Origin: Lentzea guizhouensis | Lineage (GTDB): Bacteria > Actinomycetota > Actinomycetes > Mycobacteriales > Pseudonocardiaceae | NCBI RefSeq assembly: GCF_001701025.1 | Contig: NZ_CP016793.1 | Coordinates: 868,001-932,000 of the forward strand | Direction of reading: 5' to 3' | Length of the DNA stretch: 64,000 nucleotides | Shown: piece by piece, positions 1 to 64,000 of the stretch | Layout of the letters: every line of letters begins with the position of its first letter | How positions within the stretch are numbered: position 1 is the stretch's first letter | Position numbers and translations under genes: made by a program | Notes under the pieces: generated by a model | What the model saw: only the letters and a program-made list of their open reading frames with translations | What the model was told of the DNA's origin: nothing | The model's database searches: none

Positions 1-701
1 GCCGGCTTCACCGCGTTGCCGGTGACCCAGTCGATGCCGCCGATGACGCTGGAGGTCGTGCCGCTGCCCTCGCAGTCCAGCACCTTGACCGCGTGCAGCT
101 TGACCTGCTTGGCGACACCGACGGACTTGCCGCCGACGGTGCCGGCGACGTGCGTGCCGTGGCCCTCGCAGTCGCGGTTGTCCGTGTCGATCGAGTTGAA
201 GCCCCAGGTCGCACGGCCGCCGAAGTCGGGGTGGTCGACCTTGATGCCGGTGTCGATGACGTACGCGTGCACCTGGCTCGTGTCGGCGCGCAGCCGGTAG
301 GTGTTGTCCGGCGCGGTGAAGCGCTGGTCGATGCGGTCCAGGCCCCAGCTGGGAACCGGGGTCTGCGTCTCGCTGGTCTTCTTGAAGACCTGGTCCTGCG
401 CGATCGACTTCACGGCCGGGTCGACCGCGAGCTTCTTCGCGGCCTCCGCCGACATCTTGGCGGCGAAACCGTTGAGCGCCTTGGTGTAGCGGTGCGTCAC
501 CTCGGCACCGACCTTGGCCGCCACGGAGTCGGCCGACCTGATGCCGTCCTTCAACTCCACGACGTACCGGCCGGCGATCGCCGTCTTCAGGTCAGCGCCG
601 GCGATCTCCACGTCCTGCGCCTGCGCCTGCGGCACGGCGAGGGCGGTCAGTGCGACAGCGACAGCGCTCGCACCGATGAACTGTCTGTTGATCTTCCCCA
701 C
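1..701 (-). CDS. Secreted subtilisin-like serine protease (S8, proteinase K type), 3' part outside the window
   Basis: The visible 233 residues are an exported subtilase preproenzyme. A GTG start at 701 is preceded by a GGGGGA ribosome site; an ATG at 717 is in another frame. Residues 1-29 form a signal peptide with an AQA cleavage region, and about 45-107 an inhibitor I9 propeptide. The S8 domain follows with the catalytic aspartate in VIDTG (D150) and histidine in HGTHVAG (H181). The serine (GTS motif) lies beyond the window edge. Family knowledge: the propeptide chaperones folding and is cut off, giving an extracellular endopeptidase for nutrient peptides. The next gene on the same strand is separated by a hairpin, so this is probably its own transcription unit. 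Confidence 0.93.
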   Translation of the reverse strand, partial: MGKINRQFIGASAVAVALTALAVPQAQAQDVEIAGADLKTAIAGRYVVELKDGIRSADSVAAKVGAEVTHRYTKALNGFAAKMSAEAAKKLAVDPAVKSIAQDQVFKKTSETQTPVPSWGLDRIDQRFTAPDNTYRLRADTSQVHAYVIDTGIKVDHPDFGGRATWGFNSIDTDNRDCEGHGTHVAGTVGGKSVGVAKQVKLHAVKVLDCEGSGTTSSVIGGIDWVTGNAVKP

Positions 702-756
702 AGTGATGATCCCCCATAGCGGTCGTCGATCCGACGGCGCCAACTTAGACGTCCGA

Positions 757-798
757 CCTCCTGGGCGTCACCGCAATTGATGAAGATCGCCCAGGAGG
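757..798 (-). terminator. Hairpin terminator after the MFS gene
   Basis: Perfect 11-bp inverted repeat (CCTCCTGGGCG / CGCCCAGGAGG) with a 20-nt loop, 11 nt past the stop codon of the MFS gene and upstream of the protease gene. There is no T-run, as is usual in actinomycetes. Confidence 0.7.
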
Positions 799-808
799 CC
801 CAACGCCA

Positions 809-2254
809 CTAGTGCACGAGGACCGGCTGGGCGTCTTCGCGCGACACGGCCACCTGCCGCAGCACGAACACCGCGAGGCCCAGCGCCACCGCCACGAGTG
901 CCGAGCTGATCCAGAACGCCAGGTGGAAGCCCGAGGTGAGCGCTTCCAGCCGCGGCACGCCCGAGGCCAGCAGCGACGAGGTGTACGACGTGGACGTGGT
1001 GGCGAGGACGGCCAGGCCCAGTGCGCCGCCGACCTGGGCGGTGGTGTTGACCAGGCCGGAGGCCAGGCCCGCCTCGTCGTGGGAGGCGCCGGACATCGCC
1101 AGCGTCATCAGCGCCGGGAACGACAGGCCCAGGCCGATGCCGAGCGGGGCGACGGCGGGGAGGATGTCGGTCAGGTACGAGCCGTCGACCGGCACCTGGG
1201 TGAAGAACACCATGCCCGCCAACATGAACAGCAGGCCGACGATCAGCATGTTGCGCTCGCCGAAGCGCGTGTTGAGACGGGCCGAGAGCGACACCGAGAA
1301 CACCGCGATGGCGCCCGCGACGGGCATGAAGGCCAGGCCGATCTGCAACGGCGTGTAGGACAGCACGAGTTGCATGTAGAGGGTGCCGAGGAAGAACAGG
1401 CCGAACATGCCGGCGACCATCGAGATCTGCACGAGGTTCGCGCCGGTCACGTTGCGCGACTTGAACACCCGCAGCGGCAGCAACGGCTTCGCGGCGGTCC
1501 GCTGCCGCACCACGAAGCCCACCAACAACGCCAGGGCCACGGCGCCGAGACCCAACGTGTGCACCGAGCCGAAGCCGTAGTGCTCGGCCTTGACGATCGT
1601 GTACACGCCGAGCATCACGGCGGCGACGATCAGCAACGCGCCGATGACGTCCGCACCCTCACGCAAGCCGAGGCCGACCGAGTCGGGCACCAGGCGCACG
1701 GCGGCGATGGCCGCCACGATGCCGATCGGGATGTTCACGAAGAAGATCCAGTGCCACGACATGGCGTCCGTGAGCACCCCACCGAGCAACAGGCCGAGGG
1801 ACGCGCCCGCCGCTGCGACGAAGCTGAACACGCCGATAGCGCGCCTCTGCTCATCGGGCTTCGGGAACATCGTGACGACCATGCCGAGGGTCACGGAGGT
1901 GGCGAGCGCACCGCCCGCGCCCTGGATGAACCGCGACACGATCAGCATCTCGGCGTTGATCGCCAGCCCGCACAGCAGCGAGGCGACGGTGAAGACGCCG
2001 AGGCCGATCAGGAACACCTTCTTGTGCCCGATCAGGTCGCCGAGGCGACCGGCGAGCAGGAGCAGACCGCCGTAGGCGATCAGGTACGCGTTCACCACCC
2101 AGGCGAGGCCCGCCTGGCCGAACTTGAGGTCTTCGTCGATCGCCGGCAGTGCCACGTTCACGATCGTCTGGTCCAGCACGATCATCAACATCCCCGCGCA
2201 CAGCACGATCAGCGCGAGCCAGCGCGAGTCCGTCTTAGGTCCCCCTGAAGTCAT
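809..2254 (-). CDS. MFS drug efflux transporter, DHA2 (EmrB/QacA) family
   Basis: Proton-driven multidrug exporter of 481 residues, the usual length for the 14-helix DHA2 group. Visible family motifs are LDQTIVNVALPAI in helix 1, motif A (GRLGDLIGHKKVF) in the loop between helices 2 and 3, and the antiporter motif C (GASLGLLLGGVLTD) in helix 5. The ATG start at 2254 lies 40 bp after the stop of a MarR regulator on the same strand, and the gap carries a palindromic operator-like site. This suggests the regulator represses its own efflux pump and is released by a toxic ligand. The substrate cannot be told from sequence. Confidence 0.93.
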   Translation of the reverse strand: MTSGGPKTDSRWLALIVLCAGMLMIVLDQTIVNVALPAIDEDLKFGQAGLAWVVNAYLIAYGGLLLLAGRLGDLIGHKKVFLIGLGVFTVASLLCGLAINAEMLIVSRFIQGAGGALATSVTLGMVVTMFPKPDEQRRAIGVFSFVAAAGASLGLLLGGVLTDAMSWHWIFFVNIPIGIVAAIAAVRLVPDSVGLGLREGADVIGALLIVAAVMLGVYTIVKAEHYGFGSVHTLGLGAVALALLVGFVVRQRTAAKPLLPLRVFKSRNVTGANLVQISMVAGMFGLFFLGTLYMQLVLSYTPLQIGLAFMPVAGAIAVFSVSLSARLNTRFGERNMLIVGLLFMLAGMVFFTQVPVDGSYLTDILPAVAPLGIGLGLSFPALMTLAMSGASHDEAGLASGLVNTTAQVGGALGLAVLATTSTSYTSSLLASGVPRLEALTSGFHLAFWISSALVAVALGLAVFVLRQVAVSREDAQPVLVH

Positions 2255-2271
2255 GAGAGGAACCGTAGCAG

Positions 2272-2291
2272 ATAGTTTTGTACGGGACTAT
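2272..2291. promoter_or_regulatory. Candidate MarR operator (ATAGT-N10-ACTAT)
   Basis: An AT-rich inverted repeat with perfect 5-bp arms, spaced 10 nt, sits between marR and the MFS gene in otherwise GC-rich DNA. A related half-site (ATAGTT) lies just upstream of marR near 2810. Size and symmetry fit a MarR dimer. That this protein binds here is inference from position. Confidence 0.6.
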
Positions 2292-2294
2292 TTG

Positions 2295-2777
2295 TTAGCC
2301 AATGGCATGACGCAGCGCACGCTTGCGGGGCGGCTTCTCACAGGCCACGACGGTGCTCAGGCGACCCTCCACCAACCTCGTCAGGCCACTGACCAGGCCT
2401 TCTCGCTCGTTTTCCGGCAGCGAGCCCAGCACGCTCTCCACGACCTCCTCGTACAGGTCGTCGGCCTTGGCGGCGATCTCCCGGCCCAGCTCGGTCACCA
2501 CGACGACGCGGGCCCGGCGGTCCGTCAGCGACGGCGTGCGCTCGGCGTACCCGGCCGACTCGAGCGCGTCCATCGTCACGACCATGGTCGTCTTGTCGAT
2601 GCTGATCAACTCAGCGATCTCGGTCTGCGTGCGTTCCACGTCCAGCGCACCGGCCAGCACGCAACGGGCTCGCGGAGTCAGTCCGATCTCCGCGAGCCTC
2701 GCCGTCAGTTCGGTCTCCAGTGCGTGACCTGACCGGTGCAGCAGCATCATCAGGTCGGTACACCCCTTCGTGCCCAT
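2295..2777 (-). CDS. MarR-family transcriptional regulator
   Basis: Winged-helix dimeric repressor of about 160 residues. The central region shows the MarR DNA-binding pattern: ERTQTEIAELISIDKTTMVV as recognition helix, followed by wing residues TDRRARVVVVTELG. A start further upstream at 2798 adds seven residues (MVWYLRV) that are unlike the family, so the ATG at 2777 is preferred; neither has a strong ribosome site. It is the first gene of a two-gene unit with the MFS exporter and probably its local repressor. Confidence 0.88.
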   Translation of the reverse strand: MGTKGCTDLMMLLHRSGHALETELTARLAEIGLTPRARCVLAGALDVERTQTEIAELISIDKTTMVVTMDALESAGYAERTPSLTDRRARVVVVTELGREIAAKADDLYEEVVESVLGSLPENEREGLVSGLTRLVEGRLSTVVACEKPPRKRALRHAIG

Positions 2778-2825
2778 GACTCGAAGGTACCAAACCATCT
2801 AAACTTCAACTATTTTTCTGCGGTA

Positions 2826-8225
<5,400 letters not shown>

Positions 8226-8249
8226 CGCGACCTCCTTGTCGCAACTTCT

Positions 8250-8264
8250 TGCAGGGTTGCTGCA
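8250..8264. promoter_or_regulatory. Candidate sugar-regulator operator (TGCAG-N5-CTGCA)
   Basis: A perfect inverted repeat of 5-bp arms lies 25 bp upstream of the amylase-pullulanase start. TTGCAG/CTGCAA-type repeats precede many actinomycete amylase genes and are bound by MalR-like LacI repressors. The assignment rests on that similarity. Confidence 0.5.
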
Positions 8265-8305
8265 CGAAACCACGACAAACGGGCGGAAACAATACGTCGG
8301 GCCCT

Positions 8306-8317
8306 GCAAATATTTGC
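8306..8317. promoter_or_regulatory. Perfect 12-bp AT-rich palindrome GCAAATATTTGC
   Basis: This symmetric site lies between the stop of the upstream gene (8320) and the amylase-pullulanase promoter region. It could be a second operator half of the maltose-type regulation or part of the promoter. No function can be proved by eye. Confidence 0.4.
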
Positions 8318-8319
8318 GG

Positions 8320-10248
8320 TCAGCGGGTGGGACGGTGGTAGGTCGGCACCACGTGCAGCGGGTGCACGCCCCAGTCGGTGATCGCCTGCAACGCGAGCGC
8401 GCCGAGTCCGGCCACGGTCTGCGGTGTCGCGGGCCCCTCCAGCGTCGGCAGGCCGTTGAACCGGGTGTTCGCCGAGGGCGCGGGCGAGGCGGAGGCGACC
8501 GCGACCGGCTCGTCGTCGAAGAAGCCCAGCACGGCCAGCAGCACGTGCGGGTCCTGCTTCAGCTCGTTCTCCACCAGCTCGACGAACAGGAACTCACCAC
8601 GCTTCGCCGCGCTGTACACGCATCGGCCGAGCCGCTCGAACGCCTCCTCGCACGCTTCCGGCGTGGCCGCCGCCATCGCCTCCTCCGCACTCACCTGCGT
8701 GAGCACGGACTTGGTTCCGGTCGTGGTGTCGCCATAGCGGTTCGGGACCAGCAACTCGCCGCTCTGCCGGTCCAGCAGCACGACGTCGCGGAACCGGTGA
8801 CCCGGTGAGTGGTCCCGGGTCAGCACACCGAGGCCGAGCCGCCCGGAGAGCTCCTCGTCCGGCAGCCGCCAGTAGGTGCGCTGCTCGCCCTGCTGCACTG
8901 CGACGTGGCCGCCGATCACCATCCCCGGCACGGCCTTGGCCAGCTGCCCGCTGAACTGCGCCCGCACCTCGTCCGTGACGCTCTCCGGGGTGGCCTGCGC
9001 CTCCGTGGTGCCGTCGTAGCGGTGGAAGGTGACCGCCATGTCCAACGGGTGCGGGCCCCATTCGAGCATCGCCTGCATCGCGAGCTCACCGATGCCGCGC
9101 AAGGTCTCCGGCGTGATGACCGCGTTGATGCCGGGGCTGCCCTTGAACGGCGTGTTCTGCGAGGGCGCCGGGGAGCACGAGACGAGCACGATGTCCTCGC
9201 CCTCGTGGTGCTGCACGCCCAGCATCGCGAACGGCTCCGACCGCCCGGCCTGGTGCGTGATCGGTTCGATCGTGAGGTACTCGTTGCGGCCGTTGGCCAT
9301 GTCGGCCAGCCGGCCGAGACCGCGGTAGGCCTCCGCCAGGGCCTCCGGGGTGACGGCCGCGTACGCCTCATCGCGGGAGACCGGCTGCAGCGTGGTCTGG
9401 ACGCCCAGCGAGGCGCCGTCGGTCATGAACCGGTCCATCATCAGGGCGGTTCCGGTGCGTTCGTCGACCATCAGCACCTCGCGGAACCGGGCGTCGCCGT
9501 GCGGGGAACGCCCCAGGGTGCCGCGGCCCAGCCGGTGCGGCACGGCCTCGTCGAGCAGCTTCCAGTACGTGGTGCGTTCGCCGACCTGGAGCGCGATGTG
9601 GCCGTTGACCGGGAAGCCGCACTCGGCGGTGGTCAGCTGGGAGTGGAACATCGCGTCGACCTCGGGCGGAAGCTCCGGCTGCGGCGGTGCCACGAACGCC
9701 GGATCGACCCGTGCGGTGCCCACGAGCTGGTGCACCAACCGGCGCACGCGCGACAACGGGTGGTCGGGGAAGCGGCTGTCGAACCGCGGGTCGTCGCCCG
9801 CGTGGAACGGGAGCTTGCTCTGCAGCTGCGGCGCGTAGGGGTGCGGCAGGACCCAGCGCTGGAAACCGATCTCGGCCGCCAGCACGCCCTCGCGCATGCC
9901 GGTCGTGCCGCGCTCCTCCGCCACGAGCGACAGCACCGCGTGCGCGTTCACGCCCTGCACGGTGAGCGAGAGGCCGAACGCCTGGCCCGGCCGGTTGCCG
10001 AGCGGCATCTTCGCGATCTGCAGCAACGCGGGCACGTCGCCGAGCTGGACGACCTGCGCCTCGACGAGACAGCCCGTCGGGGCGTAGCGGACCGCGAGCT
10101 CACGTCGCAGTCCTGGCAGGTCGTCCAGCCCCACCGGCAGGTCGGCCGGGCCGTCGTAGACGGTCAGCGCGAGCCGGTCACCGCCTCCGTGCAGCCAGGT
10201 GTGCTGGTCGAGTTGCTGGAAACCGGTGGTGTCGAACGTGATGGGCAC
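8320..10248 (-). CDS. Uncharacterised 642-residue protein with a tandem internal duplication
   Basis: No family recognised for the whole protein. Residues 1-180 resemble small Mog1/DcrB-like folds (weak). Residues 196-411 and 427-638 are clearly two copies of one unit. Both contain a GH.A.Q.GE+.TYW+L.DE stretch and end with SPAPS.NT.F.G followed by W G.HPL and YHR. There is no signal peptide or membrane helix, so a cytosolic place is likely. The start is GTG at 10248. It is 21 bp downstream of nothing recognisable and follows phoD on the same strand with a 21-nt gap, so the two may be co-transcribed. The pairing of an N-terminal module and repeats recalls secretion-associated or immunity proteins of actinomycetes, but no role is claimed. 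Confidence 0.75.
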   Translation of the reverse strand: MPITFDTTGFQQLDQHTWLHGGGDRLALTVYDGPADLPVGLDDLPGLRRELAVRYAPTGCLVEAQVVQLGDVPALLQIAKMPLGNRPGQAFGLSLTVQGVNAHAVLSLVAEERGTTGMREGVLAAEIGFQRWVLPHPYAPQLQSKLPFHAGDDPRFDSRFPDHPLSRVRRLVHQLVGTARVDPAFVAPPQPELPPEVDAMFHSQLTTAECGFPVNGHIALQVGERTTYWKLLDEAVPHRLGRGTLGRSPHGDARFREVLMVDERTGTALMMDRFMTDGASLGVQTTLQPVSRDEAYAAVTPEALAEAYRGLGRLADMANGRNEYLTIEPITHQAGRSEPFAMLGVQHHEGEDIVLVSCSPAPSQNTPFKGSPGINAVITPETLRGIGELAMQAMLEWGPHPLDMAVTFHRYDGTTEAQATPESVTDEVRAQFSGQLAKAVPGMVIGGHVAVQQGEQRTYWRLPDEELSGRLGLGVLTRDHSPGHRFRDVVLLDRQSGELLVPNRYGDTTTGTKSVLTQVSAEEAMAAATPEACEEAFERLGRCVYSAAKRGEFLFVELVENELKQDPHVLLAVLGFFDDEPVAVASASPAPSANTRFNGLPTLEGPATPQTVAGLGALALQAITDWGVHPLHVVPTYHRPTR

Positions 10249-10269
10249 CCACCGACCCTATTGCGATCT

Positions 10270-11778
10270 TCAGCGCGCCTTGAGCGTTTTGGACCAGAGC
10301 GCTGCGCCGGTTGCGTCGCGCAGCCAGACCGTGAACTCGTCGCGGTCGGCCTTGACCTCGCCGAAGTGCTGGAAACCGTCGAGCGGGGTGGTGTTGGCGG
10401 CCGGTGGGGCGTGCACGAAGACCGCTTCCGGGCCGAACGTCGGGTCGAGCGTGTTCGGGCCGAACGCGCCGGAGTGCAGCGGGCCGGAGACGAACTCCCA
10501 GAAGGGGTCGAAGTCGCCGACGGCGGCGCGGTCCGGGGAGTAGTGGTGGGCGGCGGTGTAGTGGACGTCCGCGGTCAGCCACACCGTGTTGCGCACCCGG
10601 CGCCTCTTGATCTCACGCAGCACCCACGCGATCTCGTGCTCGCGGCCGTTCGGTGCGCCCGGCAGGCCGTTCGCGACGCCCTCGATGTCCGCGCCGTCCG
10701 GGACGGTCAGGCCGATCGGCAGGTCGGCGGCGATCACCTTCCACGTGGCGGTGCTGCGGGCGAGGCTGTCGACGAGCCACTTCGCCTGTGCCGCACCGAG
10801 GATGACGCCCGGCTGGTCCTTCGGCGAGGTGTTGCGGTCCTTGTAGGTGCGCATGTCGAGCACGAACACCTCGACGTTGCGGCCGTAGGCGAACTTCCGG
10901 TACACGCGACCGTCCACGGCGCGGTGGCGGTCGATCGGCATCCACTCGTGGAACGCCTGGAAAGCCCGCTGTGCCAGCACGTCCACGCGCTTCTCGGTGT
11001 AGAGCGGGTTGTCGAGAATCTCACCCGGATACCAGTTGTTGGTGACCTCGTGGTCGTCCCACTGCGCGAAGACCGGCACCTCGGCGGCGAACCGGCGGAC
11101 GTTGTCGTCGAGCAGGTTGTAGGCGAACTGGCCGCGGTACTCGTCGAGCGTCTCGGCGACCTTGAGCTTCTCCGGCGTGACGACGTTGCGCCAGATCCGG
11201 CCGTCCGGCAGCGTCACCGACTCCTTCATCGGGTTGTCGGAGTAGACGCTGTCGCCGCTGTGGATGAAGAAGTCGGGGCGGCGGTCGGCCATCGCGGAGA
11301 AGATCGGCATGCCGCCGAGGTCCGGGTTGATGCCCCAGCCCTGGCCGGCGACGTCACCGGACCACACGAACCGCACCTCGTCGCGGCCGAGCGGGGCGGT
11401 GGTGAAGCTGCCGGTGACGGGCGCGCTGCGGGTGCGGCCGTGCAGGTCCTCGGCGGTGACGCGGTAGTAGGCGCGGCGGCCGGGCAGCAGGCTCGACACG
11501 CGGACGTGGCCGGTACCGCCGGTCTCCGGTGTGAGCAACGGACCGCGGATGCGCCGGGAGAAGCGGAACTGCGGGTCGTTGGACACCTCGACGAGCATCC
11601 GGGAGGGACGGTCGGCGCGGGTCCAGACGATGCCACCGTCCCAGGTGACGTCACCGGACTGCACGCCGTGGGTGAGCAGCGGCCGGTCCGTCTTCGCGAG
11701 GCCGATCCCGTTCGGCACCAGCGCTGCCGCGGTGCCCAGTGCGCCTGCCTTGAACAACGTGCGTCGGTCGAAGGTCAT
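10270..11778 (-). CDS. phoD: PhoD-family alkaline phosphatase/phosphodiesterase, Tat-exported
   Basis: A 502-residue metallophosphoesterase that releases phosphate from phosphodiesters and monoesters outside the cell. The N-terminus has a twin-arginine signal (DRRTLFKAGALG). A PhoD N-terminal domain with a beta-sandwich covers about 35-135. The catalytic domain shows metal ligands in HSGDSVYSDN, WDDHEVTNNW and LTADVHYTAAHH, the expected Ca/Fe site pattern. Family members are usually induced by phosphate starvation through PhoP; no clear PHO box was identified in the 77-nt gap upstream. Confidence 0.92.
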   Translation of the reverse strand: MTFDRRTLFKAGALGTAAALVPNGIGLAKTDRPLLTHGVQSGDVTWDGGIVWTRADRPSRMLVEVSNDPQFRFSRRIRGPLLTPETGGTGHVRVSSLLPGRRAYYRVTAEDLHGRTRSAPVTGSFTTAPLGRDEVRFVWSGDVAGQGWGINPDLGGMPIFSAMADRRPDFFIHSGDSVYSDNPMKESVTLPDGRIWRNVVTPEKLKVAETLDEYRGQFAYNLLDDNVRRFAAEVPVFAQWDDHEVTNNWYPGEILDNPLYTEKRVDVLAQRAFQAFHEWMPIDRHRAVDGRVYRKFAYGRNVEVFVLDMRTYKDRNTSPKDQPGVILGAAQAKWLVDSLARSTATWKVIAADLPIGLTVPDGADIEGVANGLPGAPNGREHEIAWVLREIKRRRVRNTVWLTADVHYTAAHHYSPDRAAVGDFDPFWEFVSGPLHSGAFGPNTLDPTFGPEAVFVHAPPAANTTPLDGFQHFGEVKADRDEFTVWLRDATGAALWSKTLKAR

Positions 11779-11817
11779 GCGCGGTTTCTAGTCGCCGCTT
11801 CTGACCGGCGGCCGAAC

Positions 11818-11844
11818 CCGGGGTGAACTTCGCGTCCACCCCGG
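11818..11844 (-). terminator. Hairpin after the ESX accessory operon
   Basis: Perfect 8-bp arms (CCGGGGTG / CACCCCGG) with an 11-nt loop, 12 nt beyond the stop of the espG-like gene and before the phoD start. Likely terminator of the four-gene operon. Confidence 0.6.
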
Positions 11845-11855
11845 CCGGCGCGCGG

Positions 11856-12560
11856 TCACGTCAGGCGCTTGAGCCAGTCGGTGATGATCTGGCGCGAGGC
11901 GGGCGTGGCGTGCACCCACGTCTGCTGGTTCTGGTCGGTGTACTTGACCACGAGCCAGCGGCCGTCCTCGAAGTCGATCGTGGTGAGGAAGCTCTTGGCG
12001 CGCTGGCGTTCGTCGCCGCTGCGCCGGGCCGTGTACAGCTTCGCCGTACCCTTGCGGGGCTGGGCCAGCAGCTGCCGCAGCGCCATCGACGACGACGCCT
12101 TGCCCGGCTGGTGCGTGTTGATCTCCGACTCGTGCACGTTGATCGACGCACCCTTGCCGGCGGGGACGTCGGGCAGCTGCATCGCGAGCACCTCCGGCGC
12201 GTTCTCCGGCCGGATCGGGTGCAGCTGCACGAACCCGTCCTCGTGCAACGCGAGCACGCCGTGCTGCGAGTTCGCCGCGACCACCACCGGCCGGGTCTCG
12301 TTCGGCGTGACCGCGATCCACGCCGAGTAGTCCGCGTCGGCCTTGGCGATCAGGTGCAACGTGCCGCGCACGTCCGGGTGGTCCAGGCCCACCCGGCGCA
12401 GCTCGCCGATGACGTCGCGCTCGATCACCGCGCGCTCGTCCTCGGTCTCCCCCGGCGACTCCACGTGCAGCGCCGGGTGGAACCGGCCCAGCCGCTCCTG
12501 CTTCCACAGCACGTCGAACGCGAGGTCCGACAGCTGGATGGAGGATCGAAGCACGCTCAC
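11856..12560 (-). CDS. EspG-like ESX secretion-associated chaperone
   Basis: A 234-residue protein with the EspG pattern: an N-terminal SVLRSSIQLSDLAFDVLW stretch, LG..HP-type segment, and a C-terminal WVHATPASRQIITDWL helix. EspG proteins bind the tip of the PE/PPE helical hairpin in the cytosol and deliver it to a type VII secretion ATPase. Here the gene starts with GTG overlapping by 4 nt (GTGA) the stop of the PPE-like gene, so chaperone and client are translationally coupled. No ESX core gene (EccC, EccB, EccD, MycP) is present in the window. Confidence 0.85.
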   Translation of the reverse strand: MSVLRSSIQLSDLAFDVLWKQERLGRFHPALHVESPGETEDERAVIERDVIGELRRVGLDHPDVRGTLHLIAKADADYSAWIAVTPNETRPVVVAANSQHGVLALHEDGFVQLHPIRPENAPEVLAMQLPDVPAGKGASINVHESEINTHQPGKASSSMALRQLLAQPRKGTAKLYTARRSGDERQRAKSFLTTIDFEDGRWLVVKYTDQNQQTWVHATPASRQIITDWLKRLT

Positions 12561-13846
12561 CCCCCGATCGTCGGCGGTGCGACCATCGGCATGTCACCGA
12601 TGAGCTCGTTGGTGTTCTCCTCGGTGACCAGGTAGTCCGCGGACTTGTGCTCCTTGTCCTCGTCCCCCTGGCCCCTGGCACCGGCGCCACCCATGCCGCC
12701 CATGCCGGCCGCACCGGCCTTGCCCGCCGCGCCGGCTGTTGCACCCGCGCGGTTGGCGGCGTTGGCGTTCTCACCCATGCCGCTGAACATGCCGGCCTTG
12801 TTGCCGGGCTGGCTGCCCGTGCCGCTGCCGGTACCCGTGCCCGTACCCGCGCTGCCGCCGAGGCCGCCGGTGCCGAACTTGCCACCGCCACCCGCACCCG
12901 GTCCGCCGAGCTTGCCGCCGCCCGCACCGACCGCCGGACCGCGTCCGCCGCCATCCGGACCGCCGGGCACACCGATCGGCGGGATGCCCGCGGTGATCGG
13001 GCGGTCGATGACGCTGCCGATCGGGGGCTTGTTGGTGCCCAGACCGAGGTCGCCACCGGGCTTGAGACCGCCGCCGCCTCCGCCGCCACCACCGCCGGTG
13101 CCGCCGCCGGGGGACCAGCTGGTGGTGGTGTCGCCGTTGCCGATGCCGGTCGGCGGGGTGAAGGTGCTGCCGGTGGGGCCCTGCGGGGAACCGGTGGGGC
13201 TCGGGAAGCCGGTGCTGCCGGACGGGCGGGTGATGCCGCTCGTGTTCGTGGTGTTGTTCTGGTTGTTGCTGCCGCTGTTGTCGACGACCTGGACGTTCAG
13301 GTTGTCCGCCGTGACACCGGGGAACTCCTGCGGCAGCTCACCGCGGTTGGTGTTGCTCGCGCCCTGGAACTCGGTGTAGATGCGGCGGTTGTGCGCCTCG
13401 TCGCCCTGGTACTTGTTCGCCGCGTCCTCGGTGTCGGTGTCCCAGGGCGTGACGTCGTCCCAGAAACCCGTGTCCGGCGCCTTCTCCGGCATGTTCCGCA
13501 GCTGCGCCTTGTTGTAGTTGAACTGGTAGACCTGGTTCGACAACGACTGGTCGGCCTGCCGCAGCGCGTCCTGCATCTGGATCATGGCCTGGTTGATCGG
13601 GTTGCCCGCCGTCTGCGCGGCGTCGGCGCTCGCACCGGTCCACGACTCGCCCAGCGTCTCGCCGACCCGCTTCAGCCGCGCCTCCAGCTGCGCGTAGGTC
13701 TGACCGAGCTCGGTGGCCTTGTCCGCCGCGTGCTGGGCGGAGCCGGTGCCGGGGCCACCGTGCATCTGGGCGTAGATCTGGTGCCCGGTGAACCCGTCCG
13801 CGCGGGTGTTGTCCTCTGTGGCGCAGCTGGGCGCGGGCCGTGTCAT
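12557..13846 (-). CDS. PPE/WXG-like ESX substrate with glycine-rich tail
   Basis: 429 residues. About 10-150 form a helical domain with the segment SWTGASADAAQ, a WXG-type turn, as in the PPE-like proteins of Pseudonocardiaceae. From about 195 onward the chain is low complexity, rich in Gly, Pro, Ser and Thr, including a run of glycines, ending in a short acidic tail (LIGDMPMVAPPTIGG). The start is ATG at 13846, overlapping the DUF3558 stop by 4 nt; a longer reading frame upstream lies inside the neighbour. Family role: secreted or surface-exposed type VII substrate. Tail function is unknown. Confidence 0.85.
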   Translation of the reverse strand: MTRPAPSCATEDNTRADGFTGHQIYAQMHGGPGTGSAQHAADKATELGQTYAQLEARLKRVGETLGESWTGASADAAQTAGNPINQAMIQMQDALRQADQSLSNQVYQFNYNKAQLRNMPEKAPDTGFWDDVTPWDTDTEDAANKYQGDEAHNRRIYTEFQGASNTNRGELPQEFPGVTADNLNVQVVDNSGSNNQNNTTNTSGITRPSGSTGFPSPTGSPQGPTGSTFTPPTGIGNGDTTTSWSPGGGTGGGGGGGGGGLKPGGDLGLGTNKPPIGSVIDRPITAGIPPIGVPGGPDGGGRGPAVGAGGGKLGGPGAGGGGKFGTGGLGGSAGTGTGTGSGTGSQPGNKAGMFSGMGENANAANRAGATAGAAGKAGAAGMGGMGGAGARGQGDEDKEHKSADYLVTEENTNELIGDMPMVAPPTIGG

Positions 13847-14451
13847 TTCGCACCTGCCTTGATCGTGGTGATCGCCAGATTCGCGAACTCGGTGAGCGAG
13901 CCGCACGGGTCAGCGAAGCGGGGGCTGCCGCTCAGACTGCTGAAGGTGAAGAGGATGGCCCTGTCGTCGGAGACACCGACGGAGATCTCGCAGTTGCCCT
14001 GCGCGCGCAGATCAGCTGCCAAGGTCAACGCGGCCGGGTAGCCCTGGATGGCGGGCAGCTCCTCGAACGCGGCATAGGTGCCGTTGTCCTTGTTGGCGTA
14101 GATGGTGCCGAGGTTCGTGCCGTCCGGCAGGATCACCAGACCGGGAGACGACCTGGCCGCCGTGTTCACACCGGTCCACAGGCACGCCTTGCCGGGGGCG
14201 GTGGTGTTCACCTTGCCGGTGACGCCGGTCAGCCCGAACGCCTCGACCTGGGCGGGGGTGACCGCGGTGCACGGCGCGGCCTCGAAGACCGTGACGTCGA
14301 GCGGGGTGCCGACCTTCGGCGCCCCGCCGCTCTGGCCGGTGCCGGTCGGCTGGGAGGTGGGCGTCGGGGTGCCGGTGGTGCCACCGCTGCTGCCGCACCC
14401 GGCCAGCAGGGCGAGAGCGGCGGTGCCGGCGACGATCGTTCGGATCTGCAC
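13843..14451 (-). CDS. DUF3558 lipoprotein
   Basis: A 202-residue predicted lipoprotein: signal peptide with lipobox LAGC near residue 19, a Ser/Thr/Pro-rich linker to about 45, then a DUF3558 domain with paired cysteines (PCTAVTP and KACLWTG, NCEISV, ADPCGSL). DUF3558 proteins occur mainly in actinomycetes and often beside PPE-like ESX genes; their function is not known. GTG start at 14451, 4 nt after the stop of the small upstream gene. Its stop overlaps the PPE start. Confidence 0.85.
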   Translation of the reverse strand: MQIRTIVAGTAALALLAGCGSSGGTTGTPTPTSQPTGTGQSGGAPKVGTPLDVTVFEAAPCTAVTPAQVEAFGLTGVTGKVNTTAPGKACLWTGVNTAARSSPGLVILPDGTNLGTIYANKDNGTYAAFEELPAIQGYPAALTLAADLRAQGNCEISVGVSDDRAILFTFSSLSGSPRFADPCGSLTEFANLAITTIKAGAK

Positions 14452-14455
14452 CGGC

Positions 14456-14761
14456 TCAGTCCCTCGGCTTCATGTCGGCTTCGTTGCCCTGCTCGGTGCG
14501 CTCGTACTGCTTGAGCGTCGCCGTGAGGTTCTTGATCCTGGCGTCCAGCGTCAGCTGGAGCTGCTTGTTCGACTGCTGGTGCATGCTGCCCGCGGTGACG
14601 GCGTGACCCGCGTAGACGACGCTCGGCCGGTCCAGGCCGGCTGCCTTGACGGCGACCAGCGCGTTGCCGGTCTGCTCGGCGGTCACGAGCTCGGCGAGGA
14701 TCGCCTCGTACTCCTTGATGGCGGCGCGCAGTGTGTCCAGATCGACCTTGGTCCCGCTCAT
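14456..14761 (-). CDS. Small helical WXG100-like protein of the ESX accessory operon
   Basis: 101 residues, almost all helical: LDTLRAAIKEYEAILAELV at the start and a second helix (LQLTLDARIKNLTATLKQYE) at the end, with a polar loop between. The size and two-helix form suit an ESX small protein, but the WXG turn itself is not seen. ATG at 14761 is chosen because the longer frame upstream adds a basic stretch with no counterpart. It is the first gene of the operon that continues with DUF3558, PPE-like and EspG-like genes. Confidence 0.75.
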   Translation of the reverse strand: MSGTKVDLDTLRAAIKEYEAILAELVTAEQTGNALVAVKAAGLDRPSVVYAGHAVTAGSMHQQSNKQLQLTLDARIKNLTATLKQYERTEQGNEADMKPRD

Positions 14762-14876
14762 GCCCCAGACCTTCCCCCTGCGGATTCGTGCGGCGAAAAT
14801 CATACCGCCGATCAACAGGGGGCGTCCCGGGTTCACGGCACGATCGGATGAAGTGGCACCAAGCGGCCAGCCGACC

Positions 14877-15278
14877 TCAGGCCTGTTGTTGCTGGGACGG
14901 CAGGCGTCCCTCGGCCATCCGCTTGAGCAGGTCCTTGCGCAGCCACAGCAGGTAGGCCCACACCAGCGCGAAGATCACGCCGATGACGCCCAGCGCCGGC
15001 AGCAGGATCCAGGTCGCGATCAGCAGGACGTGCAGGGCCACCAGGACCGCGATGGCCCAGGGGCGGCGGACGAAGGCGCACAGGGCGATGAAGGCGGCGA
15101 TGAAGCCGAACGTCACCCAGCCGACGAGCGAGGTGACGCCGCCGTGCAGCTTCGCGATGACCGGCAGGGCCAGTGCCACGACGATGACCTCGAGGATGAG
15201 GGTGCCCGCCATGATGCCGCGGAAGGCCTTCATCGGGTCCTTCTTGGGCACCGGTGCCGGAACGGGGGTGTCGCTCAC
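14877..15278 (-). CDS. DUF4233 membrane protein
   Basis: 133 residues with four hydrophobic helices (about 19-42, 47-66, 70-90, 92-112) and basic ends; a cytoplasmic proline/lysine-rich N-terminus. DUF4233 genes sit directly after folC in many actinobacteria. GTG at 15278 overlaps the folC stop by 4 nt (GTGA), so it is co-translated with folC. Role unknown. Confidence 0.88.
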   Translation of the reverse strand: MSDTPVPAPVPKKDPMKAFRGIMAGTLILEVIVVALALPVIAKLHGGVTSLVGWVTFGFIAAFIALCAFVRRPWAIAVLVALHVLLIATWILLPALGVIGVIFALVWAYLLWLRKDLLKRMAEGRLPSQQQQA

Positions 15279-16612
15279 GCCGGCTCCTTTCCGAACAGGG
15301 CACGGGCCTCGCCCGCGGTGACGACGGAGCCGGTGACGATGACGCCGCCGCCGGACAGTTCCTCCTCGGTGAGGTGGATGGCCTCGTCGATGGCGTCGAC
15401 CAGGCGGGGGCGGACCTCGAAGCGGTCCTCGCCGAAGATCGGGACGGCGAGGCCGGCCAGCACGTCGGGGTCCATGGCGCGCGGGGAGGAGTTGGTGGTG
15501 ATCACCAGCTCGGAGACGACCGGTTCGAGTGCGGAGAGGATGCCCTCGGCGTCCTTGTCGGACATCACGGCGACGACGGCCACGAGCTTGCGGAAGCCGA
15601 ACTCGGACTCCAGGGCGCGAGCCAGCGCCGCCGCGCCGTGCGGGTTGTGCGCGGCGTCGACGAAGACGTTCGGCGCGGAGCGGACGCGTTCGAGGCGACC
15701 GGGCGAGACGACCGTGGCGAAGCCTTCGCGGATCGCCTCGATGTCGAGCTGGCGGTCGGCGCCGGCGCCGAAGAACGCCTCCACCGCGGCCAGTGCCAGT
15801 GCGGCGTTCGCGGCCTGGTGCTCGCCGTGCAGCGGCAGGAAGATGTCCTCGTAGACGCCGCCGAGTCCCTGCAGCGTCACGAGCTGGCCGCCGACGGCGA
15901 CCGCGCGGGAGACGACGCCGAACTCGCTGCCGAAGCGCGCGACCGTGGCGTCGACCTCGGCCACCCGCTCCAGGACCACCCTCATCGCTTCCGGGGTCTG
16001 CTCACCGATCACGGCGACCGAGCCGGGCTTGATGATGCCGGCCTTCTCGGTCGCGATGTCCTCGACCCGGTTGCCCAGGTACTCGGTGTGGTCGATGGAG
16101 ATCGGCGTGAGGATCGCGATGCGGGCGTCCGCGATCGAGGTCGCGTCCCACGTGCCGCCCATGCCGACCTCGACGACCGCGACGTCGACCGGTGCGTCGG
16201 CGAAGGCGGCGTAGGCCATGCCGGTGAGCACCTCGAACTTGCTCATCCGGATCTCGGACCGGGTGTCGACCATCGCGACGTACGGCTCGATGTCGCGGAA
16301 GACCTCGACGTAGCGCTCCGGGCTGACCGGCTGGTTGTCCAGGCTGATCCGCTCGGTCGCGAGCTGCAGGTGCGGGCTCGTGTAGCGGCCGGTGCGCAGG
16401 CCGATGCGCGTGAAGAGCGCATCGACCATGCGCGACGTCGACGTCTTGCCGTTCGTGCCCGTCAGCTGCACGACCGGGTAGCTCGTCTGGGGGTCGCCCA
16501 GCACGTGCGCCAGCGCCTTGATCCGGTCCAGCGACGGCTCGAGCTTCGTCTCGGGCCAGCGCTGGTTGAGCTCGTTCTCGACGTCGAGGAACTCGTCGAG
16601 GTTGGTGTCCAC
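15275..16612 (-). CDS. folC: Bifunctional dihydrofolate synthase / folylpolyglutamate synthase
   Basis: Adds glutamate to dihydropteroate and then to folates, ATP-dependent, in the cytosol. 445 residues in the Mur ligase superfamily. The P-loop TGTNGKTSTS is at 51-60, an H-bonding and Mg site follows in GMGGTWDATSI, with SIDHTEYLG and the C-terminal domain DAAHNPHGAAAL. GTG at 16612 is used: it lies 5 nt after the valS stop, whereas longer readings run inside valS. The valS-folC-DUF4233 order is common in actinomycetes and suggests one operon. Confidence 0.95.
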   Translation of the reverse strand: MDTNLDEFLDVENELNQRWPETKLEPSLDRIKALAHVLGDPQTSYPVVQLTGTNGKTSTSRMVDALFTRIGLRTGRYTSPHLQLATERISLDNQPVSPERYVEVFRDIEPYVAMVDTRSEIRMSKFEVLTGMAYAAFADAPVDVAVVEVGMGGTWDATSIADARIAILTPISIDHTEYLGNRVEDIATEKAGIIKPGSVAVIGEQTPEAMRVVLERVAEVDATVARFGSEFGVVSRAVAVGGQLVTLQGLGGVYEDIFLPLHGEHQAANAALALAAVEAFFGAGADRQLDIEAIREGFATVVSPGRLERVRSAPNVFVDAAHNPHGAAALARALESEFGFRKLVAVVAVMSDKDAEGILSALEPVVSELVITTNSSPRAMDPDVLAGLAVPIFGEDRFEVRPRLVDAIDEAIHLTEEELSGGGVIVTGSVVTAGEARALFGKEPA

Positions 16613-16617
16613 TGTTG

Positions 16618-19254
<2,637 letters not shown>

Positions 19255-19330
19255 GTCTACGGAGGCCTGGCTATCGACTTACACCGAGATACCTGCTAAC
19301 GCACGGGCCACCACCTAAGATCCGCGGGCT

Positions 19331-20218
19331 GTGAGCATCCCTGGGGGAATCGAAGACCATCCCGACCTGAAGGACGACGCCTGGATCCGTGCGGCGAACA
19401 GACGCGCCAAGCAGGAGGTCCGCAGGCAACGCAGACAGGCGCGCATGCGCAGGCACGGCGGCAAGGTCGTGTCCGCGGTCGCGCTCGTCGTGATCATCGG
19501 GGTGGTGGCCGCGCTGTACCAGGCGGGCAGGTTCGGCGAGCTCTCGCTGCCGGACCTGCGGGGCGCCTACAAGGGCGTCGACACCTCGCAGCCGTTCGCG
19601 CGCACACCTGCGGAGAAGTGGGCCGACGGCGAGGCCGGGATCGTCGCGCCGGACCAGGACCCGGAGTACGCGCCGGTCTACGAGGCCGTGCGCAAAGCCG
19701 TCGTCGCCGCGCACCTGGACCCGAGGATGGTGGTCGAGCGCGACCGGGAGCCGTTCCTCGCGCTGCTGGCGCAGCCGTCGGCCGAGGACGTCGAGCCGAT
19801 CACCGACACGGTCCTGTGGACGCGCACCAAGGAGGGCACGAAGCTGCTTCCGGTGCCGGTCAAGGTGGACGGGCGGATGTGGCCCGGTCGCGACGAGAAC
19901 GGGCTGCCGGTCGTGCACACCAGCTACCGGTTCGCCTACGCGTTCGACCCCGGCGAGATGAAGAACTCGCTGTTCGAGCAGACCGACCTGCTCGCGATGG
20001 TGCGGGCAGACGTGGACTTCCAGCTCGACGCCGAGGGCCTGTGGGTCATCAAGGTCGACGGCTACCACTACATGATGGCCTGCCGGGCGTCAAAGGACGG
20101 CTACCTGGCGCCGATGTTCACCGAGAAGCGCAAGAGCGACGGCGAGAGCAGTGAACGCGGGCCCGAGGAGTGGTTCGCGTCCAACGCACCGATTCCCGAC
20201 ACGGGTGGATGCGACTGA
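19331..20218 (+). CDS. Membrane-anchored protein of unknown function
   Basis: 295 residues: an acidic then very basic N-terminal stretch (about 20-45, many Arg), one transmembrane helix (about 47-67), and an extracytoplasmic domain of 225 residues without recognised motif. The domain has two cysteines at the end (CRASK and GGCD). GTG start at 19331. Divergent from valS with 76 nt between them. By topology (positive inside) it is a type II single-span protein. Confidence 0.8.
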   Translation: MSIPGGIEDHPDLKDDAWIRAANRRAKQEVRRQRRQARMRRHGGKVVSAVALVVIIGVVAALYQAGRFGELSLPDLRGAYKGVDTSQPFARTPAEKWADGEAGIVAPDQDPEYAPVYEAVRKAVVAAHLDPRMVVERDREPFLALLAQPSAEDVEPITDTVLWTRTKEGTKLLPVPVKVDGRMWPGRDENGLPVVHTSYRFAYAFDPGEMKNSLFEQTDLLAMVRADVDFQLDAEGLWVIKVDGYHYMMACRASKDGYLAPMFTEKRKSDGESSERGPEEWFASNAPIPDTGGCD

Positions 20219-20243
20219 TCACTCGTTCAGAGGTGCCGAGCGA

Positions 20244-20274
20244 CCGTGACGGCGATCACAATTGACCGTCACGG
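20244..20274. repeat. Inverted repeat, terminator or operator
   Basis: Perfect 9-bp arms CCGTGACGG / CCGTCACGG around 13 nt, located in the 140-nt gap between the membrane-protein gene and the oxidoreductase gene. Placed 25 nt after a stop it may be a terminator. Its 22-bp centre spacing also fits a dimeric regulator. Confidence 0.5.
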
Positions 20275-20358
20275 ACCGTTCAACCCCTTGGGGCCCGTGA
20301 TGGCGACGCCGCCGCGTTCTTCGGGGGCGCTGGCGGCGCCGACGTCGATCGGCGTTGA

Positions 20359-22656
20359 ATGAAGGACATGAGCAGCAAGCCTCCGCAGCACGACGTCGAC
20401 GAGTCCGCGCTCGAAGTCTCCACGCCGAAGACCTGGGCGGCGGGCATCCCCGGCGTCCTCGTCTCGCTCGACCGCGCGGTCGAGCAGATGGGCGTCAGCC
20501 GGACGGTCAAGACGTTGCGCCTGCTCAACCAGCGTGAAGGGTTCGACTGCCCCGGTTGCGCCTGGCCGGAGCCGCAGGGACATCGCAAGATGGCGGAGTT
20601 CTGCGAGAACGGCGCGAAGGCGGTGGCCGAGGAGGCCACCAAGCGCCGCATCGGGCCGGAGTTCTTCGCCCGGAACTCCATCTACAGCCTGCGGACGAAG
20701 ACCGACTACTGGCTCGGCCAGCAGGGCCGCATCACCGAGCCGATGGTCCTGCGGCCGGGTGCGACGCACTACACACCGATCAGCTGGGACGACGCGTTCA
20801 CGCTCGTGGCCGACGAGCTGACAGCGTTGTCATCGCCGGACGAGGCGATCTTCTACACCTCCGGCCGCACCAGCAACGAGGCGGCGTTCCTCTACCAGCT
20901 GCTGGTCCGCTCCTTCGGCACCAACAACCTGCCGGACTGCTCGAACATGTGCCACGAGTCGTCGGGCTCGGCGCTGATCGAGACCATCGGCATCGGCAAG
21001 GGCTCGGTGTCGATCAAGGACTTCGACCTCGCCGACCTGGTCGTGGTGATCGGCCAGAACCCCGGCACCAACCACCCGCGCATGCTCAGCGCGCTCGAGG
21101 ACGCCAAGAAGAACGGCGCGAAGATCATCGCGATCAACCCGCTGCCGGAGGCGGGCCTGATGCGGTTCAAGAACCCGCAGAACGTCGCGGGCGTCGTCGG
21201 CAAGGGCACCGCCCTGAGCGACGAGTTCGTGCAGATCAAGGTCGGCGGCGACCAGGCGCTGTTCCAGGCGATCGGGCACCTGCTGCTGCAGTGGGACAAG
21301 GTCGACAAGGCGTTCATCGAGGCCAAGACGCACGGCTTCGAGGCCTACGCGGAGAGCCTGCGCGAGCTCGACTGGGACCGCGTGCTCACCGCGACCGGCC
21401 TCACCCGCGAGCAGATCACCCGCGTGGCCGGCATGTTCGTCGACTCGAAGGCCACCATCGCATGCTGGGCCATGGGTCTCACGCAGCACAAGCACAGCGT
21501 GCCGACGATCCGCGAGATCACGAACGTGATGTTCCTGCGCGGCATGATCGGCAAGCCGGGCGCGGGCCTGTGCCCGGTGCGCGGCCACTCGAACGTGCAG
21601 GGCGACCGCACGATGGGCATCTACGAGAAGATGCCGGAGCTCTTCCTCAAGGCGCTGGAGACCGAGTTCGGCATCCCGGTGCCGCGCAAGCACGGTTACG
21701 ACACCGTCGACGCGATCAACGCCATGCGCCACGGCCGCGGCAAGGTGTTCATCGCGATGGGCGGCAACTTCGTGAGCGCCACCCCGGACACCCCGGTGAC
21801 CGAGAAGGCGCTGGAGCAGTGCTCGTTGACCGTGCACGTCTCCACGAAGCTCAACCGCTCGCACGTGGTCCACGGCAAGACAGCGCTGATCCTGCCCGCG
21901 TTGGGACGCACGGAGAGCGACGTGCAGCACTCCGGTGAGCAGTTCGTGACGGTCGAGGACTCGATGTCGGTCGTGCACCGCTCGCGCGGCCGGCTCAAGC
22001 CCGCGTCCGAGCAGCTCCTGTCCGAGATCTCGATCGTCTGCCGGCTGGCGCGCAAGGTGCTCGGCAAGTCGCACCCGGTCGCCTGGGAGGACTTCGAGAA
22101 GGACTACGACGTCATCCGCGAGCACATCGCGCGGGTCGTCCCGGGTTGCGCCGACTACAACACGCGCGTGCGCCAGCCCGACGGTTTCGTGCTGCCGCAC
22201 CCGCCGCGCGACTCGCAGGAGTTCGCGACGTCGACCGGCAAGGCGAACTTCACGGCGAACGAGCTGACCGTGATCGAGGTGCCGGAGGGCAGGCTGCTAA
22301 TGCAGACCCTGCGCAGCCACGACCAGTACAACACCACGATCTACGGCCTGGACGACCGCTACCGGGGCGTGAAGGACGGCCGCCGGGTGGTGTTCGTGAA
22401 CCCGGACGACCTGGTGGAGCTCGGGTTCTCCGACGGCCAGATGGTCAACATCGTGTCGGAGTGGAAGGACGACCCGACGGGCGTCGTCGAACGCCGCGCC
22501 GAGTCGTTCCGGATCGTCTCGTACTCGACCGCGCGCGGGTGCGTGGCCACGTACTTCCCGGAGGCGAACCCGTTGGTGCCGCTGGACTCCAAGGCGGACA
22601 TCTCCGGGACGCCGACCTCGAAGTCGGTCATCGTGCGCCTGGAGCCCGCGGCCTGA
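20359..22656 (+). CDS. FdhF/YdeP-family molybdopterin oxidoreductase
   Basis: 765 residues of the formate-dehydrogenase-alpha superfamily. The YdeP group signature CPGCAWPEP is near 55-63 in place of the usual Fe-S cysteine set. Molybdopterin-binding regions include FYTSGRTSNEAAFLYQLL, VVVIGQNPGTNHPRM and the C-terminal MQTLRSHDQYNTT. NMCHESSG carries a Cys-His pair where E. coli FdhF has Sec-His. Family members act in acid resistance in enterobacteria; the substrate is not settled. ATG at 20359 or 20368; neither has an ideal ribosome site. FdhD, which is needed to activate such enzymes, is encoded 3 kb away. Confidence 0.9.
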   Translation: MKDMSSKPPQHDVDESALEVSTPKTWAAGIPGVLVSLDRAVEQMGVSRTVKTLRLLNQREGFDCPGCAWPEPQGHRKMAEFCENGAKAVAEEATKRRIGPEFFARNSIYSLRTKTDYWLGQQGRITEPMVLRPGATHYTPISWDDAFTLVADELTALSSPDEAIFYTSGRTSNEAAFLYQLLVRSFGTNNLPDCSNMCHESSGSALIETIGIGKGSVSIKDFDLADLVVVIGQNPGTNHPRMLSALEDAKKNGAKIIAINPLPEAGLMRFKNPQNVAGVVGKGTALSDEFVQIKVGGDQALFQAIGHLLLQWDKVDKAFIEAKTHGFEAYAESLRELDWDRVLTATGLTREQITRVAGMFVDSKATIACWAMGLTQHKHSVPTIREITNVMFLRGMIGKPGAGLCPVRGHSNVQGDRTMGIYEKMPELFLKALETEFGIPVPRKHGYDTVDAINAMRHGRGKVFIAMGGNFVSATPDTPVTEKALEQCSLTVHVSTKLNRSHVVHGKTALILPALGRTESDVQHSGEQFVTVEDSMSVVHRSRGRLKPASEQLLSEISIVCRLARKVLGKSHPVAWEDFEKDYDVIREHIARVVPGCADYNTRVRQPDGFVLPHPPRDSQEFATSTGKANFTANELTVIEVPEGRLLMQTLRSHDQYNTTIYGLDDRYRGVKDGRRVVFVNPDDLVELGFSDGQMVNIVSEWKDDPTGVVERRAESFRIVSYSTARGCVATYFPEANPLVPLDSKADISGTPTSKSVIVRLEPAA

Positions 22657-22815
22657 TCAGGCGTGCCGGACCCGGACGGACAGCCGTAACCGGCGCCGTT
22701 CGGGTTCTGCCGGAGCCTCGGCGGACTGCTTGACCAACCGGCGCGCCGCCGCGTCGGCCTCGAACTCCTGCTGACGCAACTTCGCGATAGCAAACGCATG
22801 GTCGTGTGACAGCAC
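22657..22815 (-). CDS. 52-residue basic protein
   Basis: Translated MLSHDHAFAIAKLRQQEFEA at the start and a basic RRRLRLSVRVRHA end: a short amphipathic helix and an Arg-rich tail. GTG at 22815 has a GGAGAA ribosome site 8 nt upstream, and codon use is GC3-rich. It starts 24 nt after the ArsR-like gene on the same strand, so the two are likely one operon. Its TGA stop abuts the TGA of the convergent oxidoreductase gene. No family recognised. Confidence 0.7.
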   Translation of the reverse strand: MLSHDHAFAIAKLRQQEFEADAAARRLVKQSAEAPAEPERRRLRLSVRVRHA

Positions 22816-22839
22816 AGCGGTTCTCCTCGTGTGGGTTGG

Positions 22840-23397
22840 TTACTCGGGTGCGACCGCGACGCTCAGGAAGAGCCGGACCGGCCGCGCGCCTTCTGGCCGC
22901 AGCGACGGGTCGCCTGTCCGCTCGTTGAAGCGGTCGAGCAGCTCGGCCATCTCGGCATGCAGCTGCGCCATCTCCTCCTGGGTGACGAACATGGTGCGGC
23001 CGTCGATGCCGACGAAGTCCCGCCACTCCTGCGCGACGTGCTCGCGCTGGCGCGTCCGTTCCCGAATGCGCTCGAACTCCTGGTCCAGGAACGCCATCCC
23101 GGCCGCCTCGGCCGCAAGGGCGCCTTCCTCGTCGAGGCCCTCCGGCGAGATGATCTGCCGACGGCTGACCGCACGCCACGGCTTCTGCCGGCCAGGCCCC
23201 TCGACCTCCTCCACGAAGCCGTACTTGGCCAGCATGTTCAGGTGGTACGAGCAGCTGGCCACGCTCTCGCCGAGCACGGCGGAGCACTGCGTGGCGGTGC
23301 GCGGCCCCTGTTCGCCGAGCAGTTGGATCAGCTTCCAGCGGAACGGGTGCGAGAGCGCCCGCAGCGCCTTCGGGTCGGTGAGAGGTCCGTCGGTCAT
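22840..23397 (-). CDS. ArsR/helix-turn-helix regulator with C-terminal sensor domain
   Basis: 185 residues. About 8-75 are a winged helix (ALRALSHPFRWKLIQLLGEQ then SVASCSYHLNMLAKYGFVEE), followed by a basic wing region PGRQKPWRAVSRR. The rest is helical (about 90-150) and ends in a beta-rich tail. No metal-binding cysteine pair of the CxC type is seen, so a non-metal ligand is more likely. The ATG at 23397 is chosen because the ATG at 23415 lies within the palindromic operator; a GGTGG ribosome site precedes it. Probably autoregulated through that operator. Confidence 0.85.
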   Translation of the reverse strand: MTDGPLTDPKALRALSHPFRWKLIQLLGEQGPRTATQCSAVLGESVASCSYHLNMLAKYGFVEEVEGPGRQKPWRAVSRRQIISPEGLDEEGALAAEAAGMAFLDQEFERIRERTRQREHVAQEWRDFVGIDGRTMFVTQEEMAQLHAEMAELLDRFNERTGDPSLRPEGARPVRLFLSVAVAPE

Positions 23398-23413
23398 GCC
23401 ACCGACGGTACGC

Positions 23414-23447
23414 ATATCAAGAACCCTTTAGCAAGGTTCCTTGATAT
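23414..23447. promoter_or_regulatory. Palindromic operator of the ArsR-like regulator
   Basis: Imperfect palindrome with ATATCAAG at 23414-23421 and CTTGATAT at 23440-23447, plus internal AACC/GGTT steps (one base bulged). A related half-site TCTTGAGATA follows at about 23453. It is AT-rich and immediately upstream of the regulator start. Autoregulation is inferred. Confidence 0.65.
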
Positions 23448-23468
23448 AGAAGTCTTGAGATACGCCCG

Positions 23469-23960
23469 TCACCAGTCCGGCGAGTTCCGCGCCACCGCCG
23501 TGACCAGCGGCAACGACTCGATGACCGGCACCCGCAGCAGCTCGGCGGGCACATCAGGGTCGCGCACCGTCTCGACCAGCTCGCGCAGCAACGCCCCCAC
23601 CACGTCGTCCGCCGTCGAGTCGATCTCGGGGGCCAGGTCCCGCAACTGGGCCGCGGCCTCGTTCAGCACGCGCGGCCGCAGGGGTTCCTCCAGCATCAAC
23701 GCCGCCAGCCGCAGCACCCGGCGGCTCGTGCGCAACCGCAGGCTGCGCGACGCCGACTCGGGACCGCCGGCGAGGCCCAGCCGGCCGCGGGTGCGGTCGA
23801 TCCACGGCTCGACCGTCTCGCGGCGCCAGATCGGGCCGGACGCGAGCTCCGCGTCCGGCTCCGGGATGCCGTGCGAGCGGCGCTTGCGCCACACCGTGAC
23901 GAGCTGCCTGCTCAGGCCCATGGCGTCGGCGATCTCCGCGATCCCGTAGAAGTCCCCCAC
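23469..23960 (-). CDS. Helix-turn-helix protein of 163 residues (MerR/AlpA-like HTH)
   Basis: The first 50 residues have the small winged/HTH pattern GIAEIADAMGLSRQLVTVWR followed by GIPEPDAELASGPIWRRETV, as in excisionase/AlpA-like DNA-binding proteins. The remainder is helical and Arg/Leu-rich with no further motif. GTG start at 23960 without a strong ribosome site. Divergent neighbours are absent; it is a short solitary gene between the ArsR operator and the flavoprotein. It may regulate local genes. No phage integrase is nearby, so an excisionase role is unlikely. Confidence 0.75.
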   Translation of the reverse strand: MGDFYGIAEIADAMGLSRQLVTVWRKRRSHGIPEPDAELASGPIWRRETVEPWIDRTRGRLGLAGGPESASRSLRLRTSRRVLRLAALMLEEPLRPRVLNEAAAQLRDLAPEIDSTADDVVGALLRELVETVRDPDVPAELLRVPVIESLPLVTAVARNSPDW

Positions 23961-24006
23961 GGCACCACTGTAACCAGAGATGACGCCTCACGTCATCAAG
24001 AATGTC

Positions 24007-25521
24007 TCAAATGCGTTCCAGCACGGCCCGTGCCGCGTTGTGGCCGCCGATGCCGCTGACCCCGCCGCCGCGCCGGGACCCCGCGCCGCACACGAAGACG
24101 TTGCCGACCTCGGTTTCCACGCCCCAGCGGCCGACCTCGTCGTCGCGCTCCGCGAACGGCCAGTCGAGCTCACCGTGGAAGATGTTGCCACCCGGCAGTC
24201 CGAGCTCCTCCTCCAGGTCCAGCGGGGTGCGGGCCTCGATGCACGGCTTGCCGTCGGCGTCCACCGCGAGGCAGTCCTGGACCGGCTCGACCAGGTGGGC
24301 GTTGAGCTGGTCGAGGTACCGCGCGACGAGCTCGTCGCGCAGCTGCTCGTTGCGGCCCTCGAACAACGAGGCAGGCAGGTGCAGGCCGAACAGCGTCAAC
24401 GTCTCGTGACCCGCGAGCGACGGCCCGAGGATCGACGGGTCGGTCAGCGAGTGGCAGTACATCTCACCCGGCAGCACCGACGGCACCTGGCCGGCGGCGC
24501 TCTCCAGGTACGCGGTCTCCAGCTGGTCGTAGGACTCGTCGAGGTGGAACGTGCCGGCGAACGCGAGCCGCGCGTCCACACCGGACCGCAGCTCCGGCAG
24601 CCTGCGCAGCAGCATGTTGATCTTCAGCTGGCAGCCCGGCTCGTCGCGGACCTCCTTGCCCTGCAACCGTCCCAGCACCGAGGGGGCCACATTGGACAAC
24701 ACGAACCTGGCGTCCACCGCACCGTCGCTGTGCTCGACTCGCGCCGTCTCGCCGTCGGACTCGACGGAGGTGACCTCGACGCCGGTGACGATCTTCGCGC
24801 CGGCCTCGCGCGCGGCCCGTTCCAGCTCGGCGGTGACCGCGCCCATGCCACCGACCGGGACCTTCCACTCCCCCGTGCCGTTGCCGATGACGTGGTAGAG
24901 GAAGCACTTGTTGGCGCGCAACGAGTGCAGCGACGAGTGCGTGCCGATCAACGCGTCGGTCGCGACGACCCCGCGCACGAGGTTGTTCTCGAACAGCTCC
25001 TGCAGCGTGGCGCCGATCGGCCGTTCGAAGACCTGCTCCCACACCCGGCCGCGCGCCACCGCGTCCACGTGCACGCGCAGGTGGTCCCTGGGCACCAGCG
25101 GCTCCAGCAACGTCGGCGCCAGCGCACGGGCCATCAGTTCGAGGTCGGCGTACCAGCGCTGCCAGCGTTCCCAGTCGTCGAGGTCACCGCACACGTTCTG
25201 GAACGACTGCACGGTCGCCTCGCCCGGCGATCGTTCGACCAGCAGCCCGCCCTTGCCGTCGGGCGTGTAGGAGGACGCCGCCCGGGACTTGAGCGCGAGT
25301 TTCAGACCCAGATCCGTGACGATCCGGTCCGGCAGCAGGCTGACCAGGTAGGAGAACCGCGAGAGCCGGGCGTCGACACCGGCCCACGGTGACGCGCTCA
25401 CCGCCGCGCCACCGACGTGCGGGAGCTTCTCCAGCACCGTCACCGACCTGCCGGCCCCGGCCAGGTACGCGGCCGCCACGAGCCCGTTGTGGCCGCCTCC
25501 CACGATCACGACGTCGTCCAT
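24007..25521 (-). CDS. Phytoene-desaturase-like FAD-dependent oxidoreductase
   Basis: 504 residues, flavoprotein of the phytoene desaturase/PYROXD2 superfamily. The N-terminal Rossmann motif is VIVGGGHNGLVAAAYLAGAG with E of VLEKLPHVGG for ribose binding; the C-terminal FAD motif NVFVCGAGSRRGGGVSGIGG closes the fold. No carotenoid genes are near, so the substrate is unknown. The ATG at 25521 is preferred over a longer frame; it follows GGGAGGG. Divergent from fdhD over 65 nt. Confidence 0.88.
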   Translation of the reverse strand: MDDVVIVGGGHNGLVAAAYLAGAGRSVTVLEKLPHVGGAAVSASPWAGVDARLSRFSYLVSLLPDRIVTDLGLKLALKSRAASSYTPDGKGGLLVERSPGEATVQSFQNVCGDLDDWERWQRWYADLELMARALAPTLLEPLVPRDHLRVHVDAVARGRVWEQVFERPIGATLQELFENNLVRGVVATDALIGTHSSLHSLRANKCFLYHVIGNGTGEWKVPVGGMGAVTAELERAAREAGAKIVTGVEVTSVESDGETARVEHSDGAVDARFVLSNVAPSVLGRLQGKEVRDEPGCQLKINMLLRRLPELRSGVDARLAFAGTFHLDESYDQLETAYLESAAGQVPSVLPGEMYCHSLTDPSILGPSLAGHETLTLFGLHLPASLFEGRNEQLRDELVARYLDQLNAHLVEPVQDCLAVDADGKPCIEARTPLDLEEELGLPGGNIFHGELDWPFAERDDEVGRWGVETEVGNVFVCGAGSRRGGGVSGIGGHNAARAVLERI

Positions 25522-25586
25522 GCCCCGAGATCCCTCCCACGTAGCCTGGTCGGTGGGGAACATAGCGGTCCGAAGGAGATGTGCAC

Positions 25587-26414
25587 ATGGGCCGAGTGAC
25601 GGTGCGCCGAGCGGTCGAACGGGTGTCGTCGAGCGGTCGGCGGCGGCGGGTCGACGCGCTGGCCGCCGAGGAGCCGATGGAGCTGCGCGTCAACGGGCGG
25701 GCGTTGGCCGTCACGATGCGCACACCCGGCCAGGACGTCGAGCTCGCGCACGGCTTCCTGCTCAGCGAGGGCGTGATCGGGTCCGCCAGGGACGTGTCGA
25801 CCGCGCGGTTCTGCGAGGGCACCGGGCCGGACGGGATGAACACCTACAACGTGCTCGACGTGGCCCTGGCACCCGGCGTCCCGGAGCCGGACACCGGGGT
25901 GGAGCGGAACTTCTACACCACCTCGTCGTGCGGCGTGTGCGGGAAGGGCGCGCTGGACGCGGTGAAGCTCAAGACCCGACACTCGCCCGCCGCCGACCCG
26001 GTGCGGGTCACCCCGGAGGCGCTGACGACGTTCCCGGACGCGTTGCGGGCCAGGCAGAAGGTCTTCGAGTCCACCGGCGGGCTGCACGCGGCCGGGCTCT
26101 TCCGCGACGGCGAGCTGCTGGTCGTGCGCGAGGACGTGGGCAGGCACAACGCCGTGGACAAGGTGCTGGGCTGGGCGGTGCTGCAGGACCTGGTACCGCT
26201 GACCGGGTCGGTGCTGATGGTGTCCGGGCGGGCGTCGTTCGAGCTGGTGCAGAAGGCCGCGATGGCCGGGATCGCGGTGCTGGCCGCGGTGTCCGCGCCG
26301 TCGTCGCTCGCGGTGGAGCTGGCCGAGGAGCAGGGCATGACCCTGGTCGGTTTCCTGCGCGGCGACTCGATGAACGTCTACACCGGCGGGGAGCGGGTCG
26401 TTGAGGCCGCTTGA
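25587..26414 (+). CDS. fdhD: FdhD sulfurtransferase for formate dehydrogenase activation
   Basis: 275 residues. FdhD passes sulfur from a cysteine desulfurase to the Mo-bis-MGD cofactor, which makes formate-dehydrogenase-type enzymes active. The two conserved cysteines sit in SSCGVCGK, and the family segments [31 protein letters not shown] and MNVYTG are all present. ATG at 25587 with AAGGAG 8 nt upstream is better placed than the GTG at 25581. Its 3' end overlaps the CoA transferase gene. The likely client is the YdeP-type enzyme at 20.4 kb or another formate dehydrogenase elsewhere. Confidence 0.95.
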
Positions 26415-27531
26415 CGGTGTCGTGGTGGTGAGCCTGGAGCAGGCCGTCGCCGTGCCGTACGCGACCCGGCTGCTGGCCGACCTGGGCGCCCGCGTCATCA
26501 AGGTCGAACGGCCGGGCACCGGTGACTTCGCCCGGCACTACGACTCGGCGTGCGGCGAGGTGTCGTCGTACTTCGCGTGGACGAACATCGGCAAGGAGTC
26601 GGTGTCGCTCGACCTCTTCCACCCCGCCGGCCGCGAGGTGCTGACCAGGCTGGTCGAGCGGGCGGACGTGCTGCTGTGCAACCTGTCGCCGCGGGTGTGG
26701 CAACGGCTGGCGCTGGAGCTGCCGGACACCCTGGTCGTCGGTGAGCTGTCCGGCTACGGCTGGGACGGCCCGTACGCCGACCGCAAGGCGTTCGACGCGC
26801 TGGTGCAGTCCGAGGCGGGCCTGGTGTCGCTGACCGGCGAGGGTGACGTGGTGGCCCGCGCCGGGATCTCGGTGGCGGACATCGCGGCCGGGGTGCAGCT
26901 GCAGGCGGCGGTGCTGGCGGCGTTGCTGCAGAAGGCGCGGACCGGCCTGGGCACCCGGCTGCGGCTGTCGTTGTTCGACGCGCTGGCCGAGTGGATGCAC
27001 CAGCCGATGCTCTACGCCGTCGGCACGGGTGCCGCCGCGCCGCGTTCCGGTGCGCACCACCCGAGCATCGCGCCGTACGGTCCGGTGGCCTGCGCGGACG
27101 GCTCGGTGCACCTGGCCGTGCAGAACGACGGGCAGTGGCAACGGTTGAGCGCTCTCATCGGCCTGGCACCGCAGGAGAGGTTCGCCACAGTCAGCTCCCG
27201 CGTCGAGCATCGAGCCGACCTGCACCGGCTGCTCGACCAGGCCTTCTCCGGCATGGCCGCGGCCGAGCTGCTGGCCGCGCTGGACGCCGCCGACGTACCG
27301 GCCGCGCTGACCCGCCCGATCACCGAACTGCCCGCTCATCCGCAGCTCAGCGGGTGGACCGACGTGCCGGTGCCCGGTGGTTCGGCACGGGTGCTGCCGC
27401 CGCCGGTGCGCGGCTTCGAGTGGTCACCGGGTGCGGTGCCGGAGCTCGGCCAGCACAATGATCAAGTGCTCCGCTGGCTGGGTTTCTCCGACGAGGAACT
27501 GACGTCGTTGCGCGCGCGTTCCGTCTTCTGA
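26401..27531 (+). CDS. CaiB/BaiF family III CoA transferase
   Basis: 376 residues with the family III fold: N-terminal [18 protein letters not shown], then [36 protein letters not shown] and a small C-terminal lid. Enzymes of this family move CoA between carboxylic acids, through an aspartyl-CoA adduct; a matching Asp is within D-I-A-A-G (near residue 160). TTG start at 26401 with GGAGCGG upstream, overlapping fdhD by 14 nt. Substrate unknown. Formyl-CoA:oxalate transferase is one member type and would fit formate metabolism, but this is speculation. Confidence 0.85.
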
Positions 27532-27566
27532 GAAACGAGGACCCCGACCGGCGCGATGAGGTGGGC

Positions 27567-28445
27567 ATGGGGGAACCGAGGTACAGCCGCCGCACACTGC
27601 TCGCGGCCGTCGCCGTCGTCATCGCGACCGCCGCCGGCACCGCGGTGCACGTCTCGGCCCACCGCACCACCGAGCACCAGATCGCCACGACCGACCGCGT
27701 GGCGGCCAGGACCGGCGTCGAGCCGGCGATCCGCTTCGAGCGCGTCTACTCGGCTGCCCGCCGCCGCGAGGTGACGCTGGCGTTCTTCACCCCCACGAAC
27801 GCGGCCCCGCGCGGCCTGCCGATGTCGATCCTGCTGCACGGCCTGCACGGCAACGCCCGTGACGCCGCGGTCGGCGACATCGCCGAGAACCTCGCCGACG
27901 CCGTGGCGAAGGGCTCGGTGCCCGCGTTCGGCTTCGTCGCGGTCGACGGCGGCGACAGCTACTGGCACGAGAACGTCCCCGGCGACGACCCGATGAGGAT
28001 GCTGCTCGACGAGGTCCCCGGCTGGCTGCACGAGCGCGGCTACGGCGACCCGTTCGCCGTCACCGGCGTCTCGATGGGCGGCTTCGGCGCGCTCGTGTAC
28101 GCCCGGCGCAGGGCCGAGCGCGGTGACCCGGTCACCGCGACCGCCGCGATCTCCCCCGGCCTGATGACCTCGTGGCCGGAGATGGCCAGGCGGCGGGCGT
28201 TCAAGGACGAGGCCGAGTGGGCCGCGCTGGACCCGTTGCGGCACCCCCGCTCCACCGGGCCGACCGCCCTGGGCCTGTGGGTCGGCGACCGCGACCGGTT
28301 CGCCGCGGGCACCCGGCGGTTCATCCGCGCGGAGAGGCCGGAGGTCGGCGTGGTGAAGCCGGGCGGGCACGACGACAGCTTCTACCGCAAGATCACGCCG
28401 GACGTGATCCGGTTCCTGGCCAAGTACGCCAAGAAGGCCGTCTGA
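27567..28445 (+). CDS. Tat-signal alpha/beta hydrolase (esterase D-like)
   Basis: 292 residues. N-terminus YSRRTLLAAVAVVIATAAGT is a twin-arginine-type export signal. The hydrolase domain has an oxyanion loop (LLHGLHGNARDAA) and the nucleophile in GVSMGGFGAL (G-x-S-x-G), then an aspartate region (WVGDRDRF) and histidine (GGHDDSFY). Resembles the esterase family of putative mycolyl-type and esterase D proteins. ATG at 27567 with AGGTGGG upstream. The 28471 hydrolase follows 25 nt later. Confidence 0.88.
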   Translation: MGEPRYSRRTLLAAVAVVIATAAGTAVHVSAHRTTEHQIATTDRVAARTGVEPAIRFERVYSAARRREVTLAFFTPTNAAPRGLPMSILLHGLHGNARDAAVGDIAENLADAVAKGSVPAFGFVAVDGGDSYWHENVPGDDPMRMLLDEVPGWLHERGYGDPFAVTGVSMGGFGALVYARRRAERGDPVTATAAISPGLMTSWPEMARRRAFKDEAEWAALDPLRHPRSTGPTALGLWVGDRDRFAAGTRRFIRAERPEVGVVKPGGHDDSFYRKITPDVIRFLAKYAKKAV

Positions 28446-28470
28446 ACGCGCTCAGCACTACTGTGGTGGC

Positions 28471-29049
28471 ATGTCGCTGCCCCACCTGCTCCTCATCCAC
28501 GGCTGGACCGGTTCGGGCCCGGAACACTGGCAGACCTGGCTCGCCCGCACCGTCGCCGAGCACGGCGGCCTCGTCGACATGCCGCACTTCAGCGACCCGG
28601 ACGCACCCGACCTGAGCACGTGGCTGCGCGAGCTCGACACGCACCTCGAAGCCGCGCCGACCGACCGCGAACGCGTCGTCATCGCCCACTCGCTCGGCTG
28701 CTACCTGTGGCTGCACCACGCCGCCCGCCACGACATCGCGCACGTGGACCGCGTGCTGCTGGTGGCCCCGCCCGCACCGGACTACCCGGAGCCGGCGATC
28801 AAGACGTTCTTCCCGGCCCCGCTCGACCCGGCTGGACTGCGCCGCGCGGCCACCGACACGCGCCTGGTCATCGGCGACGGCGACCCGTACCTGCCGGTGC
28901 CGCTCGGCAAGCAGCTCGCCGAGTCGTTGCGCATCGAGGTCGACGTGGTGCCCGGCGCCGGGCACATCAACGTCGACGCGGGCTACGGCGAGTGGCCGTC
29001 GGTGCTCAAGTGGGTCCGGTCGAGGACGGTGCCTCTCTCACCGCGCTAG
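28471..29049 (+). CDS. RBBP9/YdeN-type serine hydrolase
   Basis: 192 residues of the small RBBP9 family, alpha/beta hydrolases without a lid. LLIHGWTGSGPEHWQTWL forms the oxyanion region; nucleophile serine in AHSLGC; the acid in IGDGDPYLP and the histidine in GAGHINVDAGYG. Cytosolic, since there is no signal peptide. Activity of the family is poorly defined. Likely co-transcribed with the preceding esterase. Confidence 0.88.
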   Translation: MSLPHLLLIHGWTGSGPEHWQTWLARTVAEHGGLVDMPHFSDPDAPDLSTWLRELDTHLEAAPTDRERVVIAHSLGCYLWLHHAARHDIAHVDRVLLVAPPAPDYPEPAIKTFFPAPLDPAGLRRAATDTRLVIGDGDPYLPVPLGKQLAESLRIEVDVVPGAGHINVDAGYGEWPSVLKWVRSRTVPLSPR

Positions 29050-29071
29050 CGACGTCACTTCCGGGGGGAAC

Positions 29072-30391
29072 GTGAACAACAACGCCGAGTGGCTCGCCCG
29101 CCAGCTGCCCGAGCTCGTCGAGGAACACGGTGTCGTCGGCGCTCAGGTGGCCGTGCTGGCCGACGGGAAGGTCTTCGACGCGGCGGCCGGGGTGCTGAAC
29201 ACCACGACCGGTGCGCCGGTGACGTCCGAGTCGCTGTTCCAGATCGGGTCGATCACCAAGGTCTGGACGGCCACGCTGGTGCTGCAGCTGGTGCACGAGG
29301 GCCTGCTCGACCTCGACCGGCCGGTCCGCGCGGTGCTGCCGGACTTCCGGCTCGCCGACGAGGGGGTCGCCGAGGTCGTCACGCCGAGGCAGCTGCTGTG
29401 CCACACCGGCGGCTTCGAGGGCGACCAGTGGTTCGACACCGGTGTCGGCGACGACTGCGTGGCGAAGTGGGTCGCGCGGCTGGCCGACGCCCGGCAGCTG
29501 CACGCGCCGGGCGAGCGCTACTCGTACTGCAACGCCGGCTACGTGACGCTCGGCCGGATCGTGGAGGTGTCGCGCGGCAAGCCTTTCCACGTCGTGCTGC
29601 GGGAACGCCTCGTCGAGCCGCTCGGCCTGGACCACGTCGCCGTGCACCTCGACGAGTACCCCCAGCACGTGGTCGCCGAGGGGCACATGCCGATCGACGG
29701 CACGCAGACGCCCGTCGACCGGCCGATGCCCAGTTCGGACGCCCCTGCCGGGTCCGCGTTCGCGATGAACGCGCGCGCTCTCGCCAGCTTTGCCCGTATG
29801 CACCTGGAGACGACGACGTACGACGAGATGCGCGTGCAACAGGTCGAGACACCGGACATGGGCAACGGAGGCGGCGGCTGGGGCCTGGGCTGGGCGCTGC
29901 ACCGCTACCGGGACGGTTCGACCGGTGTGGGCCACGGCGGCGCGACGATCGGCTCGTTCGCGTTCCTGCGGGTGCTGCCGGAGACCGGGGTCGCGGTGGC
30001 GGTGCTGACGAACGGCGGCGCGGCCGGGAAGCTCTCCCGCGAGGTGTTCACCCACCTGCTGGGCGTCGAGATGCTCCCGGTGCCCGTGCCGCCGGAGATC
30101 CCGGTCCCGGTCGATCCCGCGATCGCCGGCGTCTACCGCTCGTCCGCGATCAACCTCCACGTGACACCGGCGCCCGACGGTCGCGTGCGGGTGCGCTACG
30201 AGCCGAGGAACTGGGTCGCACGGGCGTCGACGGTGGTCGCCGAGGACGGCATCGAGTTCACCGGTCTGAGCGACCACACCCTGATCGCCGTGGACGCCCC
30301 CCACCCCGTACTGGCGATGGGCGACGGCTGGCTGCACTTCGGCCGCCTCGCCGTCCGCACGTCCACGCCAGGCGAATGGTTCGACAGCTGA
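29072..30391 (+). CDS. Beta-lactamase-family serine hydrolase (class C-like)
   Basis: 439 residues. The SxxK motif SITK is in [14 protein letters not shown], the YxN motif in YSYCNAGY, and the third motif HGG in [11 protein letters not shown]. The N-terminal 330 residues are the penicillin-binding-type domain, followed by a small C-terminal beta domain. No signal peptide, so it is probably an intracellular esterase or peptidase and not a resistance enzyme. GTG start at 29072 preceded by GGGGGAA. Ends at a bidirectional terminator shared with clpX. Confidence 0.88.
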
Positions 30392-30398
30392 CACGCCG

Positions 30399-30430
30399 AA
30401 GGGGCGCCCGGTGTGCACCAGGCGCCCCTT
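30399..30430. terminator. Bidirectional hairpin between the hydrolase and clpX genes
   Basis: Perfect 10-bp arms AAGGGGCGCC / GGCGCCCCTT are continued inwards by GGTG / CACC after one mismatch, leaving a 2-nt loop. It lies between two convergent stop codons and can serve both strands. Confidence 0.8.
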
Positions 30431-30446
30431 CCGGCAGAACTCGAAC

Positions 30447-31727
30447 TCAGGCCGACTTCTCGCGCCTCTCCCGGCGCGAGGGCTGCCGGGCGACGATGGT
30501 CGGGTTCACGTTCTCCTTGACCGTCTGCTCGGTGATCACGACCTTGGCGACGTCCGTGCGGCTCGGGATGTCGTACATCACCGGGAGCAGGACCTCTTCC
30601 ATGATCGCGCGCAGGCCGCGAGCACCCGTTCCGCGCAGGATCGCCTGGTCGGCGACCGCCTCCAGCGCGGTCTTGGTGAACTCGAGCTCGACGCCGTCCA
30701 TCTCGAAGAGCTTCTGGTACTGCTTGACCAGCGCGTTCTTCGGCTCGGTGAGGATCATCACCAGCGACGGCTTGTCGAGGTTCGTGACGGAGGCGACCAT
30801 CGGCAGACGCCCGATGAACTCGGGGATCAGGCCGAACTTGATCAGGTCCTCCGGCATGGAGTCGGCGAAGAAGTCCGACGCCTCGACCTCGGCCTTGGAG
30901 CGGACCTCGGCACCGAAGCCGAGCCCGCGCTTGCCGACCCGGTCCTGGATGATCTTCTCCAGGCCCGCGAAGGCGCCGGCCACGATGAACAGCACGTTCG
31001 TCGTGTCGATCTGGATGAACTCCTGGTGCGGGTGCTTGCGGCCGCCCTGCGGTGGCACCGATGCGGTGGTGCCTTCCAGGATCTTCAACAGCGCCTGCTG
31101 CACGCCCTCGCCGGAGACGTCGCGCGTGATCGACGGGTTTTCACTCTTTCGAGCGATCTTGTCGACCTCGTCGATGTAGATGATGCCCGTCTCGGCCCGC
31201 TTGACGTCGTAGTCGGCGGCTTGGATGAGCTTCAACAGGATGTTCTCGACGTCCTCGCCGACGTATCCCGCCTCCGTCAGCGCGGTCGCGTCGGCGATGG
31301 CGAACGGAACGTTCAGCATCTTCGCGAGCGTCTGCGCGAGATAGGTCTTGCCGCAACCCGTCGGGCCCAGCATCAGGATGTTCGACTTGGCCAGCTCGAC
31401 GCCGTCGTCACGACCCTCGCGTCCGCGGTCGCCCGCCTGGATGCGCTTGTAGTGGTTGTAGACAGCGACCGAGAGGGTGCGCTTCGCGTCGGACTGGCCG
31501 ATGACGTACTGGTCGAGGAACTCGTGGATCTCGGCGGGCTTCGGCAGCTCGTCGAGCTTCACGTCGCCGGCTTCCGCCAGCTCCTCCTCGATGATCTCGT
31601 TGCAGAGATCGATGCACTCATCGCAGATGTAGACGCCGGGGCCGGCGATGAGTTTCTTCACCTGCTTCTGGCTCTTTCCGCAGAAAGAGCATTTCAGCAA
31701 GTCGCCGCCGTCACCGATACGCGCCAT
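30447..31727 (-). CDS. clpX: ATP-dependent Clp protease ATPase ClpX
   Basis: 426 residues: AAA+ unfoldase that feeds substrates to ClpP. N-terminal zinc domain with Cys13, 16, 35, 38 (CSFCGKS and CDECIDLC). Walker A GPTGCGKT, Walker [11 protein letters not shown], sensor region and the C-terminal substrate-processing region with GRLPMVASV. The ATG at 31727 is the conserved family start; the frame continues upstream but without similarity. Convergent to the beta-lactamase-like gene, and separated from clpP2 by a terminator, so it has its own promoter in the 244 nt upstream. Confidence 0.97.
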
Positions 31728-31932
31728 GACCGCTGACCTATGTCCCCTCCGGCGCACACCTGCTGTAGTGCGCCTGCTGACTTGCTGTGGCAGTCCCACT
31801 GGCTGTGGGTGCTTCGCCCGTTCTCCTGACGGTACCTGGCCTACCCCGTTTCAGGGGAGGACCAGCGTCCCTCCGACGCCCCGATCAGGCCAGTTAACCG
31901 GTCACATCGGCGTGTCGGGTGGGCAGACGGTT

Positions 31933-31960
31933 CCCGAGGGCTGGGTTCTCAGCCCTCGGG
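31933..31960 (-). terminator. Hairpin terminator of the tig-clpP1-clpP2 operon
   Basis: Perfect 11-bp arms (CCCGAGGGCTG / CAGCCCTCGGG) and a 6-nt loop, 11 nt past the clpP2 stop. The remaining clpP2-clpX gap (about 200 nt) should hold the clpX promoter; I saw no firm -35/-10 pair. Confidence 0.8.
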
Positions 31961-31971
31961 ACACGACGCCG

Positions 31972-32601
31972 CTAGGACTTCGCGGAGAGCTTGCGGTAGG
32001 GCAGCACGGAGTCGACGATGCCGTACTCCTTGGCCTCGTCGGCCGTCAGGATGCGGTCGCGCTCGATGCTCTCGCGAACCTCCTCCGCCGTCCGGTTGGT
32101 GTGCCGCGCGAGGGTGGACTCCATCAGGCGGCGCACGCGCTGGATCTCGTTCGACTGGATCTCCAGGTCGGACACCTGACCGTACGCGCCCTCCATGGAG
32201 GGCTGGTGGATCAGGATTCGCGCGTTCGGCAGCGCGTGGCGCTTGCCGGGCGTGCCGGCGGCCAGCAGCACCGCGGCGGCCGAGGCGGCCTGGCCGAGGC
32301 AGTACGTCTGGATGTCCGGGCGCACGAACTGCATGGTGTCGTAGATGGCCATCAGCGAGGTGAACGAGCCACCCGGCGAGTTGATGTACATCAGGATGTC
32401 GCGGTCCGGGTCCTCGGACTCGAGGACCAGAAGCTGCGCCATGACGTCGTTGGCCGAAGCGTCGTCAACCTGCACGCCGAGGAAGATGATGCGCTCCTCG
32501 AACAGCTTGTTGTACGGGTTCGACTCCTTCATGCCGTAGCTGGTGCGCTCGACGAACGACGGCAGCACGTACCGCGACTGAGGCATGTGGAACTGGCTCA
32601 C
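31972..32601 (-). CDS. clpP2: ATP-dependent Clp protease proteolytic subunit ClpP2
   Basis: 209 residues. Serine protease ring subunit: catalytic Ser107 in GQAASAAA, His132 in IHQPS, Asp182 in [11 protein letters not shown]. The N-terminal axial loop is longer than in ClpP1. GTG start at 32601 with a GGAG site; 20 nt after clpP1. In actinobacteria ClpP1 and ClpP2 assemble into mixed rings, with one binding ClpX/ClpC. Confidence 0.97.
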
Positions 32602-32621
32602 TTGAGGTCTCCTAGCTGACG

Positions 32622-33239
32622 TCAGTTGTTCGAGTCGCCGACGGGCTGCGACCGGGTGACGACCTTGTCGACGAAGCCGTACTCCAGCGCTTCCTGCGCC
32701 GTGAACCAGCGGTCGCGGTCGGAGTCGGCGATGATGCGCTCCACCGGCTGGCCGGTGTGCTCCGCGATCAGCTCGGCCATCTCGCGCTTGGTGCGCGTCA
32801 GCATGTCCGCCTGGATCGCGATGTCCGCGGCCGTACCACCGACACCGGCCGAAGGCTGGTGCATGAGGATGCGGGCGTGCGGGAGCGCCTGACGCTTGCC
32901 GGGGGCACCGGCGGAGAGCAGGAACTGCCCCATCGAGGCGGCGAGACCCATCGCGACGGTGGCCACGTCCGGCTCGATGAGCTGCATCGTGTCGTAGATG
33001 GCCATGCCCGCCGTGACGGAACCACCCGGCGAGTTGATGTAGAGGGTGATGTCCTTCTCGGGGTCCTCAGCGGCGAGGAGCAGCAGCTGAGCGGTGATCT
33101 GGTTGGCGATGCCCTCTTCGACCTGCGATCCCAGGACGATGATCCGCTCGCGGAGCAGCCGCTCGTACACCGAGTCGTTGAGGTTCATCCCGGCGGTGGC
33201 CGACCGCATCTCGGGGGTCGGGAAGGAGTGCTGCGTCAC
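32622..33239 (-). CDS. clpP1: ATP-dependent Clp protease proteolytic subunit ClpP1
   Basis: 205 residues with catalytic Ser102 (GLAASMGQ), His127 (MHQPS) and Asp176 (DSDRDRW). The N-terminal region before residue 20 is a short propeptide-like extension. GTG at 33239. Gene order is tig-clpP1-clpP2 on the minus strand, with the two clpP genes 20 nt apart. Confidence 0.97.
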
Positions 33240-33308
33240 GTCTGCCTGCCTAACTCCAGGTGGAACGAATCTGGAAGCGAAATCTCTCTGCGATCGACCT
33301 TAACGAAG

Positions 33309-33340
33309 GCGGGCGGCGTCAGATGCCCGACACCGCCCGC
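33309..33340 (-). terminator. Hairpin between tig and clpP1
   Basis: Arms GCGGGCGGCGTC / GACACCGCCCGC with one mismatch and an 8-nt loop. It lies after the tig stop and 70 nt before the clpP1 start, so it may end part of the tig transcripts or act as an attenuator. Confidence 0.6.
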
Positions 33341-33354
33341 GTTCGCTGACAGCG

Positions 33355-34704
33355 TTACTGCTCGGTGCTGTCCTCATCGGACTTGGTCTCGCCGAAGAGC
33401 TCGTCGAGGTCCAGCTTGGTGCCCGAGGTGTCGCTCACCTCGGCCTGGCGCACGACGCTCGCGAGCGCCTTGCCGCGGCGGACGTCGGCGAAGATCGCGC
33501 CGAGCTGGCCCGACTGCTGCGCGCGCTTGACGTACTCGTCGGGGGAGATGCCGAAGCGCTGGGCCTGGTAGATGATCCGCTCGGTCAGCTCGCCGTCGGA
33601 CACCGTGACCTGCTCGGCGTCGGCGATCGAGTCGAGCACGAGCTGCGTCTTGACGGCCTGCTCGGCGGCCTTGCGGAGCTCGGCGTCGAACTCCTCCTCC
33701 GACTGGCCCTGCTCCTCGAGCCACGCGGCGAACTTCGCGTCGTCGTGGTCGAAGGCGTGCACGGCGTCGTGCTTGCGAGCGTCGATCTCGCCCTGGACGA
33801 TGCCCTCGGGCAGCGGGACCTCGGTGGTCTCCAGCAGCGCCTCGAGGACCTTGTCGCGGGCCTGCACGCCCTGCTGCATCTTCTTGACGCGGCCCAGGCG
33901 GGTCTGCAGGTCGGCCTTGAGCTCGTCGAGCGTGTCGAACTCGCTCGCGAGCTGCGCGAACTCGTCGTCGAGCTCGGGGAGCTGGCGCTCCTTCACCGTG
34001 TTGAGGACCACGGTGACCTCTGCCTCGCTGCCCTCGTGGGCGCCGGCGACCAGCGTGGTGCCGAAGGTCTTGGTCTCGCCCTCGGAGGCACCCACGAGCG
34101 CCTCGTCGATGCCCTCGACGAGCTGGCCGGAGCCGATCTCGTAGGACAGGCCGCTGGTGCGCGCCTCCTCGACCTCCTCGCCGTCGACCGTGGCGGACAG
34201 GTCGACGATGACGAAGTCACCGGTCTGCGCGGGGCGCGAGACACCGGTCAGCGTGCCGAAGCGGGCGCGGAGCTCGTCCAGCTGCGTGGTCACGTCCTCG
34301 TCCGTGACCTCCTGCTCGTCCACGGTCACCGCGAGCTCGCCGAACGCGGGCACGGTGATCTCGGGACGGACGTCGACCTCGGCCGTGAACTCGAGCGTCG
34401 CGCCGTCCTCGATCTTGGTGACCTCGAAGTCGGGACGACCCAGCGTGCGCACCTCACCGGCGTTGACCGCCTCCAGGTACTTGGCCGGGATGGCCTCCTG
34501 GATGACCTCGTCCAGGACCGGAGCGCGGCCGATGCGGCTCTCCAGCACCTTGGCGGGGGCCTTGCCGGGCCGGAAACCGGGGATGCGGACCTGCTTCGCG
34601 AGCTTCCGGTACGCCTGGTCGAAGTTCGACTTGAGCTCGTCGAACGGCACCTCGACGTTGATCCGGACCCTCGTCGGGCTCAGGTGCTCGACGGTGCTCT
34701 TCAA
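33355..34704 (-). CDS. tig: Trigger factor
   Basis: 449 residues: ribosome-bound chaperone and prolyl isomerase. N-terminal ribosome-binding domain with the GFRPGKAP signature (residues about 44-51), PPIase domain (about 150-240), then a helical C-terminal chaperone domain. The TTG at 34704 fits the family start ([15 protein letters not shown]) and has a GAGGAG site 7 nt upstream, so it is used although the frame extends upstream. First gene of the tig-clpP1-clpP2 unit. Confidence 0.95.
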
Positions 34705-35131
34705 CGTGGACTCCTCGATACGAACAAGAACGTGCAGACAGCCGGTACCGCCACTCGTGGCTCCCGGATTCCCAGCGAGTCTAGGCGAGCCCCGCCGTGT
34801 GACCGCCGCCACCCCGTCCCAGCCGCCCTCCCACCCGCTCCCGCGCGTGACAGAACCCGGCCGCGCAACCGTCCGGGAGCGCCGCTGTTGTTCGCTTGGC
34901 GAACTACTTAACCGAAAAGAACGGACCAACTACGGCCCGTTCAGCACCGCGTCTCAATTTCACTCTTTCGGCCGCTGCCGCACTTTCGCGACCGATCAAG
35001 ATGACTCCATTGGCACCAATCCTCGCGGCACTTGCGACAGGTAGCGTTACGACCCTCGCACCATCCGTAACAGGACCACGGGAACGAGCGAGAAAAAGTC
35101 GTCGCACCGTTTTAATCCGAGGATCCGCCTG
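34705..35131. other. Divergent control region between tig and the LysR gene
   Basis: 427 nt without a credible gene. The half near tig is GC-rich; the half near the LysR gene is more AT-rich. It holds the ClgR-like palindrome at 34890-34904 and must contain both promoters. A short plus-strand reading frame here has no ribosome site and no coding character. Confidence 0.6.
34890..34904. promoter_or_regulatory. ClgR-like activator box (GTTCGC-N3-GCGAAC)
   Basis: A perfect palindrome of 6-bp arms, with the sequence of the GTTCGC...GCGAAC boxes by which ClgR activates clpP operons in actinobacteria. It lies 186 nt upstream of tig on the minus strand. That tig-clpP1-clpP2 is the target is inference from family knowledge. 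Confidence 0.65.
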
Positions 35132-36031
35132 ATGGAGACACGCCAGCTTCTCGCCTTCACAACCGTGGTTCAGACAGGGAGCTTCACCAAGGCCGCTGCC
35201 ACGCTGAACTGCTCGCAGCCGACCATCACGACCCGCATCAAGGCCCTCGAGGAGGCACTCGGCGTCGTGCTATTCCGACGCCTGCCCCGAGGTATCCAGA
35301 TGACCTCCGCAGGCGTGGAACTGCTCCCGTTCGCGCGAAACATCATCAACCTCACGGAAAAGGCCCGAAAAGCCATCACGATGAACGGCGAGCCCCACGG
35401 CAAACTCGTCATCGGTTCCGCACAGAGTTTGACCGACTACCGTCTGTTACCGCTCATCGAATACATGTGCTGGCGCTACCCGAGCGTCCAACTCTCCCTG
35501 CACTCCCGCAACGCCCTGAACAACCTCAACTCCGTCCGCGACGGCCAACTCGACTGCGCCTTCTTCATCGGCGCCATCGAACCCCGCGAGGGCCTCGAAA
35601 CGACAGTCCTCTGCCCCGAGCCCCTGGTGATGGTCGCCGGCCCGAACCACATGCTCACCCAGCGCCAGTCCCTCACCGAGGACGACATCACCAGCAGCAC
35701 CCTCATCCGCGCCGAGAACGGCGCCTCCTACCACGACCTCTTCGAAAACTCCCTGGCCTTCGACGAGACCCGCGCCCCGGTCCTGGAACTCGACTCGATC
35801 GACGCCGCCAAACGAGCAGTCTCCTCCGGCCTCGGCATCGCCCTCATGCCAGAGGTCACCGTCGCCTCCGAACTGGCCGACGGCAGGTTGGTCCGCTTGC
35901 CCTGGTCCCCGAACTTCCGCGTCTACACCCAGTTCGGCTGGCGCCAGGACAACTCGACGAACCCGGCGGTGACGGCTCTGGTCTCAGCGGCGGCGCAGGT
36001 GGTCAGCGACCAGGTGGCGTCCCTGACCTAG
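35132..36031 (+). CDS. LysR-family transcriptional regulator
   Basis: 299 residues. N-terminal winged helix with METRQLLAFTTVVQTGSFTK and the helix-turn-helix AATLNCSQPTITTRIKALEE; the C-terminal ligand-binding domain begins near 90. The ATG at 35132 has GAGGA 8 nt upstream. LysR genes usually regulate a divergent neighbour, which here would be tig, an unlikely target, so the regulon is elsewhere or self. It uses more A/T-ending codons than the genes around it, mildly suggesting later acquisition. Confidence 0.9.
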   Translation: METRQLLAFTTVVQTGSFTKAAATLNCSQPTITTRIKALEEALGVVLFRRLPRGIQMTSAGVELLPFARNIINLTEKARKAITMNGEPHGKLVIGSAQSLTDYRLLPLIEYMCWRYPSVQLSLHSRNALNNLNSVRDGQLDCAFFIGAIEPREGLETTVLCPEPLVMVAGPNHMLTQRQSLTEDDITSSTLIRAENGASYHDLFENSLAFDETRAPVLELDSIDAAKRAVSSGLGIALMPEVTVASELADGRLVRLPWSPNFRVYTQFGWRQDNSTNPAVTALVSAAAQVVSDQVASLT

Positions 36032-36238
36032 GGTTCTCCGCTCCGGTTGCCTGGGCTGGCCGGGTTGGCTGAGGCCAGGCTGGGGTGGACTAGGCCTGAC
36101 TCACTCGATCGGGTGATCACTGTCCTGATCCGTCCTCGGTGACGTCTCCTAGACATGTCCCGAACACCTGACCTCAACCGCCTGCAGATATGGAAACGCG
36201 GGCACGGCACCACGCACGGTCCCGGCAACGCCGCGCAG

Positions 36239-36260
36239 CGGCTCGCTTTTGATCGAGCCG
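36239..36260. repeat. Small perfect hairpin
   Basis: 7-bp arms CGGCTCG / CGAGCCG with an 8-nt AT-rich loop, about 210 nt after the LysR gene. Possible terminator. Confidence 0.45.
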
Positions 36261-36302
36261 AAGGTGAGACGAAACGCCGACCCACCCAACTCAAGCGGCC
36301 CC

Positions 36303-36446
36303 GCGGTGGGTGGCTTCCCCGTCTAGCGCTCCGATCGTTTGCCGGGCACAGGGAGGGATGTCAACCGGGCACGCTCTTCGCCCGGTTGACATCCCTCCCT
36401 GGGTCTGGCTCGCTCTGGATCGCTGGACGGGGAAGCCACCCACCGC
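36303..36446. repeat. 144-nt long inverted repeat (foldback element)
   Basis: The outer arms 36303-36323 and 36426-36446 are perfectly complementary over 21 bp. The inner arms 36350-36370 and 36380-36400 are perfectly complementary over 21 bp and close a 9-nt loop. The 25-26 nt between them pair only partly (TAGCG.TCC and GCC steps match). The whole folds as one hairpin of about 65 bp. It has no open frame. Candidate explanations are a MITE-like relic, a structured RNA or a strong terminator; none can be chosen by eye. Confidence 0.85.
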
Positions 36447-36640
36447 AACGCAAGCACCTACGCAACGCGCAGCCGCTCTACGAAACAGGCGTGCCATCTA
36501 CCTGAGAGTGGCGCTGGACCAGGCTTCTTTGGGAGTGTCGGGGTCTGGGGCGGAGCCCCAGGAAGAAACCGCCACGAACCGCCCCACCCAACCCCCTACG
36601 GACGACAAACCGCCGCCCGCCATCGCAACCGGGAGACGAC

Positions 36641-37660
36641 CTACGAAACCGACGCGCCCCCCGCATCCCGACCGACCCCAGGCGCAACCCCCGAACTCCC
36701 CCTCACCACCAACTCCGGCAGCACATCCTCCACATCCGTCGGCACCGCCCCACCCATCACCGCCACCAACGCCCGAGCCGCCCGCCCCCCGAACGCGAAC
36801 GTGTCCCGCGACAACGCCGTCAACCGCCCGTGCTGACACAGAACCGAGTCGTCCCAAGCCACCACCGACAACTCCTCCGGCACCGAAACCCCCAGCCGAG
36901 CAGCGACTTCCGCCCCCGCCACCGCCATCACGTCGTTGTCGTACACGATCGCAGTGGGCGCCAACGACGCCCCAAGCAACGCCCGCGTGGCCTCCGCCCC
37001 TGACTCAGCCGTGTAATCCCCGTACAGCACAACACCGTCCACAACGGACGAAGCAAACGCCTCGTCCCGCCGCACCGTGTGCAGCAACGACGGCAACCCG
37101 GCCACCCGCGCAATCCGCCGGTGCCCCAACGCCTTCAAATAGGCGACCACGGACGTCATCGCCGCGTAGTCGTCCGCCCACACCGACGCCAGCGACCCGT
37201 GGTGCCCGGACCCGCCGACCACCACCGCCGGCATCCCGAGCGACGACATCAGCTCCACCCGCGGATCCGACACCAGCAGGTCCACCAGGAACACCCCGTC
37301 GACCCGGTGCTCGGCGAACCAGCGTTCGTACAGCGCGATCTCCTCGTCCCGCGACGCCACCACCTGCAGCAACAGCGCGCACGACATCTCCGACTGCATC
37401 CCGGCGATCAGCTGGAAGAAGAACGCCTCGTCCCCCAGCGCCCGCGGCGGCCGCACCAGCACCAGCCCGACCGCGTCGGCCGAGGCGGACGACAACGCGC
37501 GCGCAGTGACCGACGGGCGGTAGCCCAACTCGGAAGCCACGTCCAGAACGCGCGCGCGGGTCGACTCGGACACGCCGGGCCGGCCGTTCAGGGCCAGCGA
37601 CACGGCGCCCTTCGACAAGCCGGCCGCCGCCGCGATGTCCTTGATCGTTGGCCTCTTCAC
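36641..37660 (-). CDS. LacI-family repressor of the adjacent sugar operon
   Basis: 339 residues. The N-terminal HTH reads TIKDIAAAAGLSKGAVSLAL, then GRPGVSESTRARVLDVASELGYRPS, the hinge helix ending ALSSASADAVG. The rest is a periplasmic-binding-protein-like effector domain. GTG at 37660 with GAAGGG seven nt upstream. It is divergent from the ABC/glycosidase operon, and a perfect LacI-type palindrome lies between them, so it very likely represses that operon until an imported sugar binds. Confidence 0.92.
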   Translation of the reverse strand: MKRPTIKDIAAAAGLSKGAVSLALNGRPGVSESTRARVLDVASELGYRPSVTARALSSASADAVGLVLVRPPRALGDEAFFFQLIAGMQSEMSCALLLQVVASRDEEIALYERWFAEHRVDGVFLVDLLVSDPRVELMSSLGMPAVVVGGSGHHGSLASVWADDYAAMTSVVAYLKALGHRRIARVAGLPSLLHTVRRDEAFASSVVDGVVLYGDYTAESGAEATRALLGASLAPTAIVYDNDVMAVAGAEVAARLGVSVPEELSVVAWDDSVLCQHGRLTALSRDTFAFGGRAARALVAVMGGAVPTDVEDVLPELVVRGSSGVAPGVGRDAGGASVS

Positions 37661-37737
37661 GCAGTGCCCTTCATCGATCCGGTCCCCGGCACGCTGTCCA
37701 GAACCAGACAACAAGACGTCCGGAGGCTAGCCGGAGA

Positions 37738-37749
37738 TAAACCGGTTTA
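37738..37749. promoter_or_regulatory. LacI-type operator TAAACCGGTTTA
   Basis: A perfect 12-bp palindrome with a central CG, flanked by CTAGC/GCTAG steps, 32 nt upstream of the solute-binding-protein start. It is the classical form of LacI/GalR operators and sits between the divergent lacI and ABC genes. Confidence 0.75.
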
Positions 37750-37781
37750 GCTAGGGTCCGCGACCAAGGAGGTGGGTGTCA

Positions 37782-39035
37782 ATGAAGAGGCGCACGTTCC
37801 TCGCGGCCCTGGCCGCGGTGCCCGTCGCGGGTTGCGGGCTTTCTGGCGGCACGGCGAGCAACAGCTCGGCGAACGGGCAGGTCACGGGCGAGATCACGTT
37901 CCAGACCTGGTCCCTCAAACCCAAGTACACCGACTACGTCAACGGTGTCATCGACGCGTTCCAGAAGCAGCACCAGGGCACCGCGGTGAAGTGGGTCGAC
38001 CAGCCCGCGGACGGGTACCTGGCGAAGGTCATGGCCGACGCGAGCGCGGGCAGTCTGCCCGACGTCATCAACGTGCCGCCGGACCTCAGCTTCCCGCTGG
38101 CCAAGGCCGGGCAGCTGGTCAACCTCGACGAGTCGCTCAAGGACGCCAAGCCGGAGTACCTCGGCAACGCCTGGCAGGCGTTCGAGATCCCCGGCAAGGG
38201 CGGCTGCTACGGCTTCCCCTGGTACCTCAACACCGGGCCGATCTTCTACAACAAGGCCCTGTTCCAGCAGGCGGGCCTGGACCCGGACAAGCCACCTACG
38301 AACTTCAAAGAGCTCGAAGAGCAAGCACGCAAACTCGCCCAGAAGGGCATCGCCACGCTCGGCCAGACCCCGAGCATCGCCGACTTCGGGCTCTACGGCG
38401 TGAAGTTGTTCGAGAACGACAAGTTCACCTTCAACGAGCCCAAGGGCGTCGAGTTCGTCGAGACCTACAAGCGGATGTACGACGCGGGTGCGCTGATCCC
38501 CGAGGCGCTCACGCAGAACTACACCGGCGCCGGCACCAAGTTCATGGCGCAGCAGACCGCGCTCAACCCCGGCAGCGCGTACGACCTGGGCAAGTTCAAG
38601 ACGGACGCGCCGAGCCTCTACGCCAACGTCGGCATCACCAAGCCCATCACGAACACGGGCAGCGCCAACATGTTCCTGCACGGCGTGAGCGTGCCGAAGA
38701 GCAGCAAGAACCAGGCGACGGCGCTCGCGTTCGGACGGTTCGTCACCAACGCCGAGAACCAGGTGAAGTTCGCGAAGCTCGCCTCGATCTTCCCCAGCAC
38801 GTCCAAGGGCGGCGACGACCCCTACTTCACCACCGACGACGGCTCCGACGAGGCACGGGTCAGGGTCGCCGCGGCCAAGCAGCTGCAGACCGCGGTGAAC
38901 TACACGCCGGTGCAGTTCAGCGACCAGATGCGGGAGGCACTGCTGCAGCAGCTGGCCGACGCGATGCTCGGCAAGAAGTCCGCGAAGCAGGCGTTGGACG
39001 ACGCCGTGACCGAGTGCAACAGGCTGCTCAAGTGA
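37782..39035 (+). CDS. ABC transporter sugar-binding lipoprotein
   Basis: 417 residues, family 1 extracellular solute-binding protein. Signal peptide with Tat-like KRRTFLAALAA and a lipobox (VAGC, residue about 17), then a mature domain with the hinge fold typical of oligosaccharide binders (CYGFPWYLNTGPIFYNKALF). ATG at 37782 with AAGGAGG 9 nt upstream. It is the first gene of the operon; the stop overlaps the permease start as GTGA. The neighbours suggest an N-glycan-derived oligosaccharide ligand. Confidence 0.93.
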   Translation: MKRRTFLAALAAVPVAGCGLSGGTASNSSANGQVTGEITFQTWSLKPKYTDYVNGVIDAFQKQHQGTAVKWVDQPADGYLAKVMADASAGSLPDVINVPPDLSFPLAKAGQLVNLDESLKDAKPEYLGNAWQAFEIPGKGGCYGFPWYLNTGPIFYNKALFQQAGLDPDKPPTNFKELEEQARKLAQKGIATLGQTPSIADFGLYGVKLFENDKFTFNEPKGVEFVETYKRMYDAGALIPEALTQNYTGAGTKFMAQQTALNPGSAYDLGKFKTDAPSLYANVGITKPITNTGSANMFLHGVSVPKSSKNQATALAFGRFVTNAENQVKFAKLASIFPSTSKGGDDPYFTTDDGSDEARVRVAAAKQLQTAVNYTPVQFSDQMREALLQQLADAMLGKKSAKQALDDAVTECNRLLK

Positions 39036-39901
39036 CCCACCGGCCCTACACGCCGTGGCTGTTCCTGGCACCGGGACTGGCCATCTGCCTGATGTTCACG
39101 ATCTTCCCGTTCGTGAACATGATCGTGCTCGCGTTCACCGACGCGAGCGCTCTGGGCGGTGGCCGGTTCACCGGCGTGGACAACTTCGTGCGGATGGCGG
39201 AGGACCCGAAGTTCTGGCTGGCGGCCCGCAACAGCGCGCTCTACATGATCGGTGTGGTGCCGCCGCTGGTGCTGTTGCCGTTGCTGATCGCGATGCTCGC
39301 GCAGAAGGTCGTGCCGGGCATCGGGATCTTCCGCACGGCGTTCTTCACGCCGGTCATCGCGTCCGCGGTCGTGGTGGGGCTCATCTGGACGTGGCTGCTG
39401 GACAGCCGCGGCCTGGTGAACAACGTCGTGGAGGCGTTGGGCGGCACCAGGATCGGGTTCCTGACCGACTCGACGCTGCTGCTGATCAGCTCCATGGTCG
39501 TCACGGTGTGGCGCGGGCTCGGCTACTACATGGTGATCTACCTGGCGGCGCTCGCGAACGTGCCGAAGGACCTGCACGAGGCCGCGATGGTCGACGGAGC
39601 CGGGCCGATCCGCCGCTTCTGGTCCGTGACGGTGCCTTCGCTGCGCCCCACGATGGTGCTCGTCGCGGCGCTCAGCGCGGTCAACGGGTTCCGCGTCTTC
39701 TCCGAGATCTACCTGCTCTCCGGCGGCACCGGTGGACCCGGCGGGGCGAGCACCACGATGGTGCTGCTCATCCAGTCGGTCGGCCGCGGTCTCACCGGTG
39801 AGGTCGGGTACGCCTCCGCGCTGAGCTTCGTGCTGTTCGTGATCTTGCTGGGGCTCTTGCTGGTCACCCTCAAGCTCAACCGCAGGGAGGAGCAGCTGTG
39901 A
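39032..39901 (+). CDS. ABC sugar permease, MalF-type
   Basis: 289 residues, six transmembrane helices; the EAA loop reads KDLHEAAMVDGAGPIRRFW. N-terminus RPYTPWLFLAPGLAICLMF is typical of the MalF/UgpA group. GTG at 39032 overlaps the previous stop by 4 nt. Pairs with the next permease. Confidence 0.94.
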   Translation: MTHRPYTPWLFLAPGLAICLMFTIFPFVNMIVLAFTDASALGGGRFTGVDNFVRMAEDPKFWLAARNSALYMIGVVPPLVLLPLLIAMLAQKVVPGIGIFRTAFFTPVIASAVVVGLIWTWLLDSRGLVNNVVEALGGTRIGFLTDSTLLLISSMVVTVWRGLGYYMVIYLAALANVPKDLHEAAMVDGAGPIRRFWSVTVPSLRPTMVLVAALSAVNGFRVFSEIYLLSGGTGGPGGASTTMVLLIQSVGRGLTGEVGYASALSFVLFVILLGLLLVTLKLNRREEQL

Positions 39902-40704
39902 AGCTCGCACTCCGCTACGCGGCACTGCTGGCGATCCTCGCCATCAGCATCGGCCCTTTCCTCTGGCAGTTCGCGACCAGCCTCAAGGGCCCGACCGAGG
40001 ACGTGTTCCTGCCCGACTTCATCCCGAACGACCCGACCTTCGGCAACTACGCGGCCGTGGCCGACGTGGTGCCGGTCTGGACGTTCGCGCTCAACTCGCT
40101 GGGCGTGGCGAGCGTCAACGTCGTCACGAACTGCCTCGGTGCGGCGATGGCGGGCTATGCGCTGGCACGGCTGAAGTTCCGGGGCCGCAGGTTCGCCGGG
40201 GTGATCTTCGCCAGCAGCATCCTGGTGCCGTTCGAGGCGATCCTCATCTCGCTGTTCCTGGTGATGCGCGGGCTCGGGCTCACCGACACCCTGACCGCGG
40301 TCGTGCTGCCCGGCGCGATCGCCGCGCTCAACGTCCTGTTGCTGCGCAACGCGTTCCTCGCACTCCCCGCCGAAGTCGAGGAAGCCGCGGTCATCGACGG
40401 CGCCAACGCGTGGCAGCGCTTCACCCGCCTCGCACTGCCGTCGGTGAAGGGGACGCTGGTCGTGGTGGCGCTGTTCTCGTTCATGTTCAGCTGGGACGAC
40501 TTCCTCTGGCCGCTCGTGGTGCTCAGCGACCAGGAGAAGTACACGCTCACCATCGGCCTGGCGTACCTCCAGGGCACGTTCGTGCAGAACCAGCGGCTGG
40601 TGGCGGCGGGCACGATCATCGCCGTCCTCCCGCTGATCCTGCTGTTCCTGTTGCTGCAGAAGCACTTCTTCCGCGGAGTGGGAGAAGGCGCGATCAAGGG
40701 ATGA
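39898..40704 (+). CDS. ABC sugar permease, MalG-type
   Basis: 268 residues, six helices, EAA motif VEEAAVIDGANAWQRFTR. GTG at 39898 overlaps the previous stop by 4 nt, and its own stop overlaps the next start (ATGA). No ATPase gene is in the operon; actinomycetes commonly use a shared MsiK-type ATPase for such permeases. Confidence 0.94.
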   Translation: MKLALRYAALLAILAISIGPFLWQFATSLKGPTEDVFLPDFIPNDPTFGNYAAVADVVPVWTFALNSLGVASVNVVTNCLGAAMAGYALARLKFRGRRFAGVIFASSILVPFEAILISLFLVMRGLGLTDTLTAVVLPGAIAALNVLLLRNAFLALPAEVEEAAVIDGANAWQRFTRLALPSVKGTLVVVALFSFMFSWDDFLWPLVVLSDQEKYTLTIGLAYLQGTFVQNQRLVAAGTIIAVLPLILLFLLLQKHFFRGVGEGAIKG

Positions 40705-41843
40705 ACCGAAGGGGATCGAACACAGTGCGTTTCGGCGTGAACTACACCCCGTCCACCGGTTGGTTCCACCACTGGCTCGACTTCTCCCTCGACGACGTCA
40801 AAGCCGACTTCGAGGCCATCGCCGGCCTCGGCCTCGACCACGTGCGGGTGTTCCCGCTGTGGCCGGTGTTCCAGCCCAACCGCGGTCTGGTCCGCCCGAA
40901 GGCGGTCGAGCAGCTCGGGCAGATGCTCGACGCGGCACACGAACAAGGCCTGGACGTGCAGGTCGACGTGTTGCAGGGGCACCTGTCGAGCTTCGACTTC
41001 TACCCGTCGTGGGTGCAGACCTGGCACCGCGCCAACATCTTCACCAACCCCGATGTGATCAGCGGGCAGAAGCTCTACATCCGCACGCTCGCGGAAGAGT
41101 TGAAGGACCGGCCGAACTTTCTCGGCTTCACCCTCGGCAACGAGGTCAACCTGCTCACCGAGTCGAACCCGTGCACCCCGGAGCAGGCCGGCGAGTGGAT
41201 CGACACGCTGCTCGCCGAGTGCGTCAAGGCGGCGCCGCACCACCCGCACGTGCACTCCGAGTACGACGCCGTCTGGTACGAGAGCGAGCACTCGTTCTTA
41301 CCGGAGCACGCGGCGAACAAGGGCGCGATGACGACCGTGCACTCGTGGGTCTTCAACGGCACCGCGCAGCGCTACGGCCCGATGTCACCCGAGAGCGTCC
41401 ACCACGCCGAATACCTGGTCGAGCTCTCGAAGGCGCACGCGAAGGACCCACAGCGGCCCGTGTGGCTGCAGGAGGTCGGCGCCGCCCAGCCCGAGATCAG
41501 CGCCGAGCAGGCACCCGAGTTCGCCGAGCACACGCTTGCGAACGTGCTGACCTGCGCCAACCTCTGGGGCGTCACGTGGTGGTGCTCGTTCGACGTCGAC
41601 CGTGCGCTGGTGGACTTCCCCGAACGCGAGTACGAGTTGGGGCTGATGACCACCGAACGCAAGGTCAAGCCGCTCGGCGAGGTGATCGCCCGGATCGCGC
41701 GCGAGACGCCGCCCGCACCGGCCGAGCGCACGCCGATCACGCTGCACGGCGACCGGCCCTCGTGGGGCCCCGGTGGCGCCTTCTTCGAAGAGTGGATGGC
41801 CCTCGCGCGAACGGGCGTGCGGGCCTCGATCGAGCTGGGGTAG
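40701..41843 (+). CDS. GH5-like beta-glycosidase, likely N-glycan core beta-mannosidase (GH5_18 type)
   Basis: 380 residues, a (beta/alpha)8 hydrolase without a signal peptide, so cytosolic. Acid/base E148 in FTLGNEVN and nucleophile E258 in VWLQEVGA are placed as in clan A. The start FGVNYTPSTGWFHHWLDF is like the GH5_18 enzymes that cut Man-beta-1,4-GlcNAc. ATG at 40701 overlaps the permease stop (ATGA); a GTG at 40725 is an alternative. Identification as GH5_18 is from remembered sequence pattern plus context, and a CAZy search would settle it. Confidence 0.8.
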   Translation: MNRRGSNTVRFGVNYTPSTGWFHHWLDFSLDDVKADFEAIAGLGLDHVRVFPLWPVFQPNRGLVRPKAVEQLGQMLDAAHEQGLDVQVDVLQGHLSSFDFYPSWVQTWHRANIFTNPDVISGQKLYIRTLAEELKDRPNFLGFTLGNEVNLLTESNPCTPEQAGEWIDTLLAECVKAAPHHPHVHSEYDAVWYESEHSFLPEHAANKGAMTTVHSWVFNGTAQRYGPMSPESVHHAEYLVELSKAHAKDPQRPVWLQEVGAAQPEISAEQAPEFAEHTLANVLTCANLWGVTWWCSFDVDRALVDFPEREYELGLMTTERKVKPLGEVIARIARETPPAPAERTPITLHGDRPSWGPGGAFFEEWMALARTGVRASIELG

Positions 41844-41848
41844 ACGAC

Positions 41849-44755
41849 ATGCATGACGAACGCGCGCTGCTGGAAGAACGCCTCAACCGCACGCTGAAGG
41901 AACGCATCCGCCCGGCCGTCTACGGCGAGACCGCGCCGCTGGAGCTCGCCGTGTGGACCGTGCCGGACGAGCCGGTGCCGGTCGCCGAAGCCCTCGCCGC
42001 GCGGTACGAACCCGCGAGCGTCGGCGACACCTGGGGTGCGCCGTGGAGCACGAGCTGGTTCCGGCTGACCGGCAGTGTTCCCGAGGCGTGGCAGGGCAAG
42101 CAGGTGGAGGTCGTGCTCGACCTCGGCTTCACCCACCCCGGCCCCGGTTTCCAGTCCGAGGGCCTCGCCTACTCCGCTGACGGCGTGCCGGTCAAGGGCA
42201 TCGAGCCGCGCAACACCTACCTGCCGGTCGAGGGCACCGAGGTCCTCTACTACCTCGAAGCCGCCGGCAACCCGACCATCCTCGACTTCCACCCGTTCCT
42301 GCCGACCCCGCTGGGCGACAAGGAGACCGCGGGCACCGAGCCGTTGTACAAGATCCTCAAGGCCGAGCTCGCGGTGTTCCAGCCGCAGGTCTGGCACCTG
42401 ATGCTGGACATCGAGGTGCTGCAGGGCCTGATGAGGGAGCTGCCCGAGCACGACCCGCGCCGGCACAAGGTCCTGCACGCGCTGGACCGGGCGATGGACA
42501 CGCTCGACCTCAACGCCGTCGCGGAGACGGCCGAGGACGCCCGCGCGCAGCTGCAGGGCGTGCTCGCACTGCCCGCGACGGCCTCCGCGCACAAGGTCTC
42601 CGCGATCGGCCACGCGCACATCGACTCCGCGTGGCTCTGGCCGTTGCGCGAGACGGTCCGCAAGTGCGCCAGGACGTTCTCGAACGTCACGAAGCTGATG
42701 GACTCCTACCCGGACTTCTACTTCGCGTGCTCGCAGGCGCAGCAGTACGCGTGGATGAAGGAGCACCACCCGCACGTGTGGGACCGGGTGCGCGAGAAGG
42801 TCCGCGGTGGACAGTTCGTGCCGGTCGGCGGCATGTGGGTCGAGTCGGACACGAACATGCCCGGCGGCGAGGCGATGGCCCGCCAGCTGGTGCACGGCAA
42901 GCGCTTCTTCCTGGAGAACTTCGGGGTGGAGACCGAGGAGGTGTGGCTGCCGGACTCGTTCGGCTACAGCGCCGCGCTCCCCCAGCTGATCAAGCTGTCC
43001 GGTTCGCGCTGGTTCCTCACCCAGAAGCTGTCGTGGAACCAGATCAACCGGTTCCCGCACCACACGTTCTGGTGGGAGGGCATCGACGGCACCCGGATCT
43101 TCACGCACTTCCCGCCGGTCGACACCTACAACTCGTCGCTGTCCGGCGAGGAGCTGGCCCGCGCCTCACGCCAGTTCGCCGAGCACGCCAAGGCCTCCCG
43201 GTCGCTGGTGCCGTTCGGCTACGGCGACGGCGGTGGCGGTCCCACCCGCGAGATGATGGAGACCGCGCACCGGGTCGCGAACCTCGAAGGCTCGCCGACG
43301 GTGCAGGTCGAACCGCCGCGCGACTTCTTCCAGGCCGCGCAGGACGAGTACCCGGACGCGCCGGTGTGGGCGGGCGAGCTGTACCTGGAGAAGCACCGCG
43401 CCACCTACACCACCCAGGCCAAGACCAAGCAGGGCAACCGCCGCAGCGAACACCTGCTGCGCGAGGCGGAGCACTGGTCGACGGTGGCGGCTCTCCAGGG
43501 TGCCGAGTACCCGTACGACGACCTCGACCGGTTGTGGAAGACCGTGCTGCTGCACCAGTTCCACGACATCCTGCCGGGCAGCTCGATCGCGTGGGTGCAC
43601 CGTGAGGCCGAGGCCACCTACGCGCGAGTGGCGGCCGAGCTCGAGGAGCTCACCGCGCGGGCGATCAACGCGGTCAAGGGCGACGGTGACCAGGAGATCA
43701 CGTTCGACGTGTTCGGCGGCGACGCGCCCAGGCCGTTCGTCGCGCCCGCGGACGGCGTGCTCGACAACGGCCGGATCCGCGTCACGATCGACGGCGACGG
43801 CGTGATCACCTCGATCCTCGACCTGGAGGAGCAGCGCGAGGTCCTGCCACCGCACGGGTTCGCCGGCCTGCCGCAGCTGCACAAGGACAACCCGAACCAG
43901 TGGGACGCCTGGGACATCGACCCGTTCTACCGCAACTGGCGGGCCGACCTGACCCCGTCCGAACGCGTCGACGGCACCGACGGCGTGGTCGTGCGCACCA
44001 AGTTCGGCAACTCCGCGCTCACCCAGACGATCCGGCTCAGGGAAGGCGCCAGGCAGGTCGACTTCTCCACCGAGGTCGACTGGCAGGAACGCGAGAAGCT
44101 GCTCAAGGTCGCCTTCCCGCTCGACCTGCGCGCCGAGGTCTCCACCGCGGAGACCCAGTTCGGCCACCTGCACCGCCCGGTGCACACCAACACCTCGTGG
44201 GAGGCCGCGAAGTTCGAGATCTGCGCCCATCGCTTCCTGCACGTCGGCGAACCCGGCTACGGCGTCGCGGTGGTCAACGACTCGACCTACGGCCACGAGG
44301 TCACCCGCACCACCCGCGAGGACGGCGGGACCACCACGACCGTGCGCCTGTCCCTGCTGCGCGCGCCGAGGTTCCCCGACCCCGAGACCGACCAGGGCGA
44401 ACACCGCTTCCGCTACGCCCTCGTCCTCGGCGGCCTGCCAGAGGCCGTCGACGCGGGCTACCGGATCAACCTGCCGCCGCAGGCCGTCCGGGGCTCGGTG
44501 ACGCCAGAACCGCTGGTGCGCACCGGCAACCCGGCGGTGAGGGTCGAGGCCGTGAAGCTGGCCGACGACCGGTCGGGCGACGTCGTCGTCCGGCTCTACG
44601 AGGCGCACGGCGGACGTGCGCGCGCCTCGATCAGCACCTCCTTCGCGTTCACGGGCATCCAGGAGACCGACCTGCTCGAACGGCCGCTGGGTGACGCTTC
44701 CGCGGAGGTGGTGCTGCGCCCGTTCCAAGTGATCACCCTGCGATTCACGAGGTAA
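41849..44755 (+). CDS. GH38 alpha-mannosidase
   Basis: 968 residues, a zinc-dependent retaining alpha-mannosidase. The N-terminal region of about 245 residues precedes the catalytic fold: GHAHIDSAWLWP with zinc ligands H257 and D259, nucleophile D369 in WLPDSFGYS, and LLHQFHDILPGSSI near 570. A beta-sandwich C-terminal domain closes it. No signal peptide, so it works on imported sugar. The start follows the GH5 stop by 5 nt. Bacterial GH38 enzymes trim alpha-mannose from N-glycan fragments and mannosyl-glycerate; the neighbours favour the former. Confidence 0.92.
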   Translation: MHDERALLEERLNRTLKERIRPAVYGETAPLELAVWTVPDEPVPVAEALAARYEPASVGDTWGAPWSTSWFRLTGSVPEAWQGKQVEVVLDLGFTHPGPGFQSEGLAYSADGVPVKGIEPRNTYLPVEGTEVLYYLEAAGNPTILDFHPFLPTPLGDKETAGTEPLYKILKAELAVFQPQVWHLMLDIEVLQGLMRELPEHDPRRHKVLHALDRAMDTLDLNAVAETAEDARAQLQGVLALPATASAHKVSAIGHAHIDSAWLWPLRETVRKCARTFSNVTKLMDSYPDFYFACSQAQQYAWMKEHHPHVWDRVREKVRGGQFVPVGGMWVESDTNMPGGEAMARQLVHGKRFFLENFGVETEEVWLPDSFGYSAALPQLIKLSGSRWFLTQKLSWNQINRFPHHTFWWEGIDGTRIFTHFPPVDTYNSSLSGEELARASRQFAEHAKASRSLVPFGYGDGGGGPTREMMETAHRVANLEGSPTVQVEPPRDFFQAAQDEYPDAPVWAGELYLEKHRATYTTQAKTKQGNRRSEHLLREAEHWSTVAALQGAEYPYDDLDRLWKTVLLHQFHDILPGSSIAWVHREAEATYARVAAELEELTARAINAVKGDGDQEITFDVFGGDAPRPFVAPADGVLDNGRIRVTIDGDGVITSILDLEEQREVLPPHGFAGLPQLHKDNPNQWDAWDIDPFYRNWRADLTPSERVDGTDGVVVRTKFGNSALTQTIRLREGARQVDFSTEVDWQEREKLLKVAFPLDLRAEVSTAETQFGHLHRPVHTNTSWEAAKFEICAHRFLHVGEPGYGVAVVNDSTYGHEVTRTTREDGGTTTTVRLSLLRAPRFPDPETDQGEHRFRYALVLGGLPEAVDAGYRINLPPQAVRGSVTPEPLVRTGNPAVRVEAVKLADDRSGDVVVRLYEAHGGRARASISTSFAFTGIQETDLLERPLGDASAEVVLRPFQVITLRFTR

Positions 44756-44758
44756 CAC

Positions 44759-45658
44759 ATGAAGAAGCTGTTCCTGGCGCTGTTGCTGGTGGTGCTCGCC
44801 GCACCACCGGCCACGGCCGCCACCCAGAAGCGGACCGTCGTCTACTACCAGACCCAGTACAGCAACGGCGCGACCGGCACCTACGTCTCGCCCAAGCCGC
44901 TGGTCGACCGCGGCACCGGCGTCACCGACCTGCTGGTCGCCGCCATTCACCTGAACGACAACAAGGTCGTGCACCTCAACGACCACCCGCCGTCTCACTC
45001 GCGGTACACGCAGATGTGGCAGGACCTCGCCGCGATCCAGGCCCGCGGCGTGAACGTGATCGGCATGGTCGGCGGCGCGGCACCCGGCTCGTTCCAACGC
45101 CTCGACACCCGGTTCGACGAGTACTACCCACTGCTGCGCGACACGATCCGGACCTACAAGCTCAACGGCGTCGACCTCGACGTCGAGGAGCGGATGTCGA
45201 TCGCGGGCATCCGGCGGGTCATCGACCAGCTGAAGGCGGACTTCGGTTCCGGCTTCATCGTCACGCTCTCGCCGGTCGCGAGTGCGTTGCGCGGCGGCGG
45301 CAACCTGTCCGGCTTCAACTACGAGGAGCTCTACCGCAGCCACGGCTCGAAGATCGCCTACTTCAACGGCCAGTTCTACAACGGCTGGGGCAGCGCCGCG
45401 AACACCTCGAACTACGACCAGATCATCAGCCGCGGCCTGATCCCGGCCAACAAGGTCGTGCTCGGCACGCTGACCAACTCGGCCAACGGCGGCAGCGGGT
45501 ACGTGACCATCTCCACGCTGCGCAGCACGGTGACGTCGTTGAAGACGAAGTACGCGAACTTCGGCGGAGTCGCCGGGTGGGAGTACTTCAACTCGCTGCC
45601 CGGTGGCACGGCGGCGCCGTGGCAGTGGGCGAGCGAGGTGACGGCGATGCAGAGGTAG
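44759..45658 (+). CDS. Secreted GH18 hydrolase, likely endo-beta-N-acetylglucosaminidase
   Basis: 299 residues with a signal peptide (MKKLFLALLLVVLAAPPATA). The GH18 catalytic motif is NGVDLDVEE, with D139, D141 and catalytic E143. The size and single domain fit the Endo-H/EndoS group or small chitinases. Three nt after the GH38 stop and the last gene of the operon. Context suggests that it releases high-mannose N-glycans from glycoproteins outside the cell. A chitin role remains possible. Confidence 0.88.
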   Translation: MKKLFLALLLVVLAAPPATAATQKRTVVYYQTQYSNGATGTYVSPKPLVDRGTGVTDLLVAAIHLNDNKVVHLNDHPPSHSRYTQMWQDLAAIQARGVNVIGMVGGAAPGSFQRLDTRFDEYYPLLRDTIRTYKLNGVDLDVEERMSIAGIRRVIDQLKADFGSGFIVTLSPVASALRGGGNLSGFNYEELYRSHGSKIAYFNGQFYNGWGSAANTSNYDQIISRGLIPANKVVLGTLTNSANGGSGYVTISTLRSTVTSLKTKYANFGGVAGWEYFNSLPGGTAAPWQWASEVTAMQR

Positions 45659-45675
45659 GCCGATCGGCGGAACTT

Positions 45676-45706
45676 CGGGCGGGGTGTGCAACGAACACCC
45701 CGCCCG
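45676..45706 (+). terminator. Terminator of the N-glycan operon
   Basis: Perfect 12-bp arms (CGGGCGGGGTGT / ACACCCCGCCCG) and a 7-nt loop, 18 nt beyond the GH18 stop. Confidence 0.85.
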
Positions 45707-45776
45707 TCGCGATTGACCGCCGGGGACACCTGCGGCCGGCAGGGCGGCAGGTCTGGGGGACTTGGGGGACTTTCGC

Positions 45777-47276
45777 ATGCCTTCTGCAAGATCACTGGTG
45801 GTCGCGGCCGCCGTGCTGGTGGGGGTGCTGACGCCGGGTGTCGCACACGCGGCCCCGCCTTCGAACGACGACTTCGGCTCGGCGACCGTCGTCGGCTCGC
45901 TGCCGTACTCGGTCGCGCAGGACACGACCGAGGCGACCAGAGCCGCCGACGACCCGGCCGCCTGCCTCGGTCACAGCGTCACCGGTTCGGTGTGGTTCAC
46001 CTACACCGCCACCGAGAACGGCCTGCTGCGTCTGAAGACCGAGGGCAGCGACAGGGACCTGTACGTCACGACGTACACCGGTGAGCGGGGTGACCTCAAG
46101 CAGCTGTGGAACCCCCGGTGGGACGGCTGCACCACGACCCGCACCGTGCCGATCACGTTCCCCGCGACGGCTGGCACCACGTACCACTTCATGGTCAGCG
46201 GCAACGGCACACCGGGCGGCGCGTTGCAGCTCGCGCTCGACCGGATCGCCCCGGTCGCCAACGACGACTTCGCCGACGCGCAGCCGGTGACCGCACTGCC
46301 CGCCACCATGTCGCAGCCCGACTACACGCTGGCGTCGGCCGAGACGGACGAGCCGGCGGCGTGCTCCGGCAACCAGGGCGCTCCGTCCGTCTGGTACGCC
46401 TACACGCCGACGCGGACGCAGTCGGTGGTGCTCAGGTTCGACAACAGCAGCAGCGGGCCGAGCGCCGGTCTCTACGAGGGAACATCGCTGGCGGACCTGC
46501 ACGTGCTCGCCTGTGCCAGCGGCTACAGCTACAACGGCAAGGCCGCCGGACTCACCGCGGGCAGGACCTACTTCATCCAGCTCACCGGTACCAACGACCG
46601 CTGGCAGTCGCCCGCGACGCTGCGGCTGTCCGAAGCACTGGCGCTGCAGACCTCGGTCCACGGCCCGTCCGAGGAACGCCCGCTGTACGAGACCATCGGT
46701 TTCTCGCTGCAGCACTACAACTCCTACGACGCACCGGTGACGACCTCGTGGGACTTCGGCGACGGCACCACCGCGCCGCCCAGCACGGAGACCGGCCAGC
46801 AGCACAGGTACGCCGCCGACGGCGAGTACACCGTGACGGTCACCTCGACCTCCGCCGACGGCCGCACCAGCAGCGACACCACCGTCGTCAAGGTCAAGAC
46901 CCACGACGTCGGCATCACCCGGTTCGCCGTGCCGGCCTCGGCCAGGGCCGGTGACCAGAAGACGATCACCGTGCAGCTCGCGAACACCCGCTACCTGGAG
47001 AAGCCGACCGTCACGCTCTACCGGTCGGACAACGGCTCGTGGGAGCAGGTAGGCCGGCTCACGATCGAGGTCCCCGCGCACCCGACCCGCAAGGTCGGCT
47101 TCCCGTTCGCCTACACCTTCACCCCGGAGGACGCCGCGATCGGCAAGGTGACGTTCCGCGCCGTGGCCGAACTGCCGTGGCCCACGCAGGACGCCCGCGA
47201 GCAGGACAACGAGGTGATCGCGATCGCGACCACCGTGCGTCCCGCCGCCACCTCGGCCGCCGCTCTCACGAACTGA
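45777..47276 (+). CDS. Secreted PKD-domain protein, copy 1
   Basis: 499 residues with signal peptide ending AHA. Two N-terminal beta domains of the PPC/pre-peptidase kind (each starts with a NDDF motif: SNDDFGSAT and ANDDFADAQ), a PKD domain (SWDFGDGTTAPPSTETGQQH), and a C-terminal CARDB-like domain (HDVGITRFAVPASARAGDQK). No catalytic domain. Probably an extracellular binding or scaffold protein. ATG at 45777 with GGGGGA upstream. 13 nt before its paralogue. Confidence 0.8.
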   Translation: MPSARSLVVAAAVLVGVLTPGVAHAAPPSNDDFGSATVVGSLPYSVAQDTTEATRAADDPAACLGHSVTGSVWFTYTATENGLLRLKTEGSDRDLYVTTYTGERGDLKQLWNPRWDGCTTTRTVPITFPATAGTTYHFMVSGNGTPGGALQLALDRIAPVANDDFADAQPVTALPATMSQPDYTLASAETDEPAACSGNQGAPSVWYAYTPTRTQSVVLRFDNSSSGPSAGLYEGTSLADLHVLACASGYSYNGKAAGLTAGRTYFIQLTGTNDRWQSPATLRLSEALALQTSVHGPSEERPLYETIGFSLQHYNSYDAPVTTSWDFGDGTTAPPSTETGQQHRYAADGEYTVTVTSTSADGRTSSDTTVVKVKTHDVGITRFAVPASARAGDQKTITVQLANTRYLEKPTVTLYRSDNGSWEQVGRLTIEVPAHPTRKVGFPFAYTFTPEDAAIGKVTFRAVAELPWPTQDAREQDNEVIAIATTVRPAATSAAALTN

Positions 47277-47288
47277 TCCGGGGAACTC

Positions 47289-48764
47289 ATGAAGCTCAGC
47301 AGACTGCGCCTGACCGCCACCGCGGTGGCTGTGGCCGCACTGACCACGTTCGCGCCCGGCGTCGCACACGCCGACGCGCCCGCCAACGACGACTTCGACG
47401 GCGCCACCGAGATCACCGCGCTGCCGGCCACGACGACCGTCGACACCACCGGCGCCACCAAGGCGGCCGACGACCCGATCATCTGCGGCTACCAGAGCCA
47501 CCACACGGTGTGGCTGCGCTACACGGCCACCGCGACCGAGTTGGTCAGGCTGACCAACCAGGACAACAGCTACTCGTTCTTCGCCGTCTTCACCGGCACC
47601 CGCGGTGCCCTCACCCCGGTGCCGGGTGCTTGCACCAGTCCGTGGGAGAGCACGAAGACCTTCAGCGTCACGGCGGGCACGACCTACCACCTCGCCGTGG
47701 CCGAGCACTACTCCGGCTACACGAGCCCGGTGACGCTGACCACGACGCCGGTGCGCGCCGCCGCCAACGACGACCGGGCGGCGGCAACCCCGGTCACGCT
47801 GCCGTCGCGGATCGAGGGCGACCTCACCCGCGCGACGGCGGAACCGGGTGAGGTGCCGCCGAGCTGCGACACCACCGCCACCAAGTCGCTCTGGTACCGC
47901 TACCAGGGGACGCGCACGCAGTGGGTCAACGTCTCCGCGTACTACAACGCGATCAGCGTGCACCGCGCGAGCGATCTGTCCGAAGTGGACTGCTTTGCGT
48001 CCGGAGGCAACTTGAACGGCGCGGTGTTCGCGACGACCGCGGGCGAAACGTACCTGATCCGGGTGGCGCGTTCCCCGGAACGCGTGGAGCCGTTCTGGAT
48101 GGACGTCGTAGCGGCCTCACCGCTGAAGCCGACCGCCCTGGTCAACCGCCACCAGCCGACGGTGCTCGACGACCTCCCGTTCGAGATCCTCTCCGGCGAC
48201 CGGCACGGCAGGGTGCTCACCAGCGGAGTGATCGACTTCGGCGACGGCACCTCGAGGAGCTTCGTCGCGTACGACCAGATCCGCCACCAGTACGCGCGGG
48301 ACGGCGTGTACACGATCACCGTGACGGGCTCCACGAGTGACGGCCGCACGGGCACCGGAACCAGCACGGTCACGATCGACACGCACGACGTGTCGGTGGC
48401 CGCGCTGTCGGTGCCGTCCTCGGTGCGGGCCGGCCAGACCAAGCCGATCACGGTGTCGGTCGCCAACACCCGGCAGACCGAGAACGTCCGGGTCACCCTC
48501 TACCGGGTCAGCGAGACCGGCGGCTACGACGAGGCGGTCGGCGTGGCGGTCCAGCGGGTGGTGGCCTCACCAACGGGCAAGGTCGGCTTCCCGTTCGCCT
48601 ACACCTACACCACGGAGGACGCGACGCTGGGCAAGGTCACGTTCCGCGCGGTCGCCGCGCTGGAGGCCTGGGACGTCCGCGAGGCGAAGCCGGACGACAA
48701 CGAGGCCCGTGCCACCACGACCTCCGTCCGTCCGGCGGCCGCCAGCAACGCGCGAACTGACTAG
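47289..48764 (+). CDS. Secreted PKD-domain protein, copy 2
   Basis: 491 residues, same order as its upstream neighbour: signal peptide (AHA), two PPC-like NDDF/NDDR domains, PKD (IDFGDGTSRSF) and CARDB-like region (HDVSVAALSVPSSVRAGQTK). It clearly arose by tandem duplication and has since diverged. ATG at 47289, 13 nt after the previous stop. Function not known. Confidence 0.8.
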   Translation: MKLSRLRLTATAVAVAALTTFAPGVAHADAPANDDFDGATEITALPATTTVDTTGATKAADDPIICGYQSHHTVWLRYTATATELVRLTNQDNSYSFFAVFTGTRGALTPVPGACTSPWESTKTFSVTAGTTYHLAVAEHYSGYTSPVTLTTTPVRAAANDDRAAATPVTLPSRIEGDLTRATAEPGEVPPSCDTTATKSLWYRYQGTRTQWVNVSAYYNAISVHRASDLSEVDCFASGGNLNGAVFATTAGETYLIRVARSPERVEPFWMDVVAASPLKPTALVNRHQPTVLDDLPFEILSGDRHGRVLTSGVIDFGDGTSRSFVAYDQIRHQYARDGVYTITVTGSTSDGRTGTGTSTVTIDTHDVSVAALSVPSSVRAGQTKPITVSVANTRQTENVRVTLYRVSETGGYDEAVGVAVQRVVASPTGKVGFPFAYTYTTEDATLGKVTFRAVAALEAWDVREAKPDDNEARATTTSVRPAAASNARTD

Positions 48765-48770
48765 GACCGC

Positions 48771-48828
48771 CCCCTTACCCGGCCGCCGGAGAGCCGTCCA
48801 CCGCTCACCGCAGCAGCCGGGTAAGGGG
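48771..48828 (+). terminator. Long-loop hairpin after the PKD paralogue pair
   Basis: Perfect 13-bp arms CCCCTTACCCGGC / GCCGGGTAAGGGG with a 32-nt loop, starting 6 nt after the stop codon. Confidence 0.65.
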
Positions 48829-48927
48829 TCTCACAGCCCAGCCTTGGGTGTTCGTCCGATGTGAGGGCACACCCCTCAGCAGCAATCTCATCGTCAACAG
48901 AGAGACGAACTGAGGGAGCTGGGTCAG

Positions 48928-49104
48928 ATGGAGTGGACGCCCGAGGCGATCAAGGCGGAGATGGACTACCGGCAGGCCGCGCTGCGTGAGGACGCCCGCC
49001 GCGTGCAGGAGTACTACCGCAACGGTGGCCGGCCGCGTTCGTGGTGGCACCGCATGACGCACCGCCATGAGCCTGAGGTGCCCAACGGGCAACAGGCCGC
49101 CTGA
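48928..49104 (+). CDS. 58-residue charged protein
   Basis: MEWTPEAIKAEMDYRQAALR opens an amphipathic helix, followed by a basic, Trp-rich end (RPRSWWHRMTHRHEPE). GGGAG upstream of ATG at 48928. The GC3-rich codons and the terminator directly behind it support a real gene. No family recognised. Possibly a DNA/membrane-interacting peptide. Confidence 0.7.
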   Translation: MEWTPEAIKAEMDYRQAALREDARRVQEYYRNGGRPRSWWHRMTHRHEPEVPNGQQAA

Positions 49105-49112
49105 TGCCGGAA

Positions 49113-49159
49113 ACGGGTCGTGGGTGGTTCCTCTCGTCCAGGAACCACCCACGACCCGT
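49113..49159 (+). terminator. Perfect 20-bp hairpin after the 58-residue gene
   Basis: Arms ACGGGTCGTGGGTGGTTCCT and its complement with a 7-nt loop, followed by GTTGTT. A very strong intrinsic-type terminator. Confidence 0.8.
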
Positions 49160-49167
49160 GTTGTTCG

Positions 49168-49217
49168 GGCGTCTGCAAGTACCACCGACTCGGGGGTTGG
49201 TAGTACTTGCAGACGCC
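49168..49217 (-). terminator. Hairpin after the betaine-binding protein gene
   Basis: 19-bp arms (GGCGTCTGCAAGTAC...) with one mismatch and a 12-nt loop, 9 nt past the stop of the minus-strand gene. It pairs with the neighbouring hairpin at 49113 so that each convergent gene ends in its own. Confidence 0.75.
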
Positions 49218-49225
49218 GTTCAGCG

Positions 49226-50179
49226 TCACGCCTTGGGCAGCCAGGCCTTCACCTTGCCGGCGTTGGCCTCGACCCACTTCTTGGCCGCGTCATCCGGCTT
49301 CATCTTGTCCTCGGCGATGTACTTCGCGACCGTGTTCTGGTCCTCGTTGGTCCACTTGAAGTTCTTCACCAGCTGGGCCGCGGGGCCGTTGGCGTCGGCG
49401 AACTTCTTGGACACGATCTTGTCGAGGTCGTAGTCCGGGTAGTCGCAGGCGATCTTCTCGGCGTCGGCGTCACAGCCGGGGGTGTAGGCGGGGAGCTTCA
49501 CCTTCTCGAGCTTGATCTCGTTGAGCAGCCACTGCGGCGAGTAGAAGTAGCCGATGACCCACTTCTTGTCCTTCTCCGCCTGGCGGAACGCCTGGATCAG
49601 CGCGGTCTCGCTGCCGCCGTAGACGACCTTGTAGTCGAGGTTCAGGTTCTTCACCAGAGCCTCGTCGTTGGTCACGAACGACGGGTCGCCGTCGAGCAGC
49701 TGGCCCTTCTCACCGGACTCGGACGTCTTGAACCTGTCCGCGTACTTGTTGAGGTTGTTCCAGTCGAGGATGTCGGGGTGCTCCTTGGCGAGCCACGGCG
49801 GCACGTACCAGCCGATCTGGCCCTGCACGCCCGTGGAGCCGGCGCTGACGGCGGTCTTCTGCTCGTCGATGTACTTCTTGCGCAGGTCGTCGTGGCCCCA
49901 GTTCTCGACGACGGCGTCGACCTCGCCGGTGCCGAAGCCCTGCCAGGCCACCTCTTCCTTGAGCTCCTTCTTGGTGACCTTGCACTTGAGGTCCTTCTCG
50001 GCCACGTACGCGAGCACGGCCGCGTTCGCCTCGTAACCGACCCACGGGTTGATCGCGAGGTTGAACGTGCCGCAGTCACCGGCCGCACCCGACGAGGTGT
50101 CACCGACCTTCGCGCCACCGCAACCGGCGACCGCGAGTGCTCCTGCGAGCACCACGCCCAGCACGCTGTGCCTTGCCAC
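49226..50179 (-). CDS. Glycine-betaine-type ABC substrate-binding lipoprotein, copy 1
   Basis: 317 residues of the OpuAC/ProX family. Signal peptide with lipobox VAGC, then the binding domain: FNLAINPWVGYEANAA, W52-type aromatic residues, YVPPWLAKEHPDILDW, DPSFVTNDEALVKN. GTG at 50179 is in frame and preceded by AAGGG. It is 14 nt after the permease, on the same strand as permease and ATPase. The ligand is predicted to be glycine betaine, choline or proline betaine; aromatic-cage residues are visible but specificity cannot be read. Confidence 0.9.
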   Translation of the reverse strand: MARHSVLGVVLAGALAVAGCGGAKVGDTSSGAAGDCGTFNLAINPWVGYEANAAVLAYVAEKDLKCKVTKKELKEEVAWQGFGTGEVDAVVENWGHDDLRKKYIDEQKTAVSAGSTGVQGQIGWYVPPWLAKEHPDILDWNNLNKYADRFKTSESGEKGQLLDGDPSFVTNDEALVKNLNLDYKVVYGGSETALIQAFRQAEKDKKWVIGYFYSPQWLLNEIKLEKVKLPAYTPGCDADAEKIACDYPDYDLDKIVSKKFADANGPAAQLVKNFKWTNEDQNTVAKYIAEDKMKPDDAAKKWVEANAGKVKAWLPKA

Positions 50180-50193
50180 TTCCCACGACCCTT

Positions 50194-52128
50194 CTAGTTG
50201 GTCCACCGCTTGGCGGCCGCCTGGGTGAGGCGGTCGAGCATCACGCCCAGCACGACGATCGCGACACCGGCCGCGAGCCCCTTGCCGTAGAGCTGGCCCT
50301 GCGAGAACCCGGCGACGACGTCGTAGCCGAGCGCACCGGCGCCGACGAGCCCGCCGACGACGACCATCGAGAGCACGTAGATCAGCCCCTGGTTGGCGGC
50401 GAGCGTCAACGCCCCGCGCGCCATCGGCAGCTGCACCTTCACGATCGTCTGCCACGAGCCGGCCCCCAGCGCCGTGGACGCTTCGACCGTCGCGGGCGAC
50501 ACCGCCCTGATGCCGTCGGCGATGATCTTGATGGCGACCGGGGCCGCGAACACCACGGCCGCGATGATCGCCGTGAACCGCGAGGCGGCGAACAGGGCCA
50601 GGAACGGCACCAGGTACACGAACGCCGGCATCACCTGGCCCGCGTCGAGCACCGGCCGGACGATCCGGTCCGCCCGTCGGCTGCGGCCCATCCACACGCC
50701 GACCACGACGCCCAGCACCATCACCATGACCGTGGCGACCAGCGTGGACGCCAGCGTGATCATCGAGTCCTGCCACAACCCGGTCGCGACCAGCAGGCCC
50801 AGGCACACCGCGGAGACCACCGCGGCCCGGACCCCGCCGACCAGGAACGACAGCGCCACCACCACCAGCGCCACCAGGAACCACGGCGACTCGGCGAGCA
50901 CCGCCTGCAACGGGTTCAGCAGCACGGTGGTGACGAAGTCCTTGAAGCCGCCGGTGAGCACCGGCAGCGTGTCCTGCACCCACTCGGTCGCGACCGTCGT
51001 GCCCTGCCGGATGCTCGACCCGACCTCGACATCGGCTGGGAACTCCGCCGCCCACAGGTAGGTGTAGGACAGGTACACGGCGGCACCCGTGACGCCCAGC
51101 CCGCCGAACAGTGCCCATCGGGGCAGCTTCCGGCGTTCGGTCGCGGCCGTGGTGACCCGGTCCAGCACGATCGCGAGCACCACGATCGCCAGGCCCGCGT
51201 TGAACGCCGTGCCGACGTCCAGCGTCTGCAGCGCCTTGACGACCGTCTTGCCCAGACCGGGCGCGTCGATCAACGCGGCGATCGTGACCATCGACAGCGC
51301 GGCCATGATCGTCTGGTTGACGCCCAGCACGATCGTCCTGCGCGCGGAGGGCAGCAGCACCTTCACCAACGTCTGCTGCTGCGTCGCCCCGAGGGACTCG
51401 CTGGCCTCGACGGTGGTGCGCGGCACCGTGCGGATGGCGTGCGCGGTGATCCGGATCGCCGGCGGGGCCGCGTAGATCAGCGTCGCGATCGTCGCCGAGG
51501 CGGGCCCGATCAGGAAGAACAACGTCAGCGGTGCCAGGTAGACGAACGTCGGCATGGTCTGCATGAAGTCGAGCACCGGTGTCAGCACCCGGTTCACCCG
51601 GTCCGACAGCCCGGCCCAGATGCCCAGCGGGACGCCCACCAGCAACGAGATCACCACGGCCGCCAGCGTCAGCGACAGCGTGTCCATGCTCTCCTGCCAC
51701 AACCCCTGCAAGCCCAGGAAGACGAACCCGGCGACGGCCAGCAGCGCCACCCGCCACCCGGCGACCGCGAGGCTCACGAACCCGGCGACCGCGACCACGC
51801 CGAGCCAGCCGACCACCGGCACCGGCCGCCCGAACGACGGCTGCGCGATGAACGCCTGGATGAACGTGACGAACTCGTCGATGACGAGCCGGATCTCGTT
51901 GAAGAAGTACAGGAACAGCGGGTTGGAGTTGCGCGAGGCACCGACGGCGTCGTTGAGCTCGTTGACCCACCGGTGCAGCGGCGTGAGCTCGGAGGCGCCG
52001 AGCGACAGCGTGGCGGTGTTGCGGAACACCAGCCACAGCACCAGCCAGGCCAGCACGATCCCGCCAGCGACCAGGCCTCTGTGGACTTTCGGGCGCGGCA
52101 CTGGCCGTGGCGCGGTGACGGCGACCAT
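50194..52128 (-). CDS. Fused double ABC permease of the betaine system
   Basis: 644 residues with two full MetI-like permease halves. The ends of the halves are alike (VLAIVLDRVT and VVLGVMLDRLT), and each carries an EAA-type loop (TVEASESLGATQQQTLVK; TVEASTALGAGSWQTIVK). About 12 helices in total. Usual ProW proteins have one half, so this is a fusion of two. ATG at 52128, 2 nt after the ATPase stop. Confidence 0.9.
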   Translation of the reverse strand: MVAVTAPRPVPRPKVHRGLVAGGIVLAWLVLWLVFRNTATLSLGASELTPLHRWVNELNDAVGASRNSNPLFLYFFNEIRLVIDEFVTFIQAFIAQPSFGRPVPVVGWLGVVAVAGFVSLAVAGWRVALLAVAGFVFLGLQGLWQESMDTLSLTLAAVVISLLVGVPLGIWAGLSDRVNRVLTPVLDFMQTMPTFVYLAPLTLFFLIGPASATIATLIYAAPPAIRITAHAIRTVPRTTVEASESLGATQQQTLVKVLLPSARRTIVLGVNQTIMAALSMVTIAALIDAPGLGKTVVKALQTLDVGTAFNAGLAIVVLAIVLDRVTTAATERRKLPRWALFGGLGVTGAAVYLSYTYLWAAEFPADVEVGSSIRQGTTVATEWVQDTLPVLTGGFKDFVTTVLLNPLQAVLAESPWFLVALVVVALSFLVGGVRAAVVSAVCLGLLVATGLWQDSMITLASTLVATVMVMVLGVVVGVWMGRSRRADRIVRPVLDAGQVMPAFVYLVPFLALFAASRFTAIIAAVVFAAPVAIKIIADGIRAVSPATVEASTALGAGSWQTIVKVQLPMARGALTLAANQGLIYVLSMVVVGGLVGAGALGYDVVAGFSQGQLYGKGLAAGVAIVVLGVMLDRLTQAAAKRWTN

Positions 52129-52130
52129 GC

Positions 52131-53153
52131 TCAGGCCTCCCCGGCGACGACCCCGAGGATCTCCTCGTCCGCCACGACCCCGAGCAGCTCGCCGTCCCGC
52201 ACGACCTTCACCGGCCGGTCCGCGCTCAGCACGCTGCGGATCGCCTCGCGCACCACGGTGTCCGGCCCGAGCTCGGGACCGTCCAGCACGTCGTCGGGCG
52301 TGGGCGGTCGCATGATCCACTTCAACGTCAGCACGTGCGAGCGCGGCACGTCCCGCACGAAGTCGCGCACGTAGTCGTCCGCCGGCGCGCCGACCAGCTC
52401 GTCGCCGGTGCCGACCTGCACGACCTCGCCGTCACGCATGATCAGGATGCGGTCGCCGAGCTTGAGCGCCTCACTGAGGTCGTGGGTGATGAAGACCATC
52501 GTCTTGCCGACCTCGCGGTGCAGCCTGACCACCTCGGACTGCATGTCGCGGCGGATCAACGGGTCGAGCGCCGAAAAAGGTTCGTCGAAGAACAGCACGT
52601 CGGGATCTCCGGCGAGTGCGCGCGCGAGTCCGACGCGCTGCTGCATTCCACCGGAGAGCTGATCCGGATAGGACTTCTCGTACCCGGTGAGACCCACCAG
52701 GTCGATCACCTCCTGGGACCGCTCCGCCCGTTTCGCCCGCGCCACCCCGCGGATTTCCAGCCCGTAACCGACGTTGTCGGCCACCGACCGGTGGGGCAGC
52801 AAGCCGAAGTGCTGGAACACCATGGAGAACTTGTTCCGGCGCAGGTCGCGCAACCGTTTCGGATCGGCGTCGAGAATGTTCTCGCCCTCGAACGCGATCG
52901 ATCCCGAAGTCGGTTCCACGAGCCGCGTCAGGCATCTGACCAGAGTGGATTTACCGGAGCCCGACAAGCCCATGACCACGAACATCTCACCTGGGGCAAC
53001 GTCGAAGTCCACTCCGCGCACGGCGGCCACGGCGCCCGTGCGGTCCATCAACTCCGCCCGTGACAACGATTTCAGCTCGGGTGACGCGACCACCTGGGAC
53101 GCCTTGGAGCCGAACACCTTCCACAGGTCCCCGACCGAAATCACGGGATCCAC
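52131..53153 (-). CDS. ABC ATPase of the betaine system
   Basis: 340 residues, ProV/OpuAA-like. Walker [10 protein letters not shown], signature [15 protein letters not shown], Walker [15 protein letters not shown], and a C-terminal CBS-like pair of beta segments ([18 protein letters not shown]...). GTG at 53153 has GGAG nine nt upstream and gives the conserved family start; an ATG at 53213 extends it by 20 non-conserved residues. The first gene of the operon. Confidence 0.92.
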
Positions 53154-53364
53154 GCCAAACCACTCCGACCCTGTTGCGGACTGCGCACACCGTTTCTCGA
53201 TGCGCGACAGCATTGACCTTCACACGAGTGCGGTCAAGGGCTGCTACCTATTCGTTCCTTTGTGGACAACCAATCATCCGACGACTTGACGCGCGAAGAT
53301 CGAACCGGAAAAGCTGAACTGAGCGGTCTCAAGAGCCGTTCTTCCCCCCAGAGGAGCGAACTCC

Positions 53365-54333
53365 GTGCAACACCCCAGAATCGCTCTGGCAATGGCGCTC
53401 GTGTTGACAATTGCCGGTTGCGGCAATGAATCCTCGTCGTCCTCACCGCGTTCCAGCTCAGCCGCCCCTGCCGAACCGTGCGACGGCATCAGCATCGCGA
53501 TCAATCCATGGGTCGGTTACGAGGCGAACGCCGCCGTGATCTCCTACCTCGCCGAGCACCGGCTCGGTTGCAAGGTCGAGAAGAAGGAGATGGACGAGCA
53601 GACCGCCTGGCAGGGCCTCGACAACGGCGAGGTCGACGTGGTCCTGGAGAACTGGGGTCACGAGGACCTGAAGCAGAAGTACATCGAGGAGAAGCGCACC
53701 GCGGTCAGGGTCGGCCCGTCCGGCAACAAGGGCGTGATCGGCTGGTACGTGCCGCCGTGGTTGAAGAAAGAGCTCCCGGACATCACGAACTGGCAGAACC
53801 TGAACAAGTACGCGGACAGGTTCAAGACGGCCAAGTCCGGTGACAAGGGCCAGCTGCTCGACGGCGACCCGTCGTTCGTGACCAACGACGAGGCCCTGGT
53901 CAAGAACCTCAACCTCAACTACAAGGTCGTCTACGCCGAGAGCGAGCTCAACCTGATCAAGGCGTTCCGCCAGGCCGAGGAGAAGAAGACGCCGCTGATC
54001 GGCTACTTCTTCGAGCCCCAGTGGCTGCACCTCGACATCGAGCTGGTGAAGGTCGACCTGCCGCCGAACGTGGCCGGGTGCGACGTCGACCCCGCCACCG
54101 TCGCCTGCGACTACCCGAGCTACGAGCTGGACAAGATCGCCTCCAAGGAGTTCGCCGACAGGGGCGGGCCCGCGTACCGGCTGGTGAAGAACTTCCAGTG
54201 GAGCAACGACGAGCAGAACACCGTCGCGTCGTTCATCGCGAAGTACAAGATGTCACCGGACGAGGCGGCGAAGCGGTGGATCGAGGCGAACCCGGACCGG
54301 GTGGAGGACTGGCTGTCCCAGGACAAGCCGTAG
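53365..54333 (+). CDS. Glycine-betaine-type ABC substrate-binding lipoprotein, copy 2
   Basis: 322 residues, paralogous to the copy at 49.2 kb: the same INPWVGYEANAAV, YVPPWLKKELPDITNW, DPSFVTNDEALVKNLNL stretches. Lipobox IAGC with a Ser-rich linker. GTG at 53365 with GGAG. It is divergent from the ABC operon over about 210 nt, so it is separately controlled and may serve as a second receptor for the same permease. It ends before the terminator of the opposite gene. Confidence 0.9.
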   Translation: MQHPRIALAMALVLTIAGCGNESSSSSPRSSSAAPAEPCDGISIAINPWVGYEANAAVISYLAEHRLGCKVEKKEMDEQTAWQGLDNGEVDVVLENWGHEDLKQKYIEEKRTAVRVGPSGNKGVIGWYVPPWLKKELPDITNWQNLNKYADRFKTAKSGDKGQLLDGDPSFVTNDEALVKNLNLNYKVVYAESELNLIKAFRQAEEKKTPLIGYFFEPQWLHLDIELVKVDLPPNVAGCDVDPATVACDYPSYELDKIASKEFADRGGPAYRLVKNFQWSNDEQNTVASFIAKYKMSPDEAAKRWIEANPDRVEDWLSQDKP

Positions 54334-54355
54334 AACTGTGTGAGCGCGTCAAAAA

Positions 54356-54392
54356 ATGGGGCCCTTCGACCACATCGGCCGAAGGACCCCAT
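54356..54392 (-). terminator. Rho-independent terminator with T-run
   Basis: 16-bp stem (two mismatches) around a 5-nt loop. On the minus strand it is followed by TTTTTT, the canonical bacterial form. It lies about 90 nt beyond the stop of the HEPN-like gene and may also stop the betaine-binding gene on the plus strand. Confidence 0.85.
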
Positions 54393-54485
54393 GTCACGAC
54401 CGGGCTCAGCCCTGCGGGTGGTTCACCTGCATCGTGTAGCTGGTTCGGCAGCGTCGTGGTGAACCCGAACTCGCCGGGCAACCGT

Positions 54486-56246
54486 TCAGTCGTTGCCTCG
54501 CGACCACCACTTCTCGTCGGGACCGGAGATGTCCTCGACGCTGAGCCTGCGCACCGACCCCGCGCGCCGCAGCCGGGCGGACAGCTGGTCCTTGCGCTGG
54601 GCGAGGCGGCGGTAGACGTCCAGGGCGGGCGTCTCCGCCTGACCGCGTTGCCGTTCCCTCGTGCGCCAGTTGCCGAGGAACTCGAGCGTCAGGTCGGCGA
54701 GCGCCTGCCCGGCGTGCGCGGTGAGCACGTCGCCCGGTGCGGCGAAGGTGCCGGCGTGGAAGGCGAGGTTCCGCGTGACGTAGAGCCATTCCAGCAACGC
54801 CGCGGCCGTGTCCTCCTGCTCCTGCAACCAGTGCGCGAGCACGGCCGAGTCCGCGAGCCGGGCGCGCCAGAGCTCGACGAGGTCCTGCACGAGCCCGCCC
54901 TCGTTCTCGGCGAGCTTCGTGACGGCGTCCTGCGCGGCCTTGAGCTGCTCGGCCGGCCGGTTGTGCTCGACGAGCACGTCGAGCCACGCGTCCACGGACT
55001 TCAGGTGGTGCTTCACGCCGGTCGTGGGCACCTGCGCGTCGAGCGGTGGCCGCAGTCCGCGGTCGTGGTTGCCGACGACGACGTGCAGGCTGACCAGGTG
55101 CTGCCGCAGCATCTGCAGCGCACACGCCTTGGCCAGCCAGGCGATCTTGCCCGGGTCCAGCCCGGTCGCCTCCAGCGCGCTCCACGCGAGCCCGGCGCTG
55201 GCCATGGGCGCGTCGACCTGCCTGGCCAGGTTCGCCACCCGCATCGCCGACCGCAGCTCGGCCGGCCAGTACGGGGTGAGCGGGTAGGCGCTGGCGACCG
55301 TGCGCTGGTGCTCGGTGCGCGTGACCCGCCCGGTCGGCCCGCTGACCTGCCACACCGGCGCGATGTCGAGCTCGGTGAGCCGCTCCCCCGCCGCGTACTG
55401 GTCGAGCACCTCGCTCAACGCCCGCCGCCCGAGCAACGCCGCGGTGTGCGCGTCCGCGGCCGTGACCGGCAGCCTGATCAGCACCGACGACCCGGTGACC
55501 ACGTCCTTGAGGAAGTCGTCCCTCGGCAACCTGCTGCGGTGCAACGGTTCCTGCCGCACCCCCGGCAGCAGCTCGTCGAGGTGCCGCAACACCCGCGCAC
55601 CGCGGACCACCAGCGCCACCACGTGCCGGCGCGGCTCCGGCCACAGCACCTGCGCGAGGTCGTGCGGTTTCTTGAGGAACCGCAACAGGTCCGCGCGCAG
55701 GTGCCGGCCGTCCCTGCCGTGGCAGGCGGTGACGACCGCGAGCTCGGCGATCATCCTGGCGCGCAGGGGCAGCTCAACGCCGTTCCACAGTGGACCGAGC
55801 CAGTGCCTGACGGCGGTGCGCAGCGCCTCCGGGTCGAGCTTCGCCGCGGCCGCCTTCGTGACGGCGGGATCCAGCTTTTGCCCGTCCGCGGCGATCACGG
55901 CGTCCACGTCGAGGAGCGTCTGCCGTGCCTGGGCCAGCGCCTTCGCCCCCGCGTGCGCGTAGGCGGGCGCGGCGGCGTCCATGACCGTGACCGAGGTGCT
56001 GATGACGCGGCGCAGCAGGTTCCACCGCGGGTGGTCCTCGCTCGCATGGCTGGCCAGCGCGGTCTGCGCCCGTTGGACGGCCACGAACGCGCTGTTCAGC
56101 CCGGCGACGTGCTCGCCGAGGTGCGCGTCGGGGTCGAGCGCGCGCAGCACCCCCTGCAGCAACGCCCGCTGACACCGGCTGAGCCCGGCGTCGTCGAAGG
56201 CCTGCCGCAACCGGGCGTCGAGGTACTGGTAGCGCACGGCACGCAC
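54486..56246 (-). CDS. Large uncharacterised protein with C-terminal HEPN-like motif
   Basis: 586 residues. The C-terminal quarter (about 345-525) is helical with LAWSALEATGLDPGK and WLYVTRNLAFHAGTF. R492-x4-H497 with Asn493 after Arg is the HEPN ribonuclease motif (R-x4-6-H with a polar residue after Arg). The N-terminal region is alpha-helical with no family recognised. No signal peptide. GTG at 56246 or 56237; the promoter region is shared with the divergent hydrolase. HEPN proteins often act in antiviral or toxin systems. No partner antitoxin is seen next to it, so a defence role is inference. Confidence 0.75.
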   Translation of the reverse strand: MRAVRYQYLDARLRQAFDDAGLSRCQRALLQGVLRALDPDAHLGEHVAGLNSAFVAVQRAQTALASHASEDHPRWNLLRRVISTSVTVMDAAAPAYAHAGAKALAQARQTLLDVDAVIAADGQKLDPAVTKAAAAKLDPEALRTAVRHWLGPLWNGVELPLRARMIAELAVVTACHGRDGRHLRADLLRFLKKPHDLAQVLWPEPRRHVVALVVRGARVLRHLDELLPGVRQEPLHRSRLPRDDFLKDVVTGSSVLIRLPVTAADAHTAALLGRRALSEVLDQYAAGERLTELDIAPVWQVSGPTGRVTRTEHQRTVASAYPLTPYWPAELRSAMRVANLARQVDAPMASAGLAWSALEATGLDPGKIAWLAKACALQMLRQHLVSLHVVVGNHDRGLRPPLDAQVPTTGVKHHLKSVDAWLDVLVEHNRPAEQLKAAQDAVTKLAENEGGLVQDLVELWRARLADSAVLAHWLQEQEDTAAALLEWLYVTRNLAFHAGTFAAPGDVLTAHAGQALADLTLEFLGNWRTRERQRGQAETPALDVYRRLAQRKDQLSARLRRAGSVRRLSVEDISGPDEKWWSRGND

Positions 56247-56255
56247 ACTAGTGAC

Positions 56256-57008
56256 ATGGAGAGAACGCTTTTCGCGGGTGCGACCGGCGACTCACTCGCC
56301 GGTCGCCTCGAACTGCCGGCCGGCGAGGTCGTCGCCACCGCCGTGTTCGCCCACTGCTTCACCTGCGGCAAGGACTCGGTCGCCGCCTCCCGCATCGCCC
56401 GCGCACTGGCCGCCCGCGGCGTCGCGGTGCTGCGCTTCGACTTCACCGGCCTCGGCCAGTCCGACGGCGACTTCGCCAACACCACCTTCACCTCCAACGT
56501 CGCCGACCTGGTCTGCGCCGCCGACCACCTCCGCGACACGATCGGCGCCCCCAGCGTCCTCATCGGACACTCCCTCGGCGGCGCCGCCGTCCTCGCCGCC
56601 GCCCACCAGGTCCCCGAGGTCCGCGCCGTCGTGACCATCAACGCCCCGGCCGACACCGCCCACGTCGAACACCTGCTGGGCCCGTCGAAGTCCGAGATCG
56701 AAACCCACGGCGTCGCCGAGGTGCTGCTCGCCGGCCGCCCGTTCCGCATCAGCAACGACTTCCTGGTCGACATCAACCAGCAGAACCAGACCGCCTGCAT
56801 CGCGGGCCTCGACCGCGCCCTGCTCGTCATGCACTCGCCGCAGGACGAGCTGGTCGGCATCGACAACGCCAGGATCGTCTTCGACGCCGCACGGCACCCG
56901 AAGTCGTTCGTGTCCCTCGACGGCGCCGACCACCTGGTGACCGACCGCGCGGACGCGACCTACGTGGCCGAGGTGCTGGCGGCGTGGGTGAGCCGCTACC
57001 TGCGGTGA
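56256..57008 (+). CDS. Alpha/beta hydrolase (OsmC-partner type)
   Basis: 250 residues. HCFTCGKDSVAASRIARALA, then DFTGLGQSDGDF, nucleophile in GHSLGGAAVL, acid in HSPQDELVGI, histidine in DGADHLV. This pattern is typical of the hydrolase half of the hydrolase-OsmC fusion proteins, but the OsmC half is missing here and no OsmC gene follows. ATG at 56256, 9 nt from the start of the divergent HEPN-like gene. Confidence 0.85.
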   Translation: MERTLFAGATGDSLAGRLELPAGEVVATAVFAHCFTCGKDSVAASRIARALAARGVAVLRFDFTGLGQSDGDFANTTFTSNVADLVCAADHLRDTIGAPSVLIGHSLGGAAVLAAAHQVPEVRAVVTINAPADTAHVEHLLGPSKSEIETHGVAEVLLAGRPFRISNDFLVDINQQNQTACIAGLDRALLVMHSPQDELVGIDNARIVFDAARHPKSFVSLDGADHLVTDRADATYVAEVLAAWVSRYLR

Positions 57009-57019
57009 GGGGAAACGCG

Positions 57020-57050
57020 AAAACCCGCAGCGGTGGGCGCTGCGGGTTTT
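57020..57050. terminator. Bidirectional terminator between the hydrolase and tRNA-Pro
   Basis: 13-bp perfect arms AAAACCCGCAGCG / CGCTGCGGGTTTT, extendable by 2 bp, with a 5-nt loop and T-runs on both strands. It ends the hydrolase gene on the plus strand and the tRNA-Pro transcript on the minus strand. Confidence 0.85.
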
Positions 57051-57059
57051 CGGCAACCG

Positions 57060-57133
57060 TCGGGGCGACAGGATTTGAACCTGCGACCCCCCGCTCCCAA
57101 AGCGGGTGCGCTACCAAACTGCGCCACGCCCCG
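57060..57133 (-). tRNA. tRNA-Pro (anticodon TGG)
   Basis: 74 nt on the minus strand: acceptor CGGGGCG / CGCCCCG, D-arm, anticodon stem CCCGC/GCGGG with loop TTTGGGA (anticodon TGG, reads CCA), T-loop GTTCAAATC and discriminator A. CCA is not encoded. Confidence 0.95.
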
Positions 57134-57196
57134 GTTGCACCAAGCTTACCGCCACCCGCTAAGGTATTGACCGCAGCCCCTCAACAGGGGCGGCAC

Positions 57197-57270
57197 GCGG
57201 GCGTAGCTCAATGGTAGAGCCCTAGTCTTCCAAACTAGCTACGCGGGTTCGATTCCCGTCGCCCGCTCCA
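57197..57270 (+). tRNA. tRNA-Gly (anticodon TCC)
   Basis: 74 nt including the encoded CCA. Acceptor GCGGGCG / CGCCCGC, D-arm GCTC...GAGC, anticodon stem with loop CTTCCAA (anticodon TCC, reads GGA), T-arm GGGTTCGATTCCC, discriminator T. It lies 63 nt from the divergent tRNA-Pro. Confidence 0.95.
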
Positions 57271-57276
57271 CACAGG

Positions 57277-57315
57277 AACCGGAGTGTGTCCGCCGAAACG
57301 CGGATCACTCCGGTT
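57277..57315 (+). terminator. Hairpin after tRNA-Gly
   Basis: AACCGGAGTG / CACTCCGGTT with a nearly matched inner part (TGTCCGC / GCGGAT), 7 nt after the CCA end. Confidence 0.7.
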
Positions 57316-57457
57316 TCGCCGTTCCAGGGGTCCCTCCTCAGCGGGTCGTGACCGCAGGCCGTTCGGCGATGTCCAGTTCTTGGCCTGCTTTTGGCATCGA
57401 CCGCGTGCGTCAACCGTCAATAGGCTCGTCTCACTTCAGGTGAGGAGCTTCACACCC

Positions 57458-58030
57458 ATGCCCCAGATCTTCGTCAGCTACCGGTCTGACGACGAACCCA
57501 CCGCCGCGGTGCTGGTGCACCGGGAACTGGGCGCCCACTTCGGCGCCGAAGCGGTGTTCCTCGACGGCGCGGCCATCCCGCCCGGCACCGACTACACCCG
57601 TGCCCTCCTGGAGGGCGTGCGCACGGCGAAGGTGCTGCTGGTGGTGATCGGCCCCCGCTGGCTCGAGGCGCGGGCGCCTGGTGGCGGCAGGGCGCTCGAC
57701 CAGCCGGGCGACTGGGTGCGCGCGGAGATCGCCGAGGCGTTCCGCTGCGGGCTCACCGTGATCCCGCTGCTGGTCGGCGCGGCCGCCCGGCTCGGGTCGG
57801 CCCCGCTGCCCGCCGACGTCGCGGCCCTGGCTCGGTGCCAGGACCTGCGGCTGCGGCCGGAAGACGCGGAGTACGACCTCCGCCGGCTGGTGGCGGAGCT
57901 GGAAGCGCTCGGCCTGCGCGCTGCCCCGGCGGCGGGTCCCGAGCGGAACGGGCAGGTGTCGATGCGGGCCACCGCGACCGGCCACAGCCGGGTCTACCAG
58001 GCAGGCGGCAACCAGGTGATCAACGAATGA
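57458..58030 (+). CDS. TIR-domain protein with C-terminal RVYQA motif
   Basis: 190 residues. A TIR domain at about 1-150: IFVSYRSDD opens it (BB-loop region around FLDGAAIPPGTDYTRALL follows), and DWVRAEIAEAF carries the likely catalytic Glu90 of TIR NAD-hydrolases. The last 22 residues leave the TIR fold and form a tail of the pattern ATGHSRVYQAGGNQVINE. ATG at 57458 has a GAGGAG site. The stop overlaps the next gene (ATGA). TIR enzymes commonly deplete NAD in antiphage defence; a partner with the same tail motif is encoded next. Confidence 0.88.
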   Translation: MPQIFVSYRSDDEPTAAVLVHRELGAHFGAEAVFLDGAAIPPGTDYTRALLEGVRTAKVLLVVIGPRWLEARAPGGGRALDQPGDWVRAEIAEAFRCGLTVIPLLVGAAARLGSAPLPADVAALARCQDLRLRPEDAEYDLRRLVAELEALGLRAAPAAGPERNGQVSMRATATGHSRVYQAGGNQVINE

Positions 58031-58073
58031 GGATGAACGGACGGGCGTCCGGGCGCGGACGGGTCTACCAGGC
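57989..58073 (+). repeat. Direct repeat joining the TIR and membrane-protein genes
   Basis: CGGGTCTACCAGGC occurs at 57989-58002 and again at 58060-58073, 71 nt apart. Each copy encodes RVYQA in the frame of its own gene, so the protein motif is duplicated at DNA level. Confidence 0.85.
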
Positions 58074-58515
58074 GTACGGGGACCAGCACTTCAACGGCGT
58101 GCACGAGCACAAGCACGACCACGACGACAACGACTTCAACGGCCTCTTCCTGGGCCGCGGACCCGGCCGGCTGGTGATCGTGGTCGGCATGGCCGTCGCC
58201 GCCTTCGGATTCGTGGGATGGGCCTCGATCATCTTCGGGTCCTGGCACCGCAAGGGGCCGTCGGACGGAGAGTCGATGCTGGGCGACGTGCTGCCGTCCG
58301 GCCTGCCGATCGGCGTCGTGTACTTCATCGGCTTCGGCCTCGGTGCCGTGCTCGTGCAGATCGGGTCGTCGATGGCCAAGGCTGCGGCCAGGAACGGCGG
58401 CTTCCTGGGCCACCTCGTGGTCGCCGTCGTGCTGCTGGCCATCGTCGGCGTGGCTGCGGCCACCGTGCTGGCGGGAGCCGGCTGGGACGCGGTCGCCCCC
58501 GACTTCACCCGCTGA
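58027..58515 (+). CDS. Three-helix membrane protein with N-terminal RVYQA motif
   Basis: 162 residues. Residues 3-23 repeat the tail motif of the TIR protein (RVYQAYGDQHFN core; 11 of 21 positions identical without gaps). Residues 26-37 are an acidic, histidine-rich linker (HEHKHDHDDND). Three hydrophobic helices follow (about 48-71, 94-116, 128-150). ATG at 58027 overlaps the TIR stop by 4 nt, so expression is coupled. No known family recognised. Probably a membrane partner or inhibitor of the TIR protein. Confidence 0.85.
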   Translation: MRMNGRASGRGRVYQAYGDQHFNGVHEHKHDHDDNDFNGLFLGRGPGRLVIVVGMAVAAFGFVGWASIIFGSWHRKGPSDGESMLGDVLPSGLPIGVVYFIGFGLGAVLVQIGSSMAKAAARNGGFLGHLVVAVVLLAIVGVAAATVLAGAGWDAVAPDFTR

Positions 58516-58789
58516 CCGCAGCACTGTGCTCACACGGAGGCAATGCCCATCTGACCGCAGTGATGCGTTGGCCGCTCGATCTCGTCCACGACCGCCGGGT
58601 CGCGGGCCGGGTCGGTTTTCGCAACGATGTCGGGAGTGACCAGGTGGAATGCGTGAGTCTGCCGTACCGGATCGGTGGCAGGTGGAGGTGCTCACCGAGA
58701 CCTTGCGGGCGATGCGAGGTGCTGGCGTTGCTCGACCTGTGTTGTGACTGGGCACGGAAGACCCTGCTGAGAGAGGACGCGGTGAACGC
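58516..58789 (+). other. Interval with a short doubtful ORF before the VOC gene
   Basis: A 76-residue frame (58563-58793) starts with ATG and ends by GTGA overlap with the VOC start. Its first half has odd composition (many Arg, Cys and Trp) while its end (EVLALLDLCCDWARKTLLRE) looks coded. Part of another frame (DRWQVEVLTETLRAM) is also protein-like, so a frameshifted relic is possible. CTGACCGCAG occurs twice near 58512 and 58552. Not a confident gene. Confidence 0.35.
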
Positions 58790-59125
58790 GTGAAGCTGGA
58801 ACAGATCGTCATCGACAGCAACGACCCGGCGCGGCTCGTGCGGTTCTGGGCGGAGCTGCTCGGTGGTGAGCCGGTCGAGCGGGAGCTCGGGTGGGCGCAC
58901 GTCGAACCGCCGGGTGGGCTGCGGATGTCGTTCCAGCCGGTGCCCGAGCGCAAGGACGTGAAGAACCGGCTGCACCTCGACTTCGAGGTCGACGACATCG
59001 AGGCGGCCGTGGTGAAGGCGGTCAGCCTCGGTGGCACGCGTGAGGGCGTGGTGCACACCGACGAGCAGGGCAGCTTCCAGGTGATGCGCGACCCCGAGGG
59101 GAACGAGTTCTGCTTCGTCCACTGA
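58790..59125 (+). CDS. VOC (glyoxalase/bleomycin-resistance-like) domain protein
   Basis: 111 residues with one vicinal-oxygen-chelate domain: IVIDSNDPARLVRFWAELLG and RDPEGNEFCFVH at the end, with a HLDFEV metal-side strand in the middle. It could be a metal-dependent dioxygenase, isomerase or a resistance-type binding protein; only the fold is certain. GTG at 58790. Confidence 0.88.
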   Translation: MKLEQIVIDSNDPARLVRFWAELLGGEPVERELGWAHVEPPGGLRMSFQPVPERKDVKNRLHLDFEVDDIEAAVVKAVSLGGTREGVVHTDEQGSFQVMRDPEGNEFCFVH

Positions 59126-59129
59126 AGAA

Positions 59130-59249
59130 CTACGACTGGAAGGCCCGCCAGAGCGCCTCACCGAAGCGGACCGCGAGGACGACGAGCAGCACGCCGATCG
59201 CGAAACTGATGAGGCACCGCACCACGACCAGGAGCTTGGCGCCCTTCAC
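59130..59249 (-). CDS. Putative 39-residue membrane protein
   Basis: Residues 4-30 are one hydrophobic helix (KLLVVVRCLISFAIGVLLVV), with a basic N-terminus and FQS end. GTG at 59249 has only a weak ribosome site. It lies between the VOC and HIT genes, where both neighbours run the other way. A small membrane peptide is plausible, but unproved. Confidence 0.4.
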   Translation of the reverse strand: MKGAKLLVVVRCLISFAIGVLLVVLAVRFGEALWRAFQS

Positions 59250-59314
59250 CCCGACATGATTGACCGGTGCGCGGCAAGAGCAACAGAGTCCAACGGGACC
59301 AATAGGATCCGGTT

Positions 59315-59662
59315 GTGACCGACAGCGTGAACGACTGCCTGTTCTGCCGCATCGTCGCGGGCGAGATCCCGGCGACCGTGGTGGCCGAGACCGACACCAC
59401 GCTCGCGTTCCGCGACATCGACCCCAAGGCCCCGACGCACGTCCTGGTGATCCCCAAGGAGCACCACCGGGCCGTCGGTGACCTCGACCCGGTGCTCGCC
59501 GGGCAGGTGCTCGCGACCGCGCACCAGGTGGCGAAGTCCGAGGGTGTCGACGAGACCGGGTACCGGCTCGTGTTCAACACCGGCCGCGACGGCGGTCAGA
59601 CCGTCTTCCACGTGCACTGCCACGTGCTCGGCGGGCGTGGCCTCAGCTGGCCTCCGGGATAG
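59315..59662 (+). CDS. HIT-family nucleotide hydrolase
   Basis: 115 residues: CLFCRIVAGEIPATVV at the start, IPKEHH and the histidine triad HVHCHVLGGRGLSW. HIT proteins cleave nucleotide-phosphate adducts such as AMP-lysine or dinucleoside polyphosphates. GTG at 59315. Its last 20 nt overlap the end of the convergent MBL-fold gene. Confidence 0.92.
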   Translation: MTDSVNDCLFCRIVAGEIPATVVAETDTTLAFRDIDPKAPTHVLVIPKEHHRAVGDLDPVLAGQVLATAHQVAKSEGVDETGYRLVFNTGRDGGQTVFHVHCHVLGGRGLSWPPG

Positions 59663-60266
59663 CCATCGCGCGGACGAACGCCGCGTCGACCGGGTTGCCG
59701 TGGCCCGGCACGACGATGCGCGGGTCCAGCTCCAGCAGCAGGTCCAGGACGTGCCGCCAGTTCGCCGGCGTCGCGTCCGGACCGGCCTGGGCGGGAGCGC
59801 CCTGCTCGACGAGGTCGCCCGCGAACACCACGCCGGCGTCCGGCACGTGCACGACCACGTCGTGCGAGGTGTGCGCCGGGCCGAAGTGGTGCAGGTCGAC
59901 CCGGCGGCCGCCGACGTCCAGCGCGACGCTGTCGCGGAAGGTGTGCGTGGGCGCGACGAGCGTGCCGGTGAACGGCTCGTCGTAGTACTCGGCGCGGCCG
60001 GCCAGCAGGCTTTCGTCGACCACGCAGTCCTCGTGCGCCCACACCTCGCACGGCAGGAACGCCTCCGTCGCGAGCACGTGGTCGAAGTGGTTGTGCGTCA
60101 ACACGATCCGTGACGGCCGGAGCCCCTCGCCGGCGAGCACGGCGGCGAGGCCGGGGTCCATGCCGGAGTCCACCAGCAGAGAATCACCCGATCCGGTGAT
60201 CAGGCCGAGGGTGAGGTCCAGCTCGGTGTGCCGGCGGACGAACACCCCGTCCGCGATCTCGATCAC
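59643..60266 (-). CDS. MBL-fold metallo-hydrolase
   Basis: 207 residues with the metallo-beta-lactamase motif THNHFDHV (HxHxDH), further ligands in HTSHDVVV and PGHG. Function unknown in detail (thiol or phosphoester hydrolase type). GTG at 60266 with GAGGGGG nearby; the stop of the ComB-like gene overlaps it as GTGA. Confidence 0.88.
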   Translation of the reverse strand: MIEIADGVFVRRHTELDLTLGLITGSGDSLLVDSGMDPGLAAVLAGEGLRPSRIVLTHNHFDHVLATEAFLPCEVWAHEDCVVDESLLAGRAEYYDEPFTGTLVAPTHTFRDSVALDVGGRRVDLHHFGPAHTSHDVVVHVPDAGVVFAGDLVEQGAPAQAGPDATPANWRHVLDLLLELDPRIVVPGHGNPVDAAFVRAMAIPEAS

Positions 60267-60943
60267 CGCAGCACCCCCTCGACGAGCCGGGGCACGGCCT
60301 TGCTCACGTTGACCCGCACCGCGAGGTCCACGTCGGCGGCGTGCCCGTTCTCGACCAGCTCCCGCCCGGACCCGCACTCCCGCACGGCCGCTTCCACGTC
60401 ACAACCGCCGAAGGCGTCGGCGGCCAGCCGGGCCTCCGGTGACGCCGTGCCGGGCAGTGCCGCTCCGAGCAGGGCCGCCAGCACCGCGCCCGCGCCCAGG
60501 TAGTCCTCGACGCACGGGCGCAACGGCCCGAACTCGCGCGGACCCTCGTTCAGGATGTCGAGCCCCCAGCGTTCGCCGCCGGGCACGACCCCGATGGTCT
60601 CCCCCAGCTCGGCCGCCCGTCGCGCGACCGCCTCGGCGTTGCGCAGGCAGGCCGCGAGCACGTGTGCCCCCGTCTCCGCCGCGAGCGAGCACAGGTTCGA
60701 CCCGTTCGGGGACGGCAGCTCGACCAGTCCCGTGGCGCCGACGAGTGACGCTGGTCGCAACGTGGGCCCGGAGGCGGGCTTCCAGCGCGACGGCCGGACC
60801 TGACCCCCGTTGCCGACCACGAGGTCGACCGACGTCGTGAACGACAGCACGTCCACGACAACGAGCACGTCACAGGCCCTGAGCGCGTCGATCCCCTCGG
60901 GCCCCCACTCCAGCCGCAGCCGGTACCCCTCCTGGCTGAACAC
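60263..60943 (-). CDS. ComB-like 2-phosphosulfolactate phosphatase family protein
   Basis: 226 residues: VLVVVDVLSFTTSVDLVVGNG, SPNGSNLCSLAAETGAHVLA and GGERWGLDILNEG match the ComB family. ComB dephosphorylates 2-phosphosulfolactate in coenzyme M synthesis; in bacteria without that cofactor the substrate is unknown. GTG at 60943 gives a start after VTESD-like leftover sequence. Overlaps the MBL gene by 4 nt; divergent from rpiB over 27 nt. Confidence 0.85.
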   Translation of the reverse strand: MFSQEGYRLRLEWGPEGIDALRACDVLVVVDVLSFTTSVDLVVGNGGQVRPSRWKPASGPTLRPASLVGATGLVELPSPNGSNLCSLAAETGAHVLAACLRNAEAVARRAAELGETIGVVPGGERWGLDILNEGPREFGPLRPCVEDYLGAGAVLAALLGAALPGTASPEARLAADAFGGCDVEAAVRECGSGRELVENGHAADVDLAVRVNVSKAVPRLVEGVLR

Positions 60944-60970
60944 GCTGCCCAGCGTGTCAGACTCCGTGAC

Positions 60971-61441
60971 GTGCGCGTTTACTTGGCAGCAGACCACGCG
61001 GGCTTCGAGCTGAAGTCCCACCTGTCCACGGCTCTCCAGGAGCAGGGCTACGAGGTCGTCGACGTCGGTGCCCACGAGTACGACGCCCTCGACGACTACC
61101 CGTCGTTCTGCGTCGACGCCGCCGAGAAGGTCGTGGCCGACCGCGCGAACGGCGAGGACAGCCTCGGCGTCGTGATCGGCGGCTCCGGCAACGGCGAGCA
61201 GATCGCCGCGAACAAGGTGAAGGGTGCGCGCGCCGCGCTGGCGTGGAACGTCGACACCGCGCAGCTCGCCCGTCAGCACAACGACGCCCTGCTGGTCGGC
61301 ATCGGCGCCCGTCAGCACACCGCCGAGGAGGCGACCGAGATCGTCGGCGCGTTCCTGCGGACGTCGTTCTCCGGCGAGGACCGCCACCAGCGGCGCATCG
61401 ACCAGGTCAGCGCCTACGAGACCACCGGCAAGACCGAGTAG
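60971..61441 (+). CDS. rpiB: Ribose-5-phosphate isomerase B
   Basis: 156 residues, RpiB/LacAB fold. MRVYLAADHAGFELK at the start (ADHAG motif), SLGVVIGGSGNGEQIAANKV and DALLVGIGARQHT. Interconverts ribose-5-phosphate and ribulose-5-phosphate. GTG at 60971; followed 9 nt later by the glycosylase gene. Confidence 0.95.
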   Translation: MRVYLAADHAGFELKSHLSTALQEQGYEVVDVGAHEYDALDDYPSFCVDAAEKVVADRANGEDSLGVVIGGSGNGEQIAANKVKGARAALAWNVDTAQLARQHNDALLVGIGARQHTAEEATEIVGAFLRTSFSGEDRHQRRIDQVSAYETTGKTE

Positions 61442-61450
61442 CTCCAGCCC

Positions 61451-62251
61451 ATGCCGGAAGGTCACACCCTGCACCGCCTCGCGCGGTTGCACCAACGCCG
61501 GTACGCGGGTGCGCCGGTGGCCGTCAGCAGTCCACAGGGGCGCTTCGCCGCGTCCCTTGTGGACGGACGAACGCTCGTGCGCGCCGAGGCGCACGGCAAG
61601 CACCTGTTCCACGTCTACGGCCCGGACGCGGTGGTGCACGTGCACCTCGGCCTGTACGGCACGTTCACCGAGTCACCGCTGCCGGTGCTGCTGCCGGTCG
61701 GCCAGGTCCGGATGCGGATGGCCGGCGCCACGCACTGGACGGACCTGCGCGGCCCGACGGCGTGCGAGGTGCTGAACACCGACGAGGTGAAGGCCATCCG
61801 CGCCCGGCTCGGGCCCGACCCGTTGCGCCGTGACGCGAACCCCGACCTCGCCTACGAGCGGGTCATCCGGTCCCGCCAGTCGCTGGCCGTGCTGCTGATG
61901 GACCAGAAGGTCATCGCGGGTGTCGGCAACGTCTACCGCGCCGAGGTGCTGTTCCGGCACAACGTGAACCCGTTGCTGGCCGGCAACAAGGTGAGCCGCG
62001 AGCTGTGGGACGCGCTGTGGGCCGACCTGGTCGTGCTGATGAAGGACGGCGTGAAGGTCGGCCAGATCAACACCGTCCGCCGCGAGCACATGCCCAGGGC
62101 GATGAAGCGGCCGCCGCGCGTGGACCGGCACGGCGGTGAGGTGTACGTCTACCGCCGCGCCGGTGAGCCGTGCTTCCTCTGCGGCACCGAGGTCAGGACG
62201 ACCGTGCTGGCCGCCCGCAACCTGTTCTGGTGCCCGGTCTGCCAGCCCTGA
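61451..62251 (+). CDS. Fpg/Nei-family DNA glycosylase
   Basis: 266 residues. The Pro2-Glu3 pair of MPEGHT is the catalytic N-terminus. H2TH region is near residues 150-200, and a C-terminal zinc finger (CFLCGTEVRT...CPVCQP) ends the protein. MPEGHTLHRLA is the start of the Nei2 group that repairs oxidised pyrimidines. Nine nt after rpiB, so one operon. Confidence 0.92.
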   Translation: MPEGHTLHRLARLHQRRYAGAPVAVSSPQGRFAASLVDGRTLVRAEAHGKHLFHVYGPDAVVHVHLGLYGTFTESPLPVLLPVGQVRMRMAGATHWTDLRGPTACEVLNTDEVKAIRARLGPDPLRRDANPDLAYERVIRSRQSLAVLLMDQKVIAGVGNVYRAEVLFRHNVNPLLAGNKVSRELWDALWADLVVLMKDGVKVGQINTVRREHMPRAMKRPPRVDRHGGEVYVYRRAGEPCFLCGTEVRTTVLAARNLFWCPVCQP

Positions 62252-62258
62252 GGACCGG

Positions 62259-62981
62259 CTAGAAGTCGAACCCGCCGCCCATGTCGCCGAAGTCGAAGCC
62301 ACCGGTGTCACCCATGTCGGCACCCATGTCGCCCATGCCCACGTCGCCGCCCATGTCGGCCATGCCGTAGTCGCCGACGCCGTGCATGCCGGAGAACATG
62401 GCGTCCATCAGCAGGAACGTGCCCACGCCCCACGCGCCGGCCACGAGCGCGGGCTTCCACCACGGCTCGGAGTACCAGCCACGCGGCACCGGACGGCCGG
62501 CGACCATGCCGCCGGGGTAGTAGTAGGGCGTGCCGGAACCCGAGTGCGGCGACGCGGCGTAGGCGTGGCCCTCGACGGAGACCTGGCGGTCCTCGCTGAC
62601 GGCACCGGCCTGCTTCTGACCGGCGATCTCGGGCAACGCGGGACCGGGGTCCATGTCCATCGCCTCACGCGCGGCACGGACGTAGTGCAGCCCCTCCATC
62701 GCGGTCTGCGTGACCAGCCTGGCCTGCGGGATCGTGCGGGTCTGCTCCATCTGCGACCCGGCGGCGGTGAAGCGTTCGGACGCGTCGGCCAGCGCCTGGG
62801 TGGCCGCGGTGTTGCTGCCGGTGAGGCTCATCACCTGCCCGCCGAGCCGCTCGACCCAGCGCCGTGCCTCCGCCTTGGCGTCGTCCAGCTCCCGCGCCTT
62901 GCGCGCGTTGCTCTGGTTGACCAGGTAGAACGCCCCGGCAGCCAGCAGTACCAGCACAACGATCCACACGAGCGTGCCCAC
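62259..62981 (-). CDS. Membrane-anchored coiled-coil protein with acidic Met/Gly tail
   Basis: 240 residues. N-terminal transmembrane helix (LVWIVVLVLLAAGAFYLV), then a coiled-coil region (about 25-115), a middle proline/glycine stretch, another hydrophobic segment (about 175-195) and a Gly/Met/Asp tail (MGDMGADMGDTGG). It resembles the DUF1542-type surface proteins. GTG at 62981 with GGGAGG. Role unknown. Confidence 0.75.
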   Translation of the reverse strand: MGTLVWIVVLVLLAAGAFYLVNQSNARKARELDDAKAEARRWVERLGGQVMSLTGSNTAATQALADASERFTAAGSQMEQTRTIPQARLVTQTAMEGLHYVRAAREAMDMDPGPALPEIAGQKQAGAVSEDRQVSVEGHAYAASPHSGSGTPYYYPGGMVAGRPVPRGWYSEPWWKPALVAGAWGVGTFLLMDAMFSGMHGVGDYGMADMGGDVGMGDMGADMGDTGGFDFGDMGGGFDF

Positions 62982-63037
62982 GGTTTACCTCCCACAGCAG
63001 GTAATCCGTCAACGAGCAATCGTTGCCCATAGTTCCG

Positions 63038-64000
63038 TCAGAACACCTCTGGACAGTGCGGTGCATGTGTGTCGAGGAACGCCATCGTCAGCGCGTCCAC
63101 ATGCCCTGGCGTGTGCTCGATGACACGGCGTGCCCGGTTGAGCACGGAAAGCCGGGCACCGCCGAGGAAAGCACTGCCGAGCGCCGCGACGTCCAGCGAC
63201 ACGTCCGCGGGGTCGTCGGTGCGGGTCACGACCGCTTCGCCGCCCTTGACCGCGAGGCGCCAGCGGCCGGAGTTCCACGGGCAGAGCCCGTCCTCGACCT
63301 CGACGACACTGTCCACATCGGACGAGTACCGGCGCAGCGGCAACGCCTTCTCGACGTCGACGACCCGCAGCCACAGCCCGTCGGTGAGCTGTGTCCGCAC
63401 CATGCGCGGGTTGTCGACCATGTGCTGGACCGGGTCACCCTCGGCGGTGTAGAAGGAGATGCTCGCCGCGAGGTCGAGGTCCAGCAAGAACCGGTAGAGC
63501 GCCGCGTAGGCCTCCTCGGTCTCGGCGACCAGCTCGCGGACGTTCAGCTCGTTCCGCGGGCCGCTCTCGCTCCACTCGTGCTTCACCCGGAACACCACGT
63601 ACCCCTGCGGATGAAGGCAGTACCGGTAGGAGGAGAGGCCACGGCGATCGGACTCGGCGTCGGCGAGGAAGTAGCCCCAGCTCGGGCCGCCGCGGCTGAG
63701 CCAGCCGACCTTCGTGCGGCGCACCTTGTCGTGCAACGCCACCATGAACGGCATCGCCTCGTCGCGCGTGACCTGGCGGATGCGCGCGGGATCGACGGTG
63801 ACGCCGGGGTGGAACGGCATCCGCGTCGGCATCGTCATCATGTTCAGGCTCGTCGCGTGCTCGCCGTAGCCGAACCGCCGGTAGATCGAGCCCTCCGACG
63901 CCCAGAGCCCACCGAGCGCCTCGCCCGCGTCGTGCATCGCCTGCAGCTGCGTCTTCATCAGCAGTGAGGCCACGCCACGGCGCCGATGGCCGGGCTTGAC
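63038..64000 (-). CDS. Eis-like GNAT acetyltransferase, 5' part outside the window
   Basis: The visible 321 codons start inside the GNAT domain: VKPGHRRRGVASLLM is the acetyl-CoA-binding motif A. The C-terminal part (about 210-315 of the visible chain) is a sterol-carrier-like domain, as in Eis and enhanced-survival proteins. GAFLDTHAPHCPEVF-type end. Eis acetylates aminoglycosides and some proteins; here the substrate is not known. The N-terminal end and start codon are beyond 64000. Confidence 0.85.
   Translation of the reverse strand, partial: VKPGHRRRGVASLLMKTQLQAMHDAGEALGGLWASEGSIYRRFGYGEHATSLNMMTMPTRMPFHPGVTVDPARIRQVTRDEAMPFMVALHDKVRRTKVGWLSRGGPSWGYFLADAESDRRGLSSYRYCLHPQGYVVFRVKHEWSESGPRNELNVRELVAETEEAYAALYRFLLDLDLAASISFYTAEGDPVQHMVDNPRMVRTQLTDGLWLRVVDVEKALPLRRYSSDVDSVVEVEDGLCPWNSGRWRLAVKGGEAVVTRTDDPADVSLDVAALGSAFLGGARLSVLNRARRVIEHTPGHVDALTMAFLDTHAPHCPEVF

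Follow-up and report, generated by a model that had tools for sequence, protein, structure and literature searches.

A short motif shared by a TIR protein and an overlapping membrane protein in Lentzea guizhouensis: a candidate NLR-less, membrane-seated variant of BASS-type signalling

The TIR/membrane gene pair and its shared motif

The window, a 64,000-nucleotide stretch of the Lentzea guizhouensis genome (contig NZ_CP016793.1, positions 868,001 to 932,000), carries on its plus strand a gene for a TIR-domain effector (57458..58030, 190 aa, with a match to Pfam TIR_2), which is overlapped by 4 nt by the gene for its membrane partner (58027..58515, +, 162 aa). The TIR protein bears at residues 169-189 (MRATATGHSRVYQAGGNQVIN; 57962..58024, +) a motif that returns at residues 3-23 of the membrane protein (MNGRASGRGRVYQAYGDQHFN; 58033..58095, +), both copies being placed by the motif alignment and by a profile made from sequences outside the window. 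In the translation of the membrane protein the motif is followed by a His/Asp-rich linker (GVHEHKHDHDDNDFNGLF; 58096..58149, +) and then by three predicted membrane helices (58177-58233, 58300-58356 and 58414-58470, spanning 58177..58470, +), which correspond to hydrophobic segments at residues 51-69, 92-110 and 130-148 as called from Kyte-Doolittle averages rather than by a trained predictor. The two motif copies also contain a 14-nt direct repeat, CGGGTCTACCAGGC, at 57989..58002 and 58060..58073 (+). The original prediction had described just this layout, namely a TIR tail repeated over 21 residues as the head of the overlapping gene, a direct repeat within both copies, a His/Asp-rich linker and three membrane helices, and each of these features was recovered, the helices as three hydrophobic segments by Kyte-Doolittle only.

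The two segments align without gaps over 21 residues with 11 identities and a BLOSUM62 score of 52, which none of 3,000 shuffled tails and heads reached (maximum 46), while the best score among 32 same-strand neighbouring gene pairs of the window, as listed by a simple gene caller, was 33; the pair itself is missing from that list on account of the overlap between its ORFs as called. The exact 14-mer occurs on the plus strand of the window at 57989 and 58060 only and is absent from the other strand of the window, and the pattern VYQAxG[ND]Q has two matches in the 9,997,872-bp host genome, both in this pair, with none for the reversed-pattern control. On the strength of the alignment, the shuffles, the 14-mer in the window and the pattern counts in the genome, the match between the tail of the TIR protein and the head of the membrane protein is confirmed as real. 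Furthermore, a profile made from eight motif sequences from outside the window placed the two ORFs (E=1.6e-9 and E=5.9e-7) well ahead of the third of the 492 window ORFs, at E=1.4, so that the motif can be assigned to a wider motif family without circularity. The locus thus has the arrangement of a BASS pair as far as the motif and the genes go, that is, a matched short motif at the C-terminus of an effector and the N-terminus of its partner, encoded by overlapping genes.

A search of the host genome for further carriers of the motif ended with seven matches at E<=10; the window pair came first, at 1.5e-11 and 6.0e-11, and the third match stood at 0.45. No third convincing motif carrier was found among the 150 of 395 first-look candidates scored, a sample in which weak carriers could be missed. 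An NLR acting in trans through the motif was also considered and rejected, as among these scored candidates only the window pair lies below E=0.1 and the third and fourth matches show no NLR by eye.

The pair forms the content of a cassette (57271..58525, strand not assigned) between a tRNA-Gly gene (57197-57270, +), itself preceded by a tRNA-Pro gene (57059-57133, -), and a glyoxalase-type gene. In a same-genus sample of 13 genomes drawn from a larger group, the glyoxalase-type gene is present in all 12 other genomes searched and has a tRNA-Gly gene within 1.5 kb upstream in 11 of them; by blastn (E<=1e-3) the stretch 57271-58525 has no counterpart in the 1.5 kb that precede this gene in any of the 12, and similarity to these genomes resumes at about 58525-58775. 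As the stretch is unmatched in the 12 same-genus genomes, the pair seems to have entered a tRNA site by insertion or by replacing what stood there, such as would be expected of a defence-type cassette. Its GC fraction is 0.713, that of the window 0.691. Beside the cassette, at 58525-58775, lie the remains of a regulator-like gene, presumably HxlR-like, which is open in the same-genus relatives.

Relatives of the motif, the TIR protein and the membrane core

A scan of 394 genomes of the class with the pattern YQAGx[ND]Q gave 25 matches in 23 genomes as against 17 for the reversed control, which is modestly above chance, and led to proteins ending in RVYQAGRDQHI whose neighbours start with the same segment, and so to loci with P-loop partners. 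A motif profile of 23 positions, made from ten sequences of which two are the window's, then found matches at E<=0.1 in 64 of 386 genomes of the family and in 31 of 221 of the class, with scores computed for part of the first-look candidates; chance probably accounts for many of the weakest. We examined 47 loci, namely six around pattern matches (five of which had supplied sequences for the profile), 40 around profile matches, picked mostly by E-value as a part of the full match list, and the window. When a pair was defined by a C-terminal motif at E<0.02 and an N-terminal motif at E<=0.05 within 400 nt, 27 of the 47 loci, including the window, contained one. The other 20 showed no pair by these limits, though a partner is visible by eye in some of them (L185, L206), and in one (L108) the contig ends at that point.

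In 23 of the 27 pairs the motif joins a small protein or a TIR protein to an N-terminal partner with a P-loop, as judged by a simple pattern that may match by chance in long proteins. Pfam was run on three of these 23 partners and identified two as nSTAND1 (L169 and L175, E=6e-121 and 7e-111) and the third (L197) as NB-ARC/AAA with TPRs. The original prediction of a matched effector/partner motif with a membrane protein in the place of an NLR is supported by these counts, since the window partner is one of the four without a P-loop (with L104, L193 and L203) and has no Pfam match. This suggests, on comparison of the sequences, that in the window the membrane protein may hold the place of the P-loop protein with which similar TIRs are paired elsewhere. 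The helices alone do not set it apart, because at least one hydrophobic stretch was marked by the same crude scan in 18 of the 23 P-loop partners, and a His run after the motif likewise occurs in two P-loop motif proteins (L096, L097). Among the other loci, three carry the C-terminal motif on proteins that look by eye like nucleotide cyclases, with P-loop partners (L176 8931-9656, L178 4839-5702 and L171 9101-10153); the one in L176 has no Pfam match. In another (L188 4502-12732, +, G315:C2) three P-loop genes with the N-terminal motif surround a small C-terminal-motif protein with two TM segments.

Of the three other P-loop-free partners, that of L193 is a protein of 651 aa with neither a predicted helix nor a Pfam match. 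In L104 (5194-6756, +, G773:C96) a 146-aa C-terminal-motif protein precedes a partner of 371 aa, in which the motif lies close to the N-terminus and is joined by two TMs and a long charged stretch resembling a coiled coil. In L203 (G551:C65) a 180-aa C-terminal-motif protein (7353-7895, -) is followed by a 383-aa partner (7356 down to 6205, -) that has the N-terminal motif at E=0.03, a single TM and a C-terminal domain of large size, an arrangement reminiscent of a receptor whose motif faces the cytosol; a similar TM protein comes after it. Neither the L104 nor the L203 partner has a Pfam match, and a vWA domain, suggested for the latter by its likeness by eye, was rejected as no Pfam match appeared even at E<=10. 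Kinship with the TM core of the window protein was rejected for both, the core profile giving E=1.2 and 0.48 and blastp E>=7. Thus three membrane proteins among which the core profile and blastp detect no kinship use the motif, in three of the 27 pairs.

The TIR protein matches Pfam TIR_2 at E=2.2e-11, its 44.7 bits exceeding the cutoff of 28, and its 17 PDB matches at E<=0.01 are all to SARM1, the best at about 1e-5. Its DWVRAE aligns with DWVHKE of SARM1, the last Glu of which we take to be the catalytic E642, and W86-x3-E90 corresponds to W-x3-E. Three TIRs from other loci that also end in the motif, with the YQA core kept in their tails, are 49% (L175), 52% (L202) and 40% (L208) identical to it, and W86 and E90 are invariant in all four. 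With a TIR domain and the Glu of W-x3-E in place, the protein is a putative TIR NADase effector. The partner of the L175 TIR is the nSTAND1 protein, encoded by a divergent gene 57 nt away, and that of the L202 TIR is a P-loop protein by pattern, while the L208 TIR has no motif-bearing N-terminal partner within the pairing limits. In L208 (5875-9137, +) the TIR with its C-terminal motif, a kinase-like TM/beta-propeller protein and a small third protein lie in one run, and the small protein, two genes on from the TIR, has by eye a related C-terminal segment.

Assignment to a known defence system was tried and rejected, since the matches from PADLOC and NCBIfam were all weak and of the TIR type, those of NCBIfam far below cutoff. 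Of the Thoeris models, ThcB4 scored 25.2 bits against a cutoff of 220, which dismisses a ThcB TIR, and ThsB stood at E=0.0035 and 14.5 bits with no curated cutoff given. The TIR had no match at E<=0.001 among phage sequences; TIR matches were obtained in six plasmid records, and in the five of these that were examined the motif profile found nothing below E=0.07; in one of the five (L214) the TIR frame is broken up. One of these loci, on plasmid p1 of Streptomyces sp. BHT-5-2 (L212 4001-6741, +), shows by eye a matched tail and head of another kind, the TIR carrying HTGHGDIY in its tail and the adjoining protein HTGSGHIY near its start, which differ from the window motif.

The membrane protein gave no match at E<=1 in Pfam, PADLOC or NCBIfam, has no P-loop by pattern and shows no recognisable sensor domain; its N-terminal motif does not stand on an NLR-type NTPase as in BASS. 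Its close relatives were sought in genome contigs, by a search that reaches close relatives only and may omit very near genomes, and none was kept; the lone match, in a Clostridia MAG (L209), covered residues 26-72 only and was set aside. No plasmid matched at E<=0.01, and the exact TIR/membrane pair is a single example in the sequences searched. A profile of the TM core alone, with the motif left out, at E<=0.001 found members in 30 of the 390 genomes searched in the family and in 5 of the 394 in the class, the host genome included in both. Most of these relatives have two helices, and the net charge after helix 2 lies between +3 and +14 in the 25 two-helix relatives scored, the largest value coming from a mis-framed fused ORF (L063), and is +2 in the window protein; a fragment (L069), a protein with three segments and +3 after the second (L070) and one with four segments (L072) fall outside this simple count. 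By the positive-inside rule this charge places the N-terminus, and with it the motif, on the cytosolic side, a prediction that we infer for the window protein from these sequences.

Nineteen of the 26 relatives at E<1e-5 adjoin a small protein that shares with them a segment ahead of helix 1, as in L049, where VNIGPGQQYVAGRDQH stands beside INIGPGEQHVAGRDQY. The 19 are far from being 19 independent cases, because 15 of them come from two genera (11 from g15 and 4 from g16), L051, L052, L068 and L075 belonging to four further genera. It may be noted that the similarity score by itself does not discriminate the weaker partners, whose scores of 45-57 bracket the 50 of an out-of-frame ORF (L057), and that they were accepted on the ground that a common core returns in them at one position. 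The remaining seven (L056, L063, L064, L067, L069, L070 and L072) have no motif partner, and in some of them the gene looks broken. None of the 19 partners is a TIR; they are small, downstream and carry the motif at the N-terminus, whereas the partner in the window is an upstream TIR. The expectation that the membrane protein always stands beside an effector is therefore borne out in part, a motif partner being present in 19 of 26 relatives and wanting in seven, and a TIR in none of the 19. The TM core thus goes with pairing by a motif as such, and in the window it is found together with the NLR-type motif and a TIR.

In several relatives the motif is preceded by an FHA domain, for which the two proteins scanned gave E=3.4e-20 and E=2.1e-18. 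These FHA–motif–TM proteins and the small proteins of about 120-140 aa that share their motif (L049-L076, e.g. L049 5519-6721, -) apparently form an unnamed two-gene system. The small partner could not be equated with DUF5955, which matched one of four partners scanned, just under cutoff. A homologue with a third helix from the same genus as the host (L072) has neither the motif nor a TIR neighbour, and a three-TM relative (L070 5912-6508, +, G256:C1) has a different short N-terminal motif-like segment (VSGPVHGNVVQAHTV) with no adjoining partner seen.

Proposed mechanism and alternatives

We give a slight preference, on balance, to the reading that the two proteins are an effector and its trigger linked by a short homotypic motif of the BASS type, the membrane protein replacing the NLR-type NTPase. 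The TIR protein would be a cytosolic NADase, inactive alone, and the membrane protein would present its motif at a cytosolic N-terminus ahead of the three membrane helices. On a trigger, for example a membrane disturbance during infection, the membrane protein may cluster or change state, upon which the clustered motifs would stack in an amyloid-like manner and template the tail of the TIR protein, the signal passing from membrane to TIR. The TIR domains would then assemble and consume NAD+, leading to growth arrest or death and so, possibly, to defence. That the membrane protein may stand in the place of a receptor is suggested by the same tag linking such enzymes elsewhere to NLR-like receptors, and we favour it as the trigger because its motif is at the position of the P-loop protein, no NLR with the motif was seen among the host-genome candidates scored, and the TIR keeps its Glu.

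It is hardly credible that the shared segment is a matter of chance or a simple 14-nt DNA duplication devoid of meaning for the proteins. A 14-nt direct repeat is indeed present, but the similarity extends over 21 residues, beyond the repeat, and was equalled in none of the 3,000 shuffles; a chance repeat is ruled out by these shuffles, the pattern count in the genome and the non-window profile, and refuted by the recurrence of the same motif in pairs in other genomes. We also hold it very unlikely that the pair is a decayed or shuffled, non-working cassette in which a TIR that lost its former NLR has ended up, at a tRNA site, next to a motif protein with which it has nothing to do. The absence of the stretch upstream (1.5 kb) of the glyoxalase-type gene in all 12 same-genus genomes, the remains of a replaced gene next to it and the failure to find a close relative of the membrane protein among genome contigs and plasmids would fit such a history, but both ORFs are intact with a 4-nt overlap, both motif copies score strongly on the family profile and the Glu of the TIR is kept.

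Two further readings accept the motif and assign the membrane protein another role. Both proteins could be effectors, a BELL-like membrane-damaging executioner and a TIR NADase, recruited through the motif by a receptor encoded elsewhere. Most of the BASS effectors described are of the BELL type, a small domain of helices that include a membrane helix (PMC7889193), and the L208 run, with its TIR and, across the kinase-like membrane protein, a small protein whose C-terminal segment appears related by eye, is of a similar make. However, no third convincing carrier emerged from the 150 of 395 host-genome candidates scored (the third at E=0.45), and the motif of the downstream gene is at the N-terminus, the position of the P-loop protein in most pairs, so that we regard this reading as unlikely. 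Alternatively, the membrane protein may be an anchor or brake that through the motif keeps the TIR protein at the membrane, either inactive or in position, to be freed, in the manner of an antitoxin system, on loss of the protein or of the membrane potential. The overlapping genes with the TIR first and the small three-helix protein with no recognisable sensor are what an antitoxin-like arrangement might look like; in 23 of the 27 pairs, though, it is a P-loop protein that bears this motif, and for such pairs the published model is activation by templating, which makes a brake quite improbable in our view.

The pair may stand for something wider, namely a class of bacterial receptors that sit in the membrane, need no NLR and activate killers in the cytosol (TIR, BELL-like) by templating an amyloid-type motif, with the window, L104 and L203 as three independent inventions on a motif shared with NLR-type NTPases. 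We put this forward tentatively, as a possibility that we would sooner doubt than assert. Were it true, amyloid-type bacterial immune signalling would be separable from NLRs, and the motif would be an exchangeable plug connecting sensors of either kind, NTPase or membrane protein, to one and the same killer. Membrane receptor, motif and TIR would then follow a logic resembling animal TLR–TRIF–RHIM signalling, and the 190 and 162 residues of the window pair might provide a minimal system for membrane sensing, motif templating and activation of a TIR NADase. It would also predict that searches restricted to the neighbours of NLRs miss part of such systems.

Comparison with known systems

The nearest known systems are the NLR-associated bacterial amyloid signalling pairs (BASS), which were reportedly described by Dyrka et al. 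(2020, J Mol Biol). Like the window pair, these have adjacent or overlapping genes and a matched motif at the C-terminus of the effector and the N-terminus of the partner, and in related genomes the window motif itself serves to pair proteins with partners of the nSTAND1/NB-ARC type. According to PMC7889193, the N-terminal motif of BASS is on the NLR and the C-terminal one on the effector, which is sometimes a TIR; BASS1-10 are treated in PMC8086366 and PMC12261475. The window differs in that the partner is a P-loop-free membrane protein of 162 aa and not an NLR, and we therefore set the pair apart from BASS, though it may work alike, because the defining NLR was looked for and found wanting. 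Identity of the motif with BASS3 was considered and is unlikely, because a published BASS3 peptide, reported to form amyloid, reached -1.4 bits on the motif profile, while the second peptide taken from print, of the BASS3/BASS3-like pair, drew no score from it. No description of an NLR-free membrane partner of such a motif was found among the titles and starts of abstracts listed, a body of text with subscription papers and preprints mostly outside it, which is weak evidence of novelty.

The FHA–motif–TM proteins with their small partners have in common with the window pair a homologous membrane core, a motif before helix 1 and, in 19 of 26 cases, a motif-sharing neighbour; they differ in having mostly two helices and, in several cases, an FHA domain, and in a partner that is small, downstream, with an N-terminal motif and in no case of the 19 a TIR. 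The proposed mechanism would work like TRIF/RIPK signalling through the RHIM and like the fungal HET-S/HELLP amyloid signalosomes, in which a short motif propagates its fold from receptor or adaptor to effector. In the EAD-based bacterial conflict systems a terminal homotypic module likewise couples effectors such as TIR to a core, but the EADs are folded, mostly helical domains (PMC8195603) where the window has a motif of about 21 residues. Taken together, the best reading of the sequences is that the pair would be an NLR-less, membrane-seated variant of BASS-type signalling.
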